Below, one piece after another: positions 1 to 64,000 of a stretch of 64,000 bases of DNA. Source of the DNA: Lysobacterales bacterium (GTDB lineage: Bacteria > Pseudomonadota > Gammaproteobacteria > Xanthomonadales > SZUA-5); NCBI GenBank assembly GCA_019187485.1, contig JABAQR010000012.1, forward strand, positions 1-64,000, read 5' to 3'. A program made the position numbers and the translations under genes. How positions within the stretch are numbered: position 1 is the stretch's first letter; the number at the start of each line of letters is the position of its first letter. The notes under the pieces are model-generated. The model made no database searches. It was not told the origin of the DNA and saw only the letters and a list, made by a program, of their open reading frames with translations.

Positions 1-72
1 CGCCTGCCGACGACGCTCAACCGGGACGTCGACAGCCTGCTGCCGATGAACTGGAAACTACGCGACGGGTAG
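1..72 (+). pseudogene. C-terminal end of an IS66-like transposase (partial)
   Basis: The window opens inside a reading frame that ends at TAG 70-72. The 23 visible residues include TTLNRDVDSLLPMNW, which resembles the short C-terminal tail of IS66-family TnpC transposases, where an R(I/D)DELLPW-like segment precedes the stop. Nothing upstream is visible, so I cannot tell whether the gene is intact beyond the edge. It directly abuts another transposase remnant on the opposite strand, which fits an element graveyard. The family call rests on very few residues. Confidence 0.45.
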
Positions 73-110
73 CCCATAGCAGGTACGCCGTCGCGTTGCA
101 TCAATGGGGA

Positions 111-386
111 ACGTCGGACGGATACATCGGACTTCAGGTCCGGCTTCAGGATCCGCGACAGGCCGGCTTCCTTCACCGCTTCGACGAAGCGCAGGTAGGC
201 CCCGCGATCGGTGGCCCGACGACCGCGTGAGCGCTGGCCCTGGTCCTGGGCATCCAGCTGGTCGGCCCGCCGCTGCGCGTCGGCTTCGATGGCCGCGATC
301 CGTGCGCGCCGTGCGGCCTTCATTTCGGCGGCCACCTGCGGATTGTGCGCGACCACGAGTCGATGTTCGCCGCTGGTGGTGTCACC
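111..386 (-). pseudogene. IS1634-like transposase fragment
   Basis: On the minus strand an open frame without its own start encodes about 92 residues, including GEHRLVVAHNPQVAAEMKAA and later LSRILKPDLKSD. This matches the internal region of IS1634-type (IS4-group) transposases, where a (H/Y)NP motif is followed by a charged helical stretch and a 'DLKSD' segment. The N-terminal catalytic part and the C-terminus are both missing, and the homology stops near 111. The fragment is wedged between an IS66-like tail and 25-bp tandem repeats. It is a dead remnant; the family is inferred from motif memory only. Confidence 0.5.
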
Positions 387-395
387 GACCGCCCC

Positions 396-495
396 AATGG
401 AGCCATTTCGGGATCGGTGTAATGGAGCCAGTCGATGATCGGCGTAATGGAGCCACTTCAGGATCGCCGTAAACGATCCACTCCAGGATCGGCGT
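396..495. repeat. Four tandem 25-bp repeats, IS21-end-like
   Basis: Four head-to-tail units of exactly 25 bp begin at 396, 421, 446 and 471. The first three share AATGGAGCCA followed by a variable 5-bp block and an (A/G)GATCGGYGT-type end; the fourth is more diverged. Arrays of TGGCTCCATT-type repeats resemble the multiple terminal repeats to which IS21-family transposases bind. No istA or istB is present, so this would be a solo end. The array lies just past the 3' end of hutH. Confidence 0.6.
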
Positions 496-550
496 ATGAT
501 CCGGGCGTTGGTTTCCCCTGTATCCCGCGCGCCCGCGATGCGCGTGGCGC

Positions 551-2464
551 CTACAACAGCGGCGCACCGAGCACGGATTCCACTGCGGCGACCACCTCGC
601 CCGACTCGACCAGCGCCACTATCGCTTCGATGTCCGGCGCGAGCAGGCGGTCGTGGGCCATGAAGGTGATGCCGCGCCGGCGCACGAGCTCGAGCACCGT
701 GGCGCCCGGGCGCGCGGGGTGGGTGTCCTCGAGCTTGCGCAGATCGGCCTGCAGGCGCTTGACATCCTCGGCCAGGGTGACGCTCTCCTCGCGGGTCACT
801 TGCGAGAGGTTGCGCAGCTTGGAGCGCAGGGCCTGGGTGCCGAGGCTGGCGAGGGAATAGCTGGCGGCGAGGATCTGCTGGCGGAACTCGAGCGCCTGGG
901 TGGCCACCAGCAGTTCCAGTGCGAGCACCTTCTCGAGGTCGCCGAGCATCTCGAGCACGTGGCGCGCTTCGGTGGTGCCCATCGAGACGTGGTCCTCGGC
1001 GTTGGCGCTGGTCGGCACCGAGTAGACCGTTGCCGGATGCGCCTTGGTGGCGAGCTCGTTGACCAGTGCGGCGGCGGTGTACTGCACGATCATGTGCCCG
1101 GAATCGGTGCCGTCCTCGTTGCCGATCAGGAAGGGCGGCAGGCCGTCGTTGGTGGCCGGGTCGACGAGCTTGGCCAGGCGCCGCTCGCTGATCGACGCGA
1201 GCACCGGGATCGCGCACTTCAACTGGGTCAGCGCGAGCGCGATCGGCATGCCGTGGAAGTTGCCGGCGGAGACCACCGTGTCCTGGTCCTCCTCGACCTG
1301 CGCGAACACGATCGGGTTGTCGGTGACCGAGTTCAGCTCGATCTCGACGATCTCGCGCACGCGCGTCAGCGTGTCCTTGACCGCGCCGTGCACCTGCGGC
1401 GCGCAGCGCAGCGAATAGGCGTCCTGCGGCTGCACCTTCTTGCCGCCGCGGAAGGGCAGGTTGCGCTGGTACCAGCGCGCGCGGGCGCCGCGCTCGCCGG
1501 GCGGGATGTAGTCCCAGCGCACGTCGAAGGTGCGCTTGTCGCCGTCCGCGCCGGCCCAGGCCTTGGCGCTCCACGGTGCGAAGCGCGGTACCCGGTGGTA
1601 GGGGATGTCGACCAGGCTGGAGCCGGCCACGAGGCGCCGGATGTTGGCGGCCGCGGCGATCTGCCCGGGGTGCGGGCGCAGCGCGTGCACGCGCTCGTCG
1701 AAGGCCGCCGAGCGGCCGCAGAAAGCCTCCAACGCGAGCGCGGCATTGATGTCGGCCTGGCGCGAGAGCAGCGAAAATCTCTCCAGCGCGAGGATCGCCG
1801 AGGCCAGCATCTGCCCGGTGCCGTTGTTGAGCGCGAGGCCTTCCTTGAAGGACAGCGTCAACGGTTCCAGCCCGTTGCGGGCGAGCGCCTCGCGCGCGGG
1901 CACGCGTACGCCGGCCTCGTAGACTTCGCCCTCGCCGATCACCGCGAGCGCCAGGTGCGAGAGCGGCGCGAGATCGCCGCTGGCGCCGACCGAACCCTTC
2001 TCGGGGACCACCGGGACCAGGTCCAGGCGCAGCAGCTCGAGCAGGCGTTCGAGCGTCACCACGCGCACGCCCGAATGGCCCTGCAGCAGGGTGTTGATGC
2101 GGATCGCGAGCATCGCGCGCACCATCGGCGGCGGCAGCGGCGTGCCGACACAGACCGCGTGGCTGATGATCAGGTTGCGCTGCAGTTCGGCCACCGTCGA
2201 CAACTGCTCGCCGTCGGTGCGCGCGCGCCGGCGAGTGTTCTCCAGCAGGCGGTCGGCGTTCGAGCCGAAGCCGGTGGTGACGCCGTAGATCGGCTCGCCG
2301 CGTTTCAGTTCCCGCGCGAGGAAGTCGGCGGAGGCCTGCACCCGCTTCAGCGCGGCGCGCGACAGACGCACCGGCCGCCGGCAGTGGGCGATGTCCTGCA
2401 CCGCCTCGATCGAGAGGCGACGGCCATCGAGTTCGATCGGGCGCGGTGCGGCGGCGGCGTTCAC
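551..2464 (-). CDS. hutH: Histidine ammonia-lyase (aromatic ammonia-lyase family), elongated
   Basis: The product would deaminate L-histidine to urocanate and ammonia using the autocatalytic MIO cofactor. From the GTG at 2464 it has 637 residues. The MIO tripeptide A161-S162-G163 lies in [14 protein letters not shown], the active-site tyrosine is in IYGVTTGFG (Y60), and the selectivity pair is S101-H102. That pair is typical of histidine lyases rather than HL/FL tyrosine or phenylalanine lyases. Usual HutH is about 510 residues; here roughly 50 extra residues precede the QDAYSLRC motif and the C-terminal part is also longer. The start overlaps the hisS stop (GTGA), so it is probably translated with hisS. 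No other hut gene is visible. A different aromatic substrate remains possible. Confidence 0.85.
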
Positions 2465-3867
2465 GGCTGCGCACCTCGCGGGCCGCGGCGCAGTTCGCCG
2501 AGTGCTTGCGCCTGCTCGATCTCCACCCGCAGCGCCTTGACCAGCTCGGCGCGCGGCACCTCGAACTGTTCCTCCTTGGCGAGGTCCTTGATCTGCACCA
2601 CGGATCTGGCGACTTCGGCTTCGCCGAGAATCACCGCAAAGCGGATGCCGGACTTGCTCGCGTACTTGAGCTGCTTGCCGAGCTTGCCGGAATCCAGCAC
2701 CACCTCGGTGTTGATCCCGGCCTGGCGCAACTGCGTGGCGAGGTCGAGGTAGACCGGCATCAGCCCCGCGTCCATCTGCGTCACCAGCACCTGCACGCTG
2801 CTCTGCGCGGTGCCGATCAGGCCGGCCTCGCGCAACTGCCAGTAGAGGCGGGTGGCGCCGATCGAGATGCCGACACCGGGCAGCCGCGACCTGGTGTAGT
2901 GGCTGGCGAGGTTGTCGTAGCGACCGCCGGAACAGACGCTGCCGATCTGCGGGTGATCGTCGAGGATGGTCTCGTAGACGGTGCCGGTGTAGTAGTCGAG
3001 GCCGCGCGCGATCGAGAAGTTGAGCGCGTAGGCGGATTCGGGCACACCGAAGGCCTTGACCAGGCGCAGCACTTCGCCCAGCTCGGCGAGACCGGACTCG
3101 AGTTGCGCATTGCCGCCGCCAATGCCGGCCAGCAGATCGAGTGCGTGCGCGTGTCCGCTCGAACGCATCGCGATGAAGGCGAGGATCTCGTCGACGCGCT
3201 CGTCGGGCAGACCGAAGCCTTCGCCGGTCAGCGTGCGGCGCACGTAGTCGGCGCCGCGCTTGTCGAGCTTGTCGACCTCGCGCAGCACCAGCGTCTGTTG
3301 CTCGACATCGGCGATGCCGACGCGCTCGAAGAAGCCGCGCATCAGCTTGCGGTTGTTGAGCTGGATGGTGAACCGGCCGACGGCGAGTTCGCGGAACACG
3401 CTCGCGATCACCGCGACCACCTCGGCGTCGTAGCGGATCGACAGTTCGTCCTTGCCGACCACATCGATGTCGCACTGGTAGAACTCGCGGAAGCGTCCGC
3501 GCTGCGCGCTCTCGCCGCGGTAGACGCGCTGCATCTGGTAGCGGCGGAAGGGGAAGGACAGCGCGTGCTCGTGCTCGGCCACGTAGCGCGCCAGCGGCAC
3601 CGTGAGGTCGAAGCGCAGCGCCAGTTCCGGCGCCTCGCCCCGCTTCAGGCTGCCGGTCGACTGCACGAAGTAGACTTGGCGCTCGGTCTCGCCGCCGCTC
3701 TTGGTCAGCAGCATCTCCGAAAGCTCGAAAGCGGGTGTTTCGACCGGCAGGAAACCGAAGCGTTCGTAGTTGCGGCGGATGGTGTCCAGCATGTCCTGGA
3801 AGGCGATCTGGTCCAGAGGCAGCAGTTCCAGCGTGCCGGCGGGCGTGCGGGGCTTGGCGGTACTCAT
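2461..3867 (-). CDS. hisS: Histidyl-tRNA synthetase
   Basis: This class II synthetase attaches histidine to tRNA-His in the cytoplasm. The 468-residue product shows motif 2 ([13 protein letters not shown] then [13 protein letters not shown]), the histidine-binding [13 protein letters not shown] and motif 3 ([12 protein letters not shown]), followed by an anticodon-binding C-terminal domain. Bacterial HisS is usually 420-460 residues, so the length is slightly high but normal for this type. The ATG at 3867 is followed directly by conserved sequence. The stop overlaps the hutH GTG, so a charging enzyme and a degrading enzyme for the same amino acid share one transcript. Confidence 0.96.
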
Positions 3868-4047
3868 CGACTCGGGTCGGAGGGAAGCAGGGTCGCGTAG
3901 GCTACACCGGTCGCGGTCCTGGTCATGGCCGCGGCGACGACCGCCCGCATCGGCACGAGGGACGGACGACGGCGGGATCGGTTCCCGGCATCCGTTGCCC
4001 GTGGTCCGGGTAGACTCGTCCCGACTGGATGCGTCCCGGAGCGCGCG

Positions 4048-4824
4048 ATGACTGGCTGGAAGTGCGGTGTTGGGCTATGGATCTGGTTGTCGCTGTCGGC
4101 CTGGGTCGCTGCGGATGAGCCGACGACCGATCCGGCGGTGGGCCAGATTTACAAATGCCGCGGTCCCGACGGCGCCGATGTCTACAGCGACAAGCCCTGC
4201 GGCAGCACAGCCGACATGCAGCGCATCCCGATCGCACCCGCACCCTTGCCCGACATCGCCGAGGTGCGCGCGCTGTGCGCCAGCGAGCAGGGCGCACGCC
4301 GGGAACTGGCGGCGCTTGATCGCGATGTCCTCGCCGGCTTGCCGGCCGGGCAGCGCCGGGGCATCGCCGATGCGCTCGCCGATTACGCCCGCTGGGGTTC
4401 GCGGGCTGGCGCACGCTGGGGGCGCGGTGAGCAGGGTACGGTGCATCTGTGCCTGCCGACCTTCGCGAACGAGATGGTCGAGTTCATCGCCACGCCGGAT
4501 GGCAAGCTGGTCCAACTGCGCGGTGGCATGCTCTCGTATCGCAACGATCCGGACACGCCAGCGGCGCTGCTCGAACGCTGCGCAGACACCTTCCGCCAAT
4601 GCCTGGCGAATGCCGAGTCGAGCGCCGACTCCTGCGTCGCGCAACTGCCCACCTGCGATGCCGGCGAGCCGTGGAAGGGCGGTCGCAACTGTTGCCCGCG
4701 CGAATGCAAGGACGCTTACGCGCAGCGTCGCAAGCGTGGCGCGACCAGCGACACGGCCTTTCTCGGCCTGCTGTACGCAACGCCGAGCTGCATGCCGGGG
4801 CTGCGGGCCACGGATACGCGTTGA
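4048..4824 (+). CDS. Secreted DUF4124-domain protein
   Basis: The 258-residue product begins with a probable signal peptide (hydrophobic stretch to about residue 22, VAADEP at the cleavage region). A DUF4124 domain follows, with the diagnostic pattern [18 protein letters not shown]. The rest is a less conserved Cys-rich domain ([23 protein letters not shown]) that could form disulfides in the periplasm. DUF4124 is common in Gammaproteobacteria and has no established function. The ATG at 4048 is chosen because it gives the signal peptide; in-frame starts further upstream would bury it. It is divergent from hisS. Confidence 0.75.
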
Positions 4825-5224
4825 CCCGTCTGCGCGGCGCGAGGCGTAGCGCGCGGGCGTGTCCGTGGCGATCATCGGCGTTTCCGATGCCGGCGCTGCC
4901 GTCGCCGCGACGATCCTCATCCACGGCCAGACGCTGCGGCCCGTCGGTGGCGGGTCCCGCCGGCGCGCCCAGGTACGCGATCCACACCGCCGGTAAGCAT
5001 GCGTTGTTGGGCATCACGCACTGCACGGCGGCCGCGCACGGCAAAGCGCGGATCCAAGAACCGCGCCCGGTGAGGGCATCGGCGAGGCCGACGAGATCGC
5101 CACCGCACTGCTGTTCCGGTGCCCACCCGATGCCGACTTCATGACCGACCGACCGGACGCCGAGCATGGACGGCGGGATGGCCGTGGTGCAGACGACCAC
5201 CTTCCATGCGCTCGCGGGGCCCGG
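4825..5224. other. Gap with no assignable gene
   Basis: About 400 bp between the DUF4124 gene and the REP-like cluster. A minus-strand frame from about 5200 to 4830 stays open and has a scattered Cys pattern (EQQCGGDLVGLAD, LPCAAAVQC), but it runs on into the opposite strand of the DUF4124 gene and matches nothing I recognise. In DNA this GC-rich such frames often arise by chance. It may be a decayed gene; I do not call it. Confidence 0.3.
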
Positions 5225-5326
5225 TCTGGAGGGCCGCCGTCCCCGGCGGCTGCCTTTGTGTGGCGCAAAAATCGGCGGTGCGGGAGCGCCGCCCTCCAGG
5301 TGCTCGCGGCACTCTGTCTGGAGGGC
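5225..5326. repeat. Cluster of REP-like inverted repeats
   Basis: Three copies of a (T)CTGGAGGGC motif occur in alternating orientation: direct near 5225 and 5317, inverted near 5292-5301. A 7-bp perfect stem, GCCGCCG/CGGCGGC, lies at 5233-5250 with a TCCC loop. A 21-bp block at 5277-5297 beginning GGTGCGGGAGCGCC recurs identically at 62393-62413 and with two changes at 38542-38562. The cluster sits just past the 3' end of the EF-G-like gene, a usual place for REP elements, and may stabilise or end that transcript. Confidence 0.65.
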
Positions 5327-5339
5327 GCTCCGCCTTTTC

Positions 5340-7391
5340 TCAATCCTCTTCGTGCTTCGGCTTGTAGGCCTCGACGAGCTGTTTCTGCACGTTGCCCGGC
5401 ACCGCCTCGTAGTGGCTGAGCTCGATGCTGTAGCGGCCGCGGCCGGCGGTGATCGCCTTCAGCTCGTTGCTGTAGTCGCCGACCTCGGCGAGCGGGATCT
5501 GGGCCTTGATGATGAGCTCGCCTCCGCGCAGCGAGTCGGTGCCGTTGATGCGCGCGCGCTTGGTGGAAAGGCCGCCGGTGATGTCGCCCATGTGCTCGGC
5601 CGGGACGGTCACGTCGAGGTTGACGATCGGTTCCAGCACCAGCGGCCGCGCCTTGCTGATCGCGTCCATGAAGGCCTTCTTGCCGGCGGTGATGAACGCG
5701 ACTTCCTTGGAGTCCACCGCGTGGTGCTTGCCGTCGTAGACGATCACGCGCACGTCGTGGAGCTGGTAGCCGGCGACCGCGCCGGTCTCCAGCACCTGGC
5801 GCACGCCCTTTTCGATCGCCGGCAGGAACTGGCCGGGGATGGTGCCGCCCTTGACCTCGTCGACGAACTCGAAGCCACCGCCGCGCGGCAGCGGCTCGAC
5901 GCGCAGGAAGACCTCGCCGAACTGGCCGGCGCCGCCGGTTTGCTTCTTGTGGCGGTGGTGGCCGTCGGCGTTCGCGGAGATGGTTTCGCGGTAGGCGATG
6001 CGCGGCGGCCGCGTGATCACCTCGACGCCATAGCGCTCCTTCATGCGCTCCAGCATCACCCGCAGGTGCAGTTCACCGAGACCGCGGATCACGGTTTCGT
6101 TGAGTTCCTTGTGGTGTTCGATGCGGAAGCAGGGGTCTTCCTCGGCGAGCTTGTGCAGCGCGTTGGCGAGCTTCTGCTCCTGGCCGCGGGTGGCCGGTTC
6201 GATCGCGAGCCCGAACATCGGCTGTGGGAAGTTGATCGGCTTCAGATGGATCTGGTCCTCATCGTGGCTGTCGTGCAGCACCGCGTCGAAGTGGATCTCC
6301 TCGATCTTGGCGACCGCCGCGATGTCGCCCGGCACCGCGTCCTCGATTTCGACGTGGTCCTTGCCCTTGAGCTTGAACAAATGACCGACCTTGAAGGGCT
6401 TCTTGCCATCGTCGATGAAGAGCTGGGTGTCGCGCCGGACGGTGCCCTGGTAGATGCGGAACACCGAGAGCTTGCCGACGAAGGGATCGTTGATGATCTT
6501 GAACACATCGGCGACCACGTGCTTGTTCGCATCCGGCTCGGTGCGGAAGGATTCGGCGTCCGGCGCGGTGCCCTTGACGAACAGCGGCGGGTTGGCTTCG
6601 GCCGGATTCGGCATCAGCTTCTCGCACAGGTCGAGGAGTTCCCTGACGCCGGCGCCGGTGCGCGAGGACACGAAGCAGATCGGCACCAGGTGGCCCTCGC
6701 GCAGGCACTGCTCGAAGGCGTCGTGCAATTCCTGGCCGGACAGGCCGGCTTCGCCGTCCTCGAGGTAATGGCCCATGACCTCCTCGTTGAACTCGACGAC
6801 CTGGTCGATGATCCGCTGGTGGGCCTGCGCCACCGACGAGAAATCGGCCTCGCCGCTGGGGTTGAAGAAGCAGTCGACCACCGCGCTGCGGCCCTTGGCC
6901 GGCAGGTTGATCGGCAGGCACTCGGGGCCGAAGCTCTCGCGCAGCTGCTCGACCAGCATCTCGAGATCGGCCTCGTCGTGATCGATCTTGTTGACCACCA
7001 GCAGCCGGCACAGCCGGCGCGCCTTGGCGTACTCCATCATGCGGCTGGTCGAGTACTCGATGCCGTTGCTGGCGTTGACCACGATCGCGCAGGTCTCCAC
7101 GGCCGCCAGCGCGGACAGTGTCTTGCCACGGAAATCCGGGTAGCCCGGGGTGTCGATCAGGTTGACGTGGATGCCGCCGTGGTCGATCGAGGCGATCGAC
7201 ATGTTGATCGAATGCTGACGCTCGCGCTCCATCGGATCGTGGTCGGACACGGTGTTGCCGCGCTCGATCGAGCCCTGCGAGTTGATCGCGCCGCCGGCAA
7301 AGAGCAGGGCTTCGAACAACGAAGTCTTGCCGGCGCCGGCGTGACCCACGAGGGCAAGGTTGCGGATCTGGGCGGTGCTGTAGGCGGGCAT
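5340..7391 (-). CDS. Elongation factor G-like translational GTPase
   Basis: The 683-residue product has an EF-G layout: a GTPase domain with P-loop GHAGAGKTS (16-24), G3 DTPGYPDF (80-87) and G4 NKID (134-137), then the EF-G domains II-V. Canonical FusA carries GHIDAGKTT and DTPGHVDF, so the P-loop and G3 histidine are altered (H replaced by Y). This is typical of the paralogous 'EF-G-like' or EF-G2 group rather than the housekeeping translocase. No rpsL, rpsG or tuf genes lie beside it, which also argues for a paralogue. Its exact ribosomal task is not known. A TGC-N3-GCA palindrome lies about 67 bp upstream of the start. Confidence 0.9.
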   Translation of the reverse strand: MPAYSTAQIRNLALVGHAGAGKTSLFEALLFAGGAINSQGSIERGNTVSDHDPMERERQHSINMSIASIDHGGIHVNLIDTPGYPDFRGKTLSALAAVETCAIVVNASNGIEYSTSRMMEYAKARRLCRLLVVNKIDHDEADLEMLVEQLRESFGPECLPINLPAKGRSAVVDCFFNPSGEADFSSVAQAHQRIIDQVVEFNEEVMGHYLEDGEAGLSGQELHDAFEQCLREGHLVPICFVSSRTGAGVRELLDLCEKLMPNPAEANPPLFVKGTAPDAESFRTEPDANKHVVADVFKIINDPFVGKLSVFRIYQGTVRRDTQLFIDDGKKPFKVGHLFKLKGKDHVEIEDAVPGDIAAVAKIEEIHFDAVLHDSHDEDQIHLKPINFPQPMFGLAIEPATRGQEQKLANALHKLAEEDPCFRIEHHKELNETVIRGLGELHLRVMLERMKERYGVEVITRPPRIAYRETISANADGHHRHKKQTGGAGQFGEVFLRVEPLPRGGGFEFVDEVKGGTIPGQFLPAIEKGVRQVLETGAVAGYQLHDVRVIVYDGKHHAVDSKEVAFITAGKKAFMDAISKARPLVLEPIVNLDVTVPAEHMGDITGGLSTKRARINGTDSLRGGELIIKAQIPLAEVGDYSNELKAITAGRGRYSIELSHYEAVPGNVQKQLVEAYKPKHEED

Positions 7392-7457
7392 GACGGATCT
7401 CCAATGGCGGCCTGATCGACACTACCCCTAGACCCCCGCGACGCCAAGGTTGTGGCG

Positions 7458-7472
7458 TGCTGCGGTGCAGCA
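7458..7472. promoter_or_regulatory. TGCTGC-GGT-GCAGCA palindrome upstream of the EF-G-like gene
   Basis: A perfect 6-bp inverted repeat with a 3-bp centre lies in the 268-bp gap between the EF-G-like start and the next gene. The core CTGC-N3-GCAG fits the motif reported for PhaR-type regulators, and the same core with the same GGT centre occurs at 62490-62514. No link between this gene and PHB is known, so it may be only a hairpin or a chance match. Confidence 0.3.
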
Positions 7473-7659
7473 GGCGCGATGCAAGACTTGCGTCGGCAAG
7501 CGTCGTCGTCGCAGTACACCACCGTGCAGGCGGTGGTCGACGAGCTTTCCGGGGCATTTCTTCGGACCACAACTGGCCGTCTGGGCGAGACGGCGCGGCT
7601 GCAAGCGCACTACCCGCCGAGGTAGGATTCCAGCGGATCTTTCGGGAAATCGGTGCGTC

Positions 7660-8043
7660 TCATTCCCCGTGGCCGGGCTGGTCGTCGAGCTGCGCGCGCC
7701 CCTTCTGGAAACGCGCCAGCTCCACCCAGGTCGGATCGGCGGCGGCGAGCAGCTTGTCGAAGATCGCCGCTTCGATCTGCTCGACATCGAAACGCGCCCA
7801 GTCGACGTACTCCAGGCGCAGGTCGTGCCAGTGGTGCGCCGCCTCGCGCAGATCCCAGCGCAAGGTGTCGACCACCTTCTGCGCCTCGTCGCGGGTCAGT
7901 TCCTCGGCCGCGACCAGGTACTCGCGCACCCCGCCGAGCGCGTGCAGCAGCGACTCCGCAGCATGCTCCTCGGCCTTCGGCAGTTCCTCGCGCAGCCAGC
8001 GGCGGGCGCTATCGTAGGCGCGTTGCAGGCGGGAGTCGGTCAT
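7660..8043 (-). CDS. DUF1451-like protein lacking a zinc ribbon
   Basis: This 127-residue charged, helical protein resembles the N-terminal part of DUF1451/YbeL proteins: EELTRDEAQKVVDTLRWDLR matches the 'LTREE...V...LRRDLR' core, and LAAADPTWVELARF matches the family's closing 'IAD(P/K)T..EW..L'. DUF1451 proteins usually end in a CxxC zinc ribbon; this one has no cysteine and stops at DDQPGHGE. I prefer ATG 8043 (MTDSRLQ); a GTG at 8073 would add ten residues. It diverges from the P-loop kinase gene with about 30 bp between the starts. Function unknown. Confidence 0.5.
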   Translation of the reverse strand: MTDSRLQRAYDSARRWLREELPKAEEHAAESLLHALGGVREYLVAAEELTRDEAQKVVDTLRWDLREAAHHWHDLRLEYVDWARFDVEQIEAAIFDKLLAAADPTWVELARFQKGRAQLDDQPGHGE

Positions 8044-8073
8044 GCGCGCTTCCTCGTCGACGGCGTCGTTCAC

Positions 8074-8649
8074 ATGTTAGCGCTGTGCCCTCCGGCGGGT
8101 CATGCGCCGCTGGTGCTCGCGCTGATGGGACTGCCGGGCGCCGGCAAGTCCACGCTCGCGCAAGCGCTCGCGGCCGCCGCGCGTTTTTCGATCCTCGACC
8201 GCGACGAGATCCGTGCCGGGATCCGCGCGGACGATGCCTCCGATGCGCTTCGCGAAGAAGCCGACCGGCTGCTGTTGCGGCGCGTCGGCTCGGGCGTGCG
8301 CGCGGCGCTGAACCTGATCGTCGACGGCAAGAGCTGGGCACGCGCCGGTGACCGCGCGGCGCTCGCCGAGGCCGTCGAGGACGCCGGCGGCGATCTCGTG
8401 TGGTGCTGGCTGGACCTGCCGCCGGAAGCGGCGATCGCACGCGTGCAGGCCGACCGCGAGCACCCGGCGCCGGATCGCAATGCCCGACTGGTGCTGCGGG
8501 TGGCCGCACGCTTCGAGCCGCCGCCGCCCGGTTGCTGGCGCTTCGACGCGCTGCTGCCGCCCGCGGAAATCGTGCGCCAGGTGCTGCTGCGGGTGGCCGG
8601 GCGCCTGGACGCGATCCTGATCGAGGACCGTCCGCAGGACCTTCCCTAG
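8074..8649 (+). CDS. P-loop (AAA_33/zeta-toxin-like) kinase
   Basis: A small 191-residue nucleotide-binding protein with Walker A GLPGAGKS (19-26) and a downstream DRDEIR segment. LIVDGKSWARAGDR lies where AAA_33 kinases hold the acceptor-binding region, and ADREHPAPDRNARLVLR looks like a lid. Such proteins phosphorylate small molecules or act as zeta-type UDP-sugar kinases. No antitoxin is adjacent, and the neighbours do not point to a toxin role. The substrate is unknown. The stop overlaps the stop of the convergent DUF4442 gene by a few bases. Confidence 0.65.
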   Translation: MLALCPPAGHAPLVLALMGLPGAGKSTLAQALAAAARFSILDRDEIRAGIRADDASDALREEADRLLLRRVGSGVRAALNLIVDGKSWARAGDRAALAEAVEDAGGDLVWCWLDLPPEAAIARVQADREHPAPDRNARLVLRVAARFEPPPPGCWRFDALLPPAEIVRQVLLRVAGRLDAILIEDRPQDLP

Positions 8650-9110
8650 CGCCGGGCTGTCTTCAGGCGCACGTAGAGTTGCTTGTGCACGCGCGCCACG
8701 AGGGTGTCGTCCTTGCCGCGCACATCGACCGCGAACCAGTGCAGCACGCGTTCGCCACCGGCCGCGCCTTTGCGGATCGCGTTCAGGTCTTCCTCGCGGA
8801 CGTGGAACTCCGCGTGCACATCGCTGCGCCCGGGATGCAGGAATTCGATCTTCGCGGCCTTGTCCCAGACGATGTAGTCGCGCCCCAGCGACTCCATCAC
8901 CAGGATCATCCAGAAGGGATCGGCCATCGCGAACAGCAGGCCGCCGAACTGGGTGCCGACGTAGTTGCGGTTGTACCAGCGCAGCTTCAGCCGCACCCGC
9001 GCGAAACGCCAGTCCTCGCCGACCTTCTCGACCTGCACGCCGCCGAACAGGAAGGGCGGCCACCAGTTGGCCCACCACTTCAGCCGTGTCGGAGTCATGC
9101 GTCTTGCCAT
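8646..9110 (-). CDS. DUF4442 hotdog-fold protein (putative thioesterase)
   Basis: The 154-residue product has the DUF4442 pattern: a basic start (MTPTRLKWWANWWPPF), a hotdog core RLKLRWYNRNYVGTQFGGLLF followed by ADPFWMILVMESLG, and a C-terminal beta-rich region. DUF4442 proteins are thioesterase-like hotdog proteins, presumably acting on acyl-CoA or acyl-carrier substrates; no catalytic test exists for this one. ATG 9110 is chosen because the conserved region begins right after it. A longer start at 9194 adds a poorly conserved stretch. Confidence 0.75.
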   Translation of the reverse strand: MARRMTPTRLKWWANWWPPFLFGGVQVEKVGEDWRFARVRLKLRWYNRNYVGTQFGGLLFAMADPFWMILVMESLGRDYIVWDKAAKIEFLHPGRSDVHAEFHVREEDLNAIRKGAAGGERVLHWFAVDVRGKDDTLVARVHKQLYVRLKTARR

Positions 9111-9227
9111 CGAGTCTGCGCGTTCCGTCCAGGGTGTCGAGTAGAGCGCGCGCGCCGCCGTCAACGCAAACGACTTTGGTCCTGCGGCCTGCACTCCGCA
9201 TCGGTCCGGTGCGCGGCGACCCGGCCC

Positions 9228-9881
9228 TCAGCCGCCCGCGAGTGCCGCGAGCCGCTCCGGGGTGCCCACGTCCGACCAGGCGCCCTGGTAGTGCTCGCCG
9301 CTGACCACGCCGAAGTCGATCGCCTCGCGCAGGATCGGCGCCAGCCCGTAACGGCCCGGTGGGTAGTGCGCGACCAGTTGCGGGCGATACACGCCGATGC
9401 CGGCGAAGGTCAGGCGCGGCGCGCCGCACAGGTGCACGCGCCCGGCGCGCAGCACGAAGTCGCCGCGCGGGTGCTGCGGTGGGTTGTCGACCAGCACCAG
9501 GTGCGCCAGGCCTGCGGGCTCGGCTGGCAGCGTCGCGTAGTCGAAGTCGGTGTGGATGTCGGCATTCAGCGCGATGAAGGGCGCATCACCGAGCAGCGCG
9601 AGTGCCTGGCGCATGCCGCCGCCGGTCTCGAGCGCCTCGGGGGGTTCGTGCGACCACTGGATGCGCAGCCCGAAGGTTTCGCCATGGCCGAGAGACATCG
9701 GCAGTTGCGCACCGAGCCAGCCGGTGTTGACGACCACGTCGACGATGCCGGCGCGCGCGAGCGCGCGCAGGTGCCAGCCGATCAGTGGCTCGCCGCGCAG
9801 GCGCAGCAGCGCCTTCGGGCAGGTGTCCGTGAGCGGCCGCATGCGCTCGCCGCGGCCGGCGGCGAAGATCAGCGCACGCAT
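9228..9881 (-). CDS. murU: N-acetylmuramate-1-phosphate uridylyltransferase-type nucleotidyltransferase
   Basis: This 217-residue nucleotidyltransferase carries the signature FAAGRGERMRPLTDTCPKAL at its N-terminus, with LNADIHTDFD as the metal-binding region and a closing WSDVGTPERL. It matches MurU of the peptidoglycan recycling route (AmgK-MurU), which makes UDP-MurNAc and bypasses de novo synthesis. MurU is usually beside amgK; no AmgK-like kinase is visible here. Close relatives such as mannose-1-phosphate guanylyltransferases cannot be excluded. The ATG overlaps the stop of the DjlA-like gene (TGATG), so the two are coupled. Confidence 0.75.
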   Translation of the reverse strand: MRALIFAAGRGERMRPLTDTCPKALLRLRGEPLIGWHLRALARAGIVDVVVNTGWLGAQLPMSLGHGETFGLRIQWSHEPPEALETGGGMRQALALLGDAPFIALNADIHTDFDYATLPAEPAGLAHLVLVDNPPQHPRGDFVLRAGRVHLCGAPRLTFAGIGVYRPQLVAHYPPGRYGLAPILREAIDFGVVSGEHYQGAWSDVGTPERLAALAGG

Positions 9882-10660
9882 CAGGCGCTGCGCCGCGCGC
9901 GCGCCGCGACGATCCGCTCGTAGGCGCTGCGCAGCTCGCGCGTGCGCGCTTCGGCAGCCCTGAGTGCGGCGGCGTCCGCTCCTTGGCCCTGCAGCTTGTC
10001 CGGGTGGTTCTGCGCGAGCAGGCGGCGCCAGGCGCGGGTCAATTCGTCGTCGCTGGCGCCCGGCGTCAGCCCGAGCGCACGGTAGCAATCCTCCAGCGCC
10101 GGTGCGGTCATTCCGGCAGCGCGCGCGGCGATCAGTTCAGCGACGCGCTCGCGGCCGAAGCCCAGGCCTGCACCGAGGCGCTCGACCAGGCCACGCTCGG
10201 CCGGCGCCATCGGCCCGTCGCGGCGCGCGAAATCGGCGAAGGCACGCAGCATGTCGGCGAGCTCATCCGGCGTGGGCGACGCGCGGCGGCGGAAGGCCGC
10301 GACTTCGTCGGCAACATCGAGCGCCTGCTGGCGACCGCGCTGGAAGGCGCGGATCGCCGCCTGGCGCGCACCCGCGTCGAGCTTCAGTCGCTGCATCAAC
10401 TGCTCGGCGGCCGCCACCTCGCCCTCGCTGACGCGCCCGTCGGCCTTGGCCAGATGACCGAGCCAGAGGAACAGGAACTCGATCCGCGGCAGCCGCGGGT
10501 CGGCCACGCGCAGACCCTCCTGCGGCCGCCAGCGCAGCCAGCCGGCGTCGAGCGCATGACCGAGCAGCAATCCGGCCGCCGCCCCGTAGGGACCGGCCAC
10601 CGCGAGGCCGAGGCCGCCACCGACCAGCTTGCCGAGCGCGCGGGAGATGGGAAGGGACAT
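9881..10660 (-). CDS. djlA: DjlA-like membrane co-chaperone (TerB + J domain)
   Basis: The 259-residue product has a hydrophobic N-terminal segment (about 10-38), a TerB-like helical domain (about 60-175, with [13 protein letters not shown]) and a C-terminal J domain. The J domain holds [20 protein letters not shown] and the essential HPD motif (NHPDKL). This is the DjlA layout: an inner-membrane protein whose J domain stimulates DnaK. ATG 10660 is used because it places the membrane segment at the N-terminus. It is followed without a gap by murU and divergent from rpe. Confidence 0.88.
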
Positions 10661-10775
10661 GCCGGCGGATTCTACGGAGGACGCCGCGCGCGTGTTGGGG
10701 TGTGGTTCGCGGCGCGGGCCCCGGTGCCTCTCGTCCCGGCTAACATCCGCGCTTCCGTTCGCCGAGGACCCGTAC

Positions 10776-11453
10776 ATGCCCGCTCCGATCATCGCCCCGT
10801 CGATCCTGTCGGCGGATTTCGCGCGCCTCGGCGAAGACACCGCGCGGGTGCTGGCGGCCGGGGCCGACTGGGTGCATTTCGACGTGATGGACAACCACTA
10901 CGTGCCGAACCTGACGGTCGGTCCGCTGGTCTGCGAGGCGCTGCGCAAGTACGGCATCGCCGCGCCGATCGACGTGCACCTGATGGTGCGGCCGGTGGAC
11001 CGCATCATCCCGGACTTCGCCAAGGCCGGCGCCAGCCTGGTCAGCTTCCACCCCGAGGCCAGCGAACACGTCGACCGCACGCTCGGCCTGATCCGCGAGT
11101 GCGGCATGCAGGCCGGACTGGTGTTCAACCCGGCGACGCCGCTGAATCACCTGGATCACGTGATCGACCAGCTCGGCCTCATCCTGATCATGTCGGTCAA
11201 TCCCGGCTTTGGCGGCCAGTCCTTCATCCCCGGCGCACTCGCCAAGCTGCGCGCCGCGCGCGCCCGCATCGAGGCCAGCGGCCGGCCAATCCGCCTGGAA
11301 GTCGACGGCGGCGTCAAGGTCGACAACATCCGCGCGATCGCGCAGGCCGGTGCCGACACCTTCGTTGCCGGATCGGCGATCTTCAACTCGCCGGACTACG
11401 CCGCGACGATCGCGAAGATGCGGGCCGAGATCGCGGCTGCCGCGGCGACGTGA
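10776..11453 (+). CDS. rpe: Ribulose-phosphate 3-epimerase
   Basis: This enzyme interconverts ribulose 5-phosphate and xylulose 5-phosphate in the pentose phosphate pathway. The 225-residue TIM barrel has all family signatures: [46 protein letters not shown] and [12 protein letters not shown], with the metal ligands His and Asp in these motifs. The length matches the family norm. It is a single gene downstream of a divergent promoter region, followed by a dispersed inverted repeat rather than trpE/gph-type neighbours. Confidence 0.97.
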
Positions 11454-11463
11454 CGGGCAAGCC

Positions 11464-11632
11464 CCGGACGCGGAGGAATGCAGAAGCGCTGGACGCGGAG
11501 AACGCAGAGGGAAAGCAGAGAGGGCGCGCAGACAGGTTGGCCAACTGGTCCGGGTGAGGTGCGTGGAGGCAGCGAGCGGTTTCGCCTGCTCTGCGTACTC
11601 TGCGTCCCAACGCCTTTCCTGATGCACTCTGC
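11464..11632. repeat. Dispersed inverted repeat of the CGCAGAG type
   Basis: The left half carries GGACGCGGAGAACGCAGAGG (11491-11510). The right half carries its near reverse complement around CTCTGCGTACTCTGCGTCC (11590-11608), and a small TTGGCCAA palindrome lies in the centre. The whole could form a long imperfect hairpin between rpe and the response regulator gene. A related element with CGCAAAG units lies at 49019-49087. Confidence 0.65.
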
Positions 11633-11736
11633 GACCCTGGCTTGATCGGGCAAAACCGGGACACCCGACCGCGAGCGCTTGCCGCGGCCCGCGCGGCCGC
11701 CTAGCGTTCGCGCCGACCTGACCAGACACGAGCCCC

Positions 11737-12426
11737 ATGGCCCGCCAGATCGCCATCGTCGAAGACGAACCCGCCATTCGCGCCAATTACTCCGATGCGC
11801 TCAAGCGCTACGGCTATGAGGTGCAAACCTTCGCTTCGCGCGCGCAGGCCTCGAGTGCCTTCGCGCTGCGGATGCCGGACCTGGTGCTGATCGACATCGG
11901 CCTTGGCGATGAACCCGAGGGTGGTTTCGAACTCTGTCGCGAGCTGCGCCAGCGCTCGACCGCGCTGCCGATCATCTTTCTCACCGCGCGCGACGCCGAC
12001 CTGGACATCATCTCCGGTCTGCGCCTAGGGGCGGACGACTATTTGACCAAGGACATCAGCCTGCAACACCTGCTGACCCGCATCGTCTCGCTGTTTCGGC
12101 GCGTGGAGGCGCTCTCCCGGCCGGACGGCAAGGATCAGTTGCTCGAACACGGCCACCTGAAGCTCGCGGGCGACCGCATGCGCGCCACCTGGAAGGACAT
12201 CGAAGTGCCGCTGACGGTCACCGAGTTCTGGGTGGTGCACGCGATGGCACGCTATCCCGGCCACGTCAAGAACCGCGACCAGTTGATGAGCGCCGCTCAG
12301 GTGGTGGTCGACGAGGCCACCATCACCAGCCACATCAAGCGCATCCGCAAAAAGTTCGTGGCCGTCGATGCCGGGTTCGATGCGGTCGATACCGTGCACG
12401 GAGTCGGCTACCGCTGGAAGGCATGA
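11737..12426 (+). CDS. OmpR-family response regulator, PdsR-like
   Basis: The 229-residue product has an N-terminal receiver domain (acidic pair E-D-E at 9-11, phosphoacceptor D53 in LVLIDIGLGDE, conserved FLTAR and DYLTKDI) and a C-terminal winged-helix DNA-binding domain. The segments GLGDEPEGGFELCRELRQRS and VVVDEATITSHIKRIRKKF closely resemble the response regulator of the proteobacterial dedicated sortase system (PdsR). No cognate PdsS kinase, sortase or sortase substrate is visible here. The nearest kinase is the large hybrid kinase after iscA. The pairing and regulon are unknown. Confidence 0.85.
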   Translation: MARQIAIVEDEPAIRANYSDALKRYGYEVQTFASRAQASSAFALRMPDLVLIDIGLGDEPEGGFELCRELRQRSTALPIIFLTARDADLDIISGLRLGADDYLTKDISLQHLLTRIVSLFRRVEALSRPDGKDQLLEHGHLKLAGDRMRATWKDIEVPLTVTEFWVVHAMARYPGHVKNRDQLMSAAQVVVDEATITSHIKRIRKKFVAVDAGFDAVDTVHGVGYRWKA

Positions 12427-12472
12427 AACATCCGGGCTAAGCTTGGCCCGAGCGCTGCGCGAGGATCTTCCG

Positions 12473-12811
12473 ATGGCAATCACCCTCACTCCCACCGCGG
12501 TCCAGCGTGTGCGCGACTTCGTCGCCGGCGATCCCGATGCGCTCGGGTTGCGTGTGGGCGTGCGTCGTACCGGTTGCAGCGGCTGGGGCTACGCGGTGGA
12601 CGTCGCACGCGAAATCGCGCCGGCAGACCATGTGTTCGAACTGGATGGTGTGCGCGTGGTCGTCGACTCGCAGGCACTGCCGCTGCTGGACGGTACGCAG
12701 ATCGACTTCGTGCGCCAGGGCCTGAATCGCGTGTTCGCCTTCAGCAACCCGAACGTCGCCGGAGAATGTGGCTGCGGCGAGAGTTTTTCGGTGGAACGCG
12801 CGGCCGTGTGA
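12473..12811 (+). CDS. iscA: A-type iron-sulfur carrier protein, IscA-like
   Basis: This 112-residue A-type carrier accepts Fe-S clusters from the scaffold and delivers them to apo-proteins. The three cluster ligands are present: C35 in RTGCSGWGY, and C99 and C101 in GECGCGESF. The sequence is closer to IscA/SufA than to ErpA, of which a separate copy lies at 20032. No iscS, iscU or suf gene is adjacent, so it is a detached copy. ATG 12473 directly precedes the family N-terminus (MAITLTPTAVQRV). Confidence 0.85.
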   Translation: MAITLTPTAVQRVRDFVAGDPDALGLRVGVRRTGCSGWGYAVDVAREIAPADHVFELDGVRVVVDSQALPLLDGTQIDFVRQGLNRVFAFSNPNVAGECGCGESFSVERAAV

Positions 12812-12814
12812 ACA

Positions 12815-12872
12815 GCGGTTGGCGGCAGGCGTACGCCAGACGTGCCCGCGCGTGCTTGCCATCGCCAACCGC
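12815..12872. terminator. Possible bidirectional terminator between convergent genes
   Basis: A perfect 10-bp inverted repeat (GCGGTTGGCG at 12815-12824 and its complement at 12863-12872) spans the 70-bp gap between the stops of iscA and the convergent hybrid kinase gene. The 38-nt loop holds a further short stem. There is no run of T, so it could also be a transcript-end stabiliser. Confidence 0.4.
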
Positions 12873-12881
12873 AACCAGCGT

Positions 12882-15683
12882 TCAGACGCCGGCCTTCTGC
12901 AGCAGTTTCTGTAACTCATCGGCGGCGCGGCGGAACTCCGCCCCGGCTTGGCGTGCCATGCCCATGGCGTCGCGCAGGGTGCCGGAGCGGGCGCCGTGCT
13001 CGACCAGCTTGGCAAGGTCGGAAAGCGCCATTGCGCCGAGATTGGCGCTGGTCGATTTCAGCGAGTGCGCCGGAGCGATCATTGCCTGCACGTCGCCGCG
13101 TTCGGCGGCGCCCACCAGGATCTGCAGGTTCTTCGGCGTATCTTCGAGGTAGACCTTGACCAGCGAGGTGAACTCGCTGCCCATGACGTCGATCAGCTCG
13201 TTGACGATGCCCTCGTTGATCGCCGGCGACGAGGGCGTCAGCTTCACCGGTTCGGTCAGGCGCGTGGGCGGCGCCGTGGTGGGCTGCGGGACCGCAACCG
13301 CCGGAGTCGGCGCCGCTTCGATGCCACGCCGGTTCTTGGGCATCCATTTGCGGATGGTTTGTTCCAGCAGGCCGCGATTGAGCGGCTTGGACATGTAGTC
13401 GTCCATGCCGGATGCCAGACACTTCTCGCGATCGCCAGCCATGGCGTTGGCGGTCATCGCGATGATCGGAATGCGCGGCAGGCTGCGCTCGGCCTCCAGC
13501 GTGCGTCGCGAGCGGGTGGCGGTATAGCCATCCATCACCGGCATCTGGCAGTCCATCAGGACCACGTCGAAGCCACCGCGACCCATCATTTCAAAAGCTT
13601 CCTTGCCATTTTCGGCGATATCGAAGCTGATTCCGATCAGGCTCAGCAGCCGCTGCGCGACCTGACGGTTGACCGGATTGTCCTCGACCAGCAGCGCGTG
13701 ACCGCTGAGCTTGGCGAGCGCGGTCTCGGCGGCCTCCTCCGCCGGTGGGTGTGGGGACTGAGCGCCACCGCTGGCATCGTCCACGCCCAGACGAGCGGCT
13801 TCATCGAGCAGGCTGAAGCGCCGTTCGCCACCGCCCTCGACTTCCAGCAGCTTGTTCAGCGCGCTTTGCAGTTCGCCTTCGTTGAACTGGCGCTTGATGA
13901 GCGTCGACCGGTGGGGGTCGAGTTGCAGTTCCGGTGGATTGGGCTCGTCGCCCTCGAAAAAGACCAGCTTGACACGTTCCAGCGTCGGTTCGCGGCCGAC
14001 GTTGCGCGCCAGCGCCGCTGCGGTCGGACGCATGCTGCCGAGGTCGACGAGGACCACGTCGAAGGCCCAGTTCTCGCCCAGCGTGGCCGAGGATTTGAGC
14101 TTGCTCAGCGCATCGGCGGCGGTATTGGTGGCGATCTGGCTGACGCCCCAGTTCTGGCAGTAGCCGGTCAGCCGGGAGGTCATGCGCGGATCGGAGGACA
14201 CGATGAGCGCACGCGAACCGTTGAGATCGCGGCGATTGGCGGCAAGATCTCCGATCGCCTTCAGGAAGGGCACGCTGAACCAGAACACGGAACCCCGGCC
14301 GAGTTCGCTCTTGAGACCGATCTTGCCGCCCATCAGTTCGACGATGCGCTTGCAGATGACCAGGCCCAGACCGGTGCCGCCGTAGTTGCGGGTGGTCGAC
14401 GTGTCCGCCTGCGAGAAGGGCTGGAACAGGCGCTCGGCCTTGTCTGCCGCGATGCCGACGCCGGTGTCGCGCACCGCGAACAGGATCTCGCTCTGGGTGC
14501 GGGTCTCGCCGCGTTTGCTGATCTGGATTTGCACCGAGCCTTTCTCGGTGAACTTGATCGCGTTGCTGACCAGGTTCGACAGCACCTGACGCAGCCGCAC
14601 CGGGTCGCCGCGGCAGGCCAGGCGCACGTTCGGATCGAAGGCCACCGAGAGCTTGATGCCCTTGGCGTCGGCGGCCTTCTCCATCAGCCGCACGACGCCG
14701 TCGACCACCTCCTTCAAGTTCAGGCCGACGGTTTCGAGTTCCAGTTTGTTGGCCTCGATCTTGGAGTAATCGAGGATGTCGTCGATGATCCGCAGCAGGC
14801 TTTTCGACGACTGGTAGGCGGTATTCAGGTACTCGCGCTGGTCGGGGCCGAGCTTGGTGTCGCGGAGAATCTCGAGCAGCGGGATGATGCCGTTCAGCGG
14901 CGTGCGCATCTCGTGACTCATGGTGGCCAGGAACTCGCCCTTGGCCATGTTCGCGGCTTCCGCCGCCTGCTTGGCGGCCACCATTTCCTTCTCGAGGTTA
15001 CGGTGGCGTTCGAGCTCGCTGCGCAACTGGATCAGTTCGCCGTGGTCGACTGTGTGCGCCTGCGGGTTGACCGCGTCGCGCTCGCGATCCAGGCGAATCG
15101 CGGAGAGCTCGGCGGCGAAGGGCTGCTGCGCACGCGACTGCGCGTCCGCGATCAGCGCCAGGCGCCGGCCGAGCAGCAGGTTCAGGATCACCAGCAACAC
15201 CGCCAGCAGCGCTGCTGACCACTCCGATTCGCGCCCGCCGAGCAGCAGGAACACCATCGGCGCAAGCAGCACCACGAGCACGCCGATCAGCAGTGCGAAT
15301 TCGCTGGCGAACAGCCAGACGCTGGCGGTGGCGAGGCCGGCGATGGTCAGGATCATCGGCATGTTGAAATCGCCGCTGGGCAGGATGCCGAACGTCACCG
15401 CGCCGATGCCCCAGCACAGCGCGCTGGCGATCAGCGCGCCTTCGGAGATCTGGAAGGAACGTTCGTCATCGCGCTCCAGGCGGCTCCAGGCCCAGGCCGC
15501 AAGCACGCACAACATGAAGTGCGCCCCGGTCCAGGCCGCGAGGGTTCCGAAACTGGCCCAGGAGCGCGTCGCGAGCACGGTCAGCAGCGCGAATACGAGG
15601 CTGCCGGCGCACCAGTACAGGACCGCCTCGACGCCGGTCTGTCGGCGCCGCTCCAGTGCCCCCACCCGTCCCGCCTCGCGCAT
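12882..15683 (-). CDS. Hybrid sensor histidine kinase with two receivers and Hpt
   Basis: This 933-residue multistep phosphorelay kinase has about five to six membrane segments in residues 20-175, a short coiled coil, HisKA with phospho-His H257 (MSHEMRTPLNG), and HATPase_c with DTGVGI and GGTGLGL (about 405-440). A degenerate receiver (490-615), a full receiver with D711 (MDCQMPVMDGY) and a C-terminal Hpt domain with H873 (AHSLKSTSANLG) follow. The layout recalls BarA and RpfC, but no rpfF or rpfG is adjacent. It lies 133 bp downstream of the FimX-like gene on the same strand, so they may be co-transcribed. The signal sensed is unknown; no periplasmic domain is apparent. Confidence 0.9.
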   Translation of the reverse strand: MREAGRVGALERRRQTGVEAVLYWCAGSLVFALLTVLATRSWASFGTLAAWTGAHFMLCVLAAWAWSRLERDDERSFQISEGALIASALCWGIGAVTFGILPSGDFNMPMILTIAGLATASVWLFASEFALLIGVLVVLLAPMVFLLLGGRESEWSAALLAVLLVILNLLLGRRLALIADAQSRAQQPFAAELSAIRLDRERDAVNPQAHTVDHGELIQLRSELERHRNLEKEMVAAKQAAEAANMAKGEFLATMSHEMRTPLNGIIPLLEILRDTKLGPDQREYLNTAYQSSKSLLRIIDDILDYSKIEANKLELETVGLNLKEVVDGVVRLMEKAADAKGIKLSVAFDPNVRLACRGDPVRLRQVLSNLVSNAIKFTEKGSVQIQISKRGETRTQSEILFAVRDTGVGIAADKAERLFQPFSQADTSTTRNYGGTGLGLVICKRIVELMGGKIGLKSELGRGSVFWFSVPFLKAIGDLAANRRDLNGSRALIVSSDPRMTSRLTGYCQNWGVSQIATNTAADALSKLKSSATLGENWAFDVVLVDLGSMRPTAAALARNVGREPTLERVKLVFFEGDEPNPPELQLDPHRSTLIKRQFNEGELQSALNKLLEVEGGGERRFSLLDEAARLGVDDASGGAQSPHPPAEEAAETALAKLSGHALLVEDNPVNRQVAQRLLSLIGISFDIAENGKEAFEMMGRGGFDVVLMDCQMPVMDGYTATRSRRTLEAERSLPRIPIIAMTANAMAGDREKCLASGMDDYMSKPLNRGLLEQTIRKWMPKNRRGIEAAPTPAVAVPQPTTAPPTRLTEPVKLTPSSPAINEGIVNELIDVMGSEFTSLVKVYLEDTPKNLQILVGAAERGDVQAMIAPAHSLKSTSANLGAMALSDLAKLVEHGARSGTLRDAMGMARQAGAEFRRAADELQKLLQKAGV

Positions 15684-15816
15684 CCGTACTACTCCCGATG
15701 AACTTTCGCCTCAGGCCGACCCGTACGTCGGCTCCCTTCGCCGGAATCCGCTGCGTCCGGCATGGTCGACTCTCGCACAGACTCCGTTCCGCGTGATCAT
15801 GCCGCCGGGGCGGCCT

Positions 15817-18543
15817 TCATAGCGCCGAGGCGCTGAAATCGAATCCGAGCTCGGCGCCCGGCTGCTGCACGAAATTGCCCTGGATCAGGTCCACGCCCAT
15901 GGTCCACAGCAGGGCCGCGCTCTGCGCGTTCTCCACTTTCGGGGCGATCACCAGGCGGCCGCTGTCGTGCGCGGCGCGCACCAGCGTGCGCAGCTCGTCC
16001 GAATGCAGCGCGATGCCGTTGTCGCGGGTGTAACGGTCGGACAGCTTGACATAGTCGGTGGCGACCACCCCGAGCAGTTGCAACGCGGTCAGGCCGCCGT
16101 CGTACTCGTCCATGACCACGCGAACACCCAGTTTGCGCATGGCCTCGAAGAAGGCCAGCGCCTCGCGCATCTTCGCGAGCACATCGCCGAGCTTCAGTTC
16201 CAGCGCCAGTGCGTCCGGCGCCACCCGGCGCGTCTCCAGCATCTGCCGCAGCCAGCCGACGCGCTCGCCATCGAGCGTACTCTCCACGGTTTGGTTGACG
16301 AACAGTCTGACCGGCCGTCCCTGGCGTTTGCGTTCTTCGATCACCCGCAGGCAGCGTGCGAGGCACCAGCGATCGATCTCCTGGGTGAGGCCGGCACTGC
16401 GCGCCGCGTCCAGCACCTGCTGGGCGCCGACCACTTCGCCGGCTTCGCCGCGCAGACGCAACAGCACTTCGTACTGCTCCTCGCCAGTCGCGTGCAGGGA
16501 AACGATCGGCTGGAACAGCAACTGAAAACCGTCCTCGGCGAGCGCGCGTCGGATCGCGTCGGTGAGACCGCCGCCGGTGCTCAGGGCCTCCGGCCGCCAG
16601 ACCAGCACCGAGGCGCCGGGCTGCGAGCGGGCCCGCGCGCAGGCGCGCTCGGCGGCATTCAGCATGTCCGCGGCGTCCGCCACCTGCGCGGTGAACCCCG
16701 CCACGCCGATGCGTGCCGCCACCTTGACGCTGCTCTGCCCGGTCTCGAGCAACTCTCCGCCCAGGCGATCGGCCATCTGGCGCGCGAGCACCTCCAGACC
16801 TGAGTCGTCGCGGGCGGCGCTCAGCAGGATGAAGCTGGAATCGCCGTAGCGCGCCGCCAACTCGTCCGGACGCGCGAAGCTGGCGATGGTGGCGCCGAGC
16901 TGGCGCATCGCTGGCTCGTAGGCGGCCAGGCCCTTCTGCTCGCGCAGCGCCTGGGTGCCCTCGACCTCGATGAACAGCACACCGCCGCCGCGGCGACCGC
17001 GATCCTCGTGCGCCAGCAATTCATTGAGGCGGTCGATCACGAAGGTGCGATGGAACAGGCCGGTGGTAGGATCCTTCGGATCGAGCACGCGCTTGCGTGC
17101 CATCAGGCGCGCCCGGCGGGCGCGATTGTTGACCGCCGAGATCAGGAACTTGGGCCGGATGGGTTTGGCGAGGAAGTCGTCGCCGCCGGCCGAGAGTGCC
17201 TCGAAGTGCTTCTCCGAGTCCTGCTCGCCGGACAGGAACACGATCGGCGTGTTGATGAACTGGTCGCGCTCGCGAATGATCGCCGTGAGTTCCATGCCGG
17301 AGATGTTCGGCATGTACAAGTCCATGAGCACGAGGTCGGGGCGGAAGCGTTCGAGCTGGTCGAGCGTCTCCAGCGGCTCGCCGACGACCTGGGTCTCCAT
17401 GCCGGCCTTGCGCAGCACCGACTCGGCGAACAGCGCCTGCGCGCGGTCGTCCTCGACGATCATCACCTTGAACGGATTGTCGGTCTCCGCTTCCAGCAGT
17501 TCGCGCACGCGCAGCGAGGCCTCGTGCGCGGGCATCGGCAAGGGGATGAAGGTGTCCACCCCCGCGCGCATCGCCTTCAGGCGCGCATTCAGGTCGTTGT
17601 GTTCGGCGAAGGCGAGCAGCGGCAGGCGCCCGGACACACGCTGGCGCACACGCTTGACGAACTCGCCGAGGTGCTCGACCTGCTCGAAAAATCCGGCGTC
17701 GATGACGATCAGGTCCGGCGCCAGCGAACCCAGCATCTCCTTGAGCTCCTCAGGGCTCTCCAGACGGTCGACCGCATACCCGAGCTGGCCGAGCGACTGC
17801 GTCAGTTCGCGCCCGAATGGCGCGATGTCGGAAAGGTAGAAGATGCGCCCGGTGCGCGCGCGTGCCGCCGGCTTCTCGGCCGGCTTGTCGACCACCGCTT
17901 CGGGCGTGGCGCTTGCCACCGGCGCCGCCCGCGTGCGCGCCTCAGAATGCGCCGCATCCAGCGCGAACAGCGAGCCGGCGTTGACGATCCGCGGCTCGTG
18001 CCCGCTGTTTTCCGCGCCGTCGGATTCGCGGCGGACGACGATCAGCGAGGGTGCCGGCGGCGGCGCTCCGTGGGTCTCGCTGGTCATCGGCGCCACTTCG
18101 CGGTGGCTGAAGCGACGCCAGTATTCCTCGGGTGCGGTCAGGACCGGCAAGGGCACCCCGGGGCGCTCGGGCGCCGGCACCACGAAGTCGCGCACGCTGC
18201 GCACGCTCGGCGCCGGCGGCTCGGAGACCGTCAGCACCGCGTCCAGTTGCGATTCGATCGCGCTGCGATCGGTCGCTGAGGGCAGCCGCAGATCGCGGAT
18301 CAGGGGCTCCAGCAGGCGCTCCACCTGGTACAGCCGCTCACTCGCATCGAGCAGGCCGTAGCGGCCCGCCGCACCGGCCAGGCCCTGCACGTCCTGGTAC
18401 AGCAGGGTCACCGTGTTGACATCCCATACGCCGCGGCAGACGCGGTGGCCGCGCTTGCGTACGGCGTCGATGCGACGTGGCAGGTGCCTCAGGAATGCCT
18501 GGCGCAATTCGGCGCTTTGCTGGGAATCGTCCTTGGGCAGCAC
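15817..18543 (-). CDS. FimX-like degenerate GGDEF/EVL protein with Hpt-like and receiver domains
   Basis: This 908-residue cytoplasmic signalling protein has, in order, an Hpt-like helical domain (1-105) whose phospho-His position is Gln50, and a Pro/Ala-rich linker. A degenerate receiver (230-350), a receiver with D408 (VLMDLYMPNISGME), a GGDEF domain with GDSSF (567-571) and an EAL domain with EVL (692-694) follow. The GDSxF plus EVL pair is the hallmark of FimX, the c-di-GMP receptor that controls type IV pilus assembly with PilZ and PilB. Most EAL side chains are kept (N750, the E of LELK, K833, E871), but DD is D812-E813. It is probably a c-di-GMP sensor rather than a cyclase. No pil genes are in the window. 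Confidence 0.82.
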   Translation of the reverse strand: MLPKDDSQQSAELRQAFLRHLPRRIDAVRKRGHRVCRGVWDVNTVTLLYQDVQGLAGAAGRYGLLDASERLYQVERLLEPLIRDLRLPSATDRSAIESQLDAVLTVSEPPAPSVRSVRDFVVPAPERPGVPLPVLTAPEEYWRRFSHREVAPMTSETHGAPPPAPSLIVVRRESDGAENSGHEPRIVNAGSLFALDAAHSEARTRAAPVASATPEAVVDKPAEKPAARARTGRIFYLSDIAPFGRELTQSLGQLGYAVDRLESPEELKEMLGSLAPDLIVIDAGFFEQVEHLGEFVKRVRQRVSGRLPLLAFAEHNDLNARLKAMRAGVDTFIPLPMPAHEASLRVRELLEAETDNPFKVMIVEDDRAQALFAESVLRKAGMETQVVGEPLETLDQLERFRPDLVLMDLYMPNISGMELTAIIRERDQFINTPIVFLSGEQDSEKHFEALSAGGDDFLAKPIRPKFLISAVNNRARRARLMARKRVLDPKDPTTGLFHRTFVIDRLNELLAHEDRGRRGGGVLFIEVEGTQALREQKGLAAYEPAMRQLGATIASFARPDELAARYGDSSFILLSAARDDSGLEVLARQMADRLGGELLETGQSSVKVAARIGVAGFTAQVADAADMLNAAERACARARSQPGASVLVWRPEALSTGGGLTDAIRRALAEDGFQLLFQPIVSLHATGEEQYEVLLRLRGEAGEVVGAQQVLDAARSAGLTQEIDRWCLARCLRVIEERKRQGRPVRLFVNQTVESTLDGERVGWLRQMLETRRVAPDALALELKLGDVLAKMREALAFFEAMRKLGVRVVMDEYDGGLTALQLLGVVATDYVKLSDRYTRDNGIALHSDELRTLVRAAHDSGRLVIAPKVENAQSAALLWTMGVDLIQGNFVQQPGAELGFDFSASAL

Positions 18544-18843
18544 GACAGGCTCTGGCCATGCGGGATTGCCCGACTATACCAGCGGCTCCGCACCACAAGA
18601 GCCCGCCGGAAACGGGGTCTCTGGAAGCGCTGCGGCGGCTTCCGGGCGGGTGTGGACGAGCGTTCCGCCGCAAGTTGGTGCGATTCGGCCGGCCGCGCAA
18701 TTGCGAGGCGCGGATGAACGCTGGTCGAGATGCGCTTGTGTGCGTCGGGAAGCCCTGTTTATAAGCCCTCTCCCCCGGCGACGGCGCGGCCTTCCGACAT
18801 GCACCGTTCCCCCTCCGACGCGCTTGCGCTGCGGCCCTGAGCC
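18544..18843. other. Divergent intergenic region
   Basis: This 300-bp gap separates the FimX-like gene (minus) from the DUF6776 gene (plus), so it must hold promoters for both. A TTTATAAG box near 18760 could be a -10 element for the plus strand, but I see no convincing -35 partner. No coding frame here looks real. Confidence 0.4.
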
Positions 18844-19575
18844 ATGTCCGTATCGACCTCCGGTCCACGCCTGCGCCTGATCGAGGAGAATCCGTCCGCA
18901 CGTCGGCGACTGCGCCTGATCGTCGCCTTGCTGTGGGCGCTGAGTCTGGCCGGCACCTGGCTGTGGATGCGCCAGACCCTTGCTCCGCAGTTCGGCGAGG
19001 TCGCTCGCGAACTCGCGCAGGCGCGTCGCGCACTCGTCGTGGCCGAAACCGAGCGGGCGCGCTTGCAACGGCTGGTGGCGCAACACGAACGCGGCGAACA
19101 GGTGGCGCGCGGCGCCAACGGGGAGCTGCAGCGGACGCTTGCCGCGCGCCAGGAGGAAATCGCCTCCTTGCGCAGCGACCTCGGTTTCTACCAGCGGTTG
19201 ATGGAGGGCGGCGCGCAGCGGCCCGGCCTATCGGTGCACAGCCTCGTGTTGCGTGCGACCGACGATCCGCGCGCCTTCCAGTATGCGTTGACGCTGAGTC
19301 AGAACCTGAAACGCAACCGTCAGGCCAGCGGCACGGTGGAAATGCTGGTCGGCGGCAGCCGCGGGGCGGAGAATGCGAACCTGCGGCTCGACGAACTCGG
19401 CGGCGGCGAGGCGGCGCTCGAATTCTCCTTCAAGTATTTTCAGCAGCTGAATGGCCTGATCATGCTGCCGGAGGGATTCAAGCCGGCGTCGGTGCGTTTG
19501 CGCGTGCAGCCGGAGGACGGCGGCAACGTGGAGCGCGAATTCATGTGGAAGGATGTCATCGAGAGGGACGGCTGA
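18844..19575 (+). CDS. DUF6776-family inner-membrane coiled-coil protein
   Basis: The 243-residue product has one N-terminal membrane segment (about 24-42, LIVALLWALSLAGTWLWM), a charged coiled coil (about 50-115, rich in E, R and A) and a C-terminal beta-rich domain ending EFMWKDVIERDG. This arrangement and the following bactofilin and erpA genes match the DUF6776 family of Xanthomonas relatives. Its function is not established. The stop overlaps the bactofilin start (TGATG), so translation is coupled and a joint role in envelope or cell-shape scaffolding is plausible. Confidence 0.75.
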   Translation: MSVSTSGPRLRLIEENPSARRRLRLIVALLWALSLAGTWLWMRQTLAPQFGEVARELAQARRALVVAETERARLQRLVAQHERGEQVARGANGELQRTLAARQEEIASLRSDLGFYQRLMEGGAQRPGLSVHSLVLRATDDPRAFQYALTLSQNLKRNRQASGTVEMLVGGSRGAENANLRLDELGGGEAALEFSFKYFQQLNGLIMLPEGFKPASVRLRVQPEDGGNVEREFMWKDVIERDG

Positions 19576-19979
19576 TGTTCGGAGAGAAGAAACCCGCCAA
19601 GACGATCAGCTCCAACAGCGCGATCGACGGTCTGATCGGCGAACGCATGAGTCTGGTTGGCGACGTTCGCTTTGCCGGCAGCTTCATCGTCGAAGGGCGG
19701 ATCAAAGGCACGGTGGTCGCCGAAGAGGGCGGCGAAGCCGTCCTCAAACTGTTCGAGCGCGGCCAGATCGACGGCCAGGTGCAGGTGCCGCAGGCCGAGC
19801 TGCACGGCGAGATGCTCGGCGACGTCACCGCCGAAAAACTGTTGTTGGGCGCAACCGCGCGCGTGCGCGGCAATGTCTACTACAGGGTGTTGGAAATGGC
19901 TGCGGGTGCCCAGGTCAACGGCCAAATGGTGCACCAGGACGAGCCGCGCAAGCAGTTGCCCAAGCCGGAAGGTACTTGA
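19575..19979 (+). CDS. Bactofilin (polymer-forming cytoskeletal protein)
   Basis: The 134-residue product is a typical small bactofilin: a short flexible N-terminus ([17 protein letters not shown]), then a right-handed beta-helix core of repeated short strands ([54 protein letters not shown]), then a charged tail. Bactofilins polymerise without nucleotide and anchor cell-wall enzymes or pole-organising proteins to the inner membrane. Coupling to the membrane protein upstream suggests that protein could be its membrane partner. Confidence 0.92.
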
Positions 19980-20031
19980 AATCGGGTCGGTCGGGCGTCA
20001 TGGATGCGGATTGCTGCAGCGAGGATGGGCG

Positions 20032-20376
20032 ATGGACACGAGTGCGAGCGATACCTTGAACTTCACCTGCTCCGCCGCCCGCAAGGTGCGCGAGCTGATG
20101 ACCGAGGAAGGCAGGCCGGAACTCAAGTTGCGCGTCTACATCCAGGGGGGAGGTTGTTCCGGGTTCCAGTATGGTTTCAGTTTCGACGAGTCCGCGCAGG
20201 AGGACGATCTCGCCATCGAGACCGACGGCGTCACCCTGATCGTCGATCCGATCAGCCTGCAGTACCTCGGCGGGGCCGAGGTGGATTACAGCGAGAGCCT
20301 GCAGGGCGCGCAGTTCGTGATCCGCAACCCGAACGCGAAAACCACCTGTGGTTGCGGGTCTTCCTTCACGGTCTGA
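20032..20376 (+). CDS. erpA: Iron-sulfur cluster insertion protein ErpA
   Basis: This 114-residue A-type carrier has ligands C42 ([11 protein letters not shown]), C106 and C108 (TTCGCGSSF). The sequence [13 protein letters not shown] and [16 protein letters not shown] is typical of ErpA, which delivers clusters to essential apo-enzymes, among them those of isoprenoid synthesis and respiration. ATG 20032 gives the family N-terminus. It lies 52 bp after bactofilin and is the second A-type carrier in the window, after the IscA-like copy at 12473. Confidence 0.93.
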
Positions 20377-20549
20377 TTGGATCGCAGTGGCGCGGCGTGC
20401 GAAGGCTGCAGGTTGCGGATGGCACACGCGTGCCTGTCGGTGGCTGCGGAGGATGCGGCGCGCTGCGGTCGTCGGGAACGCGGCGGCCCGCTTGACGCCC
20501 ACGGTCATTGCGCGTCAACTGCCGGTAACCTTCCGATGAGGTTTCGCGC

Positions 20550-21437
20550 ATGGCGCTGGCGCTGCTCGCCATCCTGATCGTCCTGGTGCTCGGACTGCTC
20601 GCGCCGGAGCTGGCGCGGTTGCGGCAGTTCCTGTGGTTGCGCGCGTGGATTGGCTGGCTGGAAGCGCGCGTCGGCGGCGCCAGCCCGTGGACGCACGCGC
20701 TCGGGTTGGCGCTGGTGCTGCTGCCGCTGGCAGGGCTGGTGGTGCTGGTCGACTGGACCTTGGGCGACCGCTTGCATGGTCTGCTGCGATTCGTGTTTGC
20801 TTTGACCGTGCTGTACCTGTGCTGGGGGCCGCGCGATCTCGACGACGACGCGCTGAGCGCCGCGCGCGCGGAATCGCCCGAGGATCGCGCCGAGGCGCTG
20901 CGCAGTCTCGGCGGCACGCCCGGCGACGCGGCGGTGAAGAGCGCCGGACTCGTCGACCAGGTCTTCGCCGCGGGTCTCGCGCGCTGGTTCGGGCCAATTT
21001 TCTGGTTCGTGGCCTTCGGTCCGGCCGGCGCGCTGGCCTACCGGCTGACGCAACTGCTCGCACAGTCGCCCGAACTGCGCGTGGTGTTGCCGCAAGCGCA
21101 GGTCGCGGCAGCAGATCGGCTGCACACGGCGCTTGCGTGGCTGCCGGCGCAACTGATGACGCTGGCGCTGGCCCTGGCCTCGGATTTCGACGCGGTCGGC
21201 AAGGCCTGGCGCGAACACCATCAGGCGCACGGCCAGGGACTGCTGTACCTGGACCTCGGCTTCCTGTCCGCCACCGCGCGCGCCTGCGTCGACCTCGACG
21301 ACGAGGAATTCGTCGGCAGCGATGGCCAGCCGATCCGCGACGAAGCGGTCGAGGAAGCGCGCCGCCTGCTGTGGCGTGTGCTGGTTGTCTGGCTGGCGAT
21401 GCTGAGCGTGATCGTGCTGGCGGGCTGGGCGGCGTAG
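20550..21437 (+). CDS. AmpE-like inner-membrane protein
   Basis: This 295-residue polytopic protein has membrane segments near 1-20, 48-68, 78-95, 145-165 and 270-290. The spacing, the central soluble loop rich in acidic residues and the segment LVDQVFAAGLARWFGPIFWFVAFGPAGALAYRL match the AmpE family (related to CobD/CbiB), described as a membrane regulator of the AmpD/AmpC beta-lactamase pathway. No ampD, ampG or ampR lies beside it, so the name reflects family only. Confidence 0.7.
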   Translation: MALALLAILIVLVLGLLAPELARLRQFLWLRAWIGWLEARVGGASPWTHALGLALVLLPLAGLVVLVDWTLGDRLHGLLRFVFALTVLYLCWGPRDLDDDALSAARAESPEDRAEALRSLGGTPGDAAVKSAGLVDQVFAAGLARWFGPIFWFVAFGPAGALAYRLTQLLAQSPELRVVLPQAQVAAADRLHTALAWLPAQLMTLALALASDFDAVGKAWREHHQAHGQGLLYLDLGFLSATARACVDLDDEEFVGSDGQPIRDEAVEEARRLLWRVLVVWLAMLSVIVLAGWAA

Positions 21438-21450
21438 CGGGCTGAAAGCA

Positions 21451-21771
21451 GGAGCGGGGTTGGGGGCTGGGGTGAGCGCGCCTAGTGTCCTGTCCCGCAA
21501 ATACCGTCGAATGGTTCCGGCGTCTTTCGCCGCGATACTGCGTTGCTCGTCGTCGCCATAGAACCACTATGGCTCCTCCTCCCGCCTTGTCTCGCGACGA
21601 AATCCATCCGGAACTTCTTCACGCTACTTGCGGGACAGGACACTGGCACCGCGCCGGCCTTGGATTGGGTCGCGTGCGCCTGAGCCGAGACCGCCGATCC
21701 CAAGGCACACGCGTCGCATCCGCGGACTCCGAAGGAACCCCCGCGCACTCACCCCAGCCCCCAGCCCCGCC
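21451..21771. repeat. G-rich inverted repeat pair flanking a MITE-like element
   Basis: A 30-bp G-rich arm (21451-21480, with GGGGTTGGGGGCTGGGG) is matched by a near-complementary C-rich arm at 21742-21771. The same sequence family forms the inverted repeat at 60173-60319 in the ccm operon. Between the arms lies a separate foldback element (21484-21644), so one repeat is nested in another. This fills the gap between the AmpE-like gene and maeB. Confidence 0.7.
21484..21644. mobile_element. MITE-like foldback element, 161 bp
   Basis: The element starts AGTGTCCTGTCCCGCAA and ends with the exact complement (21628-21644): 17-bp perfect terminal inverted repeats. The similarity continues imperfectly inward for most of each half (GGTTCCGG and GTTCCGG, TTTCGCCGCGA and TTTCGTCGCGA). 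CCATAG-AACCA-CTATGG lies at the centre, so the whole can fold into one long hairpin. It has no coding capacity. I see no clear target-site duplication. A transposase with the same ends elsewhere in the genome would be its likely mover. Confidence 0.75.
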
Positions 21772-21827
21772 TTTTGCCGGCAGACCCCGGTGCTATCCTC
21801 CCCGCCCCCGCCCGCCACCCGTCGCCC

Positions 21828-24125
21828 ATGTCCATCTCCGAGCAGCTGAAACAAAGCGCCCTCGAGTACCATCGCCAGCATCCGCCGGGGAAGATCAAGG
21901 TCACGCCGACCAAGGCGTTGGCGACCCAGCGTGACCTCTCGCTGGCCTATTCGCCGGGCGTCGCGGCGGCTTGCGAGGCGATCGTCGCCGACCCGAAGGA
22001 AGCGTCGACCGTCACCGCTCGCGGCAACCTGGTCGCGGTGATCAGCAACGGCACCGCGGTGCTGGGGCTCGGCGCGATCGGACCGCTCGCAGCCAAGCCG
22101 GTGATGGAAGGCAAGGGCGTGCTGTTCCAGAAGTTCGCCGGCATCGACGTGTTCGACATCGAGATCGACGAGCGCGACCCGGACAAGCTGGTCGAGATCA
22201 TCGCGAGCCTGGAGCCCACCTTCGGCGGCATCAATCTCGAGGACATCAAGGCCCCGGAGTGCTTCCTGGTCGAGCGCAAGCTGCGCCAGCGCATGCGCAT
22301 TCCGGTCTTCCACGACGACCAGCACGGCACCGCGATCATCGTCGGCGCCGCGGTGGTCAACGCGCTCGACGTGGTCGGCAAGGACATCGGCGAAGTCAGG
22401 CTGGCGGTCTCCGGCGCGGGCGCGGCCGGCATCGCCTGTCTGGACATGCTGGTGCAACTCGGCCTGAAGAAAGAGCACATCCTGGTCGTGGATCGCAAGG
22501 GCGTGGTCTACGCCGGGCGCGCCGAGGAGATGGACGCCGACAAGGCGCGCTACGCGCGCGCCACCGACATGCGCACACTGGCCGAGGTGATCGTCGGCGC
22601 CGACATCTTCCTCGGCCTGTCCGCCGGCGGCGTGTTGAAGCCGGAGATGGTCGCGACCATGGCCGCACGGCCGATCATCCTCGCACTCGCCAATCCGAAC
22701 CCGGAGATCCTGCCCGAGCACGCACTCGCGGTGTGCCCGGACGCGATCATCTGCACCGGCCGTTCGGATTACCCGAACCAGGTCAACAACGCGCTGTGTT
22801 TCCCGTACATCTTCCGCGGCGCGCTCGACGTCGGCGCCACCACCATCACCGAGGCGATGAAGCTGGCCTGCGTGCACGCGATCGCCAAACTCGCGCGCGA
22901 AGGTGCGTCGGATGTGGGTGCGGCGGCCTACGGCGGCGAGGTCAAGCGCTTCGGGCGCGATTGCCTGATTCCCCAGCCTTTCGACCCGCGCCTGCTGGTG
23001 CGCCTGGCGCCCGCAGTGGCGCAGGCGGCGATGGAGTCCGGCGTGGCGACGCGCCCGCTCGCCGACCTCGACGCCTACCGCGAGCAACTGACTCAGTTCA
23101 TCTTCCGCACCGGGATCATGATGAAGCCGGTGTTCGACGCCGCCCGCGCCGAACCCAAGCGGGTGGCTTTCGCCGAGGGCGAAGAGGAAGTGATGCTGCG
23201 CGCGGTGCAGGCGATCGTCGACGAGGGTTTCGCCAAGCCGATCCTGATCGGTCGCCCGGCGGTGATCGAACAGCGCATCGCGCGCATGGGCCTGTGGATC
23301 CGGCCCGGCGAACACTTCGAGATCACCAACATCGATTCGGACCCGCGCTTCCACGACTATTGGCAGCTCTACCACCAGATCATGGAGCGCCGCGGCATCG
23401 ACCCTGCGACCGCGAAGGCGGTGGTGCGCTCGCGCAGCACCGTGATCGGCGCGCTGATGGTGGAGCGCGGCGAGGCCGACGCGATGATCGGCGGCACCGT
23501 CGGCCGCTTCCAGCGCAAGCTCGCCTACTGTCAGGACATCGTCGGCCTGGAAGGCGAGATCGAGGCACCGGCGGCGATGAGCGCGATCGCCTGCGAGCGC
23601 GGGACCTTCTTCTTCCTCGATACCTACGTCAACCAGGATCCGAGCGCGAAGGAGCTCGCGACCGCGACCATCATGGCGGTCGAACGCCTCAAGCTGTTCG
23701 GCATCACCGCCAAGGTCGCGCTGCTCTCGCACTCGAATTTCGGCAGCGAGGACAGCCCCACCAGTCGCAAGATGCGCGCGGTGCTGGAACTGTTGCGCCA
23801 ACGCGCGCCCGGCCTCGAGGTCGAGGGCGAGATGCACGCCGACGCCGCGCTCGACGCGACCATCCGCGAACGCCTGTTCCCGCGCTCGCGCCTGACCGGC
23901 CAGGCCAACCTGTTCGTGTTCCCCAACCTCGACGCCGCGAACATCTGCTTCAACATGGTGCGGGTGCTGTCGAACGGCGTGTCGCTCGGGCCGATCGTCA
24001 TGGGCCTGAAGAAGCCCTGCTACATCCTGACCAACTCGGCGACCGTGCGCCGGGTGGTCAACATGACCGCGCTGGCGGTGGTCGAGGCGCAGATCCGCGC
24101 CCGCGGCCAGCTCGCGGGCGCCTGA
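21828..24125 (+). CDS. maeB: NADP-dependent malic enzyme with phosphotransacetylase-like domain
   Basis: This enzyme decarboxylates malate to pyruvate with NADP, supplying NADPH and pyruvate for gluconeogenesis and lipid synthesis. The 765-residue product has the MaeB fusion: a malic enzyme half (about 1-430; [37 protein letters not shown]) and a C-terminal phosphotransacetylase-like half (about 430-765; [34 protein letters not shown]). The C-terminal half in this family is regulatory and binds acetyl-CoA; it is not known to make acetyl-phosphate. Length matches E. coli MaeB (759). Confidence 0.96.
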
Positions 24126-24148
24126 ATCCAACCGACAAGGAGGTCGCC

Positions 24149-24868
24149 ATGGGCCGAGGCCCGAGCATCGAAGGCCGCAAGAACGCCGAGGACGCGCGTC
24201 GCGGCAAGCTCTTCACCAAGCTGATCCGCGAGATCACCGTCGCCGCGCGTGGCGGCGCCGATCCCGCCGCCAATCCGCGCCTGCGCATCGCGATCGACAA
24301 GGCGCTGACCAACAACATGACCAAGGACACCGTCGAGCGCGCGGTGCGCCGCGGCTCTGGCGCCGAGGGCGGCGACGAGATGACCGAGATCCGCTACGAA
24401 GGCTACGGCCCCGGCGGCATCGCGTTGATCATCGACTGCATGACCGACAACCCGCAGCGCACCGTCGCCGACGTCCGCCATGCGCTCAGCAAGCACGGCG
24501 GCAACCTCGGCACCTCGGGCTCGGTCGCCTTCCAGTTCCAGCGCGTCGGCGAACTCGTGTTCGCCACGCCCGACGCAGCCGCCGAGGAGAAGCTCCTGGA
24601 GGCAGCGCTCGAGGCCGGCGCCGACGACGTCCGGAACGGCGACGGCGAGAGCAGCGTGCTGTGCGCGCCTGCCAGCTTCGAGGCGGTGAAGAAGGCGCTC
24701 ATCGACGCCGGCCTGACACCCGCCAACGCCGGCATCGTCTGGCGCCCGGACAACCGCGTCGCGGTCGCCGGCGAACAGGCCGAGGTCCTGCTCGACCTGG
24801 TCGACTGGCTGGAGGACCTGGACGACGTCCAGGAGGTCTTCCACAACGCCGCGCTGCCGACGGCTTGA
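24149..24868 (+). CDS. yebC: YebC/PmpR-family regulatory protein
   Basis: The 239-residue product has the full three-domain YebC fold ([54 protein letters not shown]). The N-terminus [13 protein letters not shown] replaces the common MAGHSKWANIKH, as in Xanthomonas homologues. YebC proteins were long called transcriptional regulators, and later work ties relatives to translation of proline-rich stretches. A strong Shine-Dalgarno (AAGGAGG, 24137-24143) supports ATG 24149. It follows maeB by 23 bp and may be read from the same transcript. Confidence 0.93.
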
Positions 24869-24914
24869 GGCCATCAGGCCGCCGTGCGCTCGCAGGCCAC
24901 GCATCGGGCGCGGC

Positions 24915-24937
24915 GGCCGCCGTCTCGCGTGGCGGCC
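24915..24937. terminator. Hairpin between convergent yebC and kinase genes
   Basis: A 7-bp perfect stem (GGCCGCC/GGCGGCC) with a 9-nt loop lies in the 77-bp gap between two stops facing each other. There is no T-run, so this is at most a GC-rich transcript-end hairpin usable in both directions. Confidence 0.35.
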
Positions 24938-24945
24938 GTGCGCGA

Positions 24946-27522
24946 TCAACTCGGTGGTCGCGCCCTGGCCGCGAACTCGGCGCTGCGCACGGCGTCGCCG
25001 AGGCCGGCCCAGGCCTCCGCGAGGCGCTGCAAGGCCTCGCGGGTGCGCGCGTGCCCGGGGCCGTAGCGTTCCTCCAGGGCCGGCAGCACCGCCTCCAGGC
25101 GCTCGCGCGCAGAGGCGTATCGCCGGCGCGCGAGATCGCTGGCCGCGGCCTGACTGCTGAAGCTCGCGAAATGGATGTGCCCGCGGCCGAGGGTCTGCTC
25201 GACCAGCGGCAGCAACTCGTCGAACTCGCGCGCGGCTTCCTCCACCCGTCCCATTTGCAGCAGCAGCGTGGCGTGCTGGTTGCGCGCCGCCAGGGTCTCC
25301 TGATTCGGCGAGCCGGCTTCGATCCCGATGCCGCGGGCGGTCAGCGCCAGCGCCTCGTCCGGCCGCTGAAGCTGGGTCAGCGCACTCGCCAGGATGTTGA
25401 GGTTGGCGACGAACTGCGGCGAGCGCGATTCGCCGTTCCGTTCCATCGCGGCGACGACCTCGCGCAGGATCGGCTCGGCTTCGTCGGGACGCTGCAGCGC
25501 CACCAGCCCGGCGGCGAGCTGGGTGGCCGCGCTCAAGGTGCTGCGGTGGTCTTCGCCGTAGGCCGCCTTGCGCTTCTGGTAGACCTGCCGGTACATGGGC
25601 TCGGCTTCCGCCAGTCGGCCCTGGCGGTGCAGCGCCTGGCCGAGCGCCTTCACCGTGTACAAAGTCTGCGGATGATCGGACCCCAGGCGCGCGGTCTCGC
25701 TTGCCATCACCTCGCGCAGCAGCGCCTCTGCGGCCGCGAACTCGCCGAGGAACAACTGTGCGAACGCGAGGTTGTAGCGCGCGCCGTCGTATTCCTCCGG
25801 CGATTCGCTCCGCAGGGCTTCGCCGCTGCGCGCCAGCACCTCCTGGAGTTGGGCCACTGCCATCCCGGCCTCGCCCTTGCCCTGCATGACCTGGGCTTGC
25901 GCGATGCGGACTCGGTCGGCGGCCAGACTCGGATCCAGACCGGCGTCGCGCATGTCGCGCAGCAGACCCTCGTAGGCGGCGAGTGCGGCATCCAGCTCGC
26001 CGCGTCGGCCGAGCTCGTCGGCGCGCATCCGCTCGAGCAGGAAGCGCTCGGAGCTGCGCTCGCCGAAGCCCCGCTCCACCCAGGGCTGCGCGCGGTCCAG
26101 CAGCTTTTCCGCGCGCGCGCTGTCGCCGAGGCCGCCCCAGGTGCGCGCCAGCAACATCGCGACCTGGCCTGCGGCGCGTGGTTCGCGCAGGCCCGCCAGT
26201 GCCCGCTCGGCGCCATCCAGCACCTCGTGCAGTGGGCGCTCCTGGCTGCCGCCGGATTCCGGGTCGGCGCTGACCAGCATCTGCTCGACGAAGGCGTTGA
26301 CCGCCGCGAGTTCGGCGCTGCGCGCGGTGGCTTCGGCGAGCGCGCGGGTGGCGCGCTCGGCGGCACGCAAGCTGAATACGGTCGCGGTCAGCAGCGCGAT
26401 CATCACCACCGCTGCGGCGCCGACCGCGACGCGATTGCGTCGCACGAACTTGCGTGCGAGGTACCAGGCGCTCGGCGCGCGCGCCAGGATCGGGCGGTGT
26501 TCGAGGTAGCGCGTCAAGTCGTCGGCGAGCGCCTGCGCGCTCTGGTAGCGCGCCTGCGCGTCGCCGGCGAGCGCCTTCATCACGATGGTCTCGAGCTCGC
26601 CGCGGTACTCCGGCTTCAGCGCGGAGAGTTGCCGTGGCGAGGTTTTCTCGCGCTGACGGATCACTTCGATCAGGGAACGGTCGCGCACCGCGAAGGGCAG
26701 TTCTCCGGTCAGTAATTCGTAGGCAATCATGCCCAGCGCATAGACATCGCTGCGCGCGTCGACCCGGGTCGGGTCGCCGCTGAGCTGCTCCGGACTCATG
26801 TAGTGCGGCGTGCCGACCATTTCCCCGACGTGGGTCAGTCGCCCGGCCAGCGCCGGTTCCACGTCGATCGCGCGTGCGACCCCGAAATCGAGGATTTTCG
26901 GCTGACCTTGGGGGTCGACCAGGATGTTGTCGGGTTTCAGATCGCGATGCACGATGCCGCGCACATGCGCGTGTTGCACCGCCTCGGCGAGCGCGACCAG
27001 TACCCGCAGCCGCCGCTGCAGCGACCAGCGTCCTTCTTCCGCTGCGGCCAGCAGCGGTCGGCCCTCGACGTATTCCATCGCCAGATAGGGCAGATCGCCC
27101 TGCGCCGTCGTCGCATTGCCGCTCTCGTAGACCCGCGCGATGCCGGGGTGTTCCAGCGCGGCCAGGAAGCGCGCTTCGTGTTCGAAACGCTCGCGCAGGC
27201 GCGGGCCGACCAGTTCCTGACGGATGGTCTTCAGCGCCACCCGGCGCTCCGGATTCGGTTGGATCGCCAGGTACACGCTGCCCATGCCGCCGGCACCGAT
27301 GCGTTCCAGGATGCGGTAGGGGCCGATGCGCTCCAGGTCGCCGCCCGTTGGCGCGTCCGCGGACGCCGCCGGAGCGGCCGTATCCAGCGAGGCCGGCGCC
27401 AGCAGGGCATCGACGGCCTGCGCGAGCGGCGGATCGGTGCGACGCAGCTCGATCAGCTCGCGCTCGCGCGCAGGGGCGTCCAGGCGGGCCCAACGGGCAG
27501 CCATCTCGCGGGCATCGTTCAC
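24946..27522 (-). CDS. Membrane Ser/Thr protein kinase with TPR sensor domain
   Basis: The 858-residue product has an N-terminal Hanks-type kinase (about 68-340): glycine loop GAGGMGSVY (76-84), K98 in VALKTI, HRDLKPDN (192-199), DFG (212-214) and the activation loop GTPHYMSPEQLSGD. One membrane segment (about 370-390) and a long C-terminal array of TPR helices (about 430-850) follow, presumably periplasmic. All catalytic residues are present, so it should be an active kinase. The gene faces away from a secreted TPR-GGDEF protein, suggesting linked signalling; no phosphatase or FHA protein is adjacent. Confidence 0.93.
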   Translation of the reverse strand: MNDAREMAARWARLDAPARERELIELRRTDPPLAQAVDALLAPASLDTAAPAASADAPTGGDLERIGPYRILERIGAGGMGSVYLAIQPNPERRVALKTIRQELVGPRLRERFEHEARFLAALEHPGIARVYESGNATTAQGDLPYLAMEYVEGRPLLAAAEEGRWSLQRRLRVLVALAEAVQHAHVRGIVHRDLKPDNILVDPQGQPKILDFGVARAIDVEPALAGRLTHVGEMVGTPHYMSPEQLSGDPTRVDARSDVYALGMIAYELLTGELPFAVRDRSLIEVIRQREKTSPRQLSALKPEYRGELETIVMKALAGDAQARYQSAQALADDLTRYLEHRPILARAPSAWYLARKFVRRNRVAVGAAAVVMIALLTATVFSLRAAERATRALAEATARSAELAAVNAFVEQMLVSADPESGGSQERPLHEVLDGAERALAGLREPRAAGQVAMLLARTWGGLGDSARAEKLLDRAQPWVERGFGERSSERFLLERMRADELGRRGELDAALAAYEGLLRDMRDAGLDPSLAADRVRIAQAQVMQGKGEAGMAVAQLQEVLARSGEALRSESPEEYDGARYNLAFAQLFLGEFAAAEALLREVMASETARLGSDHPQTLYTVKALGQALHRQGRLAEAEPMYRQVYQKRKAAYGEDHRSTLSAATQLAAGLVALQRPDEAEPILREVVAAMERNGESRSPQFVANLNILASALTQLQRPDEALALTARGIGIEAGSPNQETLAARNQHATLLLQMGRVEEAAREFDELLPLVEQTLGRGHIHFASFSSQAAASDLARRRYASARERLEAVLPALEERYGPGHARTREALQRLAEAWAGLGDAVRSAEFAARARPPS

Positions 27523-27704
27523 GGCGTGGCGTCTCTAAGTGGTGGCTGTGCCGATGCTGCCATGCGCCGCCGCGGATTGGCGGTTCCGGGACCAACGGAT
27601 CGAGACATCGCTATGGCGGTGGCCGATTCGGGCGTATCGTCGTCCCGGGGGAGTGCGCTCGTCAGCGGGCGGTGGCGGCCCCGACCGACCCGAGAATGTG
27701 ACGC

Positions 27705-29711
27705 GTGGCGATCCGGTCCTGCATGTTCCTGGCGTTGCTGGCGCTCGCTGCCGCGGGCAACGCACACGCACAGTCCTGCGCGTCCGCCGAGGTGCGCGCG
27801 CTGCTCGGGGAAGCCGCGCGGCGTCCGGATGGCGCGGCCTTCGACGAGCGCCGCTTGCGCTGGACAGCGATCATCGAGGCCCACCGCGCCTGCCGCGACC
27901 ATCCCGCCGAAGCGCAGGCGCTGGCGGATTGGGCGAAAGTGGCCCTGGATGCGAACCAACGCAACGAAGCGCTGGCGGCGGAGAACGCGCGCCATTCGCT
28001 GGCCGTGCGGGCGGGGCTGGAGCGGCATCGGGCGGAGTCCGCGCAGCATGTCGGCATCTTGCTGATGGAGCGCGGCGAGAACGATCTGGCCGTGCGCCGC
28101 CTGCGCGAGGCCGCGCAGGCCCTCGAAGCGCTCGGCGACTGGTCGCAGGCCGCCGACACCCATTCGCGGTTGTCGCGTTGGAACCGGCAGTCCGGCGACT
28201 ACGTGGCGGCGCTGGCCGATGAGCAGGCCGCGCTGGCGATGCGTCGCCGCATCGAGCCGCCTCCGAATGTCTGGCGATCGCTGCTCAATCTGGCGGTGCT
28301 GTACGAGCAACTGGAATTGCACGAAGACTCCCGCCGCCGTTACGCCGACGCCCTCGACGAAGCCGAGCGCGAGGGCAACGAAGCGAACGTCGCCGTGGTC
28401 CTGACCGCCTTCGCCGGTTACCTCAACGACTTCGGAACCGTGGATGCGGCCCAGGCGCTGGCGATGGCAGAACGCGCCCTCGCCATCGTGCGCCGGCAGG
28501 GCGACCCGGTGCAGGTGGCTTCCGCACTGCTGCAAACGGGACGTGCGCACGCCAACCTGCACCATCTGTACGAGGCCGACCGCGCTTACGTCGAGGGCCT
28601 GCAACTGGCGACCTCGGCGTCGCATCGTGCGATGACCGCGCACCTGAATCTGCGTCACGGCGAGCTGGCGATGGCGCAGGGGCACTTCGACAAGGCTCTG
28701 GAACGCATCGAAGCGGCACGCGTGGGCTACGAATCGACCGGCAACCGTCACCGCCTGGTCAAGGTGTACGCCGCGCTCGAAGAATTGCACCAGCGCCGCG
28801 GCGATCCATTGGCGGCGGCGCAGGCCGGTCGTGAGCGCTTCCGGCTGCGCGACGAACTGCTCGGCAGCAAGGCCACCGGCAAGCTTGGCGAACTGCTGAG
28901 TCGCTTCGAACTCACCGAGGAGCGGCGCCGCAGCGAGCGCCTAGAGCAGGAGAAAGCCGTCGCCGAGCTGACCCTGGTGGCCCAGCGCAGCCGCCTGCAA
29001 CTGATCTACATCGTTGCGGCCGCGATCGGCCTGGCGTTGCTGCTGCTGGGTTGGCGTCACCGGACCGCGCGTCGCTTGTACCGCCTGCTGCACCACCAGA
29101 ATCAGCTGGTGATGGCCCAGGCCGAGCAACTGTCGGCCGCGAACCGGCAGCTCACCGAACAGAGCCAGCGGCTTTACCGGAGCAGCATCACCGACCCGCT
29201 CACCCAGGTGCACAACCGTGCCTACGGCATGCAAAGGCTGGAGGAATGGCTGGCGCCCGACCCCGGCGGCCGGGCCTGTGCCAGCGTGATCCTGTTCGAC
29301 GTCGATCATTTCAAGGCAATCAACGACCGCCACGGTCACCCGGTCGGCGATCAGGTGCTGGTGGCGGTGGCGCAGACCATGTGCAAGGCGTTGCCGGACA
29401 GCGCCGAACTCTGTCGCGTCGGCGGCGAGGAGTTCATGGCGCTGGTCGACGACGATCTGCTGCGGCCGGCCGTGGAGGTGGCCGATCGCGTACGGCGCGC
29501 GGTGCAGGAGCTGCAGGTCACAGCCCGCGGCCAGCGCATCGATGTCACCGTCAGCGCCGGTGTCTGCCGCGCCGCGAGTCTGCCCGAGCGCTCCGCGCAT
29601 CGAGCCTACGCGGCTGCCGACACGGCCCTGTACCTGGCCAAGGGGGGTGGGCGCAATCGCGTGGTCCTGTTCGGCGAAAGACCCGCAGTCGTGCGTGCCA
29701 GCCCGCGCTGA
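27705..29711 (+). CDS. TPR-domain diguanylate cyclase
   Basis: The 668-residue product has a signal peptide or N-anchor (MFLALLALAAAGNAHAQ), TPR-like repeats in the periplasmic part (about 30-400), a coiled segment, a membrane helix (about 425-445, LQLIYIVAAAIGLALLLLGW) and a C-terminal GGDEF domain with an intact GGEEF (about 573-577). It should make c-di-GMP. The usual inhibitory RxxD site is replaced by PDSA, so product feedback at the I-site is probably absent. GTG 27705 is preferred over ATG 27723 because it adds a basic residue before the signal-peptide core. It may feed c-di-GMP to the FimX-like receptor. Confidence 0.88.
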   Translation: MAIRSCMFLALLALAAAGNAHAQSCASAEVRALLGEAARRPDGAAFDERRLRWTAIIEAHRACRDHPAEAQALADWAKVALDANQRNEALAAENARHSLAVRAGLERHRAESAQHVGILLMERGENDLAVRRLREAAQALEALGDWSQAADTHSRLSRWNRQSGDYVAALADEQAALAMRRRIEPPPNVWRSLLNLAVLYEQLELHEDSRRRYADALDEAEREGNEANVAVVLTAFAGYLNDFGTVDAAQALAMAERALAIVRRQGDPVQVASALLQTGRAHANLHHLYEADRAYVEGLQLATSASHRAMTAHLNLRHGELAMAQGHFDKALERIEAARVGYESTGNRHRLVKVYAALEELHQRRGDPLAAAQAGRERFRLRDELLGSKATGKLGELLSRFELTEERRRSERLEQEKAVAELTLVAQRSRLQLIYIVAAAIGLALLLLGWRHRTARRLYRLLHHQNQLVMAQAEQLSAANRQLTEQSQRLYRSSITDPLTQVHNRAYGMQRLEEWLAPDPGGRACASVILFDVDHFKAINDRHGHPVGDQVLVAVAQTMCKALPDSAELCRVGGEEFMALVDDDLLRPAVEVADRVRRAVQELQVTARGQRIDVTVSAGVCRAASLPERSAHRAYAAADTALYLAKGGGRNRVVLFGERPAVVRASPR

Positions 29712-29791
29712 CCGCTTCTGCAGGCGGTCGGCGACAGGCCGCTCGACTGGTGGTCATGGACTGCTCACGACCTGCCCTGGGGGCGCACCAG

Positions 29792-32700
29792 CTACCGTTC
29801 CGTGCGCCAGCTCGCACTGACTTTCTGTTCGGCGCCGCTGATGCCCTCGAGTTCGATGCTCTCGGTCAGGCGGTAGCGCAGGATCACCAGTTGCCCGGCG
29901 TCGAGCAGGCTTTGGCCGTAACCGACGAAGAAGCGCGGTGACAGGTATTTGCCGACCACCAGCGCCGAGCCGATCGCGGCGCCGAAACTCTCGACGCCGG
30001 CGGCGAGGCCGAGCTTCTTGCCGATGCTGCCGGCGACCAGACTGCCGCCGGCGGTCTCAAGCGCGCTCGCGTACTCACCGAGCTGCTCGCCGTCGGCGCC
30101 GCTGGCGGTCGCGAGTGGACGCCCGAGCACCAGGTAGGAGAGCGTCTCCGACTGGTCCAGCGCCGGATCCGAGTACAGCCGGATCGCCGGGCGTCTGGCG
30201 GTGCCGCGCACCTGCACGCCGATGCGCTGGCGATCGATGCGCTTGGCCGCGAGGATATCCAGGCTGGGATTGTCGGCGCGGCCGCCGCCGAAACCGAGGC
30301 GGCCGCGCTCGATGTCGAGCTTCTGGCCGTAGGCATTGTAGAGGCCGCGGATCAGCATCTCGCCGGTCGCGCGCGGCTGTTTGCCGGGGCGCTGCGAGAC
30401 GTGCACGCCACCGTTCAGCGTGGCCTCGATGCCGTAACCGCGCAGGTCCACCGCCTGAATCAGGGCGATCGACACGTCGGCGCGGATCGGCGGCGGTGGT
30501 GGTGGTGGCGGTGCGTCCTCGATCACCACGTCCTCGCTCGCCGGTACCGCCGGCTGGAAGCGGTCGAGGTCGATCTTGCCGGCGCGCAACAGGATGCCAC
30601 CCTCGATCGCGAAGCCCTCCGGCCCGCGCTTGACCAGAAAGTTGGTGTCGCCGGCCAGGCGCACGGAGGGCAGGTCGACGAGTCCGGCGTTGTCGCCCTG
30701 GATGCGCACTTCGGATACGTCGCTGTCGCCGAGTCCCACGAGGCCCTCGAAGCGCAGCGTGCCGGGCGCGATGCCGAGGGCGCCATCGATGCGCACCAGA
30801 CCATCGCCCTCGAACAGCACCGCGAGCGTGCCCCGCTGCGCCTTGAGACCGAGCGCCGGCAACTCGAAGGCGAGCGCGTTCGATTCCAGCCTGCCGATCG
30901 CCCGCGTGGGCTCGGCGAGCGGCACCGCGAGTTCGCCGGCGAGGCCGCCGCGCATGCCCTGGACTTCGGCCGAGAGCCCGTCGACGAAGCTCAGATCGGT
31001 CAGCGCCAGGCGTGCCCGCAAGCTGCCCTCCGGCGTGTCGAATCCGCTCGCGCGCGCCTCGATGCGACCGTGACCGCTCAGATCGACGATGGCGTCGAGC
31101 GTCGCCGAGGCGCCATCGAAGCCGACCTCGCCGGAGAATCCGAGCGTCTGGTCGAGATCACCGCCGCCGCGCAGCTCGCCGTCCGCGATCGCCAGCCGCA
31201 AGGCGCCGCCGGGCTTGCCGGCGGCATCGATGGTCAACTCGCCACCACCGTCGAGGCGACCGTCGAGTTGCCAGTCGCCGAAGTCCACCCAGGATTGCAA
31301 CTCCCGCAGCGGCAGCGCCTCCAGCTCCAGTTGCGCGCGCAGCGCCTCGGGGTCGCGCGTGGCGCCGATGCAGGCGCGCGCGGCCGCCGCGTGCAGGCAG
31401 GCACGCCCGAACATCTGACGTTCCGCGTCCAGCTCCAGCGCTGCGGTGTCGGCCAGCGCCCAGCGCGCTCCTCGCGCCGGCTTCAGCTCCAGGCTTTCGA
31501 GGCGACCGCTCCAGCGCGGATCCTGCCAGGCGCCTGCGAGCGCGGCCTGCACGCGCCCGCGGGCCTCGCGCGCCTCGATCTCCAGGGTGTGCGCCCGGGC
31601 CTCCCCGGCGAGCCGCAACCGCAAGGGTCGCAAGCGCGTGCCGGCGAGCGCGATGTCCTCGCTGGCGAGGTCGAGGTTCCAGCCCGGGCGCTTGCCGATC
31701 CGCACTTCCGCCGCCGCGGCGCCATCGACCGCGAGATCGAGCACCCGCAGCAGCGCGGTCGTCGATTGCATCGGATCGGCGTCCAGACGGGTGTCGACGC
31801 GGCCCTCGACGCGGCCCTCCCAGGGGCCCAGCCGCGCCAGGTTGAGATCCTGCAGTGCCAGCGAGATCTGCTGCGGCTGCGGGATCGTCAGTTCGGCGCC
31901 GCCGTCGCCCCAGCGCAGTCGCAGCGCACCCTCGCGCGGCTCGGCCGCGCGTCCGACCAGGCGACCTGCGAGCGTGATCGGCGCGCCCCGCAACTCGCCC
32001 TCCAGCCGGTGCACCGTCAGCACCCAGGCGCTGTCCGCGAGCGTGGCGTCGACCCGCAGGTCGCCGCCGACCTTGCCCGGCCAGTCGGCCGCGAACAGCG
32101 CAGGATCGACATCGCCGAGCCGCAGGTCGGCGGCGAGGCGCTGGTCAGCGCCCAGTTCCAACCAGCCCGCCAGATCCAGTGTGCTGCCATCGAGACCGAT
32201 CTTCGATGGCGCCACTTCGATGCGCTCGGGGCTGCCGGCCAGCGCCAGTTGCAGCGGACCTTTTCGTGCGCCGCGCTGCCACTGCCCGACGAGCGTCGCC
32301 TGCCAGGCCGCGGTGCGGCCGTCAAGGTCCAGGCTGGCGCTGACGCGCGGCGCGTCCGCCGGCGTCGGTTCGCGCCAGTCACCGACCCACAGTCCGGTCA
32401 GCGTCGCCTCGATCGCGCCGACCGGTGCCGCGTCGGCGGTCGGCCAATGACCTTTGAGATCGATCCGACCGATCTCCTCCGAGACGATCTGCAAGTCGCC
32501 GATCACCACCTGTCCTGGCGGGAAGGCGAGACCCTGCAGGCGCACATCGAATCGCCGCCCGTCCAGCGTCAACGGTCCGTCGACCGCGAGCTGCTGCCGC
32601 ACCCATGAGAAAGCGAGATCGCTGTCCAGCCGACGCACCGGTGCGTCGATGCCGAAGCTCTGCAAGTCGATCGCGCTGGCGCCCAGGCGTCCGTCGACGC

Positions 32701-33445
32701 CGGCGCCAGCCAGCGGCGCGCGCAGATCGGCCGCCAGCCGCAGTTCGCCGCCACCTTCCATGGCCAGCTCGACCGCGAGCGCGTCGAGATCGCCGGCCAG
32801 GCGCAGGCGTCCGCGATGCAGCACCTCCGGCAAGGTCCATTCGCCTTCGCTGGCGAGTTCGCCCTGCCAGTCCTGCGCGGTGTCGACCGCGGCGCTCGCG
32901 CGCAGCGCGATGTCGCCCTGGCGCAGTGCCAGGCCGGCGACCGCGAGCGCGCCGTCGCGCAGCGCGATTTCGCTGGCGGCGACCGAGAAGCGCAGCGGCT
33001 CGTCGCCACCGTAGTCGATCTCGGTGGCGAGCAGCTCGAGGTTGCGCAGTACCAGATCGACGGGCAGGTTCAGTGGCCCGGGGCGCGTGGCCGACGCCGG
33101 CCCGGTGTCCGTGGAAGGCAACAGAGTCAGGCGCGCGCCAACCAGGCGCAACGCGCCAACGTGGATCTCGCCGTGCAGCAGCCGCGACGCGCGCAACCGC
33201 AGCGCCAGTTGCGAGGCGCCGATGCGCGCACCCGGCAGCTCGATGCGCGGTGCGTCCAGCTCGAAGCCGCCGGCGAGCGAGCCGCGCACTGCACCGTACG
33301 CGAGCGTTCCGCCAGCCGCGGCGATCCCCTGCGTGAGCGCGAAGCGCAGGCCGGACTCGCTGCGCAGCAGCCAGTGCAGCAGCGCCGCGGCAAGCAGCAG
33401 CGCGGTCAACGCGCCCCAGCCCAGCCAGCGCAGCAGCCGCCTCAC
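29792..33445 (-). CDS. tamB: Translocation and assembly module protein TamB
   Basis: TamB is an inner-membrane-anchored, periplasm-spanning beta-rich protein that works with TamA in outer-membrane protein assembly and phospholipid transport. The 1217-residue product has an N-terminal membrane anchor (about 8-27), a very long repetitive beta structure, and the conserved C-terminal DUF490 domain (GLYNAYGQKLDIERGRLGF, ILAAKRIDRQRIGVQVRGTA, SETLSYLVLGRP). A run of eight prolines near the start of the C-terminal third is unusual. The GTG start overlaps the tamA stop (GTGA). It converges on the diguanylate cyclase gene. Confidence 0.93.
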   Translation of the reverse strand: MRRLLRWLGWGALTALLLAAALLHWLLRSESGLRFALTQGIAAAGGTLAYGAVRGSLAGGFELDAPRIELPGARIGASQLALRLRASRLLHGEIHVGALRLVGARLTLLPSTDTGPASATRPGPLNLPVDLVLRNLELLATEIDYGGDEPLRFSVAASEIALRDGALAVAGLALRQGDIALRASAAVDTAQDWQGELASEGEWTLPEVLHRGRLRLAGDLDALAVELAMEGGGELRLAADLRAPLAGAGVDGRLGASAIDLQSFGIDAPVRRLDSDLAFSWVRQQLAVDGPLTLDGRRFDVRLQGLAFPPGQVVIGDLQIVSEEIGRIDLKGHWPTADAAPVGAIEATLTGLWVGDWREPTPADAPRVSASLDLDGRTAAWQATLVGQWQRGARKGPLQLALAGSPERIEVAPSKIGLDGSTLDLAGWLELGADQRLAADLRLGDVDPALFAADWPGKVGGDLRVDATLADSAWVLTVHRLEGELRGAPITLAGRLVGRAAEPREGALRLRWGDGGAELTIPQPQQISLALQDLNLARLGPWEGRVEGRVDTRLDADPMQSTTALLRVLDLAVDGAAAAEVRIGKRPGWNLDLASEDIALAGTRLRPLRLRLAGEARAHTLEIEAREARGRVQAALAGAWQDPRWSGRLESLELKPARGARWALADTAALELDAERQMFGRACLHAAAARACIGATRDPEALRAQLELEALPLRELQSWVDFGDWQLDGRLDGGGELTIDAAGKPGGALRLAIADGELRGGGDLDQTLGFSGEVGFDGASATLDAIVDLSGHGRIEARASGFDTPEGSLRARLALTDLSFVDGLSAEVQGMRGGLAGELAVPLAEPTRAIGRLESNALAFELPALGLKAQRGTLAVLFEGDGLVRIDGALGIAPGTLRFEGLVGLGDSDVSEVRIQGDNAGLVDLPSVRLAGDTNFLVKRGPEGFAIEGGILLRAGKIDLDRFQPAVPASEDVVIEDAPPPPPPPPIRADVSIALIQAVDLRGYGIEATLNGGVHVSQRPGKQPRATGEMLIRGLYNAYGQKLDIERGRLGFGGGRADNPSLDILAAKRIDRQRIGVQVRGTARRPAIRLYSDPALDQSETLSYLVLGRPLATASGADGEQLGEYASALETAGGSLVAGSIGKKLGLAAGVESFGAAIGSALVVGKYLSPRFFVGYGQSLLDAGQLVILRYRLTESIELEGISGAEQKVSASWRTER

Positions 33446-35262
33446 AGTTCGGGCCCGATGGTCAGGTGCAGGCGCAGACCGTCGCCGTCGCCTGCCACCG
33501 GCTGGGCGAGGTCGACCCGCACCAGGCCCACGGGCGAGCGCCAGCGCAGCCCGACCCCGACACCGGCGGCGAGTTCGAAATCGCCGGCGTTGAAGGCATT
33601 GCCGGCATCGACGAAGCCGGCCACGCCAAAACCGTCGAACAGGTGCTTCTCGTACTCGAAGGAGGTGACCGCCAGATATTTGCCGCCGCCCACCTTGCCG
33701 AGCGCATTCGGCGGGCCGAGGGCCTGGTAGCCGAAGCCGCGCAGACTGCGGTCGCCGCCGGCGAAGAAGCGCAGTTGCGGCGGCATCTTGTCGAAGTCGT
33801 CGGTCCACAAGGTGCCCAGCGTCAGACGCGCCAGCCAGCGGTTGTCCCCATGCGGACGCAACAGCCTGGCCTCGGCACGCGCCTGCGCGAAGGTGGCGTC
33901 GCCACCACCCGGGGTCGCGCGCAGATCGACCGCCAGCGACCAGCCTTGGCGCGGCGCCAGGAAGTCGTCGGCCATGCGCCGGAAGAAGCGCACTTCCGGA
34001 TATACCAGAGTGCTGCTGCCCGGCACTTCGCCGACCTCGAAATCGCCGCTCTGCGCGGCCAGGCCCCAGCTCAGCGAACCGTGCTCGTGCTCGTGCTGGT
34101 GCGCCAGGTAGAGATTGGCGACCTTCTGCGTGGAGGTGTCGGTGGTTTCGTCGCGGTAGCCGAGCGAAGCCACCCAGGATGTGCGATCAGCGCCCGGCAG
34201 CGGGATGATGTACTGGCCACCGAAGGTGTTCAGGCGCTGGCTGATCTCGCTGCGCAGACTCGCCTTGTGGCCGCGGTCGTTGAGCCAGCGGCGGTTGATG
34301 CCGCCCTGCACGCCGACGCCGCTGTCGCTGCCGATCGCGAGGCCGCCGGTGTAGACGGTGCGTGCGGCCGGACGCAGCCGCACGATGATCGGGACCTGCT
34401 GGTCGACCGCTCGTTCCTGCTCGGTCTCGATCTCGACTTCCCCGAAGTAGTCGCTGTCCAGCAGGCGCTGCTGCAACTCGATCAGGCGGTCCTGGCGATA
34501 GGCCTGCCCGGGCTGGTATGGCAGGTAGCCGGCGAGCACTTCGTCGGGCAGTTGCGCGCCTTCGAAACGCGTCTGCGCGAAACGGAAACGCGGCCCCGAC
34601 TCGAACTTCAGCCGCACCCGTGCGCTGCGCTCGGCCAGGCGCACCGCGACGCGCTTTTCGACCAGCCGCGCGTCGAGATAGCCGCGCTCGGCGAGGGCGT
34701 CCGCAATGCGGTTCTTGGCGGCCTCGTACAGCCGATGGTCGAGGATCTCGCCGACCCGCGGCTCGAAGGCCGCGACCGCGCGCTGCACCCGACGGTCCTC
34801 GCCGCCGGGGCCAGCCACTTCGATGGCGTTCCCGGCGACCGTCGTCGGCGGCCCGGGATCGACCTGGAAGCGTGCGAACCAGGTCTTGTCCTGCAACTCC
34901 AGCGTGCTGCCGATCTCGGCATGATAATGACCGAATGGCTGTAGCGCCTTTTTCATTTGCCCGGCGGCCCGCCGGTGCACGCGCCGCACCAGGGCGTCGC
35001 TGGCATCCGCACGCGACATCAGGCCTTTCAGTTCGAGCGCGCCGGAGACCGCTTCCTTCATTTCGCCCTTGACGCCGCTGATGAAGATGCGCACGCGCTG
35101 CTGGCTGCGGTCGCGCGGTGCCTGCGCATCCACCGCCTGCGCCTCGTCGACGCGGCCAGCACCGAACAGCGCGCAGGCACCCAGTTGCAGCGCGAGCAGC
35201 AGTGGGCACGCGGCGCGCGCGAGACCGGACAGGACCAATGGCAGAGGAGGTGGGCAAGGCAT
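33442..35262 (-). CDS. tamA: Translocation and assembly module outer-membrane protein TamA
   Basis: The 606-residue Omp85-family protein has a signal sequence with a possible lipobox-like LQLGACALFG, three POTRA domains (about 60-270, e.g. GYLDARLVEKRVAVRL and FRFAQTRFEGAQLPDEVLA) and a C-terminal 16-strand barrel. The barrel ends in an aromatic/hydrophobic beta strand (LRLHLTIGPEL) and shows the Omp85 FFAGGDRSLRGFGY motif. It pairs with the overlapping tamB gene. ATG 35262 gives the expected signal peptide; a much longer upstream frame is not supported by similarity. Confidence 0.93.
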   Translation of the reverse strand: MPCPPPLPLVLSGLARAACPLLLALQLGACALFGAGRVDEAQAVDAQAPRDRSQQRVRIFISGVKGEMKEAVSGALELKGLMSRADASDALVRRVHRRAAGQMKKALQPFGHYHAEIGSTLELQDKTWFARFQVDPGPPTTVAGNAIEVAGPGGEDRRVQRAVAAFEPRVGEILDHRLYEAAKNRIADALAERGYLDARLVEKRVAVRLAERSARVRLKFESGPRFRFAQTRFEGAQLPDEVLAGYLPYQPGQAYRQDRLIELQQRLLDSDYFGEVEIETEQERAVDQQVPIIVRLRPAARTVYTGGLAIGSDSGVGVQGGINRRWLNDRGHKASLRSEISQRLNTFGGQYIIPLPGADRTSWVASLGYRDETTDTSTQKVANLYLAHQHEHEHGSLSWGLAAQSGDFEVGEVPGSSTLVYPEVRFFRRMADDFLAPRQGWSLAVDLRATPGGGDATFAQARAEARLLRPHGDNRWLARLTLGTLWTDDFDKMPPQLRFFAGGDRSLRGFGYQALGPPNALGKVGGGKYLAVTSFEYEKHLFDGFGVAGFVDAGNAFNAGDFELAAGVGVGLRWRSPVGLVRVDLAQPVAGDGDGLRLHLTIGPEL

Positions 35263-35471
35263 GCCCCGACCATAGCGCGAGCGTGGCGAAGCGGTGTTGA
35301 CGCATTGCCAACGCGCGCTGGTGCCCGCCACCGGCACTTGGCGGTGGCGGGCCACTGCGAAGCCGCTGGCCGTGCCGACAGGCGACGATGCGATCGGGGG
35401 CATCCTGTGCCGGCCGTGCCTGGCCCCTGGCTGGCGTACGTGAACGGGGGCTGATCGCGGCACTCCGGTGC

Positions 35472-35498
35472 GGAACCAAGCCGGAATCCACGGTCTAA
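35472..35498 (+). promoter_or_regulatory. Sigma-E (RpoE/AlgU)-type promoter of the DegP gene
   Basis: GGAACCA at 35472-35478 and TCTAA at 35494-35498 are separated by 15 bp, close to the sigma-E pattern GGAACTT-N16-TCTAA. The -10 element ends 37 nt before the protease start. DegP/MucD genes are classic members of the envelope-stress regulon, so sequence and context agree. Confidence 0.65.
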
Positions 35499-35535
35499 GG
35501 CCAGGGTTTCCCCAACCGACGAGAAGAATCCGAAC

Positions 35536-37014
35536 ATGTCCCAAGCACGCGTTGGCTTTGTTCTGACCCTGGTGGCGCTGGCCGTCGGCGCCGGCTTGTA
35601 CGCGCAGGGCGGCGCGCAGCCGCAGGCGACGGCCCCGATCCGCGCCGAGGCGCCCGTCGCGCTGTCCACCAGCGGCCTCGCCTTGCCTGATTTCCGCAGC
35701 ATCGTCCATTCCAACCGCGACGCGGTGGTGCAGATCGCCGTGCGCGGCGCCGACCGTCGCTTCGAGCAGCAGTTCGGCGAGGACAGCCCCTTCGGCGAGT
35801 TCTTCCGCCGCTTCGGCATCCCCGGCCACCCCGGCGGTCCCGGCGGCGGCAATGCCCCCGAGCGCCGAGGTTCCGGTTCCGGCTTCATCATCGAACCGGG
35901 CGGCCGCATCCTGACCAACGCACATGTGGTCAAGGACGCCGACGAGATCGTGGTCACGCTGGCCGACAACCGCGAGTTCAAGGCCAAGGTGCTCGGTGCC
36001 GACGAGCGCACCGACGTTGCCCTGATCGAGATCGAGGCCAAAGGCCTGCCGACCGTGCGCCTGGGCGACTCCGACCAGCTCGAGGTCGGCGAGTGGGTGC
36101 TGGCGATCGGCGCGCCCTTCGGCATGAGCTACACCGCCACCCAGGGCATCGTCAGCGCCACCGAACGCCAGTTGCGCGAGACCTACGTGCCCTTCATCCA
36201 GACCGATGCCGCGGTCAACCCCGGCAACTCCGGCGGCCCGCTGTTCAACGCGCGCGGCGAGGTCATCGGCATCAACTCGCAGATCCTGTCCGGCAGCGGC
36301 GGCTACATGGGACTGTCCTTCGCGATCCCGATCAACACCGCGAACCTGATCGCGCAGCAACTGGCCGACAAGGGTTTCGTCGAGCGCGGTTTCCTCGGCA
36401 TCCAGTTCCAGGCCGTCACCGGCAGCCACGCACGCGCCTTCGGCCTCGACCGCCCGCGCGGCGCGCTGGTGGCCTCGGTGGAACCGGACGGTCCGGCCGA
36501 CCAGGCGGGCATCCAGTCCGGCGACATCGTCCTGAGCTACAACGGCAAGCAGCTCGAGAGCTCCGGCGAACTGCCGCCGCTGGTCGGCGCGACCCCGGTC
36601 GGCGCCAAAGTCAAGGTCGAAGTGCTGCGCGAGGGCAAGACCCGCGAGTTCACGGTCGCCATCGGCAAGCTCGACGAGCAGGCCGCCGCGGACATCGGTT
36701 CGCGTGGCCGTGGCTCGGCACCGGCCGAAGCGAAGGAATCGCGTCTCGGCCTGTCCTTGTCCGAACTGACGCCCGAGCAGCGCGAGCAGCTTGGCATCGA
36801 CGGCGGCGTGCTGGTCACCGCGGTGCAACCGGGCCCGGCCGCGCGTGCCGGCCTCGCCCGCGGCGACGTGATCCTCGAAGCCAATCGCAGTGCCGTGAAG
36901 TCGATCGCCGAACTGCGCGCGGCGATCGCTGGCCAGGAGGAAGGCGATCCCACCCTGCTGCTGATCCGCCGCGGCGAGGGCTCGCTGTTCGTGGTGATCG
37001 AGAGCGAGGACTGA
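35536..37014 (+). CDS. degP: DegP/MucD-type periplasmic serine protease (Do family)
   Basis: This periplasmic protease-chaperone degrades misfolded envelope proteins. The 492-residue product has a signal sequence (to about 23, GAGLYAQG), a trypsin-like domain with catalytic triad H130 (TNAHVV), D160 (RTDVAL) and S232 (GNSGGP), and two PDZ domains (about 285-375 and 395-485). The LA-loop region is short and Gly/Pro-rich (GHPGGPGGGN), as in MucD/DegQ-like members. A sigma-E-like promoter precedes it and a strong hairpin follows the stop, so it is probably monocistronic. Confidence 0.95.
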   Translation: MSQARVGFVLTLVALAVGAGLYAQGGAQPQATAPIRAEAPVALSTSGLALPDFRSIVHSNRDAVVQIAVRGADRRFEQQFGEDSPFGEFFRRFGIPGHPGGPGGGNAPERRGSGSGFIIEPGGRILTNAHVVKDADEIVVTLADNREFKAKVLGADERTDVALIEIEAKGLPTVRLGDSDQLEVGEWVLAIGAPFGMSYTATQGIVSATERQLRETYVPFIQTDAAVNPGNSGGPLFNARGEVIGINSQILSGSGGYMGLSFAIPINTANLIAQQLADKGFVERGFLGIQFQAVTGSHARAFGLDRPRGALVASVEPDGPADQAGIQSGDIVLSYNGKQLESSGELPPLVGATPVGAKVKVEVLREGKTREFTVAIGKLDEQAAADIGSRGRGSAPAEAKESRLGLSLSELTPEQREQLGIDGGVLVTAVQPGPAARAGLARGDVILEANRSAVKSIAELRAAIAGQEEGDPTLLLIRRGEGSLFVVIESED

Positions 37015-37021
37015 TCGAGCT

Positions 37022-37051
37022 GGCCGCCCGCTCCCGCCGGAGCGGGCGGCC
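37022..37051 (+). terminator. Strong GC hairpin after the DegP gene
   Basis: A perfect 13-bp stem (GGCCGCCCGCTCC and its complement) with a CGCC loop starts 7 bp after the degP stop. The T-run is missing, as is common in very GC-rich genomes, but position and stem strength support transcript termination. Confidence 0.65.
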
Positions 37052-37206
37052 GCCGGTTGCGGTGGGTTCCCGGCTCTCGGCAAGTGGGATGACGGAGCGT
37101 GCTGCTCCCGATTCCCATCTTCGTGATCGACCGCATGCATCCTCGCCGTCGCCCCCGGGCCGGCGGCCGTTGCAAACTGCGGCAATGGTCCACTGGCGCT
37201 CACGCC

Positions 37207-37221
37207 TGTTGCACTGCAACA
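37207..37221. promoter_or_regulatory. TGTTGCA-C-TGCAACA palindrome upstream of phaZ
   Basis: A perfect 7-bp inverted repeat around one base ends 34 bp before the phaZ ATG, in the promoter zone. Its core TTGC-N3-GCAA resembles operators of the PHB-responsive repressor PhaR (TGC-N3/4-GCA). A regulator site that senses PHB would suit a depolymerase gene. No phaR lies in the window. Confidence 0.5.
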
Positions 37222-37255
37222 TCGATGCATTCGCGTTCACGGTGGGCCCCGGACC

Positions 37256-38500
37256 ATGCTCTATCACCTGCACGAGATGCAGCGCTCGCTGCTGAGCCCC
37301 TTCGTGGCCTTCTCGGACGCGGCCGCGAAGATGTACTCGCAGCCTTCCTCCTTCCTGTCGAAGTTGCCGGGCGCGCCACGCATCGCCGCCACCTACGAGC
37401 TGATGTACCGCATCGGCAAGGACTACGAGAAGCCCGAATTCGGCATCAAGTCGGTGCAGGCGCACGGCCACGAAGTGCCGGTCGTCGAATACACGGCGCT
37501 GGCCAAGCCCTTCTGCCGCCTGATCCGCTTCAAGCGCTTCTCGGACGATCCGAAGACGGTGGAGGACCTCAAGGACGATCCGCCGGTGCTGGTGGTGGCG
37601 CCGCTGTCGGGGCACCACGCGACGCTGCTGCGCGACACCGTGCGCACCCTGCTGCGCGAGCACAAGGTGTACATCACCGACTGGATCGACGCGCGCATGG
37701 TGCCGGCCGACCAGGGCGCCTTCCACCTCGACGACTACATCGACTACGTGCGCGAGTTCATCCGCCACATCGGCGCCGAGCGCCTGCATGTGGTCAGCGT
37801 CTGCCAGCCGACGGTGCCGGTGATGGCCGCGGCCTCGCTGATGGCCGCCGACGGCGAGCGCCTGCCGCGCACGTTGACGCTGATGGGCGGCCCGATCGAC
37901 ACCCGCAAGAGCCCGACCAAGGTCAACGACCTCGCCACCACCAAGCCGCTGTCCTGGTTTCGCCACAGCGTGATCCACGAAGTGCCGCGCAACTATCCTG
38001 GCCACCGTCGCCAGGTCTATCCCGGCTTCCTGCAGCACGCCGGCTTCCTGGCGATGAACCCGAGTCGGCACTTCAACTCGCACTGGGACTTCTACCAGGA
38101 CCTGCTGCGAGGCGACCTCGAGGACGCGCAGGCCCACCGCAAGTTCTATGACGAGTACAACGCGGTGCTCGACATGCCTGCCGAGTACTATCTCGACACC
38201 ATTGCGGTGGTTTTCCAGCAGCACCTGCTGCCGCGCGGGCGGTGGCATGTGCGCGGCCAGCGCGTCGCACCGGAGGCGATCCGCGATACCGCGATCTTCA
38301 CCATCGAGGGCGAGCTCGACGACATCTCGGGCCTCGGTCAGACCGCCGCCGCCCACGAACTCACACGCGGCCTGGCGGACGAGCGCAAGCGCCACCGGAC
38401 GGTCGAGGGTGCCGGCCACTACGGCATCTTCAGCGGCCGCCGCTGGCGCGAGGTGGTCTATCCGGAAGTGCGGGCGTTCATGCGCCAGCACGGCGGGTGA
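37256..38500 (+). CDS. phaZ: Intracellular poly(3-hydroxybutyrate) depolymerase
   Basis: This enzyme would mobilise stored PHB granules. The 414-residue product matches the PhaZ intracellular depolymerase family: MLYHLHEMQRSLLSPF at the start, VYITDWIDARMVP, the nucleophile region VVSVCQPTVPVMAA with C183 in place of the usual lipase serine, and a late AGHYGIFSGRRWRE holding the catalytic histidine. The length is typical. It stands alone; phaC and phasin genes are not visible, but its presence implies the organism stores PHB. Confidence 0.92.
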   Translation: MLYHLHEMQRSLLSPFVAFSDAAAKMYSQPSSFLSKLPGAPRIAATYELMYRIGKDYEKPEFGIKSVQAHGHEVPVVEYTALAKPFCRLIRFKRFSDDPKTVEDLKDDPPVLVVAPLSGHHATLLRDTVRTLLREHKVYITDWIDARMVPADQGAFHLDDYIDYVREFIRHIGAERLHVVSVCQPTVPVMAAASLMAADGERLPRTLTLMGGPIDTRKSPTKVNDLATTKPLSWFRHSVIHEVPRNYPGHRRQVYPGFLQHAGFLAMNPSRHFNSHWDFYQDLLRGDLEDAQAHRKFYDEYNAVLDMPAEYYLDTIAVVFQQHLLPRGRWHVRGQRVAPEAIRDTAIFTIEGELDDISGLGQTAAAHELTRGLADERKRHRTVEGAGHYGIFSGRRWREVVYPEVRAFMRQHGG

Positions 38501-38541
38501 AGGCCGCTCGCCGGTCCGGATCGCCCGTCGGCAGGCGCGAT

Positions 38542-38562
38542 GGCGCGGGAGCGCCGCCCGCC
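38542..38562. repeat. Copy of the dispersed REP-like 21-bp repeat
   Basis: This block, containing GCGGGAGCGCCGCCC, differs at two positions from the identical copies at 5277-5297 and 62393-62413. It lies between the convergent phaZ and transporter genes, a usual REP location. Confidence 0.55.
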
Positions 38563-38650
38563 ACAGATTCGCGACCTGGCCCCTGGGGGGCGCCGTCCTG
38601 GCGGCCGCTCTTGCTCACCGGCCCTGATCGCTGGTTGCCGACCACCCGCC

Positions 38651-39910
38651 TCACCGCCCCGATCGCGCCTCGTGCTGCCGCCCCGCGGTCCACCCCACCC
38701 ACGCGGTCAGGCCGGCCATCGCCGCACCGACCAGGTACAGGCCGCCGCCGGCGATGCCGGCCAGCGCCAGTGCCTTGATCGACCACTGGGTCAGTACATC
38801 GCTCAAGCGGTAGACCACGGTGTCGATGAAGCCCTTGCCCTTGTAGCGGATTTCGCGATCCAGGGTGGTGTAGCAGGCGGCCAACGCAGGCTCGCCGAAG
38901 GCGAAGCGTACGCCGCGACTCAACACCTGGAACAGGCCGATCATGAAGGCGGTCGGCAGCAGCGCGAGTGCGCCGAGGCCCGCCATCAGCAGCAGCGGCA
39001 TCAGCGTGATCAGGCGGGCAACCCCGAAGCGCAGGAACATCCAGCGCGCCAGGAACAGTTCCAGGAACAGCGCCAGCAGGTTGGTGAACAGGTCGATGCG
39101 CGCGAAGTAGGCCGCGCGCTGGCCGTCGTCGTCGAACAGCTCGCGCACCGCGTAGCCCTGCTGCAGGTAGAGGATGCCGCCGCCGATGCCCGACAGGATC
39201 ATCAGCAGCGCCAGCCAGCGCAGCGGGATCCGCTGGACCACGAGGCGGAAGGCCGCCAGGCTGCTGCCGCCGATCAGCGCCTCCATCTGGTCGGCGTCGG
39301 CGCGCCCGCTGGCCGCGCGCGCGTGACGTCCGAGCAGGATGGCGCAGACGAAGGAGATCGCGAGGAAGCCGAACGACAATTGCAGCACGCCATCGATATC
39401 GATGCGATCCGCCAGCAGCATGGTCAACGCGGCGCCGCACAGGCCGCCGACGGAGCCTCCGGCTGCGATGAAACCGAACACGCGCTTGGCCTGGAGCGGG
39501 TCGAACACGTCGGCCATGTAGCTCCAGAACACCGAGACCGTGAACAGGTTCGCCACCGACAACCAGACGTAGAAGGCGGGCGCCATGCCGTCGCGCCACT
39601 CCGGTAGCTGCCAAATGCCGACGAAGACCAGGATGCACAGCAGGAAGAAGGCGTACACCGTCGGCACGAACACCCGTCGCGCGAAGCGCGAGACCAGGAA
39701 ACCGTACACCGGTTGCGTCAACAGCATGCACACGAAGGTGCCGGTGTACAGCCAGTTGTACCACTCCGGCCCGAAACGCACGCCCATCGCCTCGCGCACC
39801 GACCGCAGCATGTAGTAGCTGGTCAGCAATCCGAAGAAATAGGCGAAGGCGATCAGCAGCGCCGTGCGCTCGCGGCGATCCACTCCGAACAGTGAGTTCC
39901 ACCACGCCAT
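38651..39910 (-). CDS. MFS/NTT-like membrane carrier
   Basis: This 419-residue polytopic protein has about 12 membrane segments. The opening FGVDRRERTALLIAFAYFFG and LTSYYMLRSVREAMGVRFG, and the loop GEPALAACYTTLDREIRYKGKGFIDTVVYR, resemble the bacterial group annotated as NTP/NDP exchange transporter-like or MFS proteins, relatives of ATP/ADP translocases. These occur in free-living bacteria where nucleotide import is unlikely, so the substrate is unknown. It diverges from an acyl-CoA dehydrogenase gene. Confidence 0.75.
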   Translation of the reverse strand: MAWWNSLFGVDRRERTALLIAFAYFFGLLTSYYMLRSVREAMGVRFGPEWYNWLYTGTFVCMLLTQPVYGFLVSRFARRVFVPTVYAFFLLCILVFVGIWQLPEWRDGMAPAFYVWLSVANLFTVSVFWSYMADVFDPLQAKRVFGFIAAGGSVGGLCGAALTMLLADRIDIDGVLQLSFGFLAISFVCAILLGRHARAASGRADADQMEALIGGSSLAAFRLVVQRIPLRWLALLMILSGIGGGILYLQQGYAVRELFDDDGQRAAYFARIDLFTNLLALFLELFLARWMFLRFGVARLITLMPLLLMAGLGALALLPTAFMIGLFQVLSRGVRFAFGEPALAACYTTLDREIRYKGKGFIDTVVYRLSDVLTQWSIKALALAGIAGGGLYLVGAAMAGLTAWVGWTAGRQHEARSGR

Positions 39911-40088
39911 GCATTGTGGTTCCGCGACGGTTGGCGAGGATCATGCCGAATGTGGATACGCCAGGACTACCGTTGGAGCGGCTGGTCGGCGGCAGGAGCG
40001 CACCCGCTTCGACGGTCGCCGGCGACCACCGGCGCAGAATCGCCCGAAGCCGTACACTGCGAGCCATTCCAGGCTCGCCCCAAGCCCC

Positions 40089-41747
40089 ATGACCTTCACC
40101 CAGACCGCTCCCCAGCTCGCCAACCCTTATCTGACCGATCGCGTGCTGCAGTCGGCGATGCGCCGGATGCTGCCGCATGCGCTGTTCGAGCACTTCCACG
40201 AGCAGGCGAACGAGCTCGGCCAGGCGGTGGCCGACGAGCTCTATCCCAGGCAGTTGCGCGAGCGCCTGCTGGAGCCGGTGCACACACCCTTCGACGCCTG
40301 GGGCCAGCGCGTCGACGAGATCGAGCTGACGCCGATGTGGCAGACGATGCCGGCGCTGACCGCACGCTACGGGCTGGTCTGGCACGGCTACGACGGCGCC
40401 AAGGGCGTGCACGCGCGGCTGTTCCAATTCGGTCTGGTGTACCTGTGCACCGCCGGCAACGAGTTCTGGTCCTGCCCGCTGGCGATGACCGACGGCGCCG
40501 CGCGCGCGCTGATCGAATCCGGCAACGAGCGCCTGCTGCGCCGCGCGCTGCCGCACCTGACCAGCCGCGATGCCGCCACCCTGTGGACCTCCGGGCAGTG
40601 GATGACCGAGACCAGCGGCGGCTCCGACGTCGGCGGTACCGAAACGCGCGCCGTGCCCGGCGAAAATGGCCAGTGGCGCGCCTTCGGCCGCAAGTGGTTC
40701 ACCTCGGCGGCGACCTCGGAGGTGGCGCTGCTGCTGGCGCGCCCGGAAGGCAATCCGCCCGGTACCGCCGGACTCGCGTTGTACTACTGCGAACCGCGCG
40801 ATGCCGCCGGGCGCCTGCGGCACATCGTGGTCGACCGCCTCAAGGACAAGCTCGGCAGCCGCAAGCTGCCGACCGCGGAGCTGCAACTGGAAGGCGCTCC
40901 GGTGGAACTGGTGGGCGAGCCACGTCACGGGGTGCGCATGATCGCGCCGGTGCTGAACCAGACCCGGCTGTGGAACGCCTTCGCCGCGCTCTCCTACTTC
41001 CGGCGCGGCCTGCAACTGCTGCGCGACTACGCGCGGCGTCGCCAGGTCTTCGGCAAGCCGCTCGCGCTGCAACCGCTGCACCATCAAACCCTGGCCGGCT
41101 TGCAGGCCGAGTTCGAGGCGGGTCTGCATCTGGCGCTGCATGTCGCCGAACTGATGGGCAAGAACGAACTCGGCGCGCTCGACGAGCGCCACCGGCTGCT
41201 GCTGCGGCTGCTGATCCCGATCGCCAAGCTGCTGACCGCGCGCCAGGCGGTGGCCGGCATCAGCGAGGTCATCGAGGGCTTCGGCGGCGCCGGCTACATC
41301 GAGGACACCGGGCTGCCCGCGCTGCTGCGCGACGTACAGGTGTTCAGCATCTGGGAAGGCACCACCGATGTGCTCTCGCTGGATGCGCTCAAGGTGCTGC
41401 GCGCGGACAGCGTGTGGAGCGCGGTGCACGCTTCGATGGTGTCGCTGCTGGGTCAGGCCGGCGGCGAGGGCGAAGGCGATTCGGCCGCGCTGCGGCAGAC
41501 GCTGGAGCGCGCCCATGCGGCCTGCGACAGCGCGGCCGGCGAGGCCCAGGCGCGCGGCATCGCGCTGTCGATCGGCCGCTGCTTTGCGCTCGCGCTGCTG
41601 CTGCGGCACGCCGCGTGGTCGCTGCGCGCCGAAGGCGACCGTCGCCCGCTGCTGGCGGCACGCCGTTTCGCCGCGCATGGCATCGATCGCATGCAGGCAG
41701 AGGATCCGACCGCCGCGCGCCTGCTCGCGACCGACGAACTGGAGTAG
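40089..41747 (+). CDS. Acyl-CoA dehydrogenase, AidB-like
   Basis: This 552-residue flavoprotein belongs to the acyl-CoA dehydrogenase superfamily. WMTETSGGSDVGGTETRA binds FAD/substrate, FGRKWFTSAATSEVALLLARP follows, and SIWEGTTDVLSLDAL and GFGGAGYIEDTGLPALLRD are close to AidB and related long members rather than short-chain enzymes. AidB binds DNA and is tied to alkylation damage, but many homologues of this length are metabolic. The usual catalytic Glu cannot be fixed by eye. ATG 40089 gives the family N-terminus; the asparaginase-like gene follows by 35 bp. Confidence 0.88.
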   Translation: MTFTQTAPQLANPYLTDRVLQSAMRRMLPHALFEHFHEQANELGQAVADELYPRQLRERLLEPVHTPFDAWGQRVDEIELTPMWQTMPALTARYGLVWHGYDGAKGVHARLFQFGLVYLCTAGNEFWSCPLAMTDGAARALIESGNERLLRRALPHLTSRDAATLWTSGQWMTETSGGSDVGGTETRAVPGENGQWRAFGRKWFTSAATSEVALLLARPEGNPPGTAGLALYYCEPRDAAGRLRHIVVDRLKDKLGSRKLPTAELQLEGAPVELVGEPRHGVRMIAPVLNQTRLWNAFAALSYFRRGLQLLRDYARRRQVFGKPLALQPLHHQTLAGLQAEFEAGLHLALHVAELMGKNELGALDERHRLLLRLLIPIAKLLTARQAVAGISEVIEGFGGAGYIEDTGLPALLRDVQVFSIWEGTTDVLSLDALKVLRADSVWSAVHASMVSLLGQAGGEGEGDSAALRQTLERAHAACDSAAGEAQARGIALSIGRCFALALLLRHAAWSLRAEGDRRPLLAARRFAAHGIDRMQAEDPTAARLLATDELE

Positions 41748-41782
41748 ATTCGCCGCGGGTCACAGCCACCACGGGCGCGCCG

Positions 41783-42268
41783 ATGCAGCAGCTCACGATC
41801 GTCACCACCGGCGGCACCATCGACAAGATCTACTTCGACGATCTGTCGACCTACCAGATCGGCGAACCCGAGATCGGCCGCATCCTGACCTCCTTCGGCG
41901 TCAACTTCGGCTTCAACGTGATCGCGCTGATGCGCAAGGACAGCCTGCACCTGACCGACGAGGACCGCGAATTGATCCGGCGCACGATCGCCGCCCAGCC
42001 CGGCGAGCATGTGCTGGTCACGCACGGCACCGATACCATGATCGCGACCGCCAAGGTGCTCGCCGGCATCCCCGACAAGCGCATCGTGCTGACCGGCGCG
42101 CTCAACCCGGCGCGTTTCCAGAACTCCGACGCCGTGTTCAACATCGGTTGCGCGATCGGCGCAGTGCAATCGCTGCCGCCCGGCGTCTACATCGCGATGA
42201 GCGGGCGCGTGTGGGACCCGGCGAAAGTCCGCAAGAACCGCGACGCGAACCGCTTCGAGCCGTTGTAG
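41783..42268 (+). CDS. Single-domain asparaginase-like protein
   Basis: The 161-residue product has the two catalytic threonine motifs of type I/II asparaginases, TTGGTIDK at the start and HGTDTMIATA near 85, but no C-terminal domain. True asparaginases are about 330 residues with two domains, and the second helps build the active site across subunits. Short stand-alone versions are known in proteobacteria, and the frame ends in an intact, uninterrupted way, so this seems a genuine short family rather than a broken gene. Activity is unproven. Confidence 0.75.
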   Translation: MQQLTIVTTGGTIDKIYFDDLSTYQIGEPEIGRILTSFGVNFGFNVIALMRKDSLHLTDEDRELIRRTIAAQPGEHVLVTHGTDTMIATAKVLAGIPDKRIVLTGALNPARFQNSDAVFNIGCAIGAVQSLPPGVYIAMSGRVWDPAKVRKNRDANRFEPL

Positions 42269-42368
42269 GCGCCGACGCGCAGAGGGGCTTGCGGGCCGCG
42301 CACGGGATCACACCGTCGCCCGCATCGAAAATTCGTATGCTCTTCCGCCGAATGATCGTGTCCCCTGC

Positions 42369-45300
42369 ATGCGCGTCCTCGAATACGAAAGCCTGGATAC
42401 GACCGGCGCCGGATCGGCGCTGGAGCGCGTGCGCGATGCACTCTCGCGCGGCGATTTCCGTGCCGCGCAGGCAAAGAAGCTGGTCGGGGGCGATGGTCGG
42501 CTGTTCTATCGCGCCAAACTCGGCGACGCCGACCGGTTGCTGTTCACCCTGGTGCGCCACCGCGAGGAGTGTTGCATCCTGCTGCTGGAGCGGATCCGGC
42601 AGCACGATTACGCCGCCTCACGTTTCCTGCGCGGCGCCGACATCGACGAGGAGCGGATCGTCGATGTCGGCGTCGAGGAAGCCGTTTCGCAAGCGGTGCC
42701 GATGCGCTACCTGCATCCGGCGCGCACGCGCGTGCACCTGCTCGACAAGCCCTTGTCCTTCGACGATGTGCAGCAAGCGGTGTTCGAGGCGGCACCGCCA
42801 CTGGTGCTGGTCGGCAGCGCCGGCAGCGGCAAGACTGCGCTGACGCTGGAGAAACTGAAACGCATCGAAGGCGAGGTGTTGTACGTCACGCATTCGGCCT
42901 ATCTGGCGCAGAGTGCGCGCGCGCTGTACTTCGGCGGTGGCTTCGAACATCCGCGACAGCAGGCCGAGTTCCTGTCCTACCGCGAGTTCATCGAGACCTT
43001 CGCGGTGCCGGTCGGGCAGGAGGCGAGCTGGCCGCGCTTCCGCGGCTGGTTCGCGCGCATGCAGCAGGGCTTCCGCGGGCTGGATGCGCATCAGGCCTTC
43101 GAGGAGATCCGCGGCGTGATCGCGGCGCAGGCGGATGGGCCGCTGACGCGCGAGAACTACCTCGGTCTCGGCGTGCGCCAGTCGATCTACGCGCCCGAGC
43201 AGCGCGCGCAGGTCTACGATCTGTACCGGAAGTACCGCGAATGGCTGCTCGCCGAGCGCCTGTACGACCTGAACCTGCTGGCGCACGAACACCTGGCGCA
43301 GGCGCAGCCGCGTTACGACTTCGTGGTCGTCGACGAGGTCCAGGATCTGACGATGGCACAACTGGCGCTGGTGCTGAAAAGCCTGCGCCATCCCGGTCAG
43401 TTCCTGCTGTGCGGCGATTCCAACCAGATCGTGCATCCCAATTTCTTCGCGTGGAGCCAGGTCAAGACCCTGTTCTGGCGCGATGCCGAACTCGCCGCGC
43501 GTCAGCCGCTGCGTGTGCTCGCGGCGAATTACCGCAACGCCGCGCGTACCACCGCGCTCGCCAACACCCTGTTGCGCGTCAAGCACGCACGCTTCGGATC
43601 CATCGACCGCGAAAGCAACCATCTGGTCGAAGCGGTCGGCGGCGAGACCGGCAAGGCCACGCTGCTCGCGGATCGCGAAGCCGCGCTGCGCGTGCTCGAC
43701 GAGCAGACGCGGCGTTCGGCCAGGGTCGCCGTGCTGGTGCTGCGCGACGAGGACAAGCCGGCCGCACGCGAGCGTTTCCGCACGCCGCTGCTGTTCTCGG
43801 TGCACGAGGCCAAGGGGCTCGAGTACGAGCACATCGTGCTGTTCCGCTTCGTCTCCGGCCAGCGCGCCGCCTACGCCGAGATCGCCGAGGGCGTGGACGC
43901 CGGCGAGCTGACGCAGGACACGCTGGAGTACCGCCGCGCGCGCGACAAGACCGACAAATCGCTGGAGGTCTGGAAGTTCTACGTCAACGCGCTGTACGTG
44001 GCGTTGACCCGCGCGCTGCGCGACGTTTGGCTGGTCGAGTCGGACCTGCAGCACCCCTTGCTGCAACTGCTCGGCTTGCGCGAGGAGGGGGCGACACAGT
44101 TGGATGCGCGTGCGTCCTCACAGGAGGAGTGGCAGCGCGAGGCGCGCCGGCTGGAGTTGCAAGGCAAGCAGGAACAGGCGGACGCGATCCGGCGCGATGT
44201 GCTGAAGCAGGCGCGACCACCATGGCCGGTGCACGACGGCGACTGGTTGCGCGCCAGCCTGCGCAAGGCCTTCATCGAGCGCCACCCGAGCGCCAAGTTG
44301 CACCAACAGTTGTTCGATTACGCCTGCTACCACAATCGTCCCACCATCGCGCAAGCGCTCCACGATGATCTGCGCTACTCCACGCCGGAGAACTTCCTGC
44401 GTCAGGCTGGCGCGGAGCGTACGCGTACTCTGGCACCCTGTCTGGCGAAGAATTTCAAGGATTTGCTGCGACAGTGCGATCAGTACGGCACCGAGTTCCG
44501 CAGCCCGATGAACCACACGCCGCTGATGCAGGCGGCGCTGGCCGGCAACCTGCCGCTGCTGGAGGCGCTGATCGAACGCGGCGCGGACCTCGATGCCGCC
44601 GACGACTACGGGCAGACCGCGCTGCACCTGGCCATCCAGCGATCCGCGCGCGACCAGGACTACGCCCGCCGGACCTTCGCGCCGATCTATGCGCGGGTGG
44701 CGCCGGCGGTGTTCGACGTGCAGTGCGGCGGCCGCCTGGTGCGGCTGGACCGGCACCAGCCCGAATACCAGTTGCTGCAATGGATGTGGGCACTGGCCGC
44801 CCAAGCCTGGACCTTGTCGCAAGCGCATGCCACCGGATTCGACGCGGCATGGCTGCTGGGCTGCTGGGAGGCCGTTCCCGACAGCGTCGTGCCGGCGACG
44901 CGCAAGCGCCGGCAGTACCTGTCCAGCGTGCTCTCGCGCAATGAGGCGGGTCGCGATTACGCCTGGAACCGACGTCTGTTCGCGCGCTTGCGTCACGGCT
45001 ACTACTGGCTGGCGGCCGATCTTGCGGTACGCGTGCGCGAGGCCGGCGAGGAGCGCTGGATGGATCATCGCGAGCGTCTGGGCATGCGCCTGCTGCTGGA
45101 CACAGCGGCGGATCGCACCGCTCCGGCGCTCGCCCGTCGCGTGTTCGGCGAGGATGCCGGCGCCTCGATCTTCGCCGCCGAACGCCAGCGGCGCCAGCAG
45201 GCAAGGGAACAGGCAGAGGAGGCGCGCGCGCAGCGCGAACACGAGCAATTGATGGCGGAGATCGAGCGCCGCCAACGCGAGCACAACGCACAGATGCGAT

Positions 45301-45566
45301 GGATGGCGCGACAGCAGGGGAAGGGGATCGGGAGCATGCGCCCGCGTGCCGCCGCACAGCCCGAGCAGGACGACAAGCGAAGGACGCTCGGTCGCGGGCA
45401 GAGCAAAGCGGCGCACGAACGCGAGCAGGCGCGGGCCGCTGCCCTGCGCACCGCCGCCATGAGCTCCGGGCACTCCGTTTCGTCCGCGGAGACCCGCGAC
45501 GCAGCCGCGCCGGAGATCTTGAAACCGGAGCCCTGGACGCTGGACCTGCGCAAGCCCCGTTCCTGA
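42369..45566 (+). CDS. RelE-like / UvrD-like helicase / ankyrin fusion protein
   Basis: The 1065-residue product begins with a RelE/ParE-like domain (about 28-95: KLVGGDGRLFYRAKLGDADR then LLLERIRQHDYAASRFLRGA). An SF1 helicase core follows with Walker A VGSAGSGKT (148-156), Walker B VVVDEVQDL (319-327), GDSNQIVHPN (349-358), HEAKGLEYEHIVL and YVALTRALRD (543-552). About 150 residues later come one to two ankyrin repeats (715-760), and it ends with a charged coiled coil (about 935-985) and a low-complexity tail. Related RelE-UvrD proteins occur sporadically in bacteria and the core resembles eukaryotic TRANK1-like proteins. Role unknown; repair, RNA surveillance or defence are all possible. 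Confidence 0.8.
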   Translation: MRVLEYESLDTTGAGSALERVRDALSRGDFRAAQAKKLVGGDGRLFYRAKLGDADRLLFTLVRHREECCILLLERIRQHDYAASRFLRGADIDEERIVDVGVEEAVSQAVPMRYLHPARTRVHLLDKPLSFDDVQQAVFEAAPPLVLVGSAGSGKTALTLEKLKRIEGEVLYVTHSAYLAQSARALYFGGGFEHPRQQAEFLSYREFIETFAVPVGQEASWPRFRGWFARMQQGFRGLDAHQAFEEIRGVIAAQADGPLTRENYLGLGVRQSIYAPEQRAQVYDLYRKYREWLLAERLYDLNLLAHEHLAQAQPRYDFVVVDEVQDLTMAQLALVLKSLRHPGQFLLCGDSNQIVHPNFFAWSQVKTLFWRDAELAARQPLRVLAANYRNAARTTALANTLLRVKHARFGSIDRESNHLVEAVGGETGKATLLADREAALRVLDEQTRRSARVAVLVLRDEDKPAARERFRTPLLFSVHEAKGLEYEHIVLFRFVSGQRAAYAEIAEGVDAGELTQDTLEYRRARDKTDKSLEVWKFYVNALYVALTRALRDVWLVESDLQHPLLQLLGLREEGATQLDARASSQEEWQREARRLELQGKQEQADAIRRDVLKQARPPWPVHDGDWLRASLRKAFIERHPSAKLHQQLFDYACYHNRPTIAQALHDDLRYSTPENFLRQAGAERTRTLAPCLAKNFKDLLRQCDQYGTEFRSPMNHTPLMQAALAGNLPLLEALIERGADLDAADDYGQTALHLAIQRSARDQDYARRTFAPIYARVAPAVFDVQCGGRLVRLDRHQPEYQLLQWMWALAAQAWTLSQAHATGFDAAWLLGCWEAVPDSVVPATRKRRQYLSSVLSRNEAGRDYAWNRRLFARLRHGYYWLAADLAVRVREAGEERWMDHRERLGMRLLLDTAADRTAPALARRVFGEDAGASIFAAERQRRQQAREQAEEARAQREHEQLMAEIERRQREHNAQMRWMARQQGKGIGSMRPRAAAQPEQDDKRRTLGRGQSKAAHEREQARAAALRTAAMSSGHSVSSAETRDAAAPEILKPEPWTLDLRKPRS

Positions 45567-45616
45567 GTCGCGGCGCATTGGTGGCGCCGGACGGCGGCGC
45601 GTGTGGATGCCGGCCG

Positions 45617-48208
45617 CTACGGCGATGCCCAGAGGCGAAGCAACAACCAGGTCGGGACGCCGAAGTAGTAAGCACCGCGTGCGATCCACGAACAGACGGC
45701 CGCCACCCGGGTGCGCTCCGTCGGATACCACCTTGCGATCAGCGCACTGGCGCCCCCGCAGGCCGCGCCCAGCAAGGCGGCGTAGAGCATCAATCCCAGC
45801 GACCACGCCGCCCACCACAGGCAAAGGCCGAGCAACCAGGCCTGGGCGCCGTAGGTCTGCCATTCGCCGAAGGCGCCGCCGAAGGCGATGAGTTGGTGCA
45901 GGCGAAAGGCTGGCAGCGCCAGCAAGAGTGGATACAGGCCGAATTTGATCGCGGCATGGTCGAGCCAGCGGTGATGCGCGAACGCGTGCGCGGCCGCGGC
46001 TTCGGCACGATGTCGCGCGGGCGCGTCGGCGAAGATGGCAGGGGCGCCCGCGGCCGCGAGGGTGCGGTGCAGCGCGAGTGGGTCGGCGAGCCACAGCCCG
46101 TGCTTCCAGCGTTGGCCGGAGGCGAACTCGATGTCGACGCCCGGGCCCGGAAGCGGCAGTCGCCAGGGGTGCAGGCGCGCGATGTTCGCGAGCGGGATCT
46201 CGATGCGCCGGTGACGCTGACGCAGCACCAGATGCGGGCCGTCGAACTCGACGCGCGCGCGCCCGGCAAGCCGGATCGCGTGCGCCAGCAGCAGCGGCAG
46301 CAACACGCCGCCCGCCCAGAGCTGGATCTGCCACAGCGAGTTCACCTGCAGACCGTTGACCAGCAGCATGCGCAGACCGAGCATGAGCAGCACGCCGGCG
46401 GCGAGGGCGCGCAGCAATGCGGCGCTGGAGCGTGCTCCCGGCGACAACGCGCAGAGCAGGCCGACGCCGGTGCGGGTGGCGCGCTGCGACTCATCGACGG
46501 CATCGTGCGAACCCCTCGACACGGGGATGGCGATTCCATCGGGTGTGCGCTCTGCGGCAATCGGATTCAGTCCGGCCTCCTCCTCCCGCGCGGTCGCAAG
46601 TCGGCAGCGGCGATCCGGTGCCAGCGTTGCCGGTCCACGCGCGAAGCCGAAGGTGCCGAGCAACGCCAGAAAACCCAGCGCCGCAGCGCCCAGCCAGTCG
46701 CCCCAATGCGCCATCAGGGTGATCGGCGGCGCGCGCACCGGGATTTCGCCGACCAGCACGGCCTGGTCGCCGAGCCCGGTGCGCACCAGCACTTCGCCGC
46801 TGGGGTCGATGAAGGCGCTGAGGCCGGTGGTGGTCACGCGCAACTGCGGCATGCGGGTTTCGATGCTGCGGAAGCTGGCGACCGCGAGGTGCAGGCGCGC
46901 GCCCTGTGGGTTGGCGCTGAACCAGGCGTCGTTCGACAGGCCGACGATCGCCTGCGCGCCGAGGCGCGCACCGTCGATGGCGAGCTGCGGCACCACGTCG
47001 TCCAGGCAGATCAGCGGCTGCACATCGAGTTCGATCCCGTCCGCGCCGCGCAGGGTGTACACGCGTGCGCCGTCGCCCGGCTGCCAGTGGCCGGTCCACG
47101 GCAGCCAGCGCCGCAGCGTGGGGCCATCCAGCCAGGCCGGCACGTGCTCGCTGAGCGGGAAGGGATGGGTCTTGCGGTAGTGGCCGACGAGGCCGCGCCC
47201 AGGCTCGACGAAGGCCGCCGAGTTGTACTCGCCGGCGGCGTCGAGATCGTAGCTGCCGAACACCAGCGGTACGCGCGTGGCTTCGACGAAATCGAGGATC
47301 TCGCGATCGAGCGCGGCGCCGTCGGCGCTGCGTGGCTGGCCGAAGGTGGTCGGGTACACGGTTTCGGTCCACAACAGTGCCTGTGCACCGTGGTGTTCGA
47401 TCGCCGCGCGCGAGAGCTCGAAGTGGCGGTCGAGCACCTGGCGCACCACCGCGTAGGCGCCGAACTCCTCGCGCCTGCGCTCGTAGTCGCTGAGGTTGGC
47501 CTGCACCAGGCCGACGCGCAGCGCCGGCACCGGCGTGGACAGCGTTTCGCGCAGCTCCGCCAGTCGGTACATCCCGTAGCCGGCCATCGCCAGCGGCAGC
47601 GCGCACGCGAGCGCGAGCGGTCGCGCCAGCGCGCGTGCGCCCACGCGTCGGAACTGCAGGATCGCCTGCGCGAGCGCTTCGTTGGCGAGCAGCAGCAGCA
47701 GCGTGATCGCGGCGGCGCCGCCGAGATCGGCGACCTGGCGCAGCGTGGTCGCGTCCGCCAGGCCGTGCCCGAGGGTGTCGCCGAGCAGTTTCGGACACAG
47801 CCACTCGCAGCCCACCCAGGCAGCGGCGGCGGCCAGCGCGCGCAGCCCGGGGCCGTGGCGGCGGCCGACCCAGTGCCGCAGCAACGCGAAGGCCAGCCAC
47901 TGCGGCTGCAACAGCGGCGCCGCGACCACCAGCGCCAGCGCCCCGGCCGCGGTGCCGAGTCCGGTGTAGCCGCCGATCGCGATCGCGAACCAGGCGAACA
48001 CCGCCAGCGCGAAGGCGATGCTCATCGCGAGCGCGCTCGCGAGTGCGCCGCGCAGGCTGCGGATGCGCTCCAGCGCCAGCAGCCAGGGCACCAGGGCGAT
48101 GAAACCGAGCGGCCAGGCGTCGCCACCGCGCGCGTACAGGCCGAGCAGCAGCGCGCTGCCGGCGATGCCGGCGAGCGCCTGCCAGACGGGGCGCTGCGGC
48201 AGTTTCAC
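45617..48208 (-). CDS. lnt: Apolipoprotein N-acyltransferase with extra C-terminal membrane region
   Basis: Residues 1-525 are Lnt: several N-terminal membrane helices, then a nitrilase-type periplasmic domain with the triad E282 (WTETVYP), K346 (YRKTHPF) and C401 (LICLDD). Lnt adds the third acyl chain to lipoproteins in the inner membrane. Normal Lnt is about 510 residues and carries ICYE at the cysteine; here it is ICLD. A further 340 residues follow, with membrane segments (about 605-650 and 765-860) around a beta-rich PH-like stretch (about 665-720) that I do not recognise. The GTG start overlaps the stop of the upstream gene. Confidence 0.82.
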   Translation of the reverse strand: MKLPQRPVWQALAGIAGSALLLGLYARGGDAWPLGFIALVPWLLALERIRSLRGALASALAMSIAFALAVFAWFAIAIGGYTGLGTAAGALALVVAAPLLQPQWLAFALLRHWVGRRHGPGLRALAAAAAWVGCEWLCPKLLGDTLGHGLADATTLRQVADLGGAAAITLLLLLANEALAQAILQFRRVGARALARPLALACALPLAMAGYGMYRLAELRETLSTPVPALRVGLVQANLSDYERRREEFGAYAVVRQVLDRHFELSRAAIEHHGAQALLWTETVYPTTFGQPRSADGAALDREILDFVEATRVPLVFGSYDLDAAGEYNSAAFVEPGRGLVGHYRKTHPFPLSEHVPAWLDGPTLRRWLPWTGHWQPGDGARVYTLRGADGIELDVQPLICLDDVVPQLAIDGARLGAQAIVGLSNDAWFSANPQGARLHLAVASFRSIETRMPQLRVTTTGLSAFIDPSGEVLVRTGLGDQAVLVGEIPVRAPPITLMAHWGDWLGAAALGFLALLGTFGFARGPATLAPDRRCRLATAREEEAGLNPIAAERTPDGIAIPVSRGSHDAVDESQRATRTGVGLLCALSPGARSSAALLRALAAGVLLMLGLRMLLVNGLQVNSLWQIQLWAGGVLLPLLLAHAIRLAGRARVEFDGPHLVLRQRHRRIEIPLANIARLHPWRLPLPGPGVDIEFASGQRWKHGLWLADPLALHRTLAAAGAPAIFADAPARHRAEAAAAHAFAHHRWLDHAAIKFGLYPLLLALPAFRLHQLIAFGGAFGEWQTYGAQAWLLGLCLWWAAWSLGLMLYAALLGAACGGASALIARWYPTERTRVAAVCSWIARGAYYFGVPTWLLLRLWASP

Positions 48209-48897
48209 TGCGGCGGCGGGGGAATCTCGATCTGCCGGATCGGCAGCCCCGGCGGTGCCAGCTCCGGCGGCACCACGCGGTCCTCGGGAATCGCCAGCGG
48301 ATGGCCCTGGGCGTCGCGGAACTCGAAGTCGGGCGAGAACATCAGGATCGCCTCGAGCGGTTGGCCGTCATCGGTGACCTGGTGGTGGCGCACGTAGCCG
48401 GGCGGCAGTTCGAAGTCCTCCGGCACCGCGATGCCGACCAGCGGCGGGCTGGTGCCGGGCGGATTGAAGGCGGCGATGCCACCGGTCTCGCCGGACTCGC
48501 GCAGCGCTGCGATCAGTTCGGAGGTGGTCGGCACCGGATCTCCCGGGCGGAAGTGCTGGGCGATGTCGTTGGGATCACCACTGGGCTCCTCGGCCGGGCG
48601 CTCGGGTGCTGAGCTGGCGGTGGCGGGCAGGGTGTTCACACGGTTCTCTGTCGCGGTCGGTGGTGGCCGATGGGCATTGAACTGAACTTGCGGGCTCGCA
48701 GGTACCGGTGTCGCGAGATCGCCGGCAACCGGAGGCGCGAGCGGTGAGATCGGCGAGCGCAGCCCGAACCAGCCGATGGTGGTCGCGACCGCCAGCATCA
48801 CAAGCGCCAGCCACGGGCGCCGGCCCGGCTCGCGGATCACGCGCACGCCGTCATCGTCGCAGCGTGGCGGTCTGGCGTCGGTGCCCGGTTGCGCCAT
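48205..48897 (-). CDS. Pro-rich single-pass membrane protein, unknown
   Basis: The 230-residue product has one membrane segment (about 29-47, PWLALVMLAVATTIGWFGL), an Ala/Pro-rich linker and a C-terminal region with no domain I recognise (ELIAALRESGETGGIAAFN, LPPGYVRHHQVTDDG). It ends in a Pro-rich tail. The orientation is probably N-in with a periplasmic tail. The stop overlaps the lnt GTG (GTGA), so the two are co-translated, which hints at a shared envelope role. Confidence 0.65.
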   Translation of the reverse strand: MAQPGTDARPPRCDDDGVRVIREPGRRPWLALVMLAVATTIGWFGLRSPISPLAPPVAGDLATPVPASPQVQFNAHRPPPTATENRVNTLPATASSAPERPAEEPSGDPNDIAQHFRPGDPVPTTSELIAALRESGETGGIAAFNPPGTSPPLVGIAVPEDFELPPGYVRHHQVTDDGQPLEAILMFSPDFEFRDAQGHPLAIPEDRVVPPELAPPGLPIRQIEIPPPPQ

Positions 48898-49018
48898 CGG
48901 CGGTCCTTGAACTCCTGCCTCACTGAGCGGCTGGCCACGATCCTCGCCTGCGGCCGGAATGATCGGTGCCTGCTTTTCCCGGACATCGCAGCGTGTAGTT
49001 TGTCAACGACTGCTTCTT

Positions 49019-49087
49019 GTCCGCAAAGGACGCAAAGGATGCAAGGAAGAGCGAGAGCCCCGGCTTCTCTTTGCGTCCTTTGCGGAC
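49019..49087. repeat. Dispersed perfect inverted repeat of the CGCAAAG type
   Basis: GTCCGCAAAGGACGCAAAG at 49019-49037 is exactly complementary to 49069-49087, giving a 19-bp hairpin with a 31-nt loop, and imperfect pairing extends outward. Internally each arm repeats CGCAAAGGA. It lies in the 302-bp gap between the Pro-rich protein gene and the SGNH hydrolase gene; I see nothing else in that gap. It is related in design to the repeat at 11464-11632. Confidence 0.75.
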
Positions 49088-49199
49088 GAGAAAGTGGCTC
49101 CTGGACGCGACCCGTTCGCGTCGAAGCGGTGCGAACTGGACTCCCGCGGCTCTCGCCCGGGAAGCGGAACCCGCTCCCCGGGCAAGACTCGGTGCAGCC

Positions 49200-50279
49200 T
49201 CAGGGGCTCGGCGGATTGTAGGTCGACAGCGACCAGCCCATGCGTTCGTGACCGTACTGGTTCCAGATCGGGCTCTTGCCGCCGCTGAAGCTGGTGTAGC
49301 GCGGCGCGCCGGTACCCGTCGTGCCACCCCAGATGCCGGCCGAGACCGTGCCACTGGTGTAGGTCGGGTGCACGTCGTCGGACTGGATGTAGTCGAAGGA
49401 GCTGCTGGACGACACGAAATGGGTGTTGGCGTCGCGCAGGGTCGCGCGCAGGGTCGAGGAGATGCGCGTGACGTAGCTGGACTCGCTCTCGCCAGCGACG
49501 TATCGCAAGGCCTGGGAATCGATCTGGCCATCGCCGTTGCTGTCGTGGTCTGCACCCATGTACTGGGCGAAGTTGTCGACGCACTGGAATCCCTTCTGGC
49601 GCGCGTACTCGCACATCCAGTAATTCATCTTCGCCATCACCGGCAGGAAGGTGGTGCGCATGTTCACGGTGGCGCCGGTGGCCGAATCGCGGCAGGAGCT
49701 CTGCACGTTGTCGGCGTTGTAGCCGGGGTAGTAGAGGTTGGAGATCACCTTCAGGCGCACGTTCGCGCTGGCGTTCGCATTGATGTAGTCCATCGCCGCG
49801 GCGACATAGGTCTTGCAGTTGTTGAGCGCGGTGGTGAGCACGCCGTAATTGCAGGTGCCGGTCTGGCTCTTGAAGCTCGAACGCGCCTGCAGACCGTCGT
49901 TGCCGCACATCTCGAAGGTCACCACGCGGGTGTTGCTCGCCTGCATGTAGGAGCGTTCGGAGACGATCTTGTTCTGGTAGACATCGGAAGCCACCGCTCC
50001 CGACTTGGTGCGGCGCACGCTCTCGATGTCGGCATTCCAGCGCGCCGACAGATATTCGGCGTCGACCGTCGGCGCCGAATACTTCGCGGCGTTGCTGATC
50101 GAGCCGTTGTAGCCGGCGTAGATCGAATCGCCGTAGGCGACCACGCGATACTTCGCGCTGGTGCCGGAGCGGTCGATGGTCCACGAGACGTTCTGGTTCA
50201 GGGTGTTGCCGAGCGCCTGCGTGCCGAGCACGAGCAGCAGCGCCGCCGGCAGCAGCCGGCCACGGATTGCGATGTTCAT
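49200..50279 (-). CDS. Secreted SGNH/GDSL-family hydrolase
   Basis: The 359-residue product has a signal peptide (to about 24, LVLGTQALG) and the SGNH blocks: GDS (50-52, VAYGDSIYAGYNG), the Asn block in FEMCGNDG and a late DDVHP with the catalytic Asp/His pair. Four to six cysteines may form disulfides. Such enzymes cleave ester bonds in lipids or carbohydrate acetyl groups; the substrate cannot be told here. A Ca-like DHDSNGDGQID loop lies near residue 240. Confidence 0.82.
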   Translation of the reverse strand: MNIAIRGRLLPAALLLVLGTQALGNTLNQNVSWTIDRSGTSAKYRVVAYGDSIYAGYNGSISNAAKYSAPTVDAEYLSARWNADIESVRRTKSGAVASDVYQNKIVSERSYMQASNTRVVTFEMCGNDGLQARSSFKSQTGTCNYGVLTTALNNCKTYVAAAMDYINANASANVRLKVISNLYYPGYNADNVQSSCRDSATGATVNMRTTFLPVMAKMNYWMCEYARQKGFQCVDNFAQYMGADHDSNGDGQIDSQALRYVAGESESSYVTRISSTLRATLRDANTHFVSSSSSFDYIQSDDVHPTYTSGTVSAGIWGGTTGTGAPRYTSFSGGKSPIWNQYGHERMGWSLSTYNPPSP

Positions 50280-50601
50280 TGCCTCTCCCCAATGACCACG
50301 ATGATGGACGCCGCAACGACCGGCGGCCGTTGCCCCAAAGACGAAAATCCAACGGTTCCCGACGGCCCCGAACCCGCGTGCGGGCTTCCCCTCGGAGCCG
50401 GCCGGAAGGCTAGTCCCGACCGTCGGTCGAAGTCAATACGGATGAGTATGGTGCGGGTGCGATGGCGGCGACTCCGTACTGACCGGCACGCGGCGGTTGC
50501 GCCCCCGGCGAACACGGTCGACGGACACTGGTGGTGCAGCAGCGCCCGGATCGCCCCCGCGGTTTCGGCTAGCCTTGGCAGTCCTTGCCGTGGATACACG
50601 A
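50280..50601. other. Divergent promoter region
   Basis: This 322-bp gap lies between the SGNH hydrolase (minus) and the GNAT gene (plus). It contains an 11-bp odd palindrome GACCGTCGGTC near 50419 that could be an operator. No clear -35/-10 pair or coding frame stands out. Confidence 0.35.
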
Positions 50602-51144
50602 ATGCATCTCCTGCCCACCCTGCACACGCCACGCCTGATCCTGCGCGTGCCCACGCTCGCGGATCTCGATTCCTGGGCCGCGGTCATGCAGGACGAAGAA
50701 ACCTGTCGCTACATCGGCGGGCGCCAGCCGCGCTCGATGGTCTGGCGTGCGCTGATGTGCATGATCGGCGCCTGGCACGAAACCGGGGTGTCGATGTTCT
50801 CGGTGCTGCGGCGCGACACCGGCGAATGGATCGGCCGCATCGGGCCGTGGCAGCCGGACGGCTGGCCGGGCCGTGAGATCGGCTGGACCATCGCGCGCCA
50901 CGCCTGGGGCCGCGGCTACGCGCTGGAGGCCGCGCGCGCCTGCATGGATTACGCGGTCGACGTGCTCGCCTGGGACGGCATCATCCATACCATCGATCCC
51001 GCGAATCTGGCCTCGCAGAAGCTTGCGCAGCGCCTGGGATCGCGGCGGATCGGACCCGGCCGGCTGCCGCCGCCGCACCACGAGGCACCGGTGGAGATCT
51101 GGGGACAATCGGCCGCCGAATGGCGCAAGGTATCCCGCGGCTGA
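50602..51144 (+). CDS. GNAT-family N-acetyltransferase (RimJ/RimL type)
   Basis: The 180-residue acetyltransferase has the GNAT_3 opening LHTPRLILRVPTLADLDSW, the acetyl-CoA binding region GWTIARHAWGRGYALEAARA, and a C-terminal TIDPANLASQKLAQRLGSR typical of RimJ/RimL-like enzymes. Substrate unknown: N-terminal protein residues, amino acids or an antibiotic are all possible. ATG 50602 is used because the conserved domain begins six residues later. Confidence 0.88.
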   Translation: MHLLPTLHTPRLILRVPTLADLDSWAAVMQDEETCRYIGGRQPRSMVWRALMCMIGAWHETGVSMFSVLRRDTGEWIGRIGPWQPDGWPGREIGWTIARHAWGRGYALEAARACMDYAVDVLAWDGIIHTIDPANLASQKLAQRLGSRRIGPGRLPPPHHEAPVEIWGQSAAEWRKVSRG

Positions 51145-51303
51145 GCGTCCGACTCCGCACGCGCGCTCGCGCCGACGAACATTCGGGCCGAGTTCTGTCG
51201 ACACGGAAGAATTCAAGTGATTGATTCAAAAGACCACATTTAGCTGGCCTGACACTTGCATGAAGCTGCTGGTCGGCGCTTGCGCGCGTCCCCGGAGCAG
51301 CGA

Positions 51304-53700
51304 ATGTTCTTGTTGAGCGAATGCAGGCTGGCCTTGCGCCGGCTGTCCCGCCAGCCCGGCTACGGTCTCGGCCTGGTCGCCACCCTCGCCCTCGGCATCG
51401 CCGTGTGCGCGGCGATGGGAGGCATCGTGCATGGCGTGCTGTGGAAAGCGCTCGACTACCCGCAGTCGGAGCGCGTCGTGGTGCTGCGCTCCGGCAACGC
51501 CGAGGGCGCCGGCGAGGCGGGTCCGTTGAACGGTGCCGAGGCGGACACGCTGGCGCGCGTGGAAGGTCTGGAGGCGGCCGGCTACTACCTGTGGCACGGC
51601 GCGACGCTGCTCGGCGGCGAATCCCCGCGCATGCTCACGGTGTTCCCGGTCGGTGGCGAGTTCTTCCGCGCGCTCGCGGTGCCGCCCTTGCTCGGTCGCA
51701 CCCTGACTGCGGCTGACAGCGGTGGCGAAGGGCGCGTCGTGCTCAGCCACGAACTCTGGCAGGAACTGTACGGGGGCGATCCAGCCGCCATCGGCCAGAC
51801 CTTGCGCATGGACTGGATCAGCGCGCGCATCGTCGGCGTGATGCCACGCGGCTTCGGCTATCCGATCCGCGGCCAGCATCTGTGGATCGCCTACGATCCG
51901 ACGCAACTGCGCGCCGATCCCGTGCTCTACCGCAACGCGCGCTTCTTCCATGCGATCGGGCGCGTGCGCGAGGGTGTGTCCTCGGCCGCGCTCGGGGACG
52001 CGCTCGCGCGCCACTCGCAAGTGCTCGCGGTCGAACAGGGCGAGGCCCTGGACGGCTGGCGGTTGCAGGCGCGTCCCTTGCTCGACGAGACCGTCGGCGC
52101 GGTGCGTCCGGTGCTGTACGCGCTGCTCGCGATCGCGCTGCTCGCGCTGCTGGTGGCCTGCGCCAATGCGGTCAACCTGGTGGCGCTGCGTGGCATCGCG
52201 CGGCGCCACGAACTCGGCATTCACCAGGCGCTGGGCGCGAGCGGCGGCCGGTTGGCCCGCGGCGCCTTCGTCGAGACCGCGCTGCTCGGCATTGTGGCCA
52301 GCGCGCTCGGTGTAGGCCTCGCCTGGCTGGCCCTGCGAGGCTTCGTCGGCCTCGCCGACAGCGAGTTGCCGCGTGCCGAGGAGGTCGTGCTCGACTGGCC
52401 GGTGGCGCTGGTCGCGGCCGGCTTCAGTCTGGTCTGCAGCCTGATCGCCGCCGCGCTGCCGGCCTGGCGCCTGCGTCGGCACGATCCGCTGGATGGCTTG
52501 CGCCTCGGGCCTGCGCGCAGTACCGGCCGGCTCGGCGCCGGCGGCTGGCTGCTGCCGGCGATCGCCTGCGCGGTTTCGACCGGCGGGCTGGCGGCGGCGC
52601 TGCTGCTGTTGCAGTACGTGCAGCAACTGGAACGGATTCCGCTCGGCTTCGAGCCGCACGGCGTGTATTCGATGCAACTGTTCCGCGACTTCGATCAGCA
52701 GCCGGGCGAATACACGCGCACGCTGATGGAGCGCATGCGGACGCTGCCCGGGGTCGCTGCCGTGGCGACCCTGAGTGCGCAGCCCCTGAGCGGCATCGGT
52801 GCGATCCCGGTGGACGTGCAGGTGCCCGGCCGCGAACAGCGCGAAGCGCTGCGACCCAAGGTGCGCACAGTCGCGGGTCCGGTGCAGACGGTGTTGCGGC
52901 TGGAGCTGCGGCGCGGGCGCTGGCTGGATGCCGGCGACGTGGATGGTGCCGAGCCGGTCGCGCTGATCAACCAGCGCTTCGCCGAACTGGTGTTCGCCGG
53001 TATCGACCCGATCGGACAGATCGTCGCGATCCCGCCCTTCGGACGCAGCGGCGAGCGCATCCGCTTCCGCATCGTCGGGGTGATGGCGGATGCACGCATG
53101 CAGCGCGTGGTCGAGCGCGCGGCGCCCGAGATCTGGCTGCCGGACGCACAGTACTGGACCAGTTCGGTGGCGCTGCTGATGCGCACCGAGCTGCCGCCGG
53201 CCAGCCTCGACGCCGCCGCACGCAAGGCTTTCTGGACGCTGCATCCGCAGACGGGTCTGTTCGGCACCGGAGAACTGCTCGCGGAGGTCGAACAGCAACT
53301 GGCGCAACCGCGCTTCTTCGCCCGCAACGCCGGCGCCTTCGCGCTGCTGACGCTGGCGCTGGCGGCGGTGGGTCTGCACTCGGTGGTGGCTTTCGGCCTG
53401 GCGCGTCGGCGACGCGAGTTCGCGCTGCGCCTGGCGCTGGGCTCGGCGCCGCGCGCGCTCGCCGGCCGCGTGCTCGGCCACGGGTATCGCCTGGCGCTGC
53501 CGGCGACCGTGGCTGGCGGCCTCATCGGCTGGGCCTTCAGTCGTGCGCTCGAAGGCGCTCTGCTGGGCGCGCAGGCGCGCCCGCTGGATGCGATCGCGTT
53601 CGCCAGCCTGCTCCTGCTGCTGGTGGTCGCGCTCGCCTGCGCCCACAGCGTGTGCGTGGCGATGCGCGTGCAGGCGATGACGGCGCTGCGCCAGGAATGA
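51304..53700 (+). CDS. Orphan MacB/FtsX-type ABC permease (ADOP-like)
   Basis: The 798-residue permease has a MacB periplasmic core (about 50-250) and two FtsX membrane modules (about 275-400 and 680-790), eight membrane helices in all. This duplicated form without its own ATPase matches the 'acidobacterial duplicated orphan permease' type. No ABC ATPase or membrane fusion protein is adjacent, so a partner must lie elsewhere or be dispensable. A possible role is lipoprotein, peptide or macrolide export; substrate unknown. ATG 51304 precedes the conserved RLALRRLSRQPGY. Confidence 0.85.
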   Translation: MFLLSECRLALRRLSRQPGYGLGLVATLALGIAVCAAMGGIVHGVLWKALDYPQSERVVVLRSGNAEGAGEAGPLNGAEADTLARVEGLEAAGYYLWHGATLLGGESPRMLTVFPVGGEFFRALAVPPLLGRTLTAADSGGEGRVVLSHELWQELYGGDPAAIGQTLRMDWISARIVGVMPRGFGYPIRGQHLWIAYDPTQLRADPVLYRNARFFHAIGRVREGVSSAALGDALARHSQVLAVEQGEALDGWRLQARPLLDETVGAVRPVLYALLAIALLALLVACANAVNLVALRGIARRHELGIHQALGASGGRLARGAFVETALLGIVASALGVGLAWLALRGFVGLADSELPRAEEVVLDWPVALVAAGFSLVCSLIAAALPAWRLRRHDPLDGLRLGPARSTGRLGAGGWLLPAIACAVSTGGLAAALLLLQYVQQLERIPLGFEPHGVYSMQLFRDFDQQPGEYTRTLMERMRTLPGVAAVATLSAQPLSGIGAIPVDVQVPGREQREALRPKVRTVAGPVQTVLRLELRRGRWLDAGDVDGAEPVALINQRFAELVFAGIDPIGQIVAIPPFGRSGERIRFRIVGVMADARMQRVVERAAPEIWLPDAQYWTSSVALLMRTELPPASLDAAARKAFWTLHPQTGLFGTGELLAEVEQQLAQPRFFARNAGAFALLTLALAAVGLHSVVAFGLARRRREFALRLALGSAPRALAGRVLGHGYRLALPATVAGGLIGWAFSRALEGALLGAQARPLDAIAFASLLLLLVVALACAHSVCVAMRVQAMTALRQE

Positions 53701-53757
53701 GGCGCACGCCTCGGCGCGGCGCGGCTCGTCTGCGGCGGGGACGAGCGGATGGCCTGC

Positions 53758-55035
53758 TCAACGCACGCGGTCGATGACGACCTCGACGCGCCTGGCGGCG
53801 CGCCAGTCGAGCGCGGCGGACAGACCCTCGAGGTCACCGGGCTGCGGCGCGGCGTTGCCCGACTTGCTGATGCGCGCGCCAATCACGACGCGTGGGAACT
53901 GCGTCAGTGAAAGGCCCTGGACCATGCCCATGCTCTCGTCCAGGCGCAGCGCGACCGGGATCGCCGCGGCGGAGAGGCGCTGGATCGCGAGCGGCGCCGG
54001 CGGCCCCTGCTCGGCGCGCGCGTACACGTAGAGCACGTCGTCGGCGCCGACTTTGGTCGCGAGCGTGTCGGCGATGCGCACGCTGACCTCGATGCCGGCG
54101 GCCTCGCTGCGCGAGTCCGTCGGCGGCGTCGCAGATGCGCTCGCGGACGACGTCGCGTCGGCTTGCGCCAGCGCCTCCTTGCCGAGTCGCGAGCGCACGA
54201 TGTTCAACTGTGCGAGCACCGCCTGCTGCGCCTCGCTGCCGGGCTCCATCAGCTTCAGCAGACGTTCCCAGGTGGCTTCCGCCGTGTTCGGATCGTCGGC
54301 CTGTGCGCGCGCCAGACCTTTCAGAAACAGCGCGTTCTGGTGTTGCGGTTCGAGTTCCAGAGCGCGGTCCACCCAGCGTTCGGGCTGACCGCGGAGCGTA
54401 CGCGGATCGGCGGACAGACCCTTCGCTTCGGCGGCCTCGACCAGCAGGTCGGCGCTCTCCGGCAGCAGCGCCAGCGCACGCTCGTAAGCCTGCGCGGCGG
54501 AAGCGAAGTCCTCCATCGCCCGATGGGTGCGCGCCAGCAGTGCCCAGCCCTCGCCGTCCTGCGGGTTGTCGCGCAGTTTCTCGGCGAGGGTCTGCGCCGC
54601 CTGCGCCAGGCCCGGCGCGTTGCTCGTGGTCTCGCCGGCATGCTCGGGTGCGCTGGCGGCGGGGCCGGGCCCGGAGAAGCCGAGCGCATTCGGCGTGCCT
54701 ACCTGCTCGTACAGCAGCAGCGTCGCGATCGGGATGCCGAGCAGCAGCAGCACCGCGATCACGCGTGCGCTGCCCGACAGCGCCGGGCGCGCGCTTGCCG
54801 GCTGGTCGATCAGTTTGAGCGCCGCCGCCGACAGCGCCTGCTGGCGCGTCGCGAAATCGGCATCGCCGACCAGGCCCGCGGCGTGCGCGGATTTCAGGGC
54901 GTCGAGCTGCTCGCGCAGCAGCGCGGTCTGCGCGGCGACCGCACCGCTGCGTGAGGCGCGCAGCAGGGGCCAAAGCAGCAGCGCGAGCGCTGCCGCGACG
55001 GCGAGCGCCGCCAGGATCCAGAACAGCGTGCTCAC
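53758..55035 (-). CDS. ccmI: Cytochrome c biogenesis protein CcmI
   Basis: CcmI binds the C-terminus of apocytochrome c and hands it to the CcmFH ligase. The 425-residue product has an N-terminal membrane helix (about 4-24), a short cytoplasmic loop (RLLREQLDAL-type), a second helix (about 95-115) and periplasmic TPRs (about 145-270; GWALLARTHRAMEDFASAAQ). It ends in a beta-rich C-terminal domain (VLYVYARAEQGPPAPLAI) as in fused CycH. The GTG start overlaps the ccmH stop. Confidence 0.9.
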   Translation of the reverse strand: MSTLFWILAALAVAAALALLLWPLLRASRSGAVAAQTALLREQLDALKSAHAAGLVGDADFATRQQALSAAALKLIDQPASARPALSGSARVIAVLLLLGIPIATLLLYEQVGTPNALGFSGPGPAASAPEHAGETTSNAPGLAQAAQTLAEKLRDNPQDGEGWALLARTHRAMEDFASAAQAYERALALLPESADLLVEAAEAKGLSADPRTLRGQPERWVDRALELEPQHQNALFLKGLARAQADDPNTAEATWERLLKLMEPGSEAQQAVLAQLNIVRSRLGKEALAQADATSSASASATPPTDSRSEAAGIEVSVRIADTLATKVGADDVLYVYARAEQGPPAPLAIQRLSAAAIPVALRLDESMGMVQGLSLTQFPRVVIGARISKSGNAAPQPGDLEGLSAALDWRAARRVEVVIDRVR

Positions 55036-55469
55036 CAGTCCTCCTCGTCCCTGGGGGTGTCCGTGGCCGACGCCGCCGCTGGCCTGCGGCGGCCACGCAG
55101 ATGCAGCGCCAGCGCGATGCCACCGCCCGCAAGGATCACGAACGGGCCGAACCACAGCAGCCAGGTGTCGCGGCGGACTTCTGGCCGGTAGAGCACGAAA
55201 TCGCCGTAGCGCTCCACCAGGAAGGCCTTGATCTGCTCATCGCTGGCGCCCGCTCGCATCTGCTTGTGGATCTCCAGACGCAGGCCGCCGGCGACATTCG
55301 CGTCGGAATCGGCCAGGCTCTGGTTCTGGCATTGCAGGCAACGCAGTTCGCGCAGCAGGTGCTGGTAGCGCTGTTCCTGCGCGCGGTCGGTAAACTCGAG
55401 TGGTTCGATCGCGCCCAGCGCCGCGCTGGCGCCGAGCAGCAGCGCAAACATCCCACCACGCAGCCTCAT
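55032..55469 (-). CDS. ccmH: Cytochrome c maturation protein CcmH
   Basis: The 145-residue thiol-reducing protein has a signal anchor, the active-site motif ELRCLQCQNQS with C44 and C47, a three-helix bundle and a C-terminal membrane helix (about 105-125). It keeps apocytochrome CXXCH thiols reduced for heme ligation. This short form plus a separate CcmI is the usual split arrangement. Starts and stops overlap on both sides. Confidence 0.95.
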   Translation of the reverse strand: MRLRGGMFALLLGASAALGAIEPLEFTDRAQEQRYQHLLRELRCLQCQNQSLADSDANVAGGLRLEIHKQMRAGASDEQIKAFLVERYGDFVLYRPEVRRDTWLLWFGPFVILAGGGIALALHLRGRRRPAAASATDTPRDEEDW

Positions 55470-55993
55470 CGCTTGCGTCCTTGCAGCAGCGGCATCACGG
55501 TGTTCTCCATGTCCTCGACACTGAGTGCGCCGATGTGCTTGTAGAGGATCGTGCCATTGGCGTCGATCACGAAGCTCTCCGGTGCCGCGGTGACGCCGAA
55601 GTCGATGCCGATGCGACCAGAGGGGTCGTGCAGGATCTGCGCGTAGGGATCGCCGTACTGTTGCAGCCAGGCGAGCCCGTCCTCGGACTCGTCCTTCCAG
55701 TGGAGGCCCACCAGACGCAGGCCGCGTTCGCGCACGTACCGTGCCAGGATCGGGTGCTCGATGCGGCAGGTCGGGCACCAGCTGGCGAACACGTTCAGCA
55801 GGAAGGGCTTGCCGAGCAGCGAGGCGCGGTCGTGCTGCACGCCGGGGTCGCGCAGCTCGGGTGCGCTGAATTGCGGCGCGGGGCGTCCGATGAGCACCGA
55901 GGGCAGCACCCGCGGATCCTTGCCGATGCCGCTCCACAGCAGCAGCACGATCGCCGCGAACACCAGCAAGGGGATCGCCGCGCGCGGGTTCAT
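55466..55993 (-). CDS. ccmG: Thiol:disulfide interchange protein CcmG/DsbE
   Basis: This 175-residue membrane-anchored thioredoxin-like protein has an N-terminal helix (about 7-23), the redox motif W72-C73-P-T-C76 in FASWCPTCRIEHP and the cis-Pro region GVTAAPESFVID. It reduces apocytochrome c or CcmH in the periplasm. It overlaps ccmF and ccmH by ATGA. Confidence 0.95.
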   Translation of the reverse strand: MNPRAAIPLLVFAAIVLLLWSGIGKDPRVLPSVLIGRPAPQFSAPELRDPGVQHDRASLLGKPFLLNVFASWCPTCRIEHPILARYVRERGLRLVGLHWKDESEDGLAWLQQYGDPYAQILHDPSGRIGIDFGVTAAPESFVIDANGTILYKHIGALSVEDMENTVMPLLQGRKR

Positions 55994-57981
55994 GCGCTCT
56001 CCGCCGCGGCGCGTGCGGCTGGTGACAGCGTTTCGCCGGCCTCGGTGGCGACCGGTTCGCGCGCGGCGAAGGCTCGTCGCAGCCGTCTTTCGCCGGCTGC
56101 GACGAAGCCGCCGAGCATCATCAGCAGCGCGCCCAGCCAGATCCAGCGGACCAGTGGCTTGTAGTACAGGCGCACCGCCCAGGCCGCGCCGCCGTCGAGC
56201 GGCTCGCCCATCGCGATGTAGAAATCGGCGAAGAAGCCCGGCGTGATCGCGGCTTCGGTCATCACCTGGCCGCGCAGGTATTGGCGCTTCTGCGGGTGGC
56301 GCTCGGCGATGAGTTCGCCATTCTTGCGAATCTCGAACACGCCCTCGTCGGCGATGAAGTTCGGGCCCTGGTGGTGGCGCTGGTCGACGAAACGCACCTC
56401 GTGGCCGGCCACCTCGACGCTGTCGCCGGGTTTCATGCGCAGGTCGCGCTCGACGTTCAGCGACTCGGTGACCAGCACGCCGACCACGAACATGCCGACC
56501 CCGAAGTGCGCGAGGCTCATGCCGAGCATCTCGGCGGTGAGGCGCCTGCCTGGCGGCGCGCTGCGCACACGCCTGAACACGAAGTGGAGCGTGCCCAGCA
56601 TCACCCAGGCACCGGCGAGGATTCCGGCCACGCGCGTCAGCGGAATCTCGCGGAAAAAGATCCAGGCCAGCGCTGCCAAGACCGCCGCCAGGGCGAGCGC
56701 GCCGCGCAGCGTCCGCAGCACGGCGGATGCGGAATCGCCCTTCCAGCGCGTCAGCGGCCCGAGCGGGACCAGCAGCACCAGCGGCGCCATCAGCACGAAG
56801 AACATCAGTCCGAAGTAGGGCGGTCCAACCGAAATCTTGCCCCAGCCGAAGAGCTCGGCAACCAGTGGATACAGCGTTCCGATCAGCACCATCGCGCAGG
56901 CGGTGGCGAGCAGGATGTTGTTCGTCAGCAACAGGCTCTCGCGCGAGTAGAGCGCGACGGGCGGTGCCGCCTGGATGCGCGGCGCGCGCATGGCGTACAA
57001 GCTGAGCGCGCCTCCCGCGACGATGCCGAGGAAGATCAGGACGAAGGTGCCGCGTGCCGGGTCGCTGGTGAAGGCGTGCACGCTGGTGAGCACGCCCGAG
57101 CGCACCAGGAAGGCGCCGAGCAGGCTCAGCGAGAATGCGGCGATCGCCAGCAGCAGGGTCCAGGCCGCGAAAGTGCCGCGCTTTTCGGTCACCGCCTGCG
57201 AGTGAATCAGCGCGGTGCCGACCAGCCAGGGCATGAAGGAGGCGTTCTCGACCGGATCCCAGAACCACCAGCCGCCCCAGCCGAGCTCGTAGTAGGCCCA
57301 CCAACTGCCAAGCGCGATGCCAAGGGTCAGGAAGCTCCAGGCCACGTTGGTCCAGGGCCGCGACCAGCGCACCCATTCGCGGTCTACGCGGCCGTCCAGC
57401 AGCGCCGCGACGGCGAAGGCGAAGGCCACCGCGAAGCCGACATAGCCCACGTACAGCATCGGCGGGTGCACGATCATGCCGAAGTCCTGCAGCAGCGGGT
57501 TCAGGTCGTTGCCGTCGGCGAGTGGCGGCACATGCCGTTCGAAGGGGTTGCTGGTGAACAGCGAAAAACCGATGAAACCGGCCGAGAGCGCGCCCATGGT
57601 CGCCAGCGCGCGCGCCATGAAGCGTTCCGGCAGTTTGCGGCCGAGCACCGCCAGCGTCACCGTCCATACGCTCAGGATCAGCACCCACAGCAGCAACGAG
57701 CCTTCGTGCGCGCCCCACACGGCGGTGAAGCGGTAATGCTCGGGCAGCATCAGGTTGGAGTTTTGCGCAACGTAGGCGATCGAAAAGTCCTGGTGGACGA
57801 AACCCAGGGTCAGGATGGCGTAGGCGCCCGCCACAAACACGAAAACGCCGCAGGCCGCCGGTCGCGCCAGCCGCATCAGCGCCGGATCGTTCAGATGTGC
57901 GCCGAGCATCGGCACCAAGGCCTGTGTGGCCGCCAGCAGCAGGGCGAGGATCAGGAACATCTGGCCGAGTTCCGGCATCAT
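55990..57981 (-). CDS. ccmF: Heme lyase subunit CcmF
   Basis: The 663-residue polytopic protein is the core of the heme-apocytochrome ligase. It has about 14-15 membrane helices and the tryptophan-rich heme-handling motif GWGGWWFWDPVENASFMPWL (about 235-255). Conserved histidines flank the WWD region, and a large periplasmic loop (about 510-610) follows. The length is typical. Overlaps with ccmE and ccmG show tight translational coupling. Confidence 0.96.
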   Translation of the reverse strand: MMPELGQMFLILALLLAATQALVPMLGAHLNDPALMRLARPAACGVFVFVAGAYAILTLGFVHQDFSIAYVAQNSNLMLPEHYRFTAVWGAHEGSLLLWVLILSVWTVTLAVLGRKLPERFMARALATMGALSAGFIGFSLFTSNPFERHVPPLADGNDLNPLLQDFGMIVHPPMLYVGYVGFAVAFAFAVAALLDGRVDREWVRWSRPWTNVAWSFLTLGIALGSWWAYYELGWGGWWFWDPVENASFMPWLVGTALIHSQAVTEKRGTFAAWTLLLAIAAFSLSLLGAFLVRSGVLTSVHAFTSDPARGTFVLIFLGIVAGGALSLYAMRAPRIQAAPPVALYSRESLLLTNNILLATACAMVLIGTLYPLVAELFGWGKISVGPPYFGLMFFVLMAPLVLLVPLGPLTRWKGDSASAVLRTLRGALALAAVLAALAWIFFREIPLTRVAGILAGAWVMLGTLHFVFRRVRSAPPGRRLTAEMLGMSLAHFGVGMFVVGVLVTESLNVERDLRMKPGDSVEVAGHEVRFVDQRHHQGPNFIADEGVFEIRKNGELIAERHPQKRQYLRGQVMTEAAITPGFFADFYIAMGEPLDGGAAWAVRLYYKPLVRWIWLGALLMMLGGFVAAGERRLRRAFAAREPVATEAGETLSPAARAAAESA

Positions 57982-58448
57982 GGTCGCGGTTCCTGCGTCG
58001 GCGCGGCGCCATCGGCCGCCTTTTGCGCCTTGCCCTTCGCGATCGCCTCGGCGACTTCCCGCGGCATGTAGTTCTCGTCGTGCTTGGCCAGCACCTCGCT
58101 GGCCACGAACACGCCGCCCTTCAGGGTGCCGCTCGCGATCACGCTTTGTCCTTCCTTGAAGAGATCGGGGAGGATGCCCTCGTATTCGACCGGCAGTTCC
58201 CGGAAGCGGTCGGTGATCACGAAGTGCGCCTTCAGCGTATCGCCGTCGCGACGCGAGGAGCCTTCCAGCACCACGCCGCCGAGGCGGAAGCTGCGGCCTT
58301 CCGGCGCGCTGCCGGCGAGCACCTCGCTCGGGCTGTAGAAGTGGTTGACGTTCTCTTGCAGCGCGAACAATGCGAGCGTGGTGGCGGCGCCGATGCCGAC
58401 GACCAGGCCGAGGATCAGCAGCAGACGACGTTTTCTCAGCGGGTGCAT
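57978..58448 (-). CDS. ccmE: Heme chaperone CcmE
   Basis: CcmE receives heme from CcmABCD and binds it covalently before passing it to CcmF. The 156-residue product has an N-terminal anchor (about 9-30), an OB-fold and the heme-attachment motif AKHDENYMP with H123 and Y127. A flexible Ala/Pro-rich tail follows. Typical length. It overlaps the ccmF start. Confidence 0.96.
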   Translation of the reverse strand: MHPLRKRRLLLILGLVVGIGAATTLALFALQENVNHFYSPSEVLAGSAPEGRSFRLGGVVLEGSSRRDGDTLKAHFVITDRFRELPVEYEGILPDLFKEGQSVIASGTLKGGVFVASEVLAKHDENYMPREVAEAIAKGKAQKAADGAAPTQEPRP

Positions 58449-58536
58449 CCAGGGTGCTCCGGAAAAGATTGCGGGCGTGGCGCGACCGGGAAGTCCCGAC
58501 GGCGCGCGTGGGGCGTGGAGCCGCTGCCGTGACGGC

Positions 58537-58704
58537 TCATCGTGCGTCCGCCCGTTCGCGTCGCAGCCGCGCGCGGATCTGCGAGCGCAACCTGCGCTGG
58601 CGCAGCCATGGTGGCAGCAGGTCGGCCAATACCAGCGCGAAGGTAACCGCCAGCGACAACGCGATGAAGCCCCAGTGACCCTGCGCTTCCAGCCAGGCGA
58701 GCAT
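58537..58704 (-). CDS. ccmD: Small membrane protein CcmD
   Basis: This 55-residue protein has one membrane helix (about 12-32, WGFIALSLAVTFALVLADLL) and a basic tail (RQRRLRSQIRARLRRER), the standard CcmD layout. It helps release heme-bound CcmE from CcmABC. Its ATG overlaps the ccmC stop (TGATG). It is easily missed because it is so short. Confidence 0.9.
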   Translation of the reverse strand: MLAWLEAQGHWGFIALSLAVTFALVLADLLPPWLRQRRLRSQIRARLRRERADAR

Positions 58705-59453
58705 CAGGTGGCTCCGGTGACGGCGTCGCGCGCCCACTGCTTGGCGCGCTCCTGCTCCAGCAGCAGGCCACGCGTGCGCAGCAGCACGGCGAAGGCGAAA
58801 TACAGTTTGGTGGCGAGCGCCATGACCAGCAGCGGCCAGACCATCGAGGCGTCGATGCTGCTCTGGCCGAAGATGCGCACGGTCTCGCCCTGGTGCAGCG
58901 TGTTCCACCACTTCACGGAGAAGTGGATGATCGGCACGTTGACCACCCCGACCAGCGCCAGCACCGCCGCCGCACGCGCTCCCTGGCGCACGTCGTCGTA
59001 GGCGGACGCCAGCCCGATCACGCCGAAATACAGGAACAGCAGCACCAGTTCGCTGGTCAGGCGCGCGTCCCACACCCAGTAGGCGCCCCAGGTCGGCTTC
59101 CCCCAGAGCATGCCGGTGATGAGGGTGATCGCGGTGAACATCGCGCCGACCGGCGCGCAGGCCAGCAGCAGCAGTTCCGACAGCTTGATCCGCCAGATCA
59201 ACGCGATCGTGCCGTTCACCGCGAGCACGACGTAGACGAACAGACTCATCCACGCGCACGGAACGTGGATGTAGATGATCCGGAAGCTGTCGCCCTGGAG
59301 GTAGTCGGCCGGCGCGCGCACCATCCCGAGGTACAGCCCCAGCGCGCCGAGCAGCAGCGCGCTCCAGCCGAACCACGGCATCCAGCGGCCGGCGAAGCGG
59401 TAGAAGTAGGGTGGCGAACCGAGTTGGTGGAACCAGCGCAGCACGGGGTTCAT
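58704..59453 (-). CDS. ccmC: Heme exporter subunit CcmC
   Basis: The 249-residue six-helix protein has the tryptophan-rich heme motif WGAYWVWDARLTSELVLLFL near 120-140 and flanking histidines (IIYIHVPCAW, PIIHFSVKWWNTLHQ). CcmC loads heme onto CcmE. The MNPVLRWFHQLGSP start (59453) matches the family and overlaps the ccmB stop by ATGA. Confidence 0.95.
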   Translation of the reverse strand: MNPVLRWFHQLGSPPYFYRFAGRWMPWFGWSALLLGALGLYLGMVRAPADYLQGDSFRIIYIHVPCAWMSLFVYVVLAVNGTIALIWRIKLSELLLLACAPVGAMFTAITLITGMLWGKPTWGAYWVWDARLTSELVLLFLYFGVIGLASAYDDVRQGARAAAVLALVGVVNVPIIHFSVKWWNTLHQGETVRIFGQSSIDASMVWPLLVMALATKLYFAFAVLLRTRGLLLEQERAKQWARDAVTGAT

Positions 59454-60133
59454 GGCGGATTGTCCGATCCTATGCGCAGCCCCGCCGCGGCGGCCGGTGG
59501 CGCCAGCGTGCACAGCAGCACGGTTTGCGCCGCCAGCAGCAGCAGCGCACCTTTCGGCGACTCGCCGAGGCGCACCGCGTCCACCGCGCCGCTGCCGAAG
59601 ATCAGCAGCGGCAGGTACAGCGGCATCACGATCAAGGCCAGCAAAATACCACTGCGGCGCAGGCGTGCCGTCAAGGCCGCGGCAACGAGGCCAATCTGGG
59701 TGGCGCCGAGGGTGCCGATGGCAAGCGCCGCCAGCATCACCGGCAGCAGGTCCACGGGCAGGTTCAACAGCATCGCCAGCAGCGGGGTCGACAGTGTCAG
59801 ACCGAGACCGTACAGCAGCCAGTGCGCGATCGCCTTGGCGTACATCAATCCGACCATCGAGGTCGCACCGCCGAGCCAGCCGTCCAGCGTGCCGTCCTCG
59901 ACATCCGGGCGGAACAGGCCATCGAGGCTGAGGAAGCCCGCGAGCAGCACGGTCACCCAGATCACCGGCGCCGACACCGGCGCCAGCCGCTCCGGCGTAC
60001 CCCCGAGCGCGATCCCGAACAGCAGCACCACCAGCGTCGCGAAACCCAACGGCAACAGCAGGTCCGCGCGTCGCCGGAAGGCCAGCTTGAGGTCGCGTGC
60101 GAGCAGGGCGCGGTAGGGGCGCAGTGCGGTCAT
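59450..60133 (-). CDS. ccmB: Heme exporter subunit CcmB
   Basis: The 227-residue six-helix membrane protein opens with RALLARDLKLAFRRRADLLL and contains LFRPDVEDGTLD, both diagnostic of CcmB. With CcmA it forms an ABC module that frees holo-CcmE. It is separated from ccmA by about 230 bp holding a G-rich inverted repeat, the only large gap in the operon. Confidence 0.94.
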   Translation of the reverse strand: MTALRPYRALLARDLKLAFRRRADLLLPLGFATLVVLLFGIALGGTPERLAPVSAPVIWVTVLLAGFLSLDGLFRPDVEDGTLDGWLGGATSMVGLMYAKAIAHWLLYGLGLTLSTPLLAMLLNLPVDLLPVMLAALAIGTLGATQIGLVAAALTARLRRSGILLALIVMPLYLPLLIFGSGAVDAVRLGESPKGALLLLAAQTVLLCTLAPPAAAAGLRIGSDNPP

Positions 60134-60172
60134 GCTCTGGCTCCGCGCCGGTTGAGGAATCTCAGGGGCAGG

Positions 60173-60319
60173 GCAGGAGCGGGGTTGGGGGCTGGGGGCT
60201 GGGGCGCGCTGCCCGGGAAGCGCGAGTGGTTGTTGTGCCCTGCGCATGCCTGGTGGCGACCGAATCCGGCAAGATCTCGCGCACACGCCCCAGCCCCCAG
60301 CCCCCAGCCCCGCTCCTGC
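60173..60319. repeat. G-rich inverted repeat inside the ccm operon
   Basis: Two 34-bp arms (60173-60206 and 60286-60319) are complementary with a single mismatch, separated by 79 bp. The left arm on the plus strand reads G4-TT-G5-CT-G5-CT-G4, a canonical four-tract G-quadruplex motif; the mRNA strand carries G4 in the other arm. It lies between ccmA and ccmB and shares sequence with the repeats at 21451-21771. Confidence 0.8.
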
Positions 60320-60362
60320 TCCCCGCGGCAGCCCACCACGACGGCCAATGGCACCACAGCGC

Positions 60363-61013
60363 TCACCGCACCCGCTCCAGCCGCACCGTGTGCGCCGGCA
60401 GGTGCACGGGCAGCACGCCGTGGCTGGTCAACATCGCGCCGCCGCCCTGCGCGAGGTGTTTTTCCAGCAGTCGCTCGACCAGCGTCATGCCTTGCGCATC
60501 GAGGTTCGCGAAGGGCTCGTCCAACAGCCACAGCGGGCGTCGGCTGGCGGCGAGACGGGCGAGCGCGGCGCGCTTGCGCTGGCCGGCCGACAGCGCGCGC
60601 GCCGGGGTGTCCTCGTAGCCGGCCAGGCCGAGCGATTCGCACAGCGCATCGACGTTTCCGGGCTCGGCGTCGCCGGCGATCGCGAGGCTCGCACAGAGAT
60701 TTTCGCGCACCGACAGATCGCCCTTCAGCGCCAGCAGGTGGCCCAACCAGATCGCGCCGGCATTCAGCGCGTGGCGCTCGTGCAGCACGTCCGCGCCGCG
60801 GAAGCGCAGGCTGTCCGCCTGCAGTGGGTGCAGCCCGAGCAGCGCCCGCAGCAGGGTGGTCTTGCCGGCGCCGTTGCGACCCTCCAGCACCAGCAGGCGA
60901 CCGCACGCCAGATCGAAGTCGATCGCCCGGAACAGCGCTTCTTCCTCGCGCAGGCAGCTCAATGCGCGCGCCTGCAACAGTGGCGGGTTTGCGGCGGGGT
61001 GCGGATCGGACAC
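60363..61013 (-). CDS. ccmA: Heme exporter ATP-binding subunit CcmA
   Basis: This 216-residue ABC ATPase has Walker A EGRNGAGKTTLLRALLGL, the signature LSAGQRKRAALARL and Walker B PLWLLDEPF. The short length and the GLHPLQADSLRFRG region are typical of CcmA. It begins with GTG directly after the TGA of the DUF3293 gene and is first in the ccmABCDEFGHI order. Confidence 0.94.
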   Translation of the reverse strand: MSDPHPAANPPLLQARALSCLREEEALFRAIDFDLACGRLLVLEGRNGAGKTTLLRALLGLHPLQADSLRFRGADVLHERHALNAGAIWLGHLLALKGDLSVRENLCASLAIAGDAEPGNVDALCESLGLAGYEDTPARALSAGQRKRAALARLAASRRPLWLLDEPFANLDAQGMTLVERLLEKHLAQGGGAMLTSHGVLPVHLPAHTVRLERVR

Positions 61014-61490
61014 TCAGGTGGGTTCGGGCGGGTCGGGCGGGTCGCATCCTACCCACTGCAATCGCACATTGGCCACGACGGCCGGCAAAGCCGACGCCGG
61101 GTCGACGTACAGGCGCAGCACCGGCGGCGGCCCCGGCAGCCAGACCGCGTTCTGGCGGTAGCGTCGCGCGAGCGCGTCGACGATTGCCAGCCTCGCATGC
61201 AGCAGCACGCTGGCCTCGATCCAACTGGCGTCCGGCGCCCGCCCGCGGGCCGGCCAGTGTGCGATATGGGCCGCGCGCAGTTCGGCGCAGAGCGCCTGAT
61301 GGCGAATGCGGTTCGCGCGCGCGTCCAGCTCGCGCGAGGCTGGGTTGCAGGCGCTCAGCAGCGCCGGGACGACGGCCGTGGAGCTTGCCTGCGCCAGGCG
61401 GCAATCGATCCAGCGTCCGTCGCGACAGAACTCGTAGTGCGCGTTGGCGTAGGCATGCAGCAGCGTGGCGGACAAGTGATCGCGGGACAT
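61014..61490 (-). CDS. DUF3293-family protein
   Basis: The 158-residue product contains the DUF3293 pattern: LSACNPASRELDARANRIRH followed by a helical region and WIEASVLLHARLAIVDALAR near the C-terminus. The family is small, cytoplasmic and without known function. ATG 61490 (MSRDHLSATL) is preferred; a start at 61559 would overlap the divergent MOSC gene. It abuts ccmA (TGA then GTG), so it may be the first gene of the ccm transcript. Confidence 0.7.
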   Translation of the reverse strand: MSRDHLSATLLHAYANAHYEFCRDGRWIDCRLAQASSTAVVPALLSACNPASRELDARANRIRHQALCAELRAAHIAHWPARGRAPDASWIEASVLLHARLAIVDALARRYRQNAVWLPGPPPVLRLYVDPASALPAVVANVRLQWVGCDPPDPPEPT

Positions 61491-61557
61491 TCCGGGGAAT
61501 GGTCGTGGCTGGGCGGACGCCGCAGAATGCGCGCGACCCAGGCTTGCGACCACCCAC

Positions 61558-62361
61558 ATGGACGCTCACCTCGCCGCGATCGCTGTATACCCGTTGAAAT
61601 CGGGTGCTGGACTGGCGCTGGATGCCGCCGAGGTCGGGGCACGCGGGCTCGCCGGTGATCGCTGCTGGATGCTGGTCGATGCCGAGGGACATTTCATCAC
61701 CGGCCGCCAGTGCCCGCGGCTGACCCTGCTGCGGGCGCGCACCCTGGTCGATGGCGGCCTGGAAGTGACCGGCCGCGACGGCCAGACTCTGCGCGTGCCC
61801 AGGCCCGATGGCGTTCAGCGCCTGCGCAGCGCGGTCTGGAGCGACCCGGTCGACGCCGCGGATGCCGGCGACGCTGCCGCGCTGTGGTTCAGCAATGTGC
61901 TCGAGCAACCCGTTCGCCTGCTGCACGCCGATGCCGCGATGCGCCGGCCGCTGGATGGCGACTACGCACGCGCGGGCGACGAGACCGCCTTCGCCGACGG
62001 CTACCCGCTGCTGCTGCTCTCGCGCGCCGCCTGCGAGGCCTTGTCGGCGCGGGTCGGCCGCGATCTCGGCTGGCGCCGGTTTCGCCCGAACCTGCTGATC
62101 GATGGAGTCCCGTCGCACGCCGAGGACGGCTGGAAGCGGGTGCGCGTCGGACCCGTCGAGTTCGAGGTGGTCAAACCCTGCGTGCGCTGCGTGTTCACCA
62201 CCATCGATCCCGACAGCGGCCTCGCCGAGGCCGATGGCGAGCCCCTGCGCACCCTGAAAACCTACCGGCGCGGCCAGCGTGGCATCACTTTCGGTCAGAA
62301 CCTGGTCCCGCGCGGCCGCGGGAGCGTGCGCGTCGGCGATCCGGTGGAAGTGCTGGGGTAG
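61558..62361 (+). CDS. MOSC-domain protein (YcbX-like, no ferredoxin domain)
   Basis: The 267-residue product has an N-terminal MOSC_N beta-barrel (AIAVYPLKSGAGLALDAAEV, GLAGDRCWMLVD) and a C-terminal MOSC domain with the molybdenum-binding cysteine in KPCVRCVFTTIDPDSG. YcbX-type proteins carry the molybdenum cofactor and reduce N-hydroxylated bases with an electron donor. The 2Fe-2S ferredoxin tail of E. coli YcbX is absent, so a separate donor is needed. Confidence 0.88.
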   Translation: MDAHLAAIAVYPLKSGAGLALDAAEVGARGLAGDRCWMLVDAEGHFITGRQCPRLTLLRARTLVDGGLEVTGRDGQTLRVPRPDGVQRLRSAVWSDPVDAADAGDAAALWFSNVLEQPVRLLHADAAMRRPLDGDYARAGDETAFADGYPLLLLSRAACEALSARVGRDLGWRRFRPNLLIDGVPSHAEDGWKRVRVGPVEFEVVKPCVRCVFTTIDPDSGLAEADGEPLRTLKTYRRGQRGITFGQNLVPRGRGSVRVGDPVEVLG

Positions 62362-62392
62362 CCGCGGCGCACGGCGAACGGCAAACAGCGGT

Positions 62393-62413
62393 GGTGCGGG
62401 AGCGCCGCCCTCC
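62393..62413. repeat. Copy of the dispersed REP-like 21-bp repeat
   Basis: This 21-bp block, starting GGTGCGGGAGCGCC, is identical to 5277-5297. It lies 32 bp after the MOSC stop and upstream of the GMC oxidoreductase gene. Confidence 0.65.
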
Positions 62414-62489
62414 GGGTTGGCCGACAGCGCCGAGCAACTGCTCTATCGCCGCTCCCAACAATCCGGACCGCGAGCCGGACCTGCTTCGG

Positions 62490-62514
62490 TTGCATGCTGC
62501 GGTGCAGCATGCAA
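62490..62514. promoter_or_regulatory. TTGCATGCTGC-GGT-GCAGCATGCAA palindrome before the GMC gene
   Basis: A perfect 11-bp inverted repeat around GGT ends 60 bp before the GMC oxidoreductase GTG. The inner CTGC-GGT-GCAG is the same core as at 7460-7470 and fits a PhaR-type TGC-N3-GCA operator. It might equally be the stem of a transcript hairpin. Confidence 0.4.
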
Positions 62515-62574
62515 GTCCCTGATGCACAAGGCCGAATCGCGACCCGAAGCTGCGCCCCCGAGGCGGGAGTTGCT

Positions 62575-64000
62575 GTGTACGACTACATCATCGTCGGTGC
62601 CGGTTCGGCCGGTTGCGTGCTCGCCAACCGCCTGACCGCCGACGGCCGCCACCGGGTGCTGTTGCTGGAGGCCGGCGGTCGCGACTGGCATCCCTTCATC
62701 CACATGCCGGCGGGTCTCGCCAAGCTGGTCAACGTCAAGTTCCTGAACTGGAGCTACCAGACCGAGCCCGAGCCCGGCCTCGACAACCGTCGCATGTATT
62801 GGCCGCGCGGCAAGGTGCTCGGCGGCTCCAGCTCGATCAACGCGATGTGCTACATCCGCGGCCAGCGCCAGGACTACGACGCCTGGGCGGCGCTCGGCAA
62901 CCGCGGCTGGAGCTGGGCCGAGGTGCTGCCGTATTTCCGCCGCAGCGAGGACAACCAGCGCGGCGCCGACGCGCTGCACGGCGTCGGCGGTCCGTTGTCG
63001 GTGGAGGACCTGCGCCACGTCAATCCGCTGAGCCACGCCTGCCTGGCGGCCGCGGCCGCGGCCGGCCATGTCGCCAACGCGGATTTCAACGGCCCGAGCC
63101 AGCTCGGCTTCGGCCAGTACCAGGTGACGATGCGCAAGGCGCGCCGCTGCAGCGCCGCGGTGGCCTACCTCGGCCCCGCACTCGAGCGCCCGAACCTGAG
63201 CGTCGTCACCCACGCGCACGCCACCCGCGTGCTCTTCGACCGCGATCGCGCGGTCGGCGTCGAGGCGCGCGTCGGCCGTCGCCTGCAGCGCTTCGAGGCG
63301 GCGCGCGAGGTGTTGCTCTGCGGCGGCGCGCTGAACTCGCCGCAATTGCTGCTGCTGTCCGGCGTCGGCCCGGCCGACGAGTTGCGCCGGCACGGGATCG
63401 GCGTGCGCCTGGACGCGCCGGGTGTAGGCCGTCAGCTCAGCGACCATCTGGACATCTGCGTGTTGCAGCGCTGCCGTCAGCCGATCAGCTACGATCGCAC
63501 CAACGATCTGATGGTCGGTCTGCGCTATTACCTGACCGGCAGCGGCATCGGTACCTCGAACATCGCCGAGGTCGGCGGCTTCGTCGCCTCGAAGTATGCC
63601 CACGAAGGCCGCCCGGACCTGCAGTTCCATTTCGTGCCGGCGATGCTCGACGATCATGGTCGCAACCGCCTGCCGGGCTATGGTTTCACCATGCACGCCT
63701 GCCAGTTGCGACCGCAGAGCCGTGGCCATCTCGAACTCGCCAGTGCCGATCCTTTCGTGCCGCCGCGCATCCACGCCAACTATCTGTCGGCGCCGGGCGA
63801 CCTTGCGATGATGATCGAGGGCGTGCGCACCACGCGCGAGATCTTCGCGCAGTCGCCACTCGCACCCTATGCGGGCGAGGAAATCCTGCCCGGCGCCAGC
63901 GCCCGCAGCGAGGAGGAACTGGTCCACTTCATCCGGCGCAAGGCCGAGACCATCTACCACCCGGTCGGCACCTGCCGCATGGGCGGCGACCGCGATGCGG
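62575..64000 (+). CDS. GMC-family FAD oxidoreductase (choline dehydrogenase-like), partial
   Basis: The gene runs off the right edge; about 475 residues are visible. It begins YDYIIVGAGSAGCVLANRL with the FAD-binding GAGSAG (8-13). GGSSSINAMCYIRGQRQDYD follows (GMC signature 1), then GALNSPQLLLLSGVGP (signature 2), and just before the edge YHPVGTCRMGGD with the catalytic histidine. GMC enzymes oxidise alcohols; choline dehydrogenase (BetA) and alkyl alcohol dehydrogenase (AlkJ) are the nearest types, and the substrate is not set by sequence alone. GTG 62575 is backed by a GGGAG site just upstream. Confidence 0.92.
   Translation, partial: MYDYIIVGAGSAGCVLANRLTADGRHRVLLLEAGGRDWHPFIHMPAGLAKLVNVKFLNWSYQTEPEPGLDNRRMYWPRGKVLGGSSSINAMCYIRGQRQDYDAWAALGNRGWSWAEVLPYFRRSEDNQRGADALHGVGGPLSVEDLRHVNPLSHACLAAAAAAGHVANADFNGPSQLGFGQYQVTMRKARRCSAAVAYLGPALERPNLSVVTHAHATRVLFDRDRAVGVEARVGRRLQRFEAAREVLLCGGALNSPQLLLLSGVGPADELRRHGIGVRLDAPGVGRQLSDHLDICVLQRCRQPISYDRTNDLMVGLRYYLTGSGIGTSNIAEVGGFVASKYAHEGRPDLQFHFVPAMLDDHGRNRLPGYGFTMHACQLRPQSRGHLELASADPFVPPRIHANYLSAPGDLAMMIEGVRTTREIFAQSPLAPYAGEEILPGASARSEEELVHFIRRKAETIYHPVGTCRMGGDRDA

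Follow-up and report, generated by a model that had tools for sequence, protein, structure and literature searches.

What does a bacterial protein do that carries a toxin-like fold, a helicase motor and ankyrin repeats in one chain? The gene that raises this question lies at positions 42369-45566 (+ strand) of the window, by which we mean the whole analysed stretch of 64,000 nucleotides from a Lysobacterales bacterium. It starts with ATG and codes for 1065 amino acids. An earlier reading, made from the letters only, had described its product as a RelE-like domain fused to a UvrD-like helicase, ankyrin repeats and a coiled coil, and had proposed it as an undescribed defence or RNA-quality system.

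Reality of the Gene and Order of Domains

The window has a GC content of 69%, and long open reading frames in other frames are common there, so that length alone is weak proof of a gene. The reality of the 1065-residue gene was accepted because its orthologs begin at the same Met and most of them align from Met1 to approximately residue 910, with 34-59% identity; those with 45-60% identity come from several phyla. This agrees with the single protein proposed earlier at these positions. The chain contains, in order, a RelE-fold domain, a linker, an SF1 helicase, a helical region, ankyrin repeats, a C-terminal module and a long helix. The full-length AF2 model had a pLDDT of 83.8 and a pTM of 0.81. 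Scanning of the window gene with NCBIfam and PADLOC revealed no family for the protein.

The N-Terminal Domain

The N-terminal domain comprises residues 1-88 (42369-42632, + strand) and is followed by a linker of residues 89-127 (42633-42749, + strand), in which RFLRG and YLHP segments are conserved in the alignment. Its identification as a RelE/YoeB fold is based on the AF2 model, PDB fold matches and conservation. For folding with AF2, the N-terminal 127 residues were used together with 28 aligned orthologs. The resulting model had a pLDDT of 91.8 and a pTM of 0.87, and residues 1-85 were confident (pLDDT 92). Its elements follow each other as a strand, a helix and four strands (beta-alpha-beta4), in agreement with the beta-alpha(alpha)-beta4 arrangement of the RelE/ParE superfamily. 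The top Foldseek matches were YoeB and ParE toxins, with a modest best E of 0.0024, and VIA-align against the PDB placed YoeB first, with a Z of 8.0 (rmsd 2.6 A, 77 aa), although a lone Z of 7-8 is weak. The best 50 PDB rows of VIA-align consisted nearly entirely of RelE, YoeB, YafQ, HigB and ParE toxins, with the Cami1 RelE domain among them. The fold was therefore assigned from the uniformity of this list and not from any single Z. The RelE-like fold that the sequence-only reading had placed at approximately residues 1-110, and had left for structure prediction to decide, is thus present in the predicted structure.

Sequence profiles were less telling. No Pfam family, the RelE, ParE and YoeB models included, matched the N-terminal domain, and the ParE_toxin model PF05016 was silent at the window locus. 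A PDB profile search with this domain returned polysaccharide-deacetylase matches only, which were dismissed as chance. A comparison with YoeB in hhalign gave a weak match (P 0.007; four unrelated slices used as controls gave P 0.09-0.46) whose register was the expected one, R56 being paired with the Arg conserved in YoeB, and the same comparison with ParE gave no match. H79 stands opposite the terminal His of YoeB in a placement made by eye only. Sequence methods miss the kinship with RelE, which is seen in the predicted structure.

The residues K37, R48, R56, E74, H79, Y81 and S84 are invariant in 26 of 26 diverse orthologs, the most diverged included, and are thereby as strictly kept as the Walker and DExQD motifs of the helicase. 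At position 50, every one of these orthologs except one has Lys or Arg. Such invariant polar residues argue for a selected chemistry or an RNA-binding role, as opposed to a decaying scaffold; RNase activity is not thereby proven. They also bear on the alternative that the RelE fold is a non-catalytic module for binding nucleic acid or protein and that the whole protein is an accessory helicase of DNA repair or recombination, or one directed against mobile elements. The RelE/ParE superfamily does include gyrase-binding ParE toxins, the sequence of the window domain is far from known RNases, and the motor described below is nearest to Rep and UvrD by fold and by sequence. Seven invariant polar residues in 26 diverse orthologs are nevertheless above the expectation for a plain scaffold, and the conserved His and Tyr after the last strand recur in the ArmD protein discussed below. 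We consider this alternative unlikely.

The Helicase Motor

Residues 128-577 (42750-44099, + strand) form a UvrD/Rep-type SF1 helicase core, matched by the Pfam UvrD-helicase and UvrD_C_2 families. The ortholog alignment located Walker A, GSAGSGKT with K155 (42813-42836, +), Walker B, DEVQD at 322-326 (43332-43346, +), motif V, HEAKGLEY at 479-486 (43803-43826, +), and motif VI, ALYVALTRA at 541-549 (43989-44015, +). Motifs Q, I, II, III, IV, V and VI are all present and are invariant in 24-26 of the 26 orthologs, as expected from the earlier description of a complete SF1 motor. With these motifs and two RecA domains, the protein belongs to the UvrD/Rep group of SF1A. When residues 121-577 were compared with known folds, the best matches were Rep and UvrD (Z 25.4, rmsd 3.7, 398 aa); HelD, FBH1, SLFN11/14 and viral SF1 helicases were more remote. 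A resemblance of the core to eukaryotic TRANK1-like proteins had also been suggested, and no published link between TRANK1 and a bacterial protein was found in the literature; nor did the searches turn up a solved structure of TRANK1.

Ankyrin Repeats and the C-Terminal Tail

The motor is followed by a helical region, residues 578-700 (44100-44468, +), and, behind the ankyrin repeats, by a mixed alpha/beta C-terminal module, residues 778-905 (44700-45083, +). Both were recognized from the model and from conservation inside the family, have no known domain by sequence and are absent from the earlier description. Attempts to identify them by PDB and Pfam searches gave matches at chance level only. 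The ankyrin repeats predicted earlier are real, although there are only about two of them, at residues 708-777 (44490-44699, +); they are supported by helix pairs in the model and by Pfam (Ank_5 2.7e-10 and others), whose single stretch covers residues 708-759. The coiled coil was borne out in part: the full-length model has a long helix at residues 934-984 (45168-45320, +), but it is not conserved, and the tail beyond the conserved regions varies from 0 to 160 aa among orthologs. Apart from ankyrin matches, the second half of the protein was found only in the same family, and because the C-terminal module is confined to it in this way, we found no swapped architectures.

Genomic Neighbourhood

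The neighbours of the gene in the window are PhaZ, MFS, AidB-like, asparaginase-like and apolipoprotein N-acyltransferase (Lnt) genes. The asparaginase-like gene lies directly upstream (41783-42268, +) and is shared by all nine genomes of the family; in none of the relatives examined does a copy of the helicase gene stand beside it. The Lnt gene lies downstream on the opposite strand (45617-48208, -), and its block is found in relatives on another contig or elsewhere. The window Lnt has approximately 250 extra C-terminal residues, which are also present in several relatives. Relatives thus keep the AidB-asparaginase pair, which lies upstream in the window, and the Lnt block, which lies downstream, but apart and without the helicase gene. 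As these blocks are not adjacent there, the relatives offer no clean empty site, and no convincing mobile-element ends or target duplications were seen around the window copy.

No antitoxin gene is adjacent to the window gene, whose upstream neighbour is the asparaginase-like gene. Among the ortholog loci compared, no partner gene recurs between lineages, which indicates that there is no dedicated antitoxin. Individual orthologs are flanked by genes for SoFic (1.9e-84), PDC-S01, a NACHT-FGE protein, HipA (two loci) and a component of an addiction module. Directly upstream of the copies of three Chlorobi stands a patatin effector of the CBASS type. These defence and toxin flanks, which were chosen by eye with no control set, are suggestive of a conflict role. 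Many copies are flanked by ordinary housekeeping genes, and there is no consistent defence island.

Two of these settings deserve separate description. In the Chlorobi, the patatin-like phospholipase gene (L034:3409-4413, L052:4913-5947 and the upstream end of L039) shares the strand of the helicase gene and precedes it by 32-121 bases, and the L034 copy matches the PADLOC CBASS effector model at 5e-71. The patatin and the helicase may possibly form a two-gene version of the system. Near one Chlorobi copy, L059:11270-13690 codes for a NACHT protein with a C-terminal domain like sulfatase-modifying factor, possibly an NLR-like conflict gene.

Distribution and Mobility

A scan of GTDB genomes yielded 32 orthologs, and a scan of plasmids 134 records. 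The hosts include Chlorobiaceae, Oxalobacteraceae/Burkholderiaceae, Azotobacter, Nitrosospira, Rhodanobacter, Holophagaceae, Myxococcaceae, Campylobacterales, Methylosinus, Deinococcus, Thermus, Escherichia and Shigella. The fusion is found intact in Pseudomonadota, Chlorobiota, Acidobacteriota, Myxococcota, Campylobacterota and Deinococcota. Within the family of the window organism, one of eight relatives (G002, of the same genus) has the protein, with 45-53% identity, when short matches to ankyrin or helicase motifs are discounted. In the phylum sample, the N-terminal domain was found in 10 of 398 genomes, always at the head of a long open frame of at least 618 aa. A tree, built with a quick method and containing some long branches, assigned the window copy to one supported group and the same-genus copy to another, and it nested Chlorobiota copies among proteobacterial ones.

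In E. coli, 95 of 5,426 genomes carry the gene with a coverage of at least 80%. There it occupies CP4-like islands that also contain cbtA/yeeU, antirestriction, inovirus gp2-like and CDI genes, often immediately ahead of an Rpn nuclease gene, and it is found on large plasmids as well. Two broken E. coli copies were seen (L100:8995-9537; L088:15001-17846), one truncated beside IS elements and one frameshifted with an internal stop. Partial E. coli matches, which at first suggested reuse of the C-terminal domain, turned out to be an IS-truncated remnant. No copy was found in phage records, and IMG/VR contained two loci. At one of them the gene has MuA/MuB-like genes on one side and an inovirus gp2-like gene of the island type on the other (L085:3300-7228 and 7812-10859). 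Phage cargo was considered for this locus, and it was read instead as an island neighbour.

The inheritance of the gene is horizontal and accessory, as follows from its patchy presence, the discordant tree, its carriage by islands and large plasmids, and the flanking blocks that lack it in relatives. Uniform vertical inheritance beside housekeeping genes, which had been named as evidence against the original proposal, is not the pattern observed.

The same data weigh on a role in RNA or ribosome quality control, in which the motor would clear stalled complexes or unwind RNA and the RelE domain would cleave mRNA in stalled ribosomes, serving stress survival and not phage defence. RelE-type toxins commonly act on mRNA in the ribosomal A site, the fold of the motor is also matched by RNA helicases of SF1, and the neighbours are often housekeeping genes. 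The gene is very patchy and mobile, unlike core quality-control factors, and the top match of the motor is the DNA helicase Rep; we regard such a role as rather improbable. A self-contained toxin for addiction or for maintenance of plasmids and genomic islands is less probable again: the gene is carried by large plasmids and CP4-like islands, and IS-truncated remnants and a frameshifted copy exist, but many copies on chromosomes are not part of a recognised element, and loss is not lethal, because remnants are tolerated.

Relation to Known Systems

The closest known protein is ArmD of the ARMADA type II system of E. coli NCTC 12900, described in a 2025 preprint as a RelE-UvrD fusion in an anti-phage operon, where protection needs all four genes and the Walker A lysine of ArmD (PMC12458937). 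The available text reports no mutation in the RelE part of ArmD. For comparison we used ECs_5264 of E. coli Sakai, from the operon ECs_5261-5264 in SpLE6, which was assigned by gene order and size. Like the window protein, ArmD begins with a RelE-like domain, behind which comes a UvrD/GajB-like SF1 helicase. The two helicases are homologs (BLASTP 7e-11, 23% identity; profile probability 99.7%), and in both RelE parts an Arg is conserved, as is HD..Y behind the last strand. Profiles of the RelE parts of the window family and ArmD matched marginally (P 0.027), with R56 on the conserved Arg of ArmD and H79 on the conserved His. ArmD differs in its length of 704 aa, in a longer spacer (Walker A K266 compared with K155 in the window), in the absence of ankyrin repeats and of the C-terminal module, and in its obligate four-gene operon, whereas the window gene is stand-alone. 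Full-length homology is absent, as the helicase alone aligns, and tblastn found no relatives of ArmA, ArmB or ArmC in the window or at the ortholog loci. Because the RelE parts are only marginally alike and ArmA, ArmB and ArmC are absent, we assign the protein to a distinct family in the RelE-SF1 class and not to ArmD. The claim of an undescribed system thus holds for the stand-alone, ankyrin-tailed family, which is new, but not for the RelE-UvrD fusion as such, which is already known from ArmD (PMC12458937). The genome of the window organism has, outside the window, a second RelE-UvrD helicase (G000:C22:33362-35422, locus L193), which is ArmD-like over its full length and 34% identical to the Sakai protein.

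Other systems share single features. GajB of Gabija is also a UvrD-like SF1 helicase of a defence system, and PADLOC gave weak matches to it, the best at 34 bits; Gabija, however, is a GajA-GajB pair with a separate OLD-family nuclease, and no GajA-like gene was found among the neighbours scanned. In Cami1 (CARF-RelE; fold match Z 6.7), a RelE-fold domain is likewise fused to a sensor in place of an antitoxin, but it senses cyclic oligoadenylate of type III CRISPR and has no helicase. Hachiman has a sensor helicase that restrains a nuclease (PMC12278908). In HamAB this restraint lasts until aberrant DNA is met; the nuclease and helicase families are different, two genes are used, and DNA is degraded. 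SLFN11 combines an RNase with an SF1 helicase, senses ssDNA, shuts translation and is an antiviral factor (PMC11615386). SLFN11 and SLFN14 resemble the window protein in having an N-terminal RNase and a C-terminal SF1 helicase in one chain, with antiviral action on translation RNAs, and their motor matches by fold at a Z of about 20, but they are eukaryotic proteins. The Schlafen RNase fold is unrelated to RelE. Hachiman and SLFN11 are analogies for the mechanism and not kin.

Proposed Function

The reading that we favour, tentatively, is that of a stand-alone, horizontally transferred and self-restrained conflict protein, most likely anti-phage, in which the motor would sense and the RelE-type RNase would act. 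It is supported by the RelE fold, the invariant residues, the complete motor, the patchy transfer, the islands and plasmids, the defence flanks, and the precedents of ArmD, Hachiman and SLFN11. It is weakened by the failure of sequence profiles to detect the RelE domain, by a Foldseek E of only 0.002 and by the many housekeeping flanks. From this evidence we infer the RNase activity, its gating by the motor, the trigger and the defence role. Of the defence or RNA-quality function proposed from sequence, the RelE fold, intact motor, ankyrin repeats and patchy, non-vertical inheritance stand, and defence itself is plausible from genomic context.

In this conflict protein, the SF1 motor would survey nucleic acid. 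The restraint on the N-terminal domain would be altered either when the motor, driven by ATP, engages an aberrant substrate (ssDNA ends, stalled forks, phage RNA or DNA intermediates) or when the ankyrin and C-terminal tail binds a trigger protein. The RelE-fold RNase may then cut mRNA or another translation RNA, so that the infected or damaged cell stops. As there is no antitoxin gene, the restraint must be intramolecular, and the ankyrin and C-terminal regions would serve trigger recognition or restraint. A bolder version, possible but doubtful, is a one-gene bacterial immune protein of at least six phyla and E. coli islands, in which a UvrD-type motor gates the RelE-fold RNase of the same chain and the tail is both trigger receptor and built-in antitoxin; it would be a functional counterpart of Schlafens.

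A RelE toxin is normally a separate protein kept in check by an antitoxin. In the window protein, a RelE-fold domain is joined permanently to an SF1 motor and a tail with ankyrin repeats, and an antitoxin gene is absent. Taken with ArmD, this suggests that RelE-SF1 helicase conflict proteins make up a wider class. The stand-alone form is its easiest member to test, as it has one gene and two separable active sites. It also lets one ask whether bacteria and animal Schlafens came independently to the pairing of an RNase with a sensor motor of SF1.
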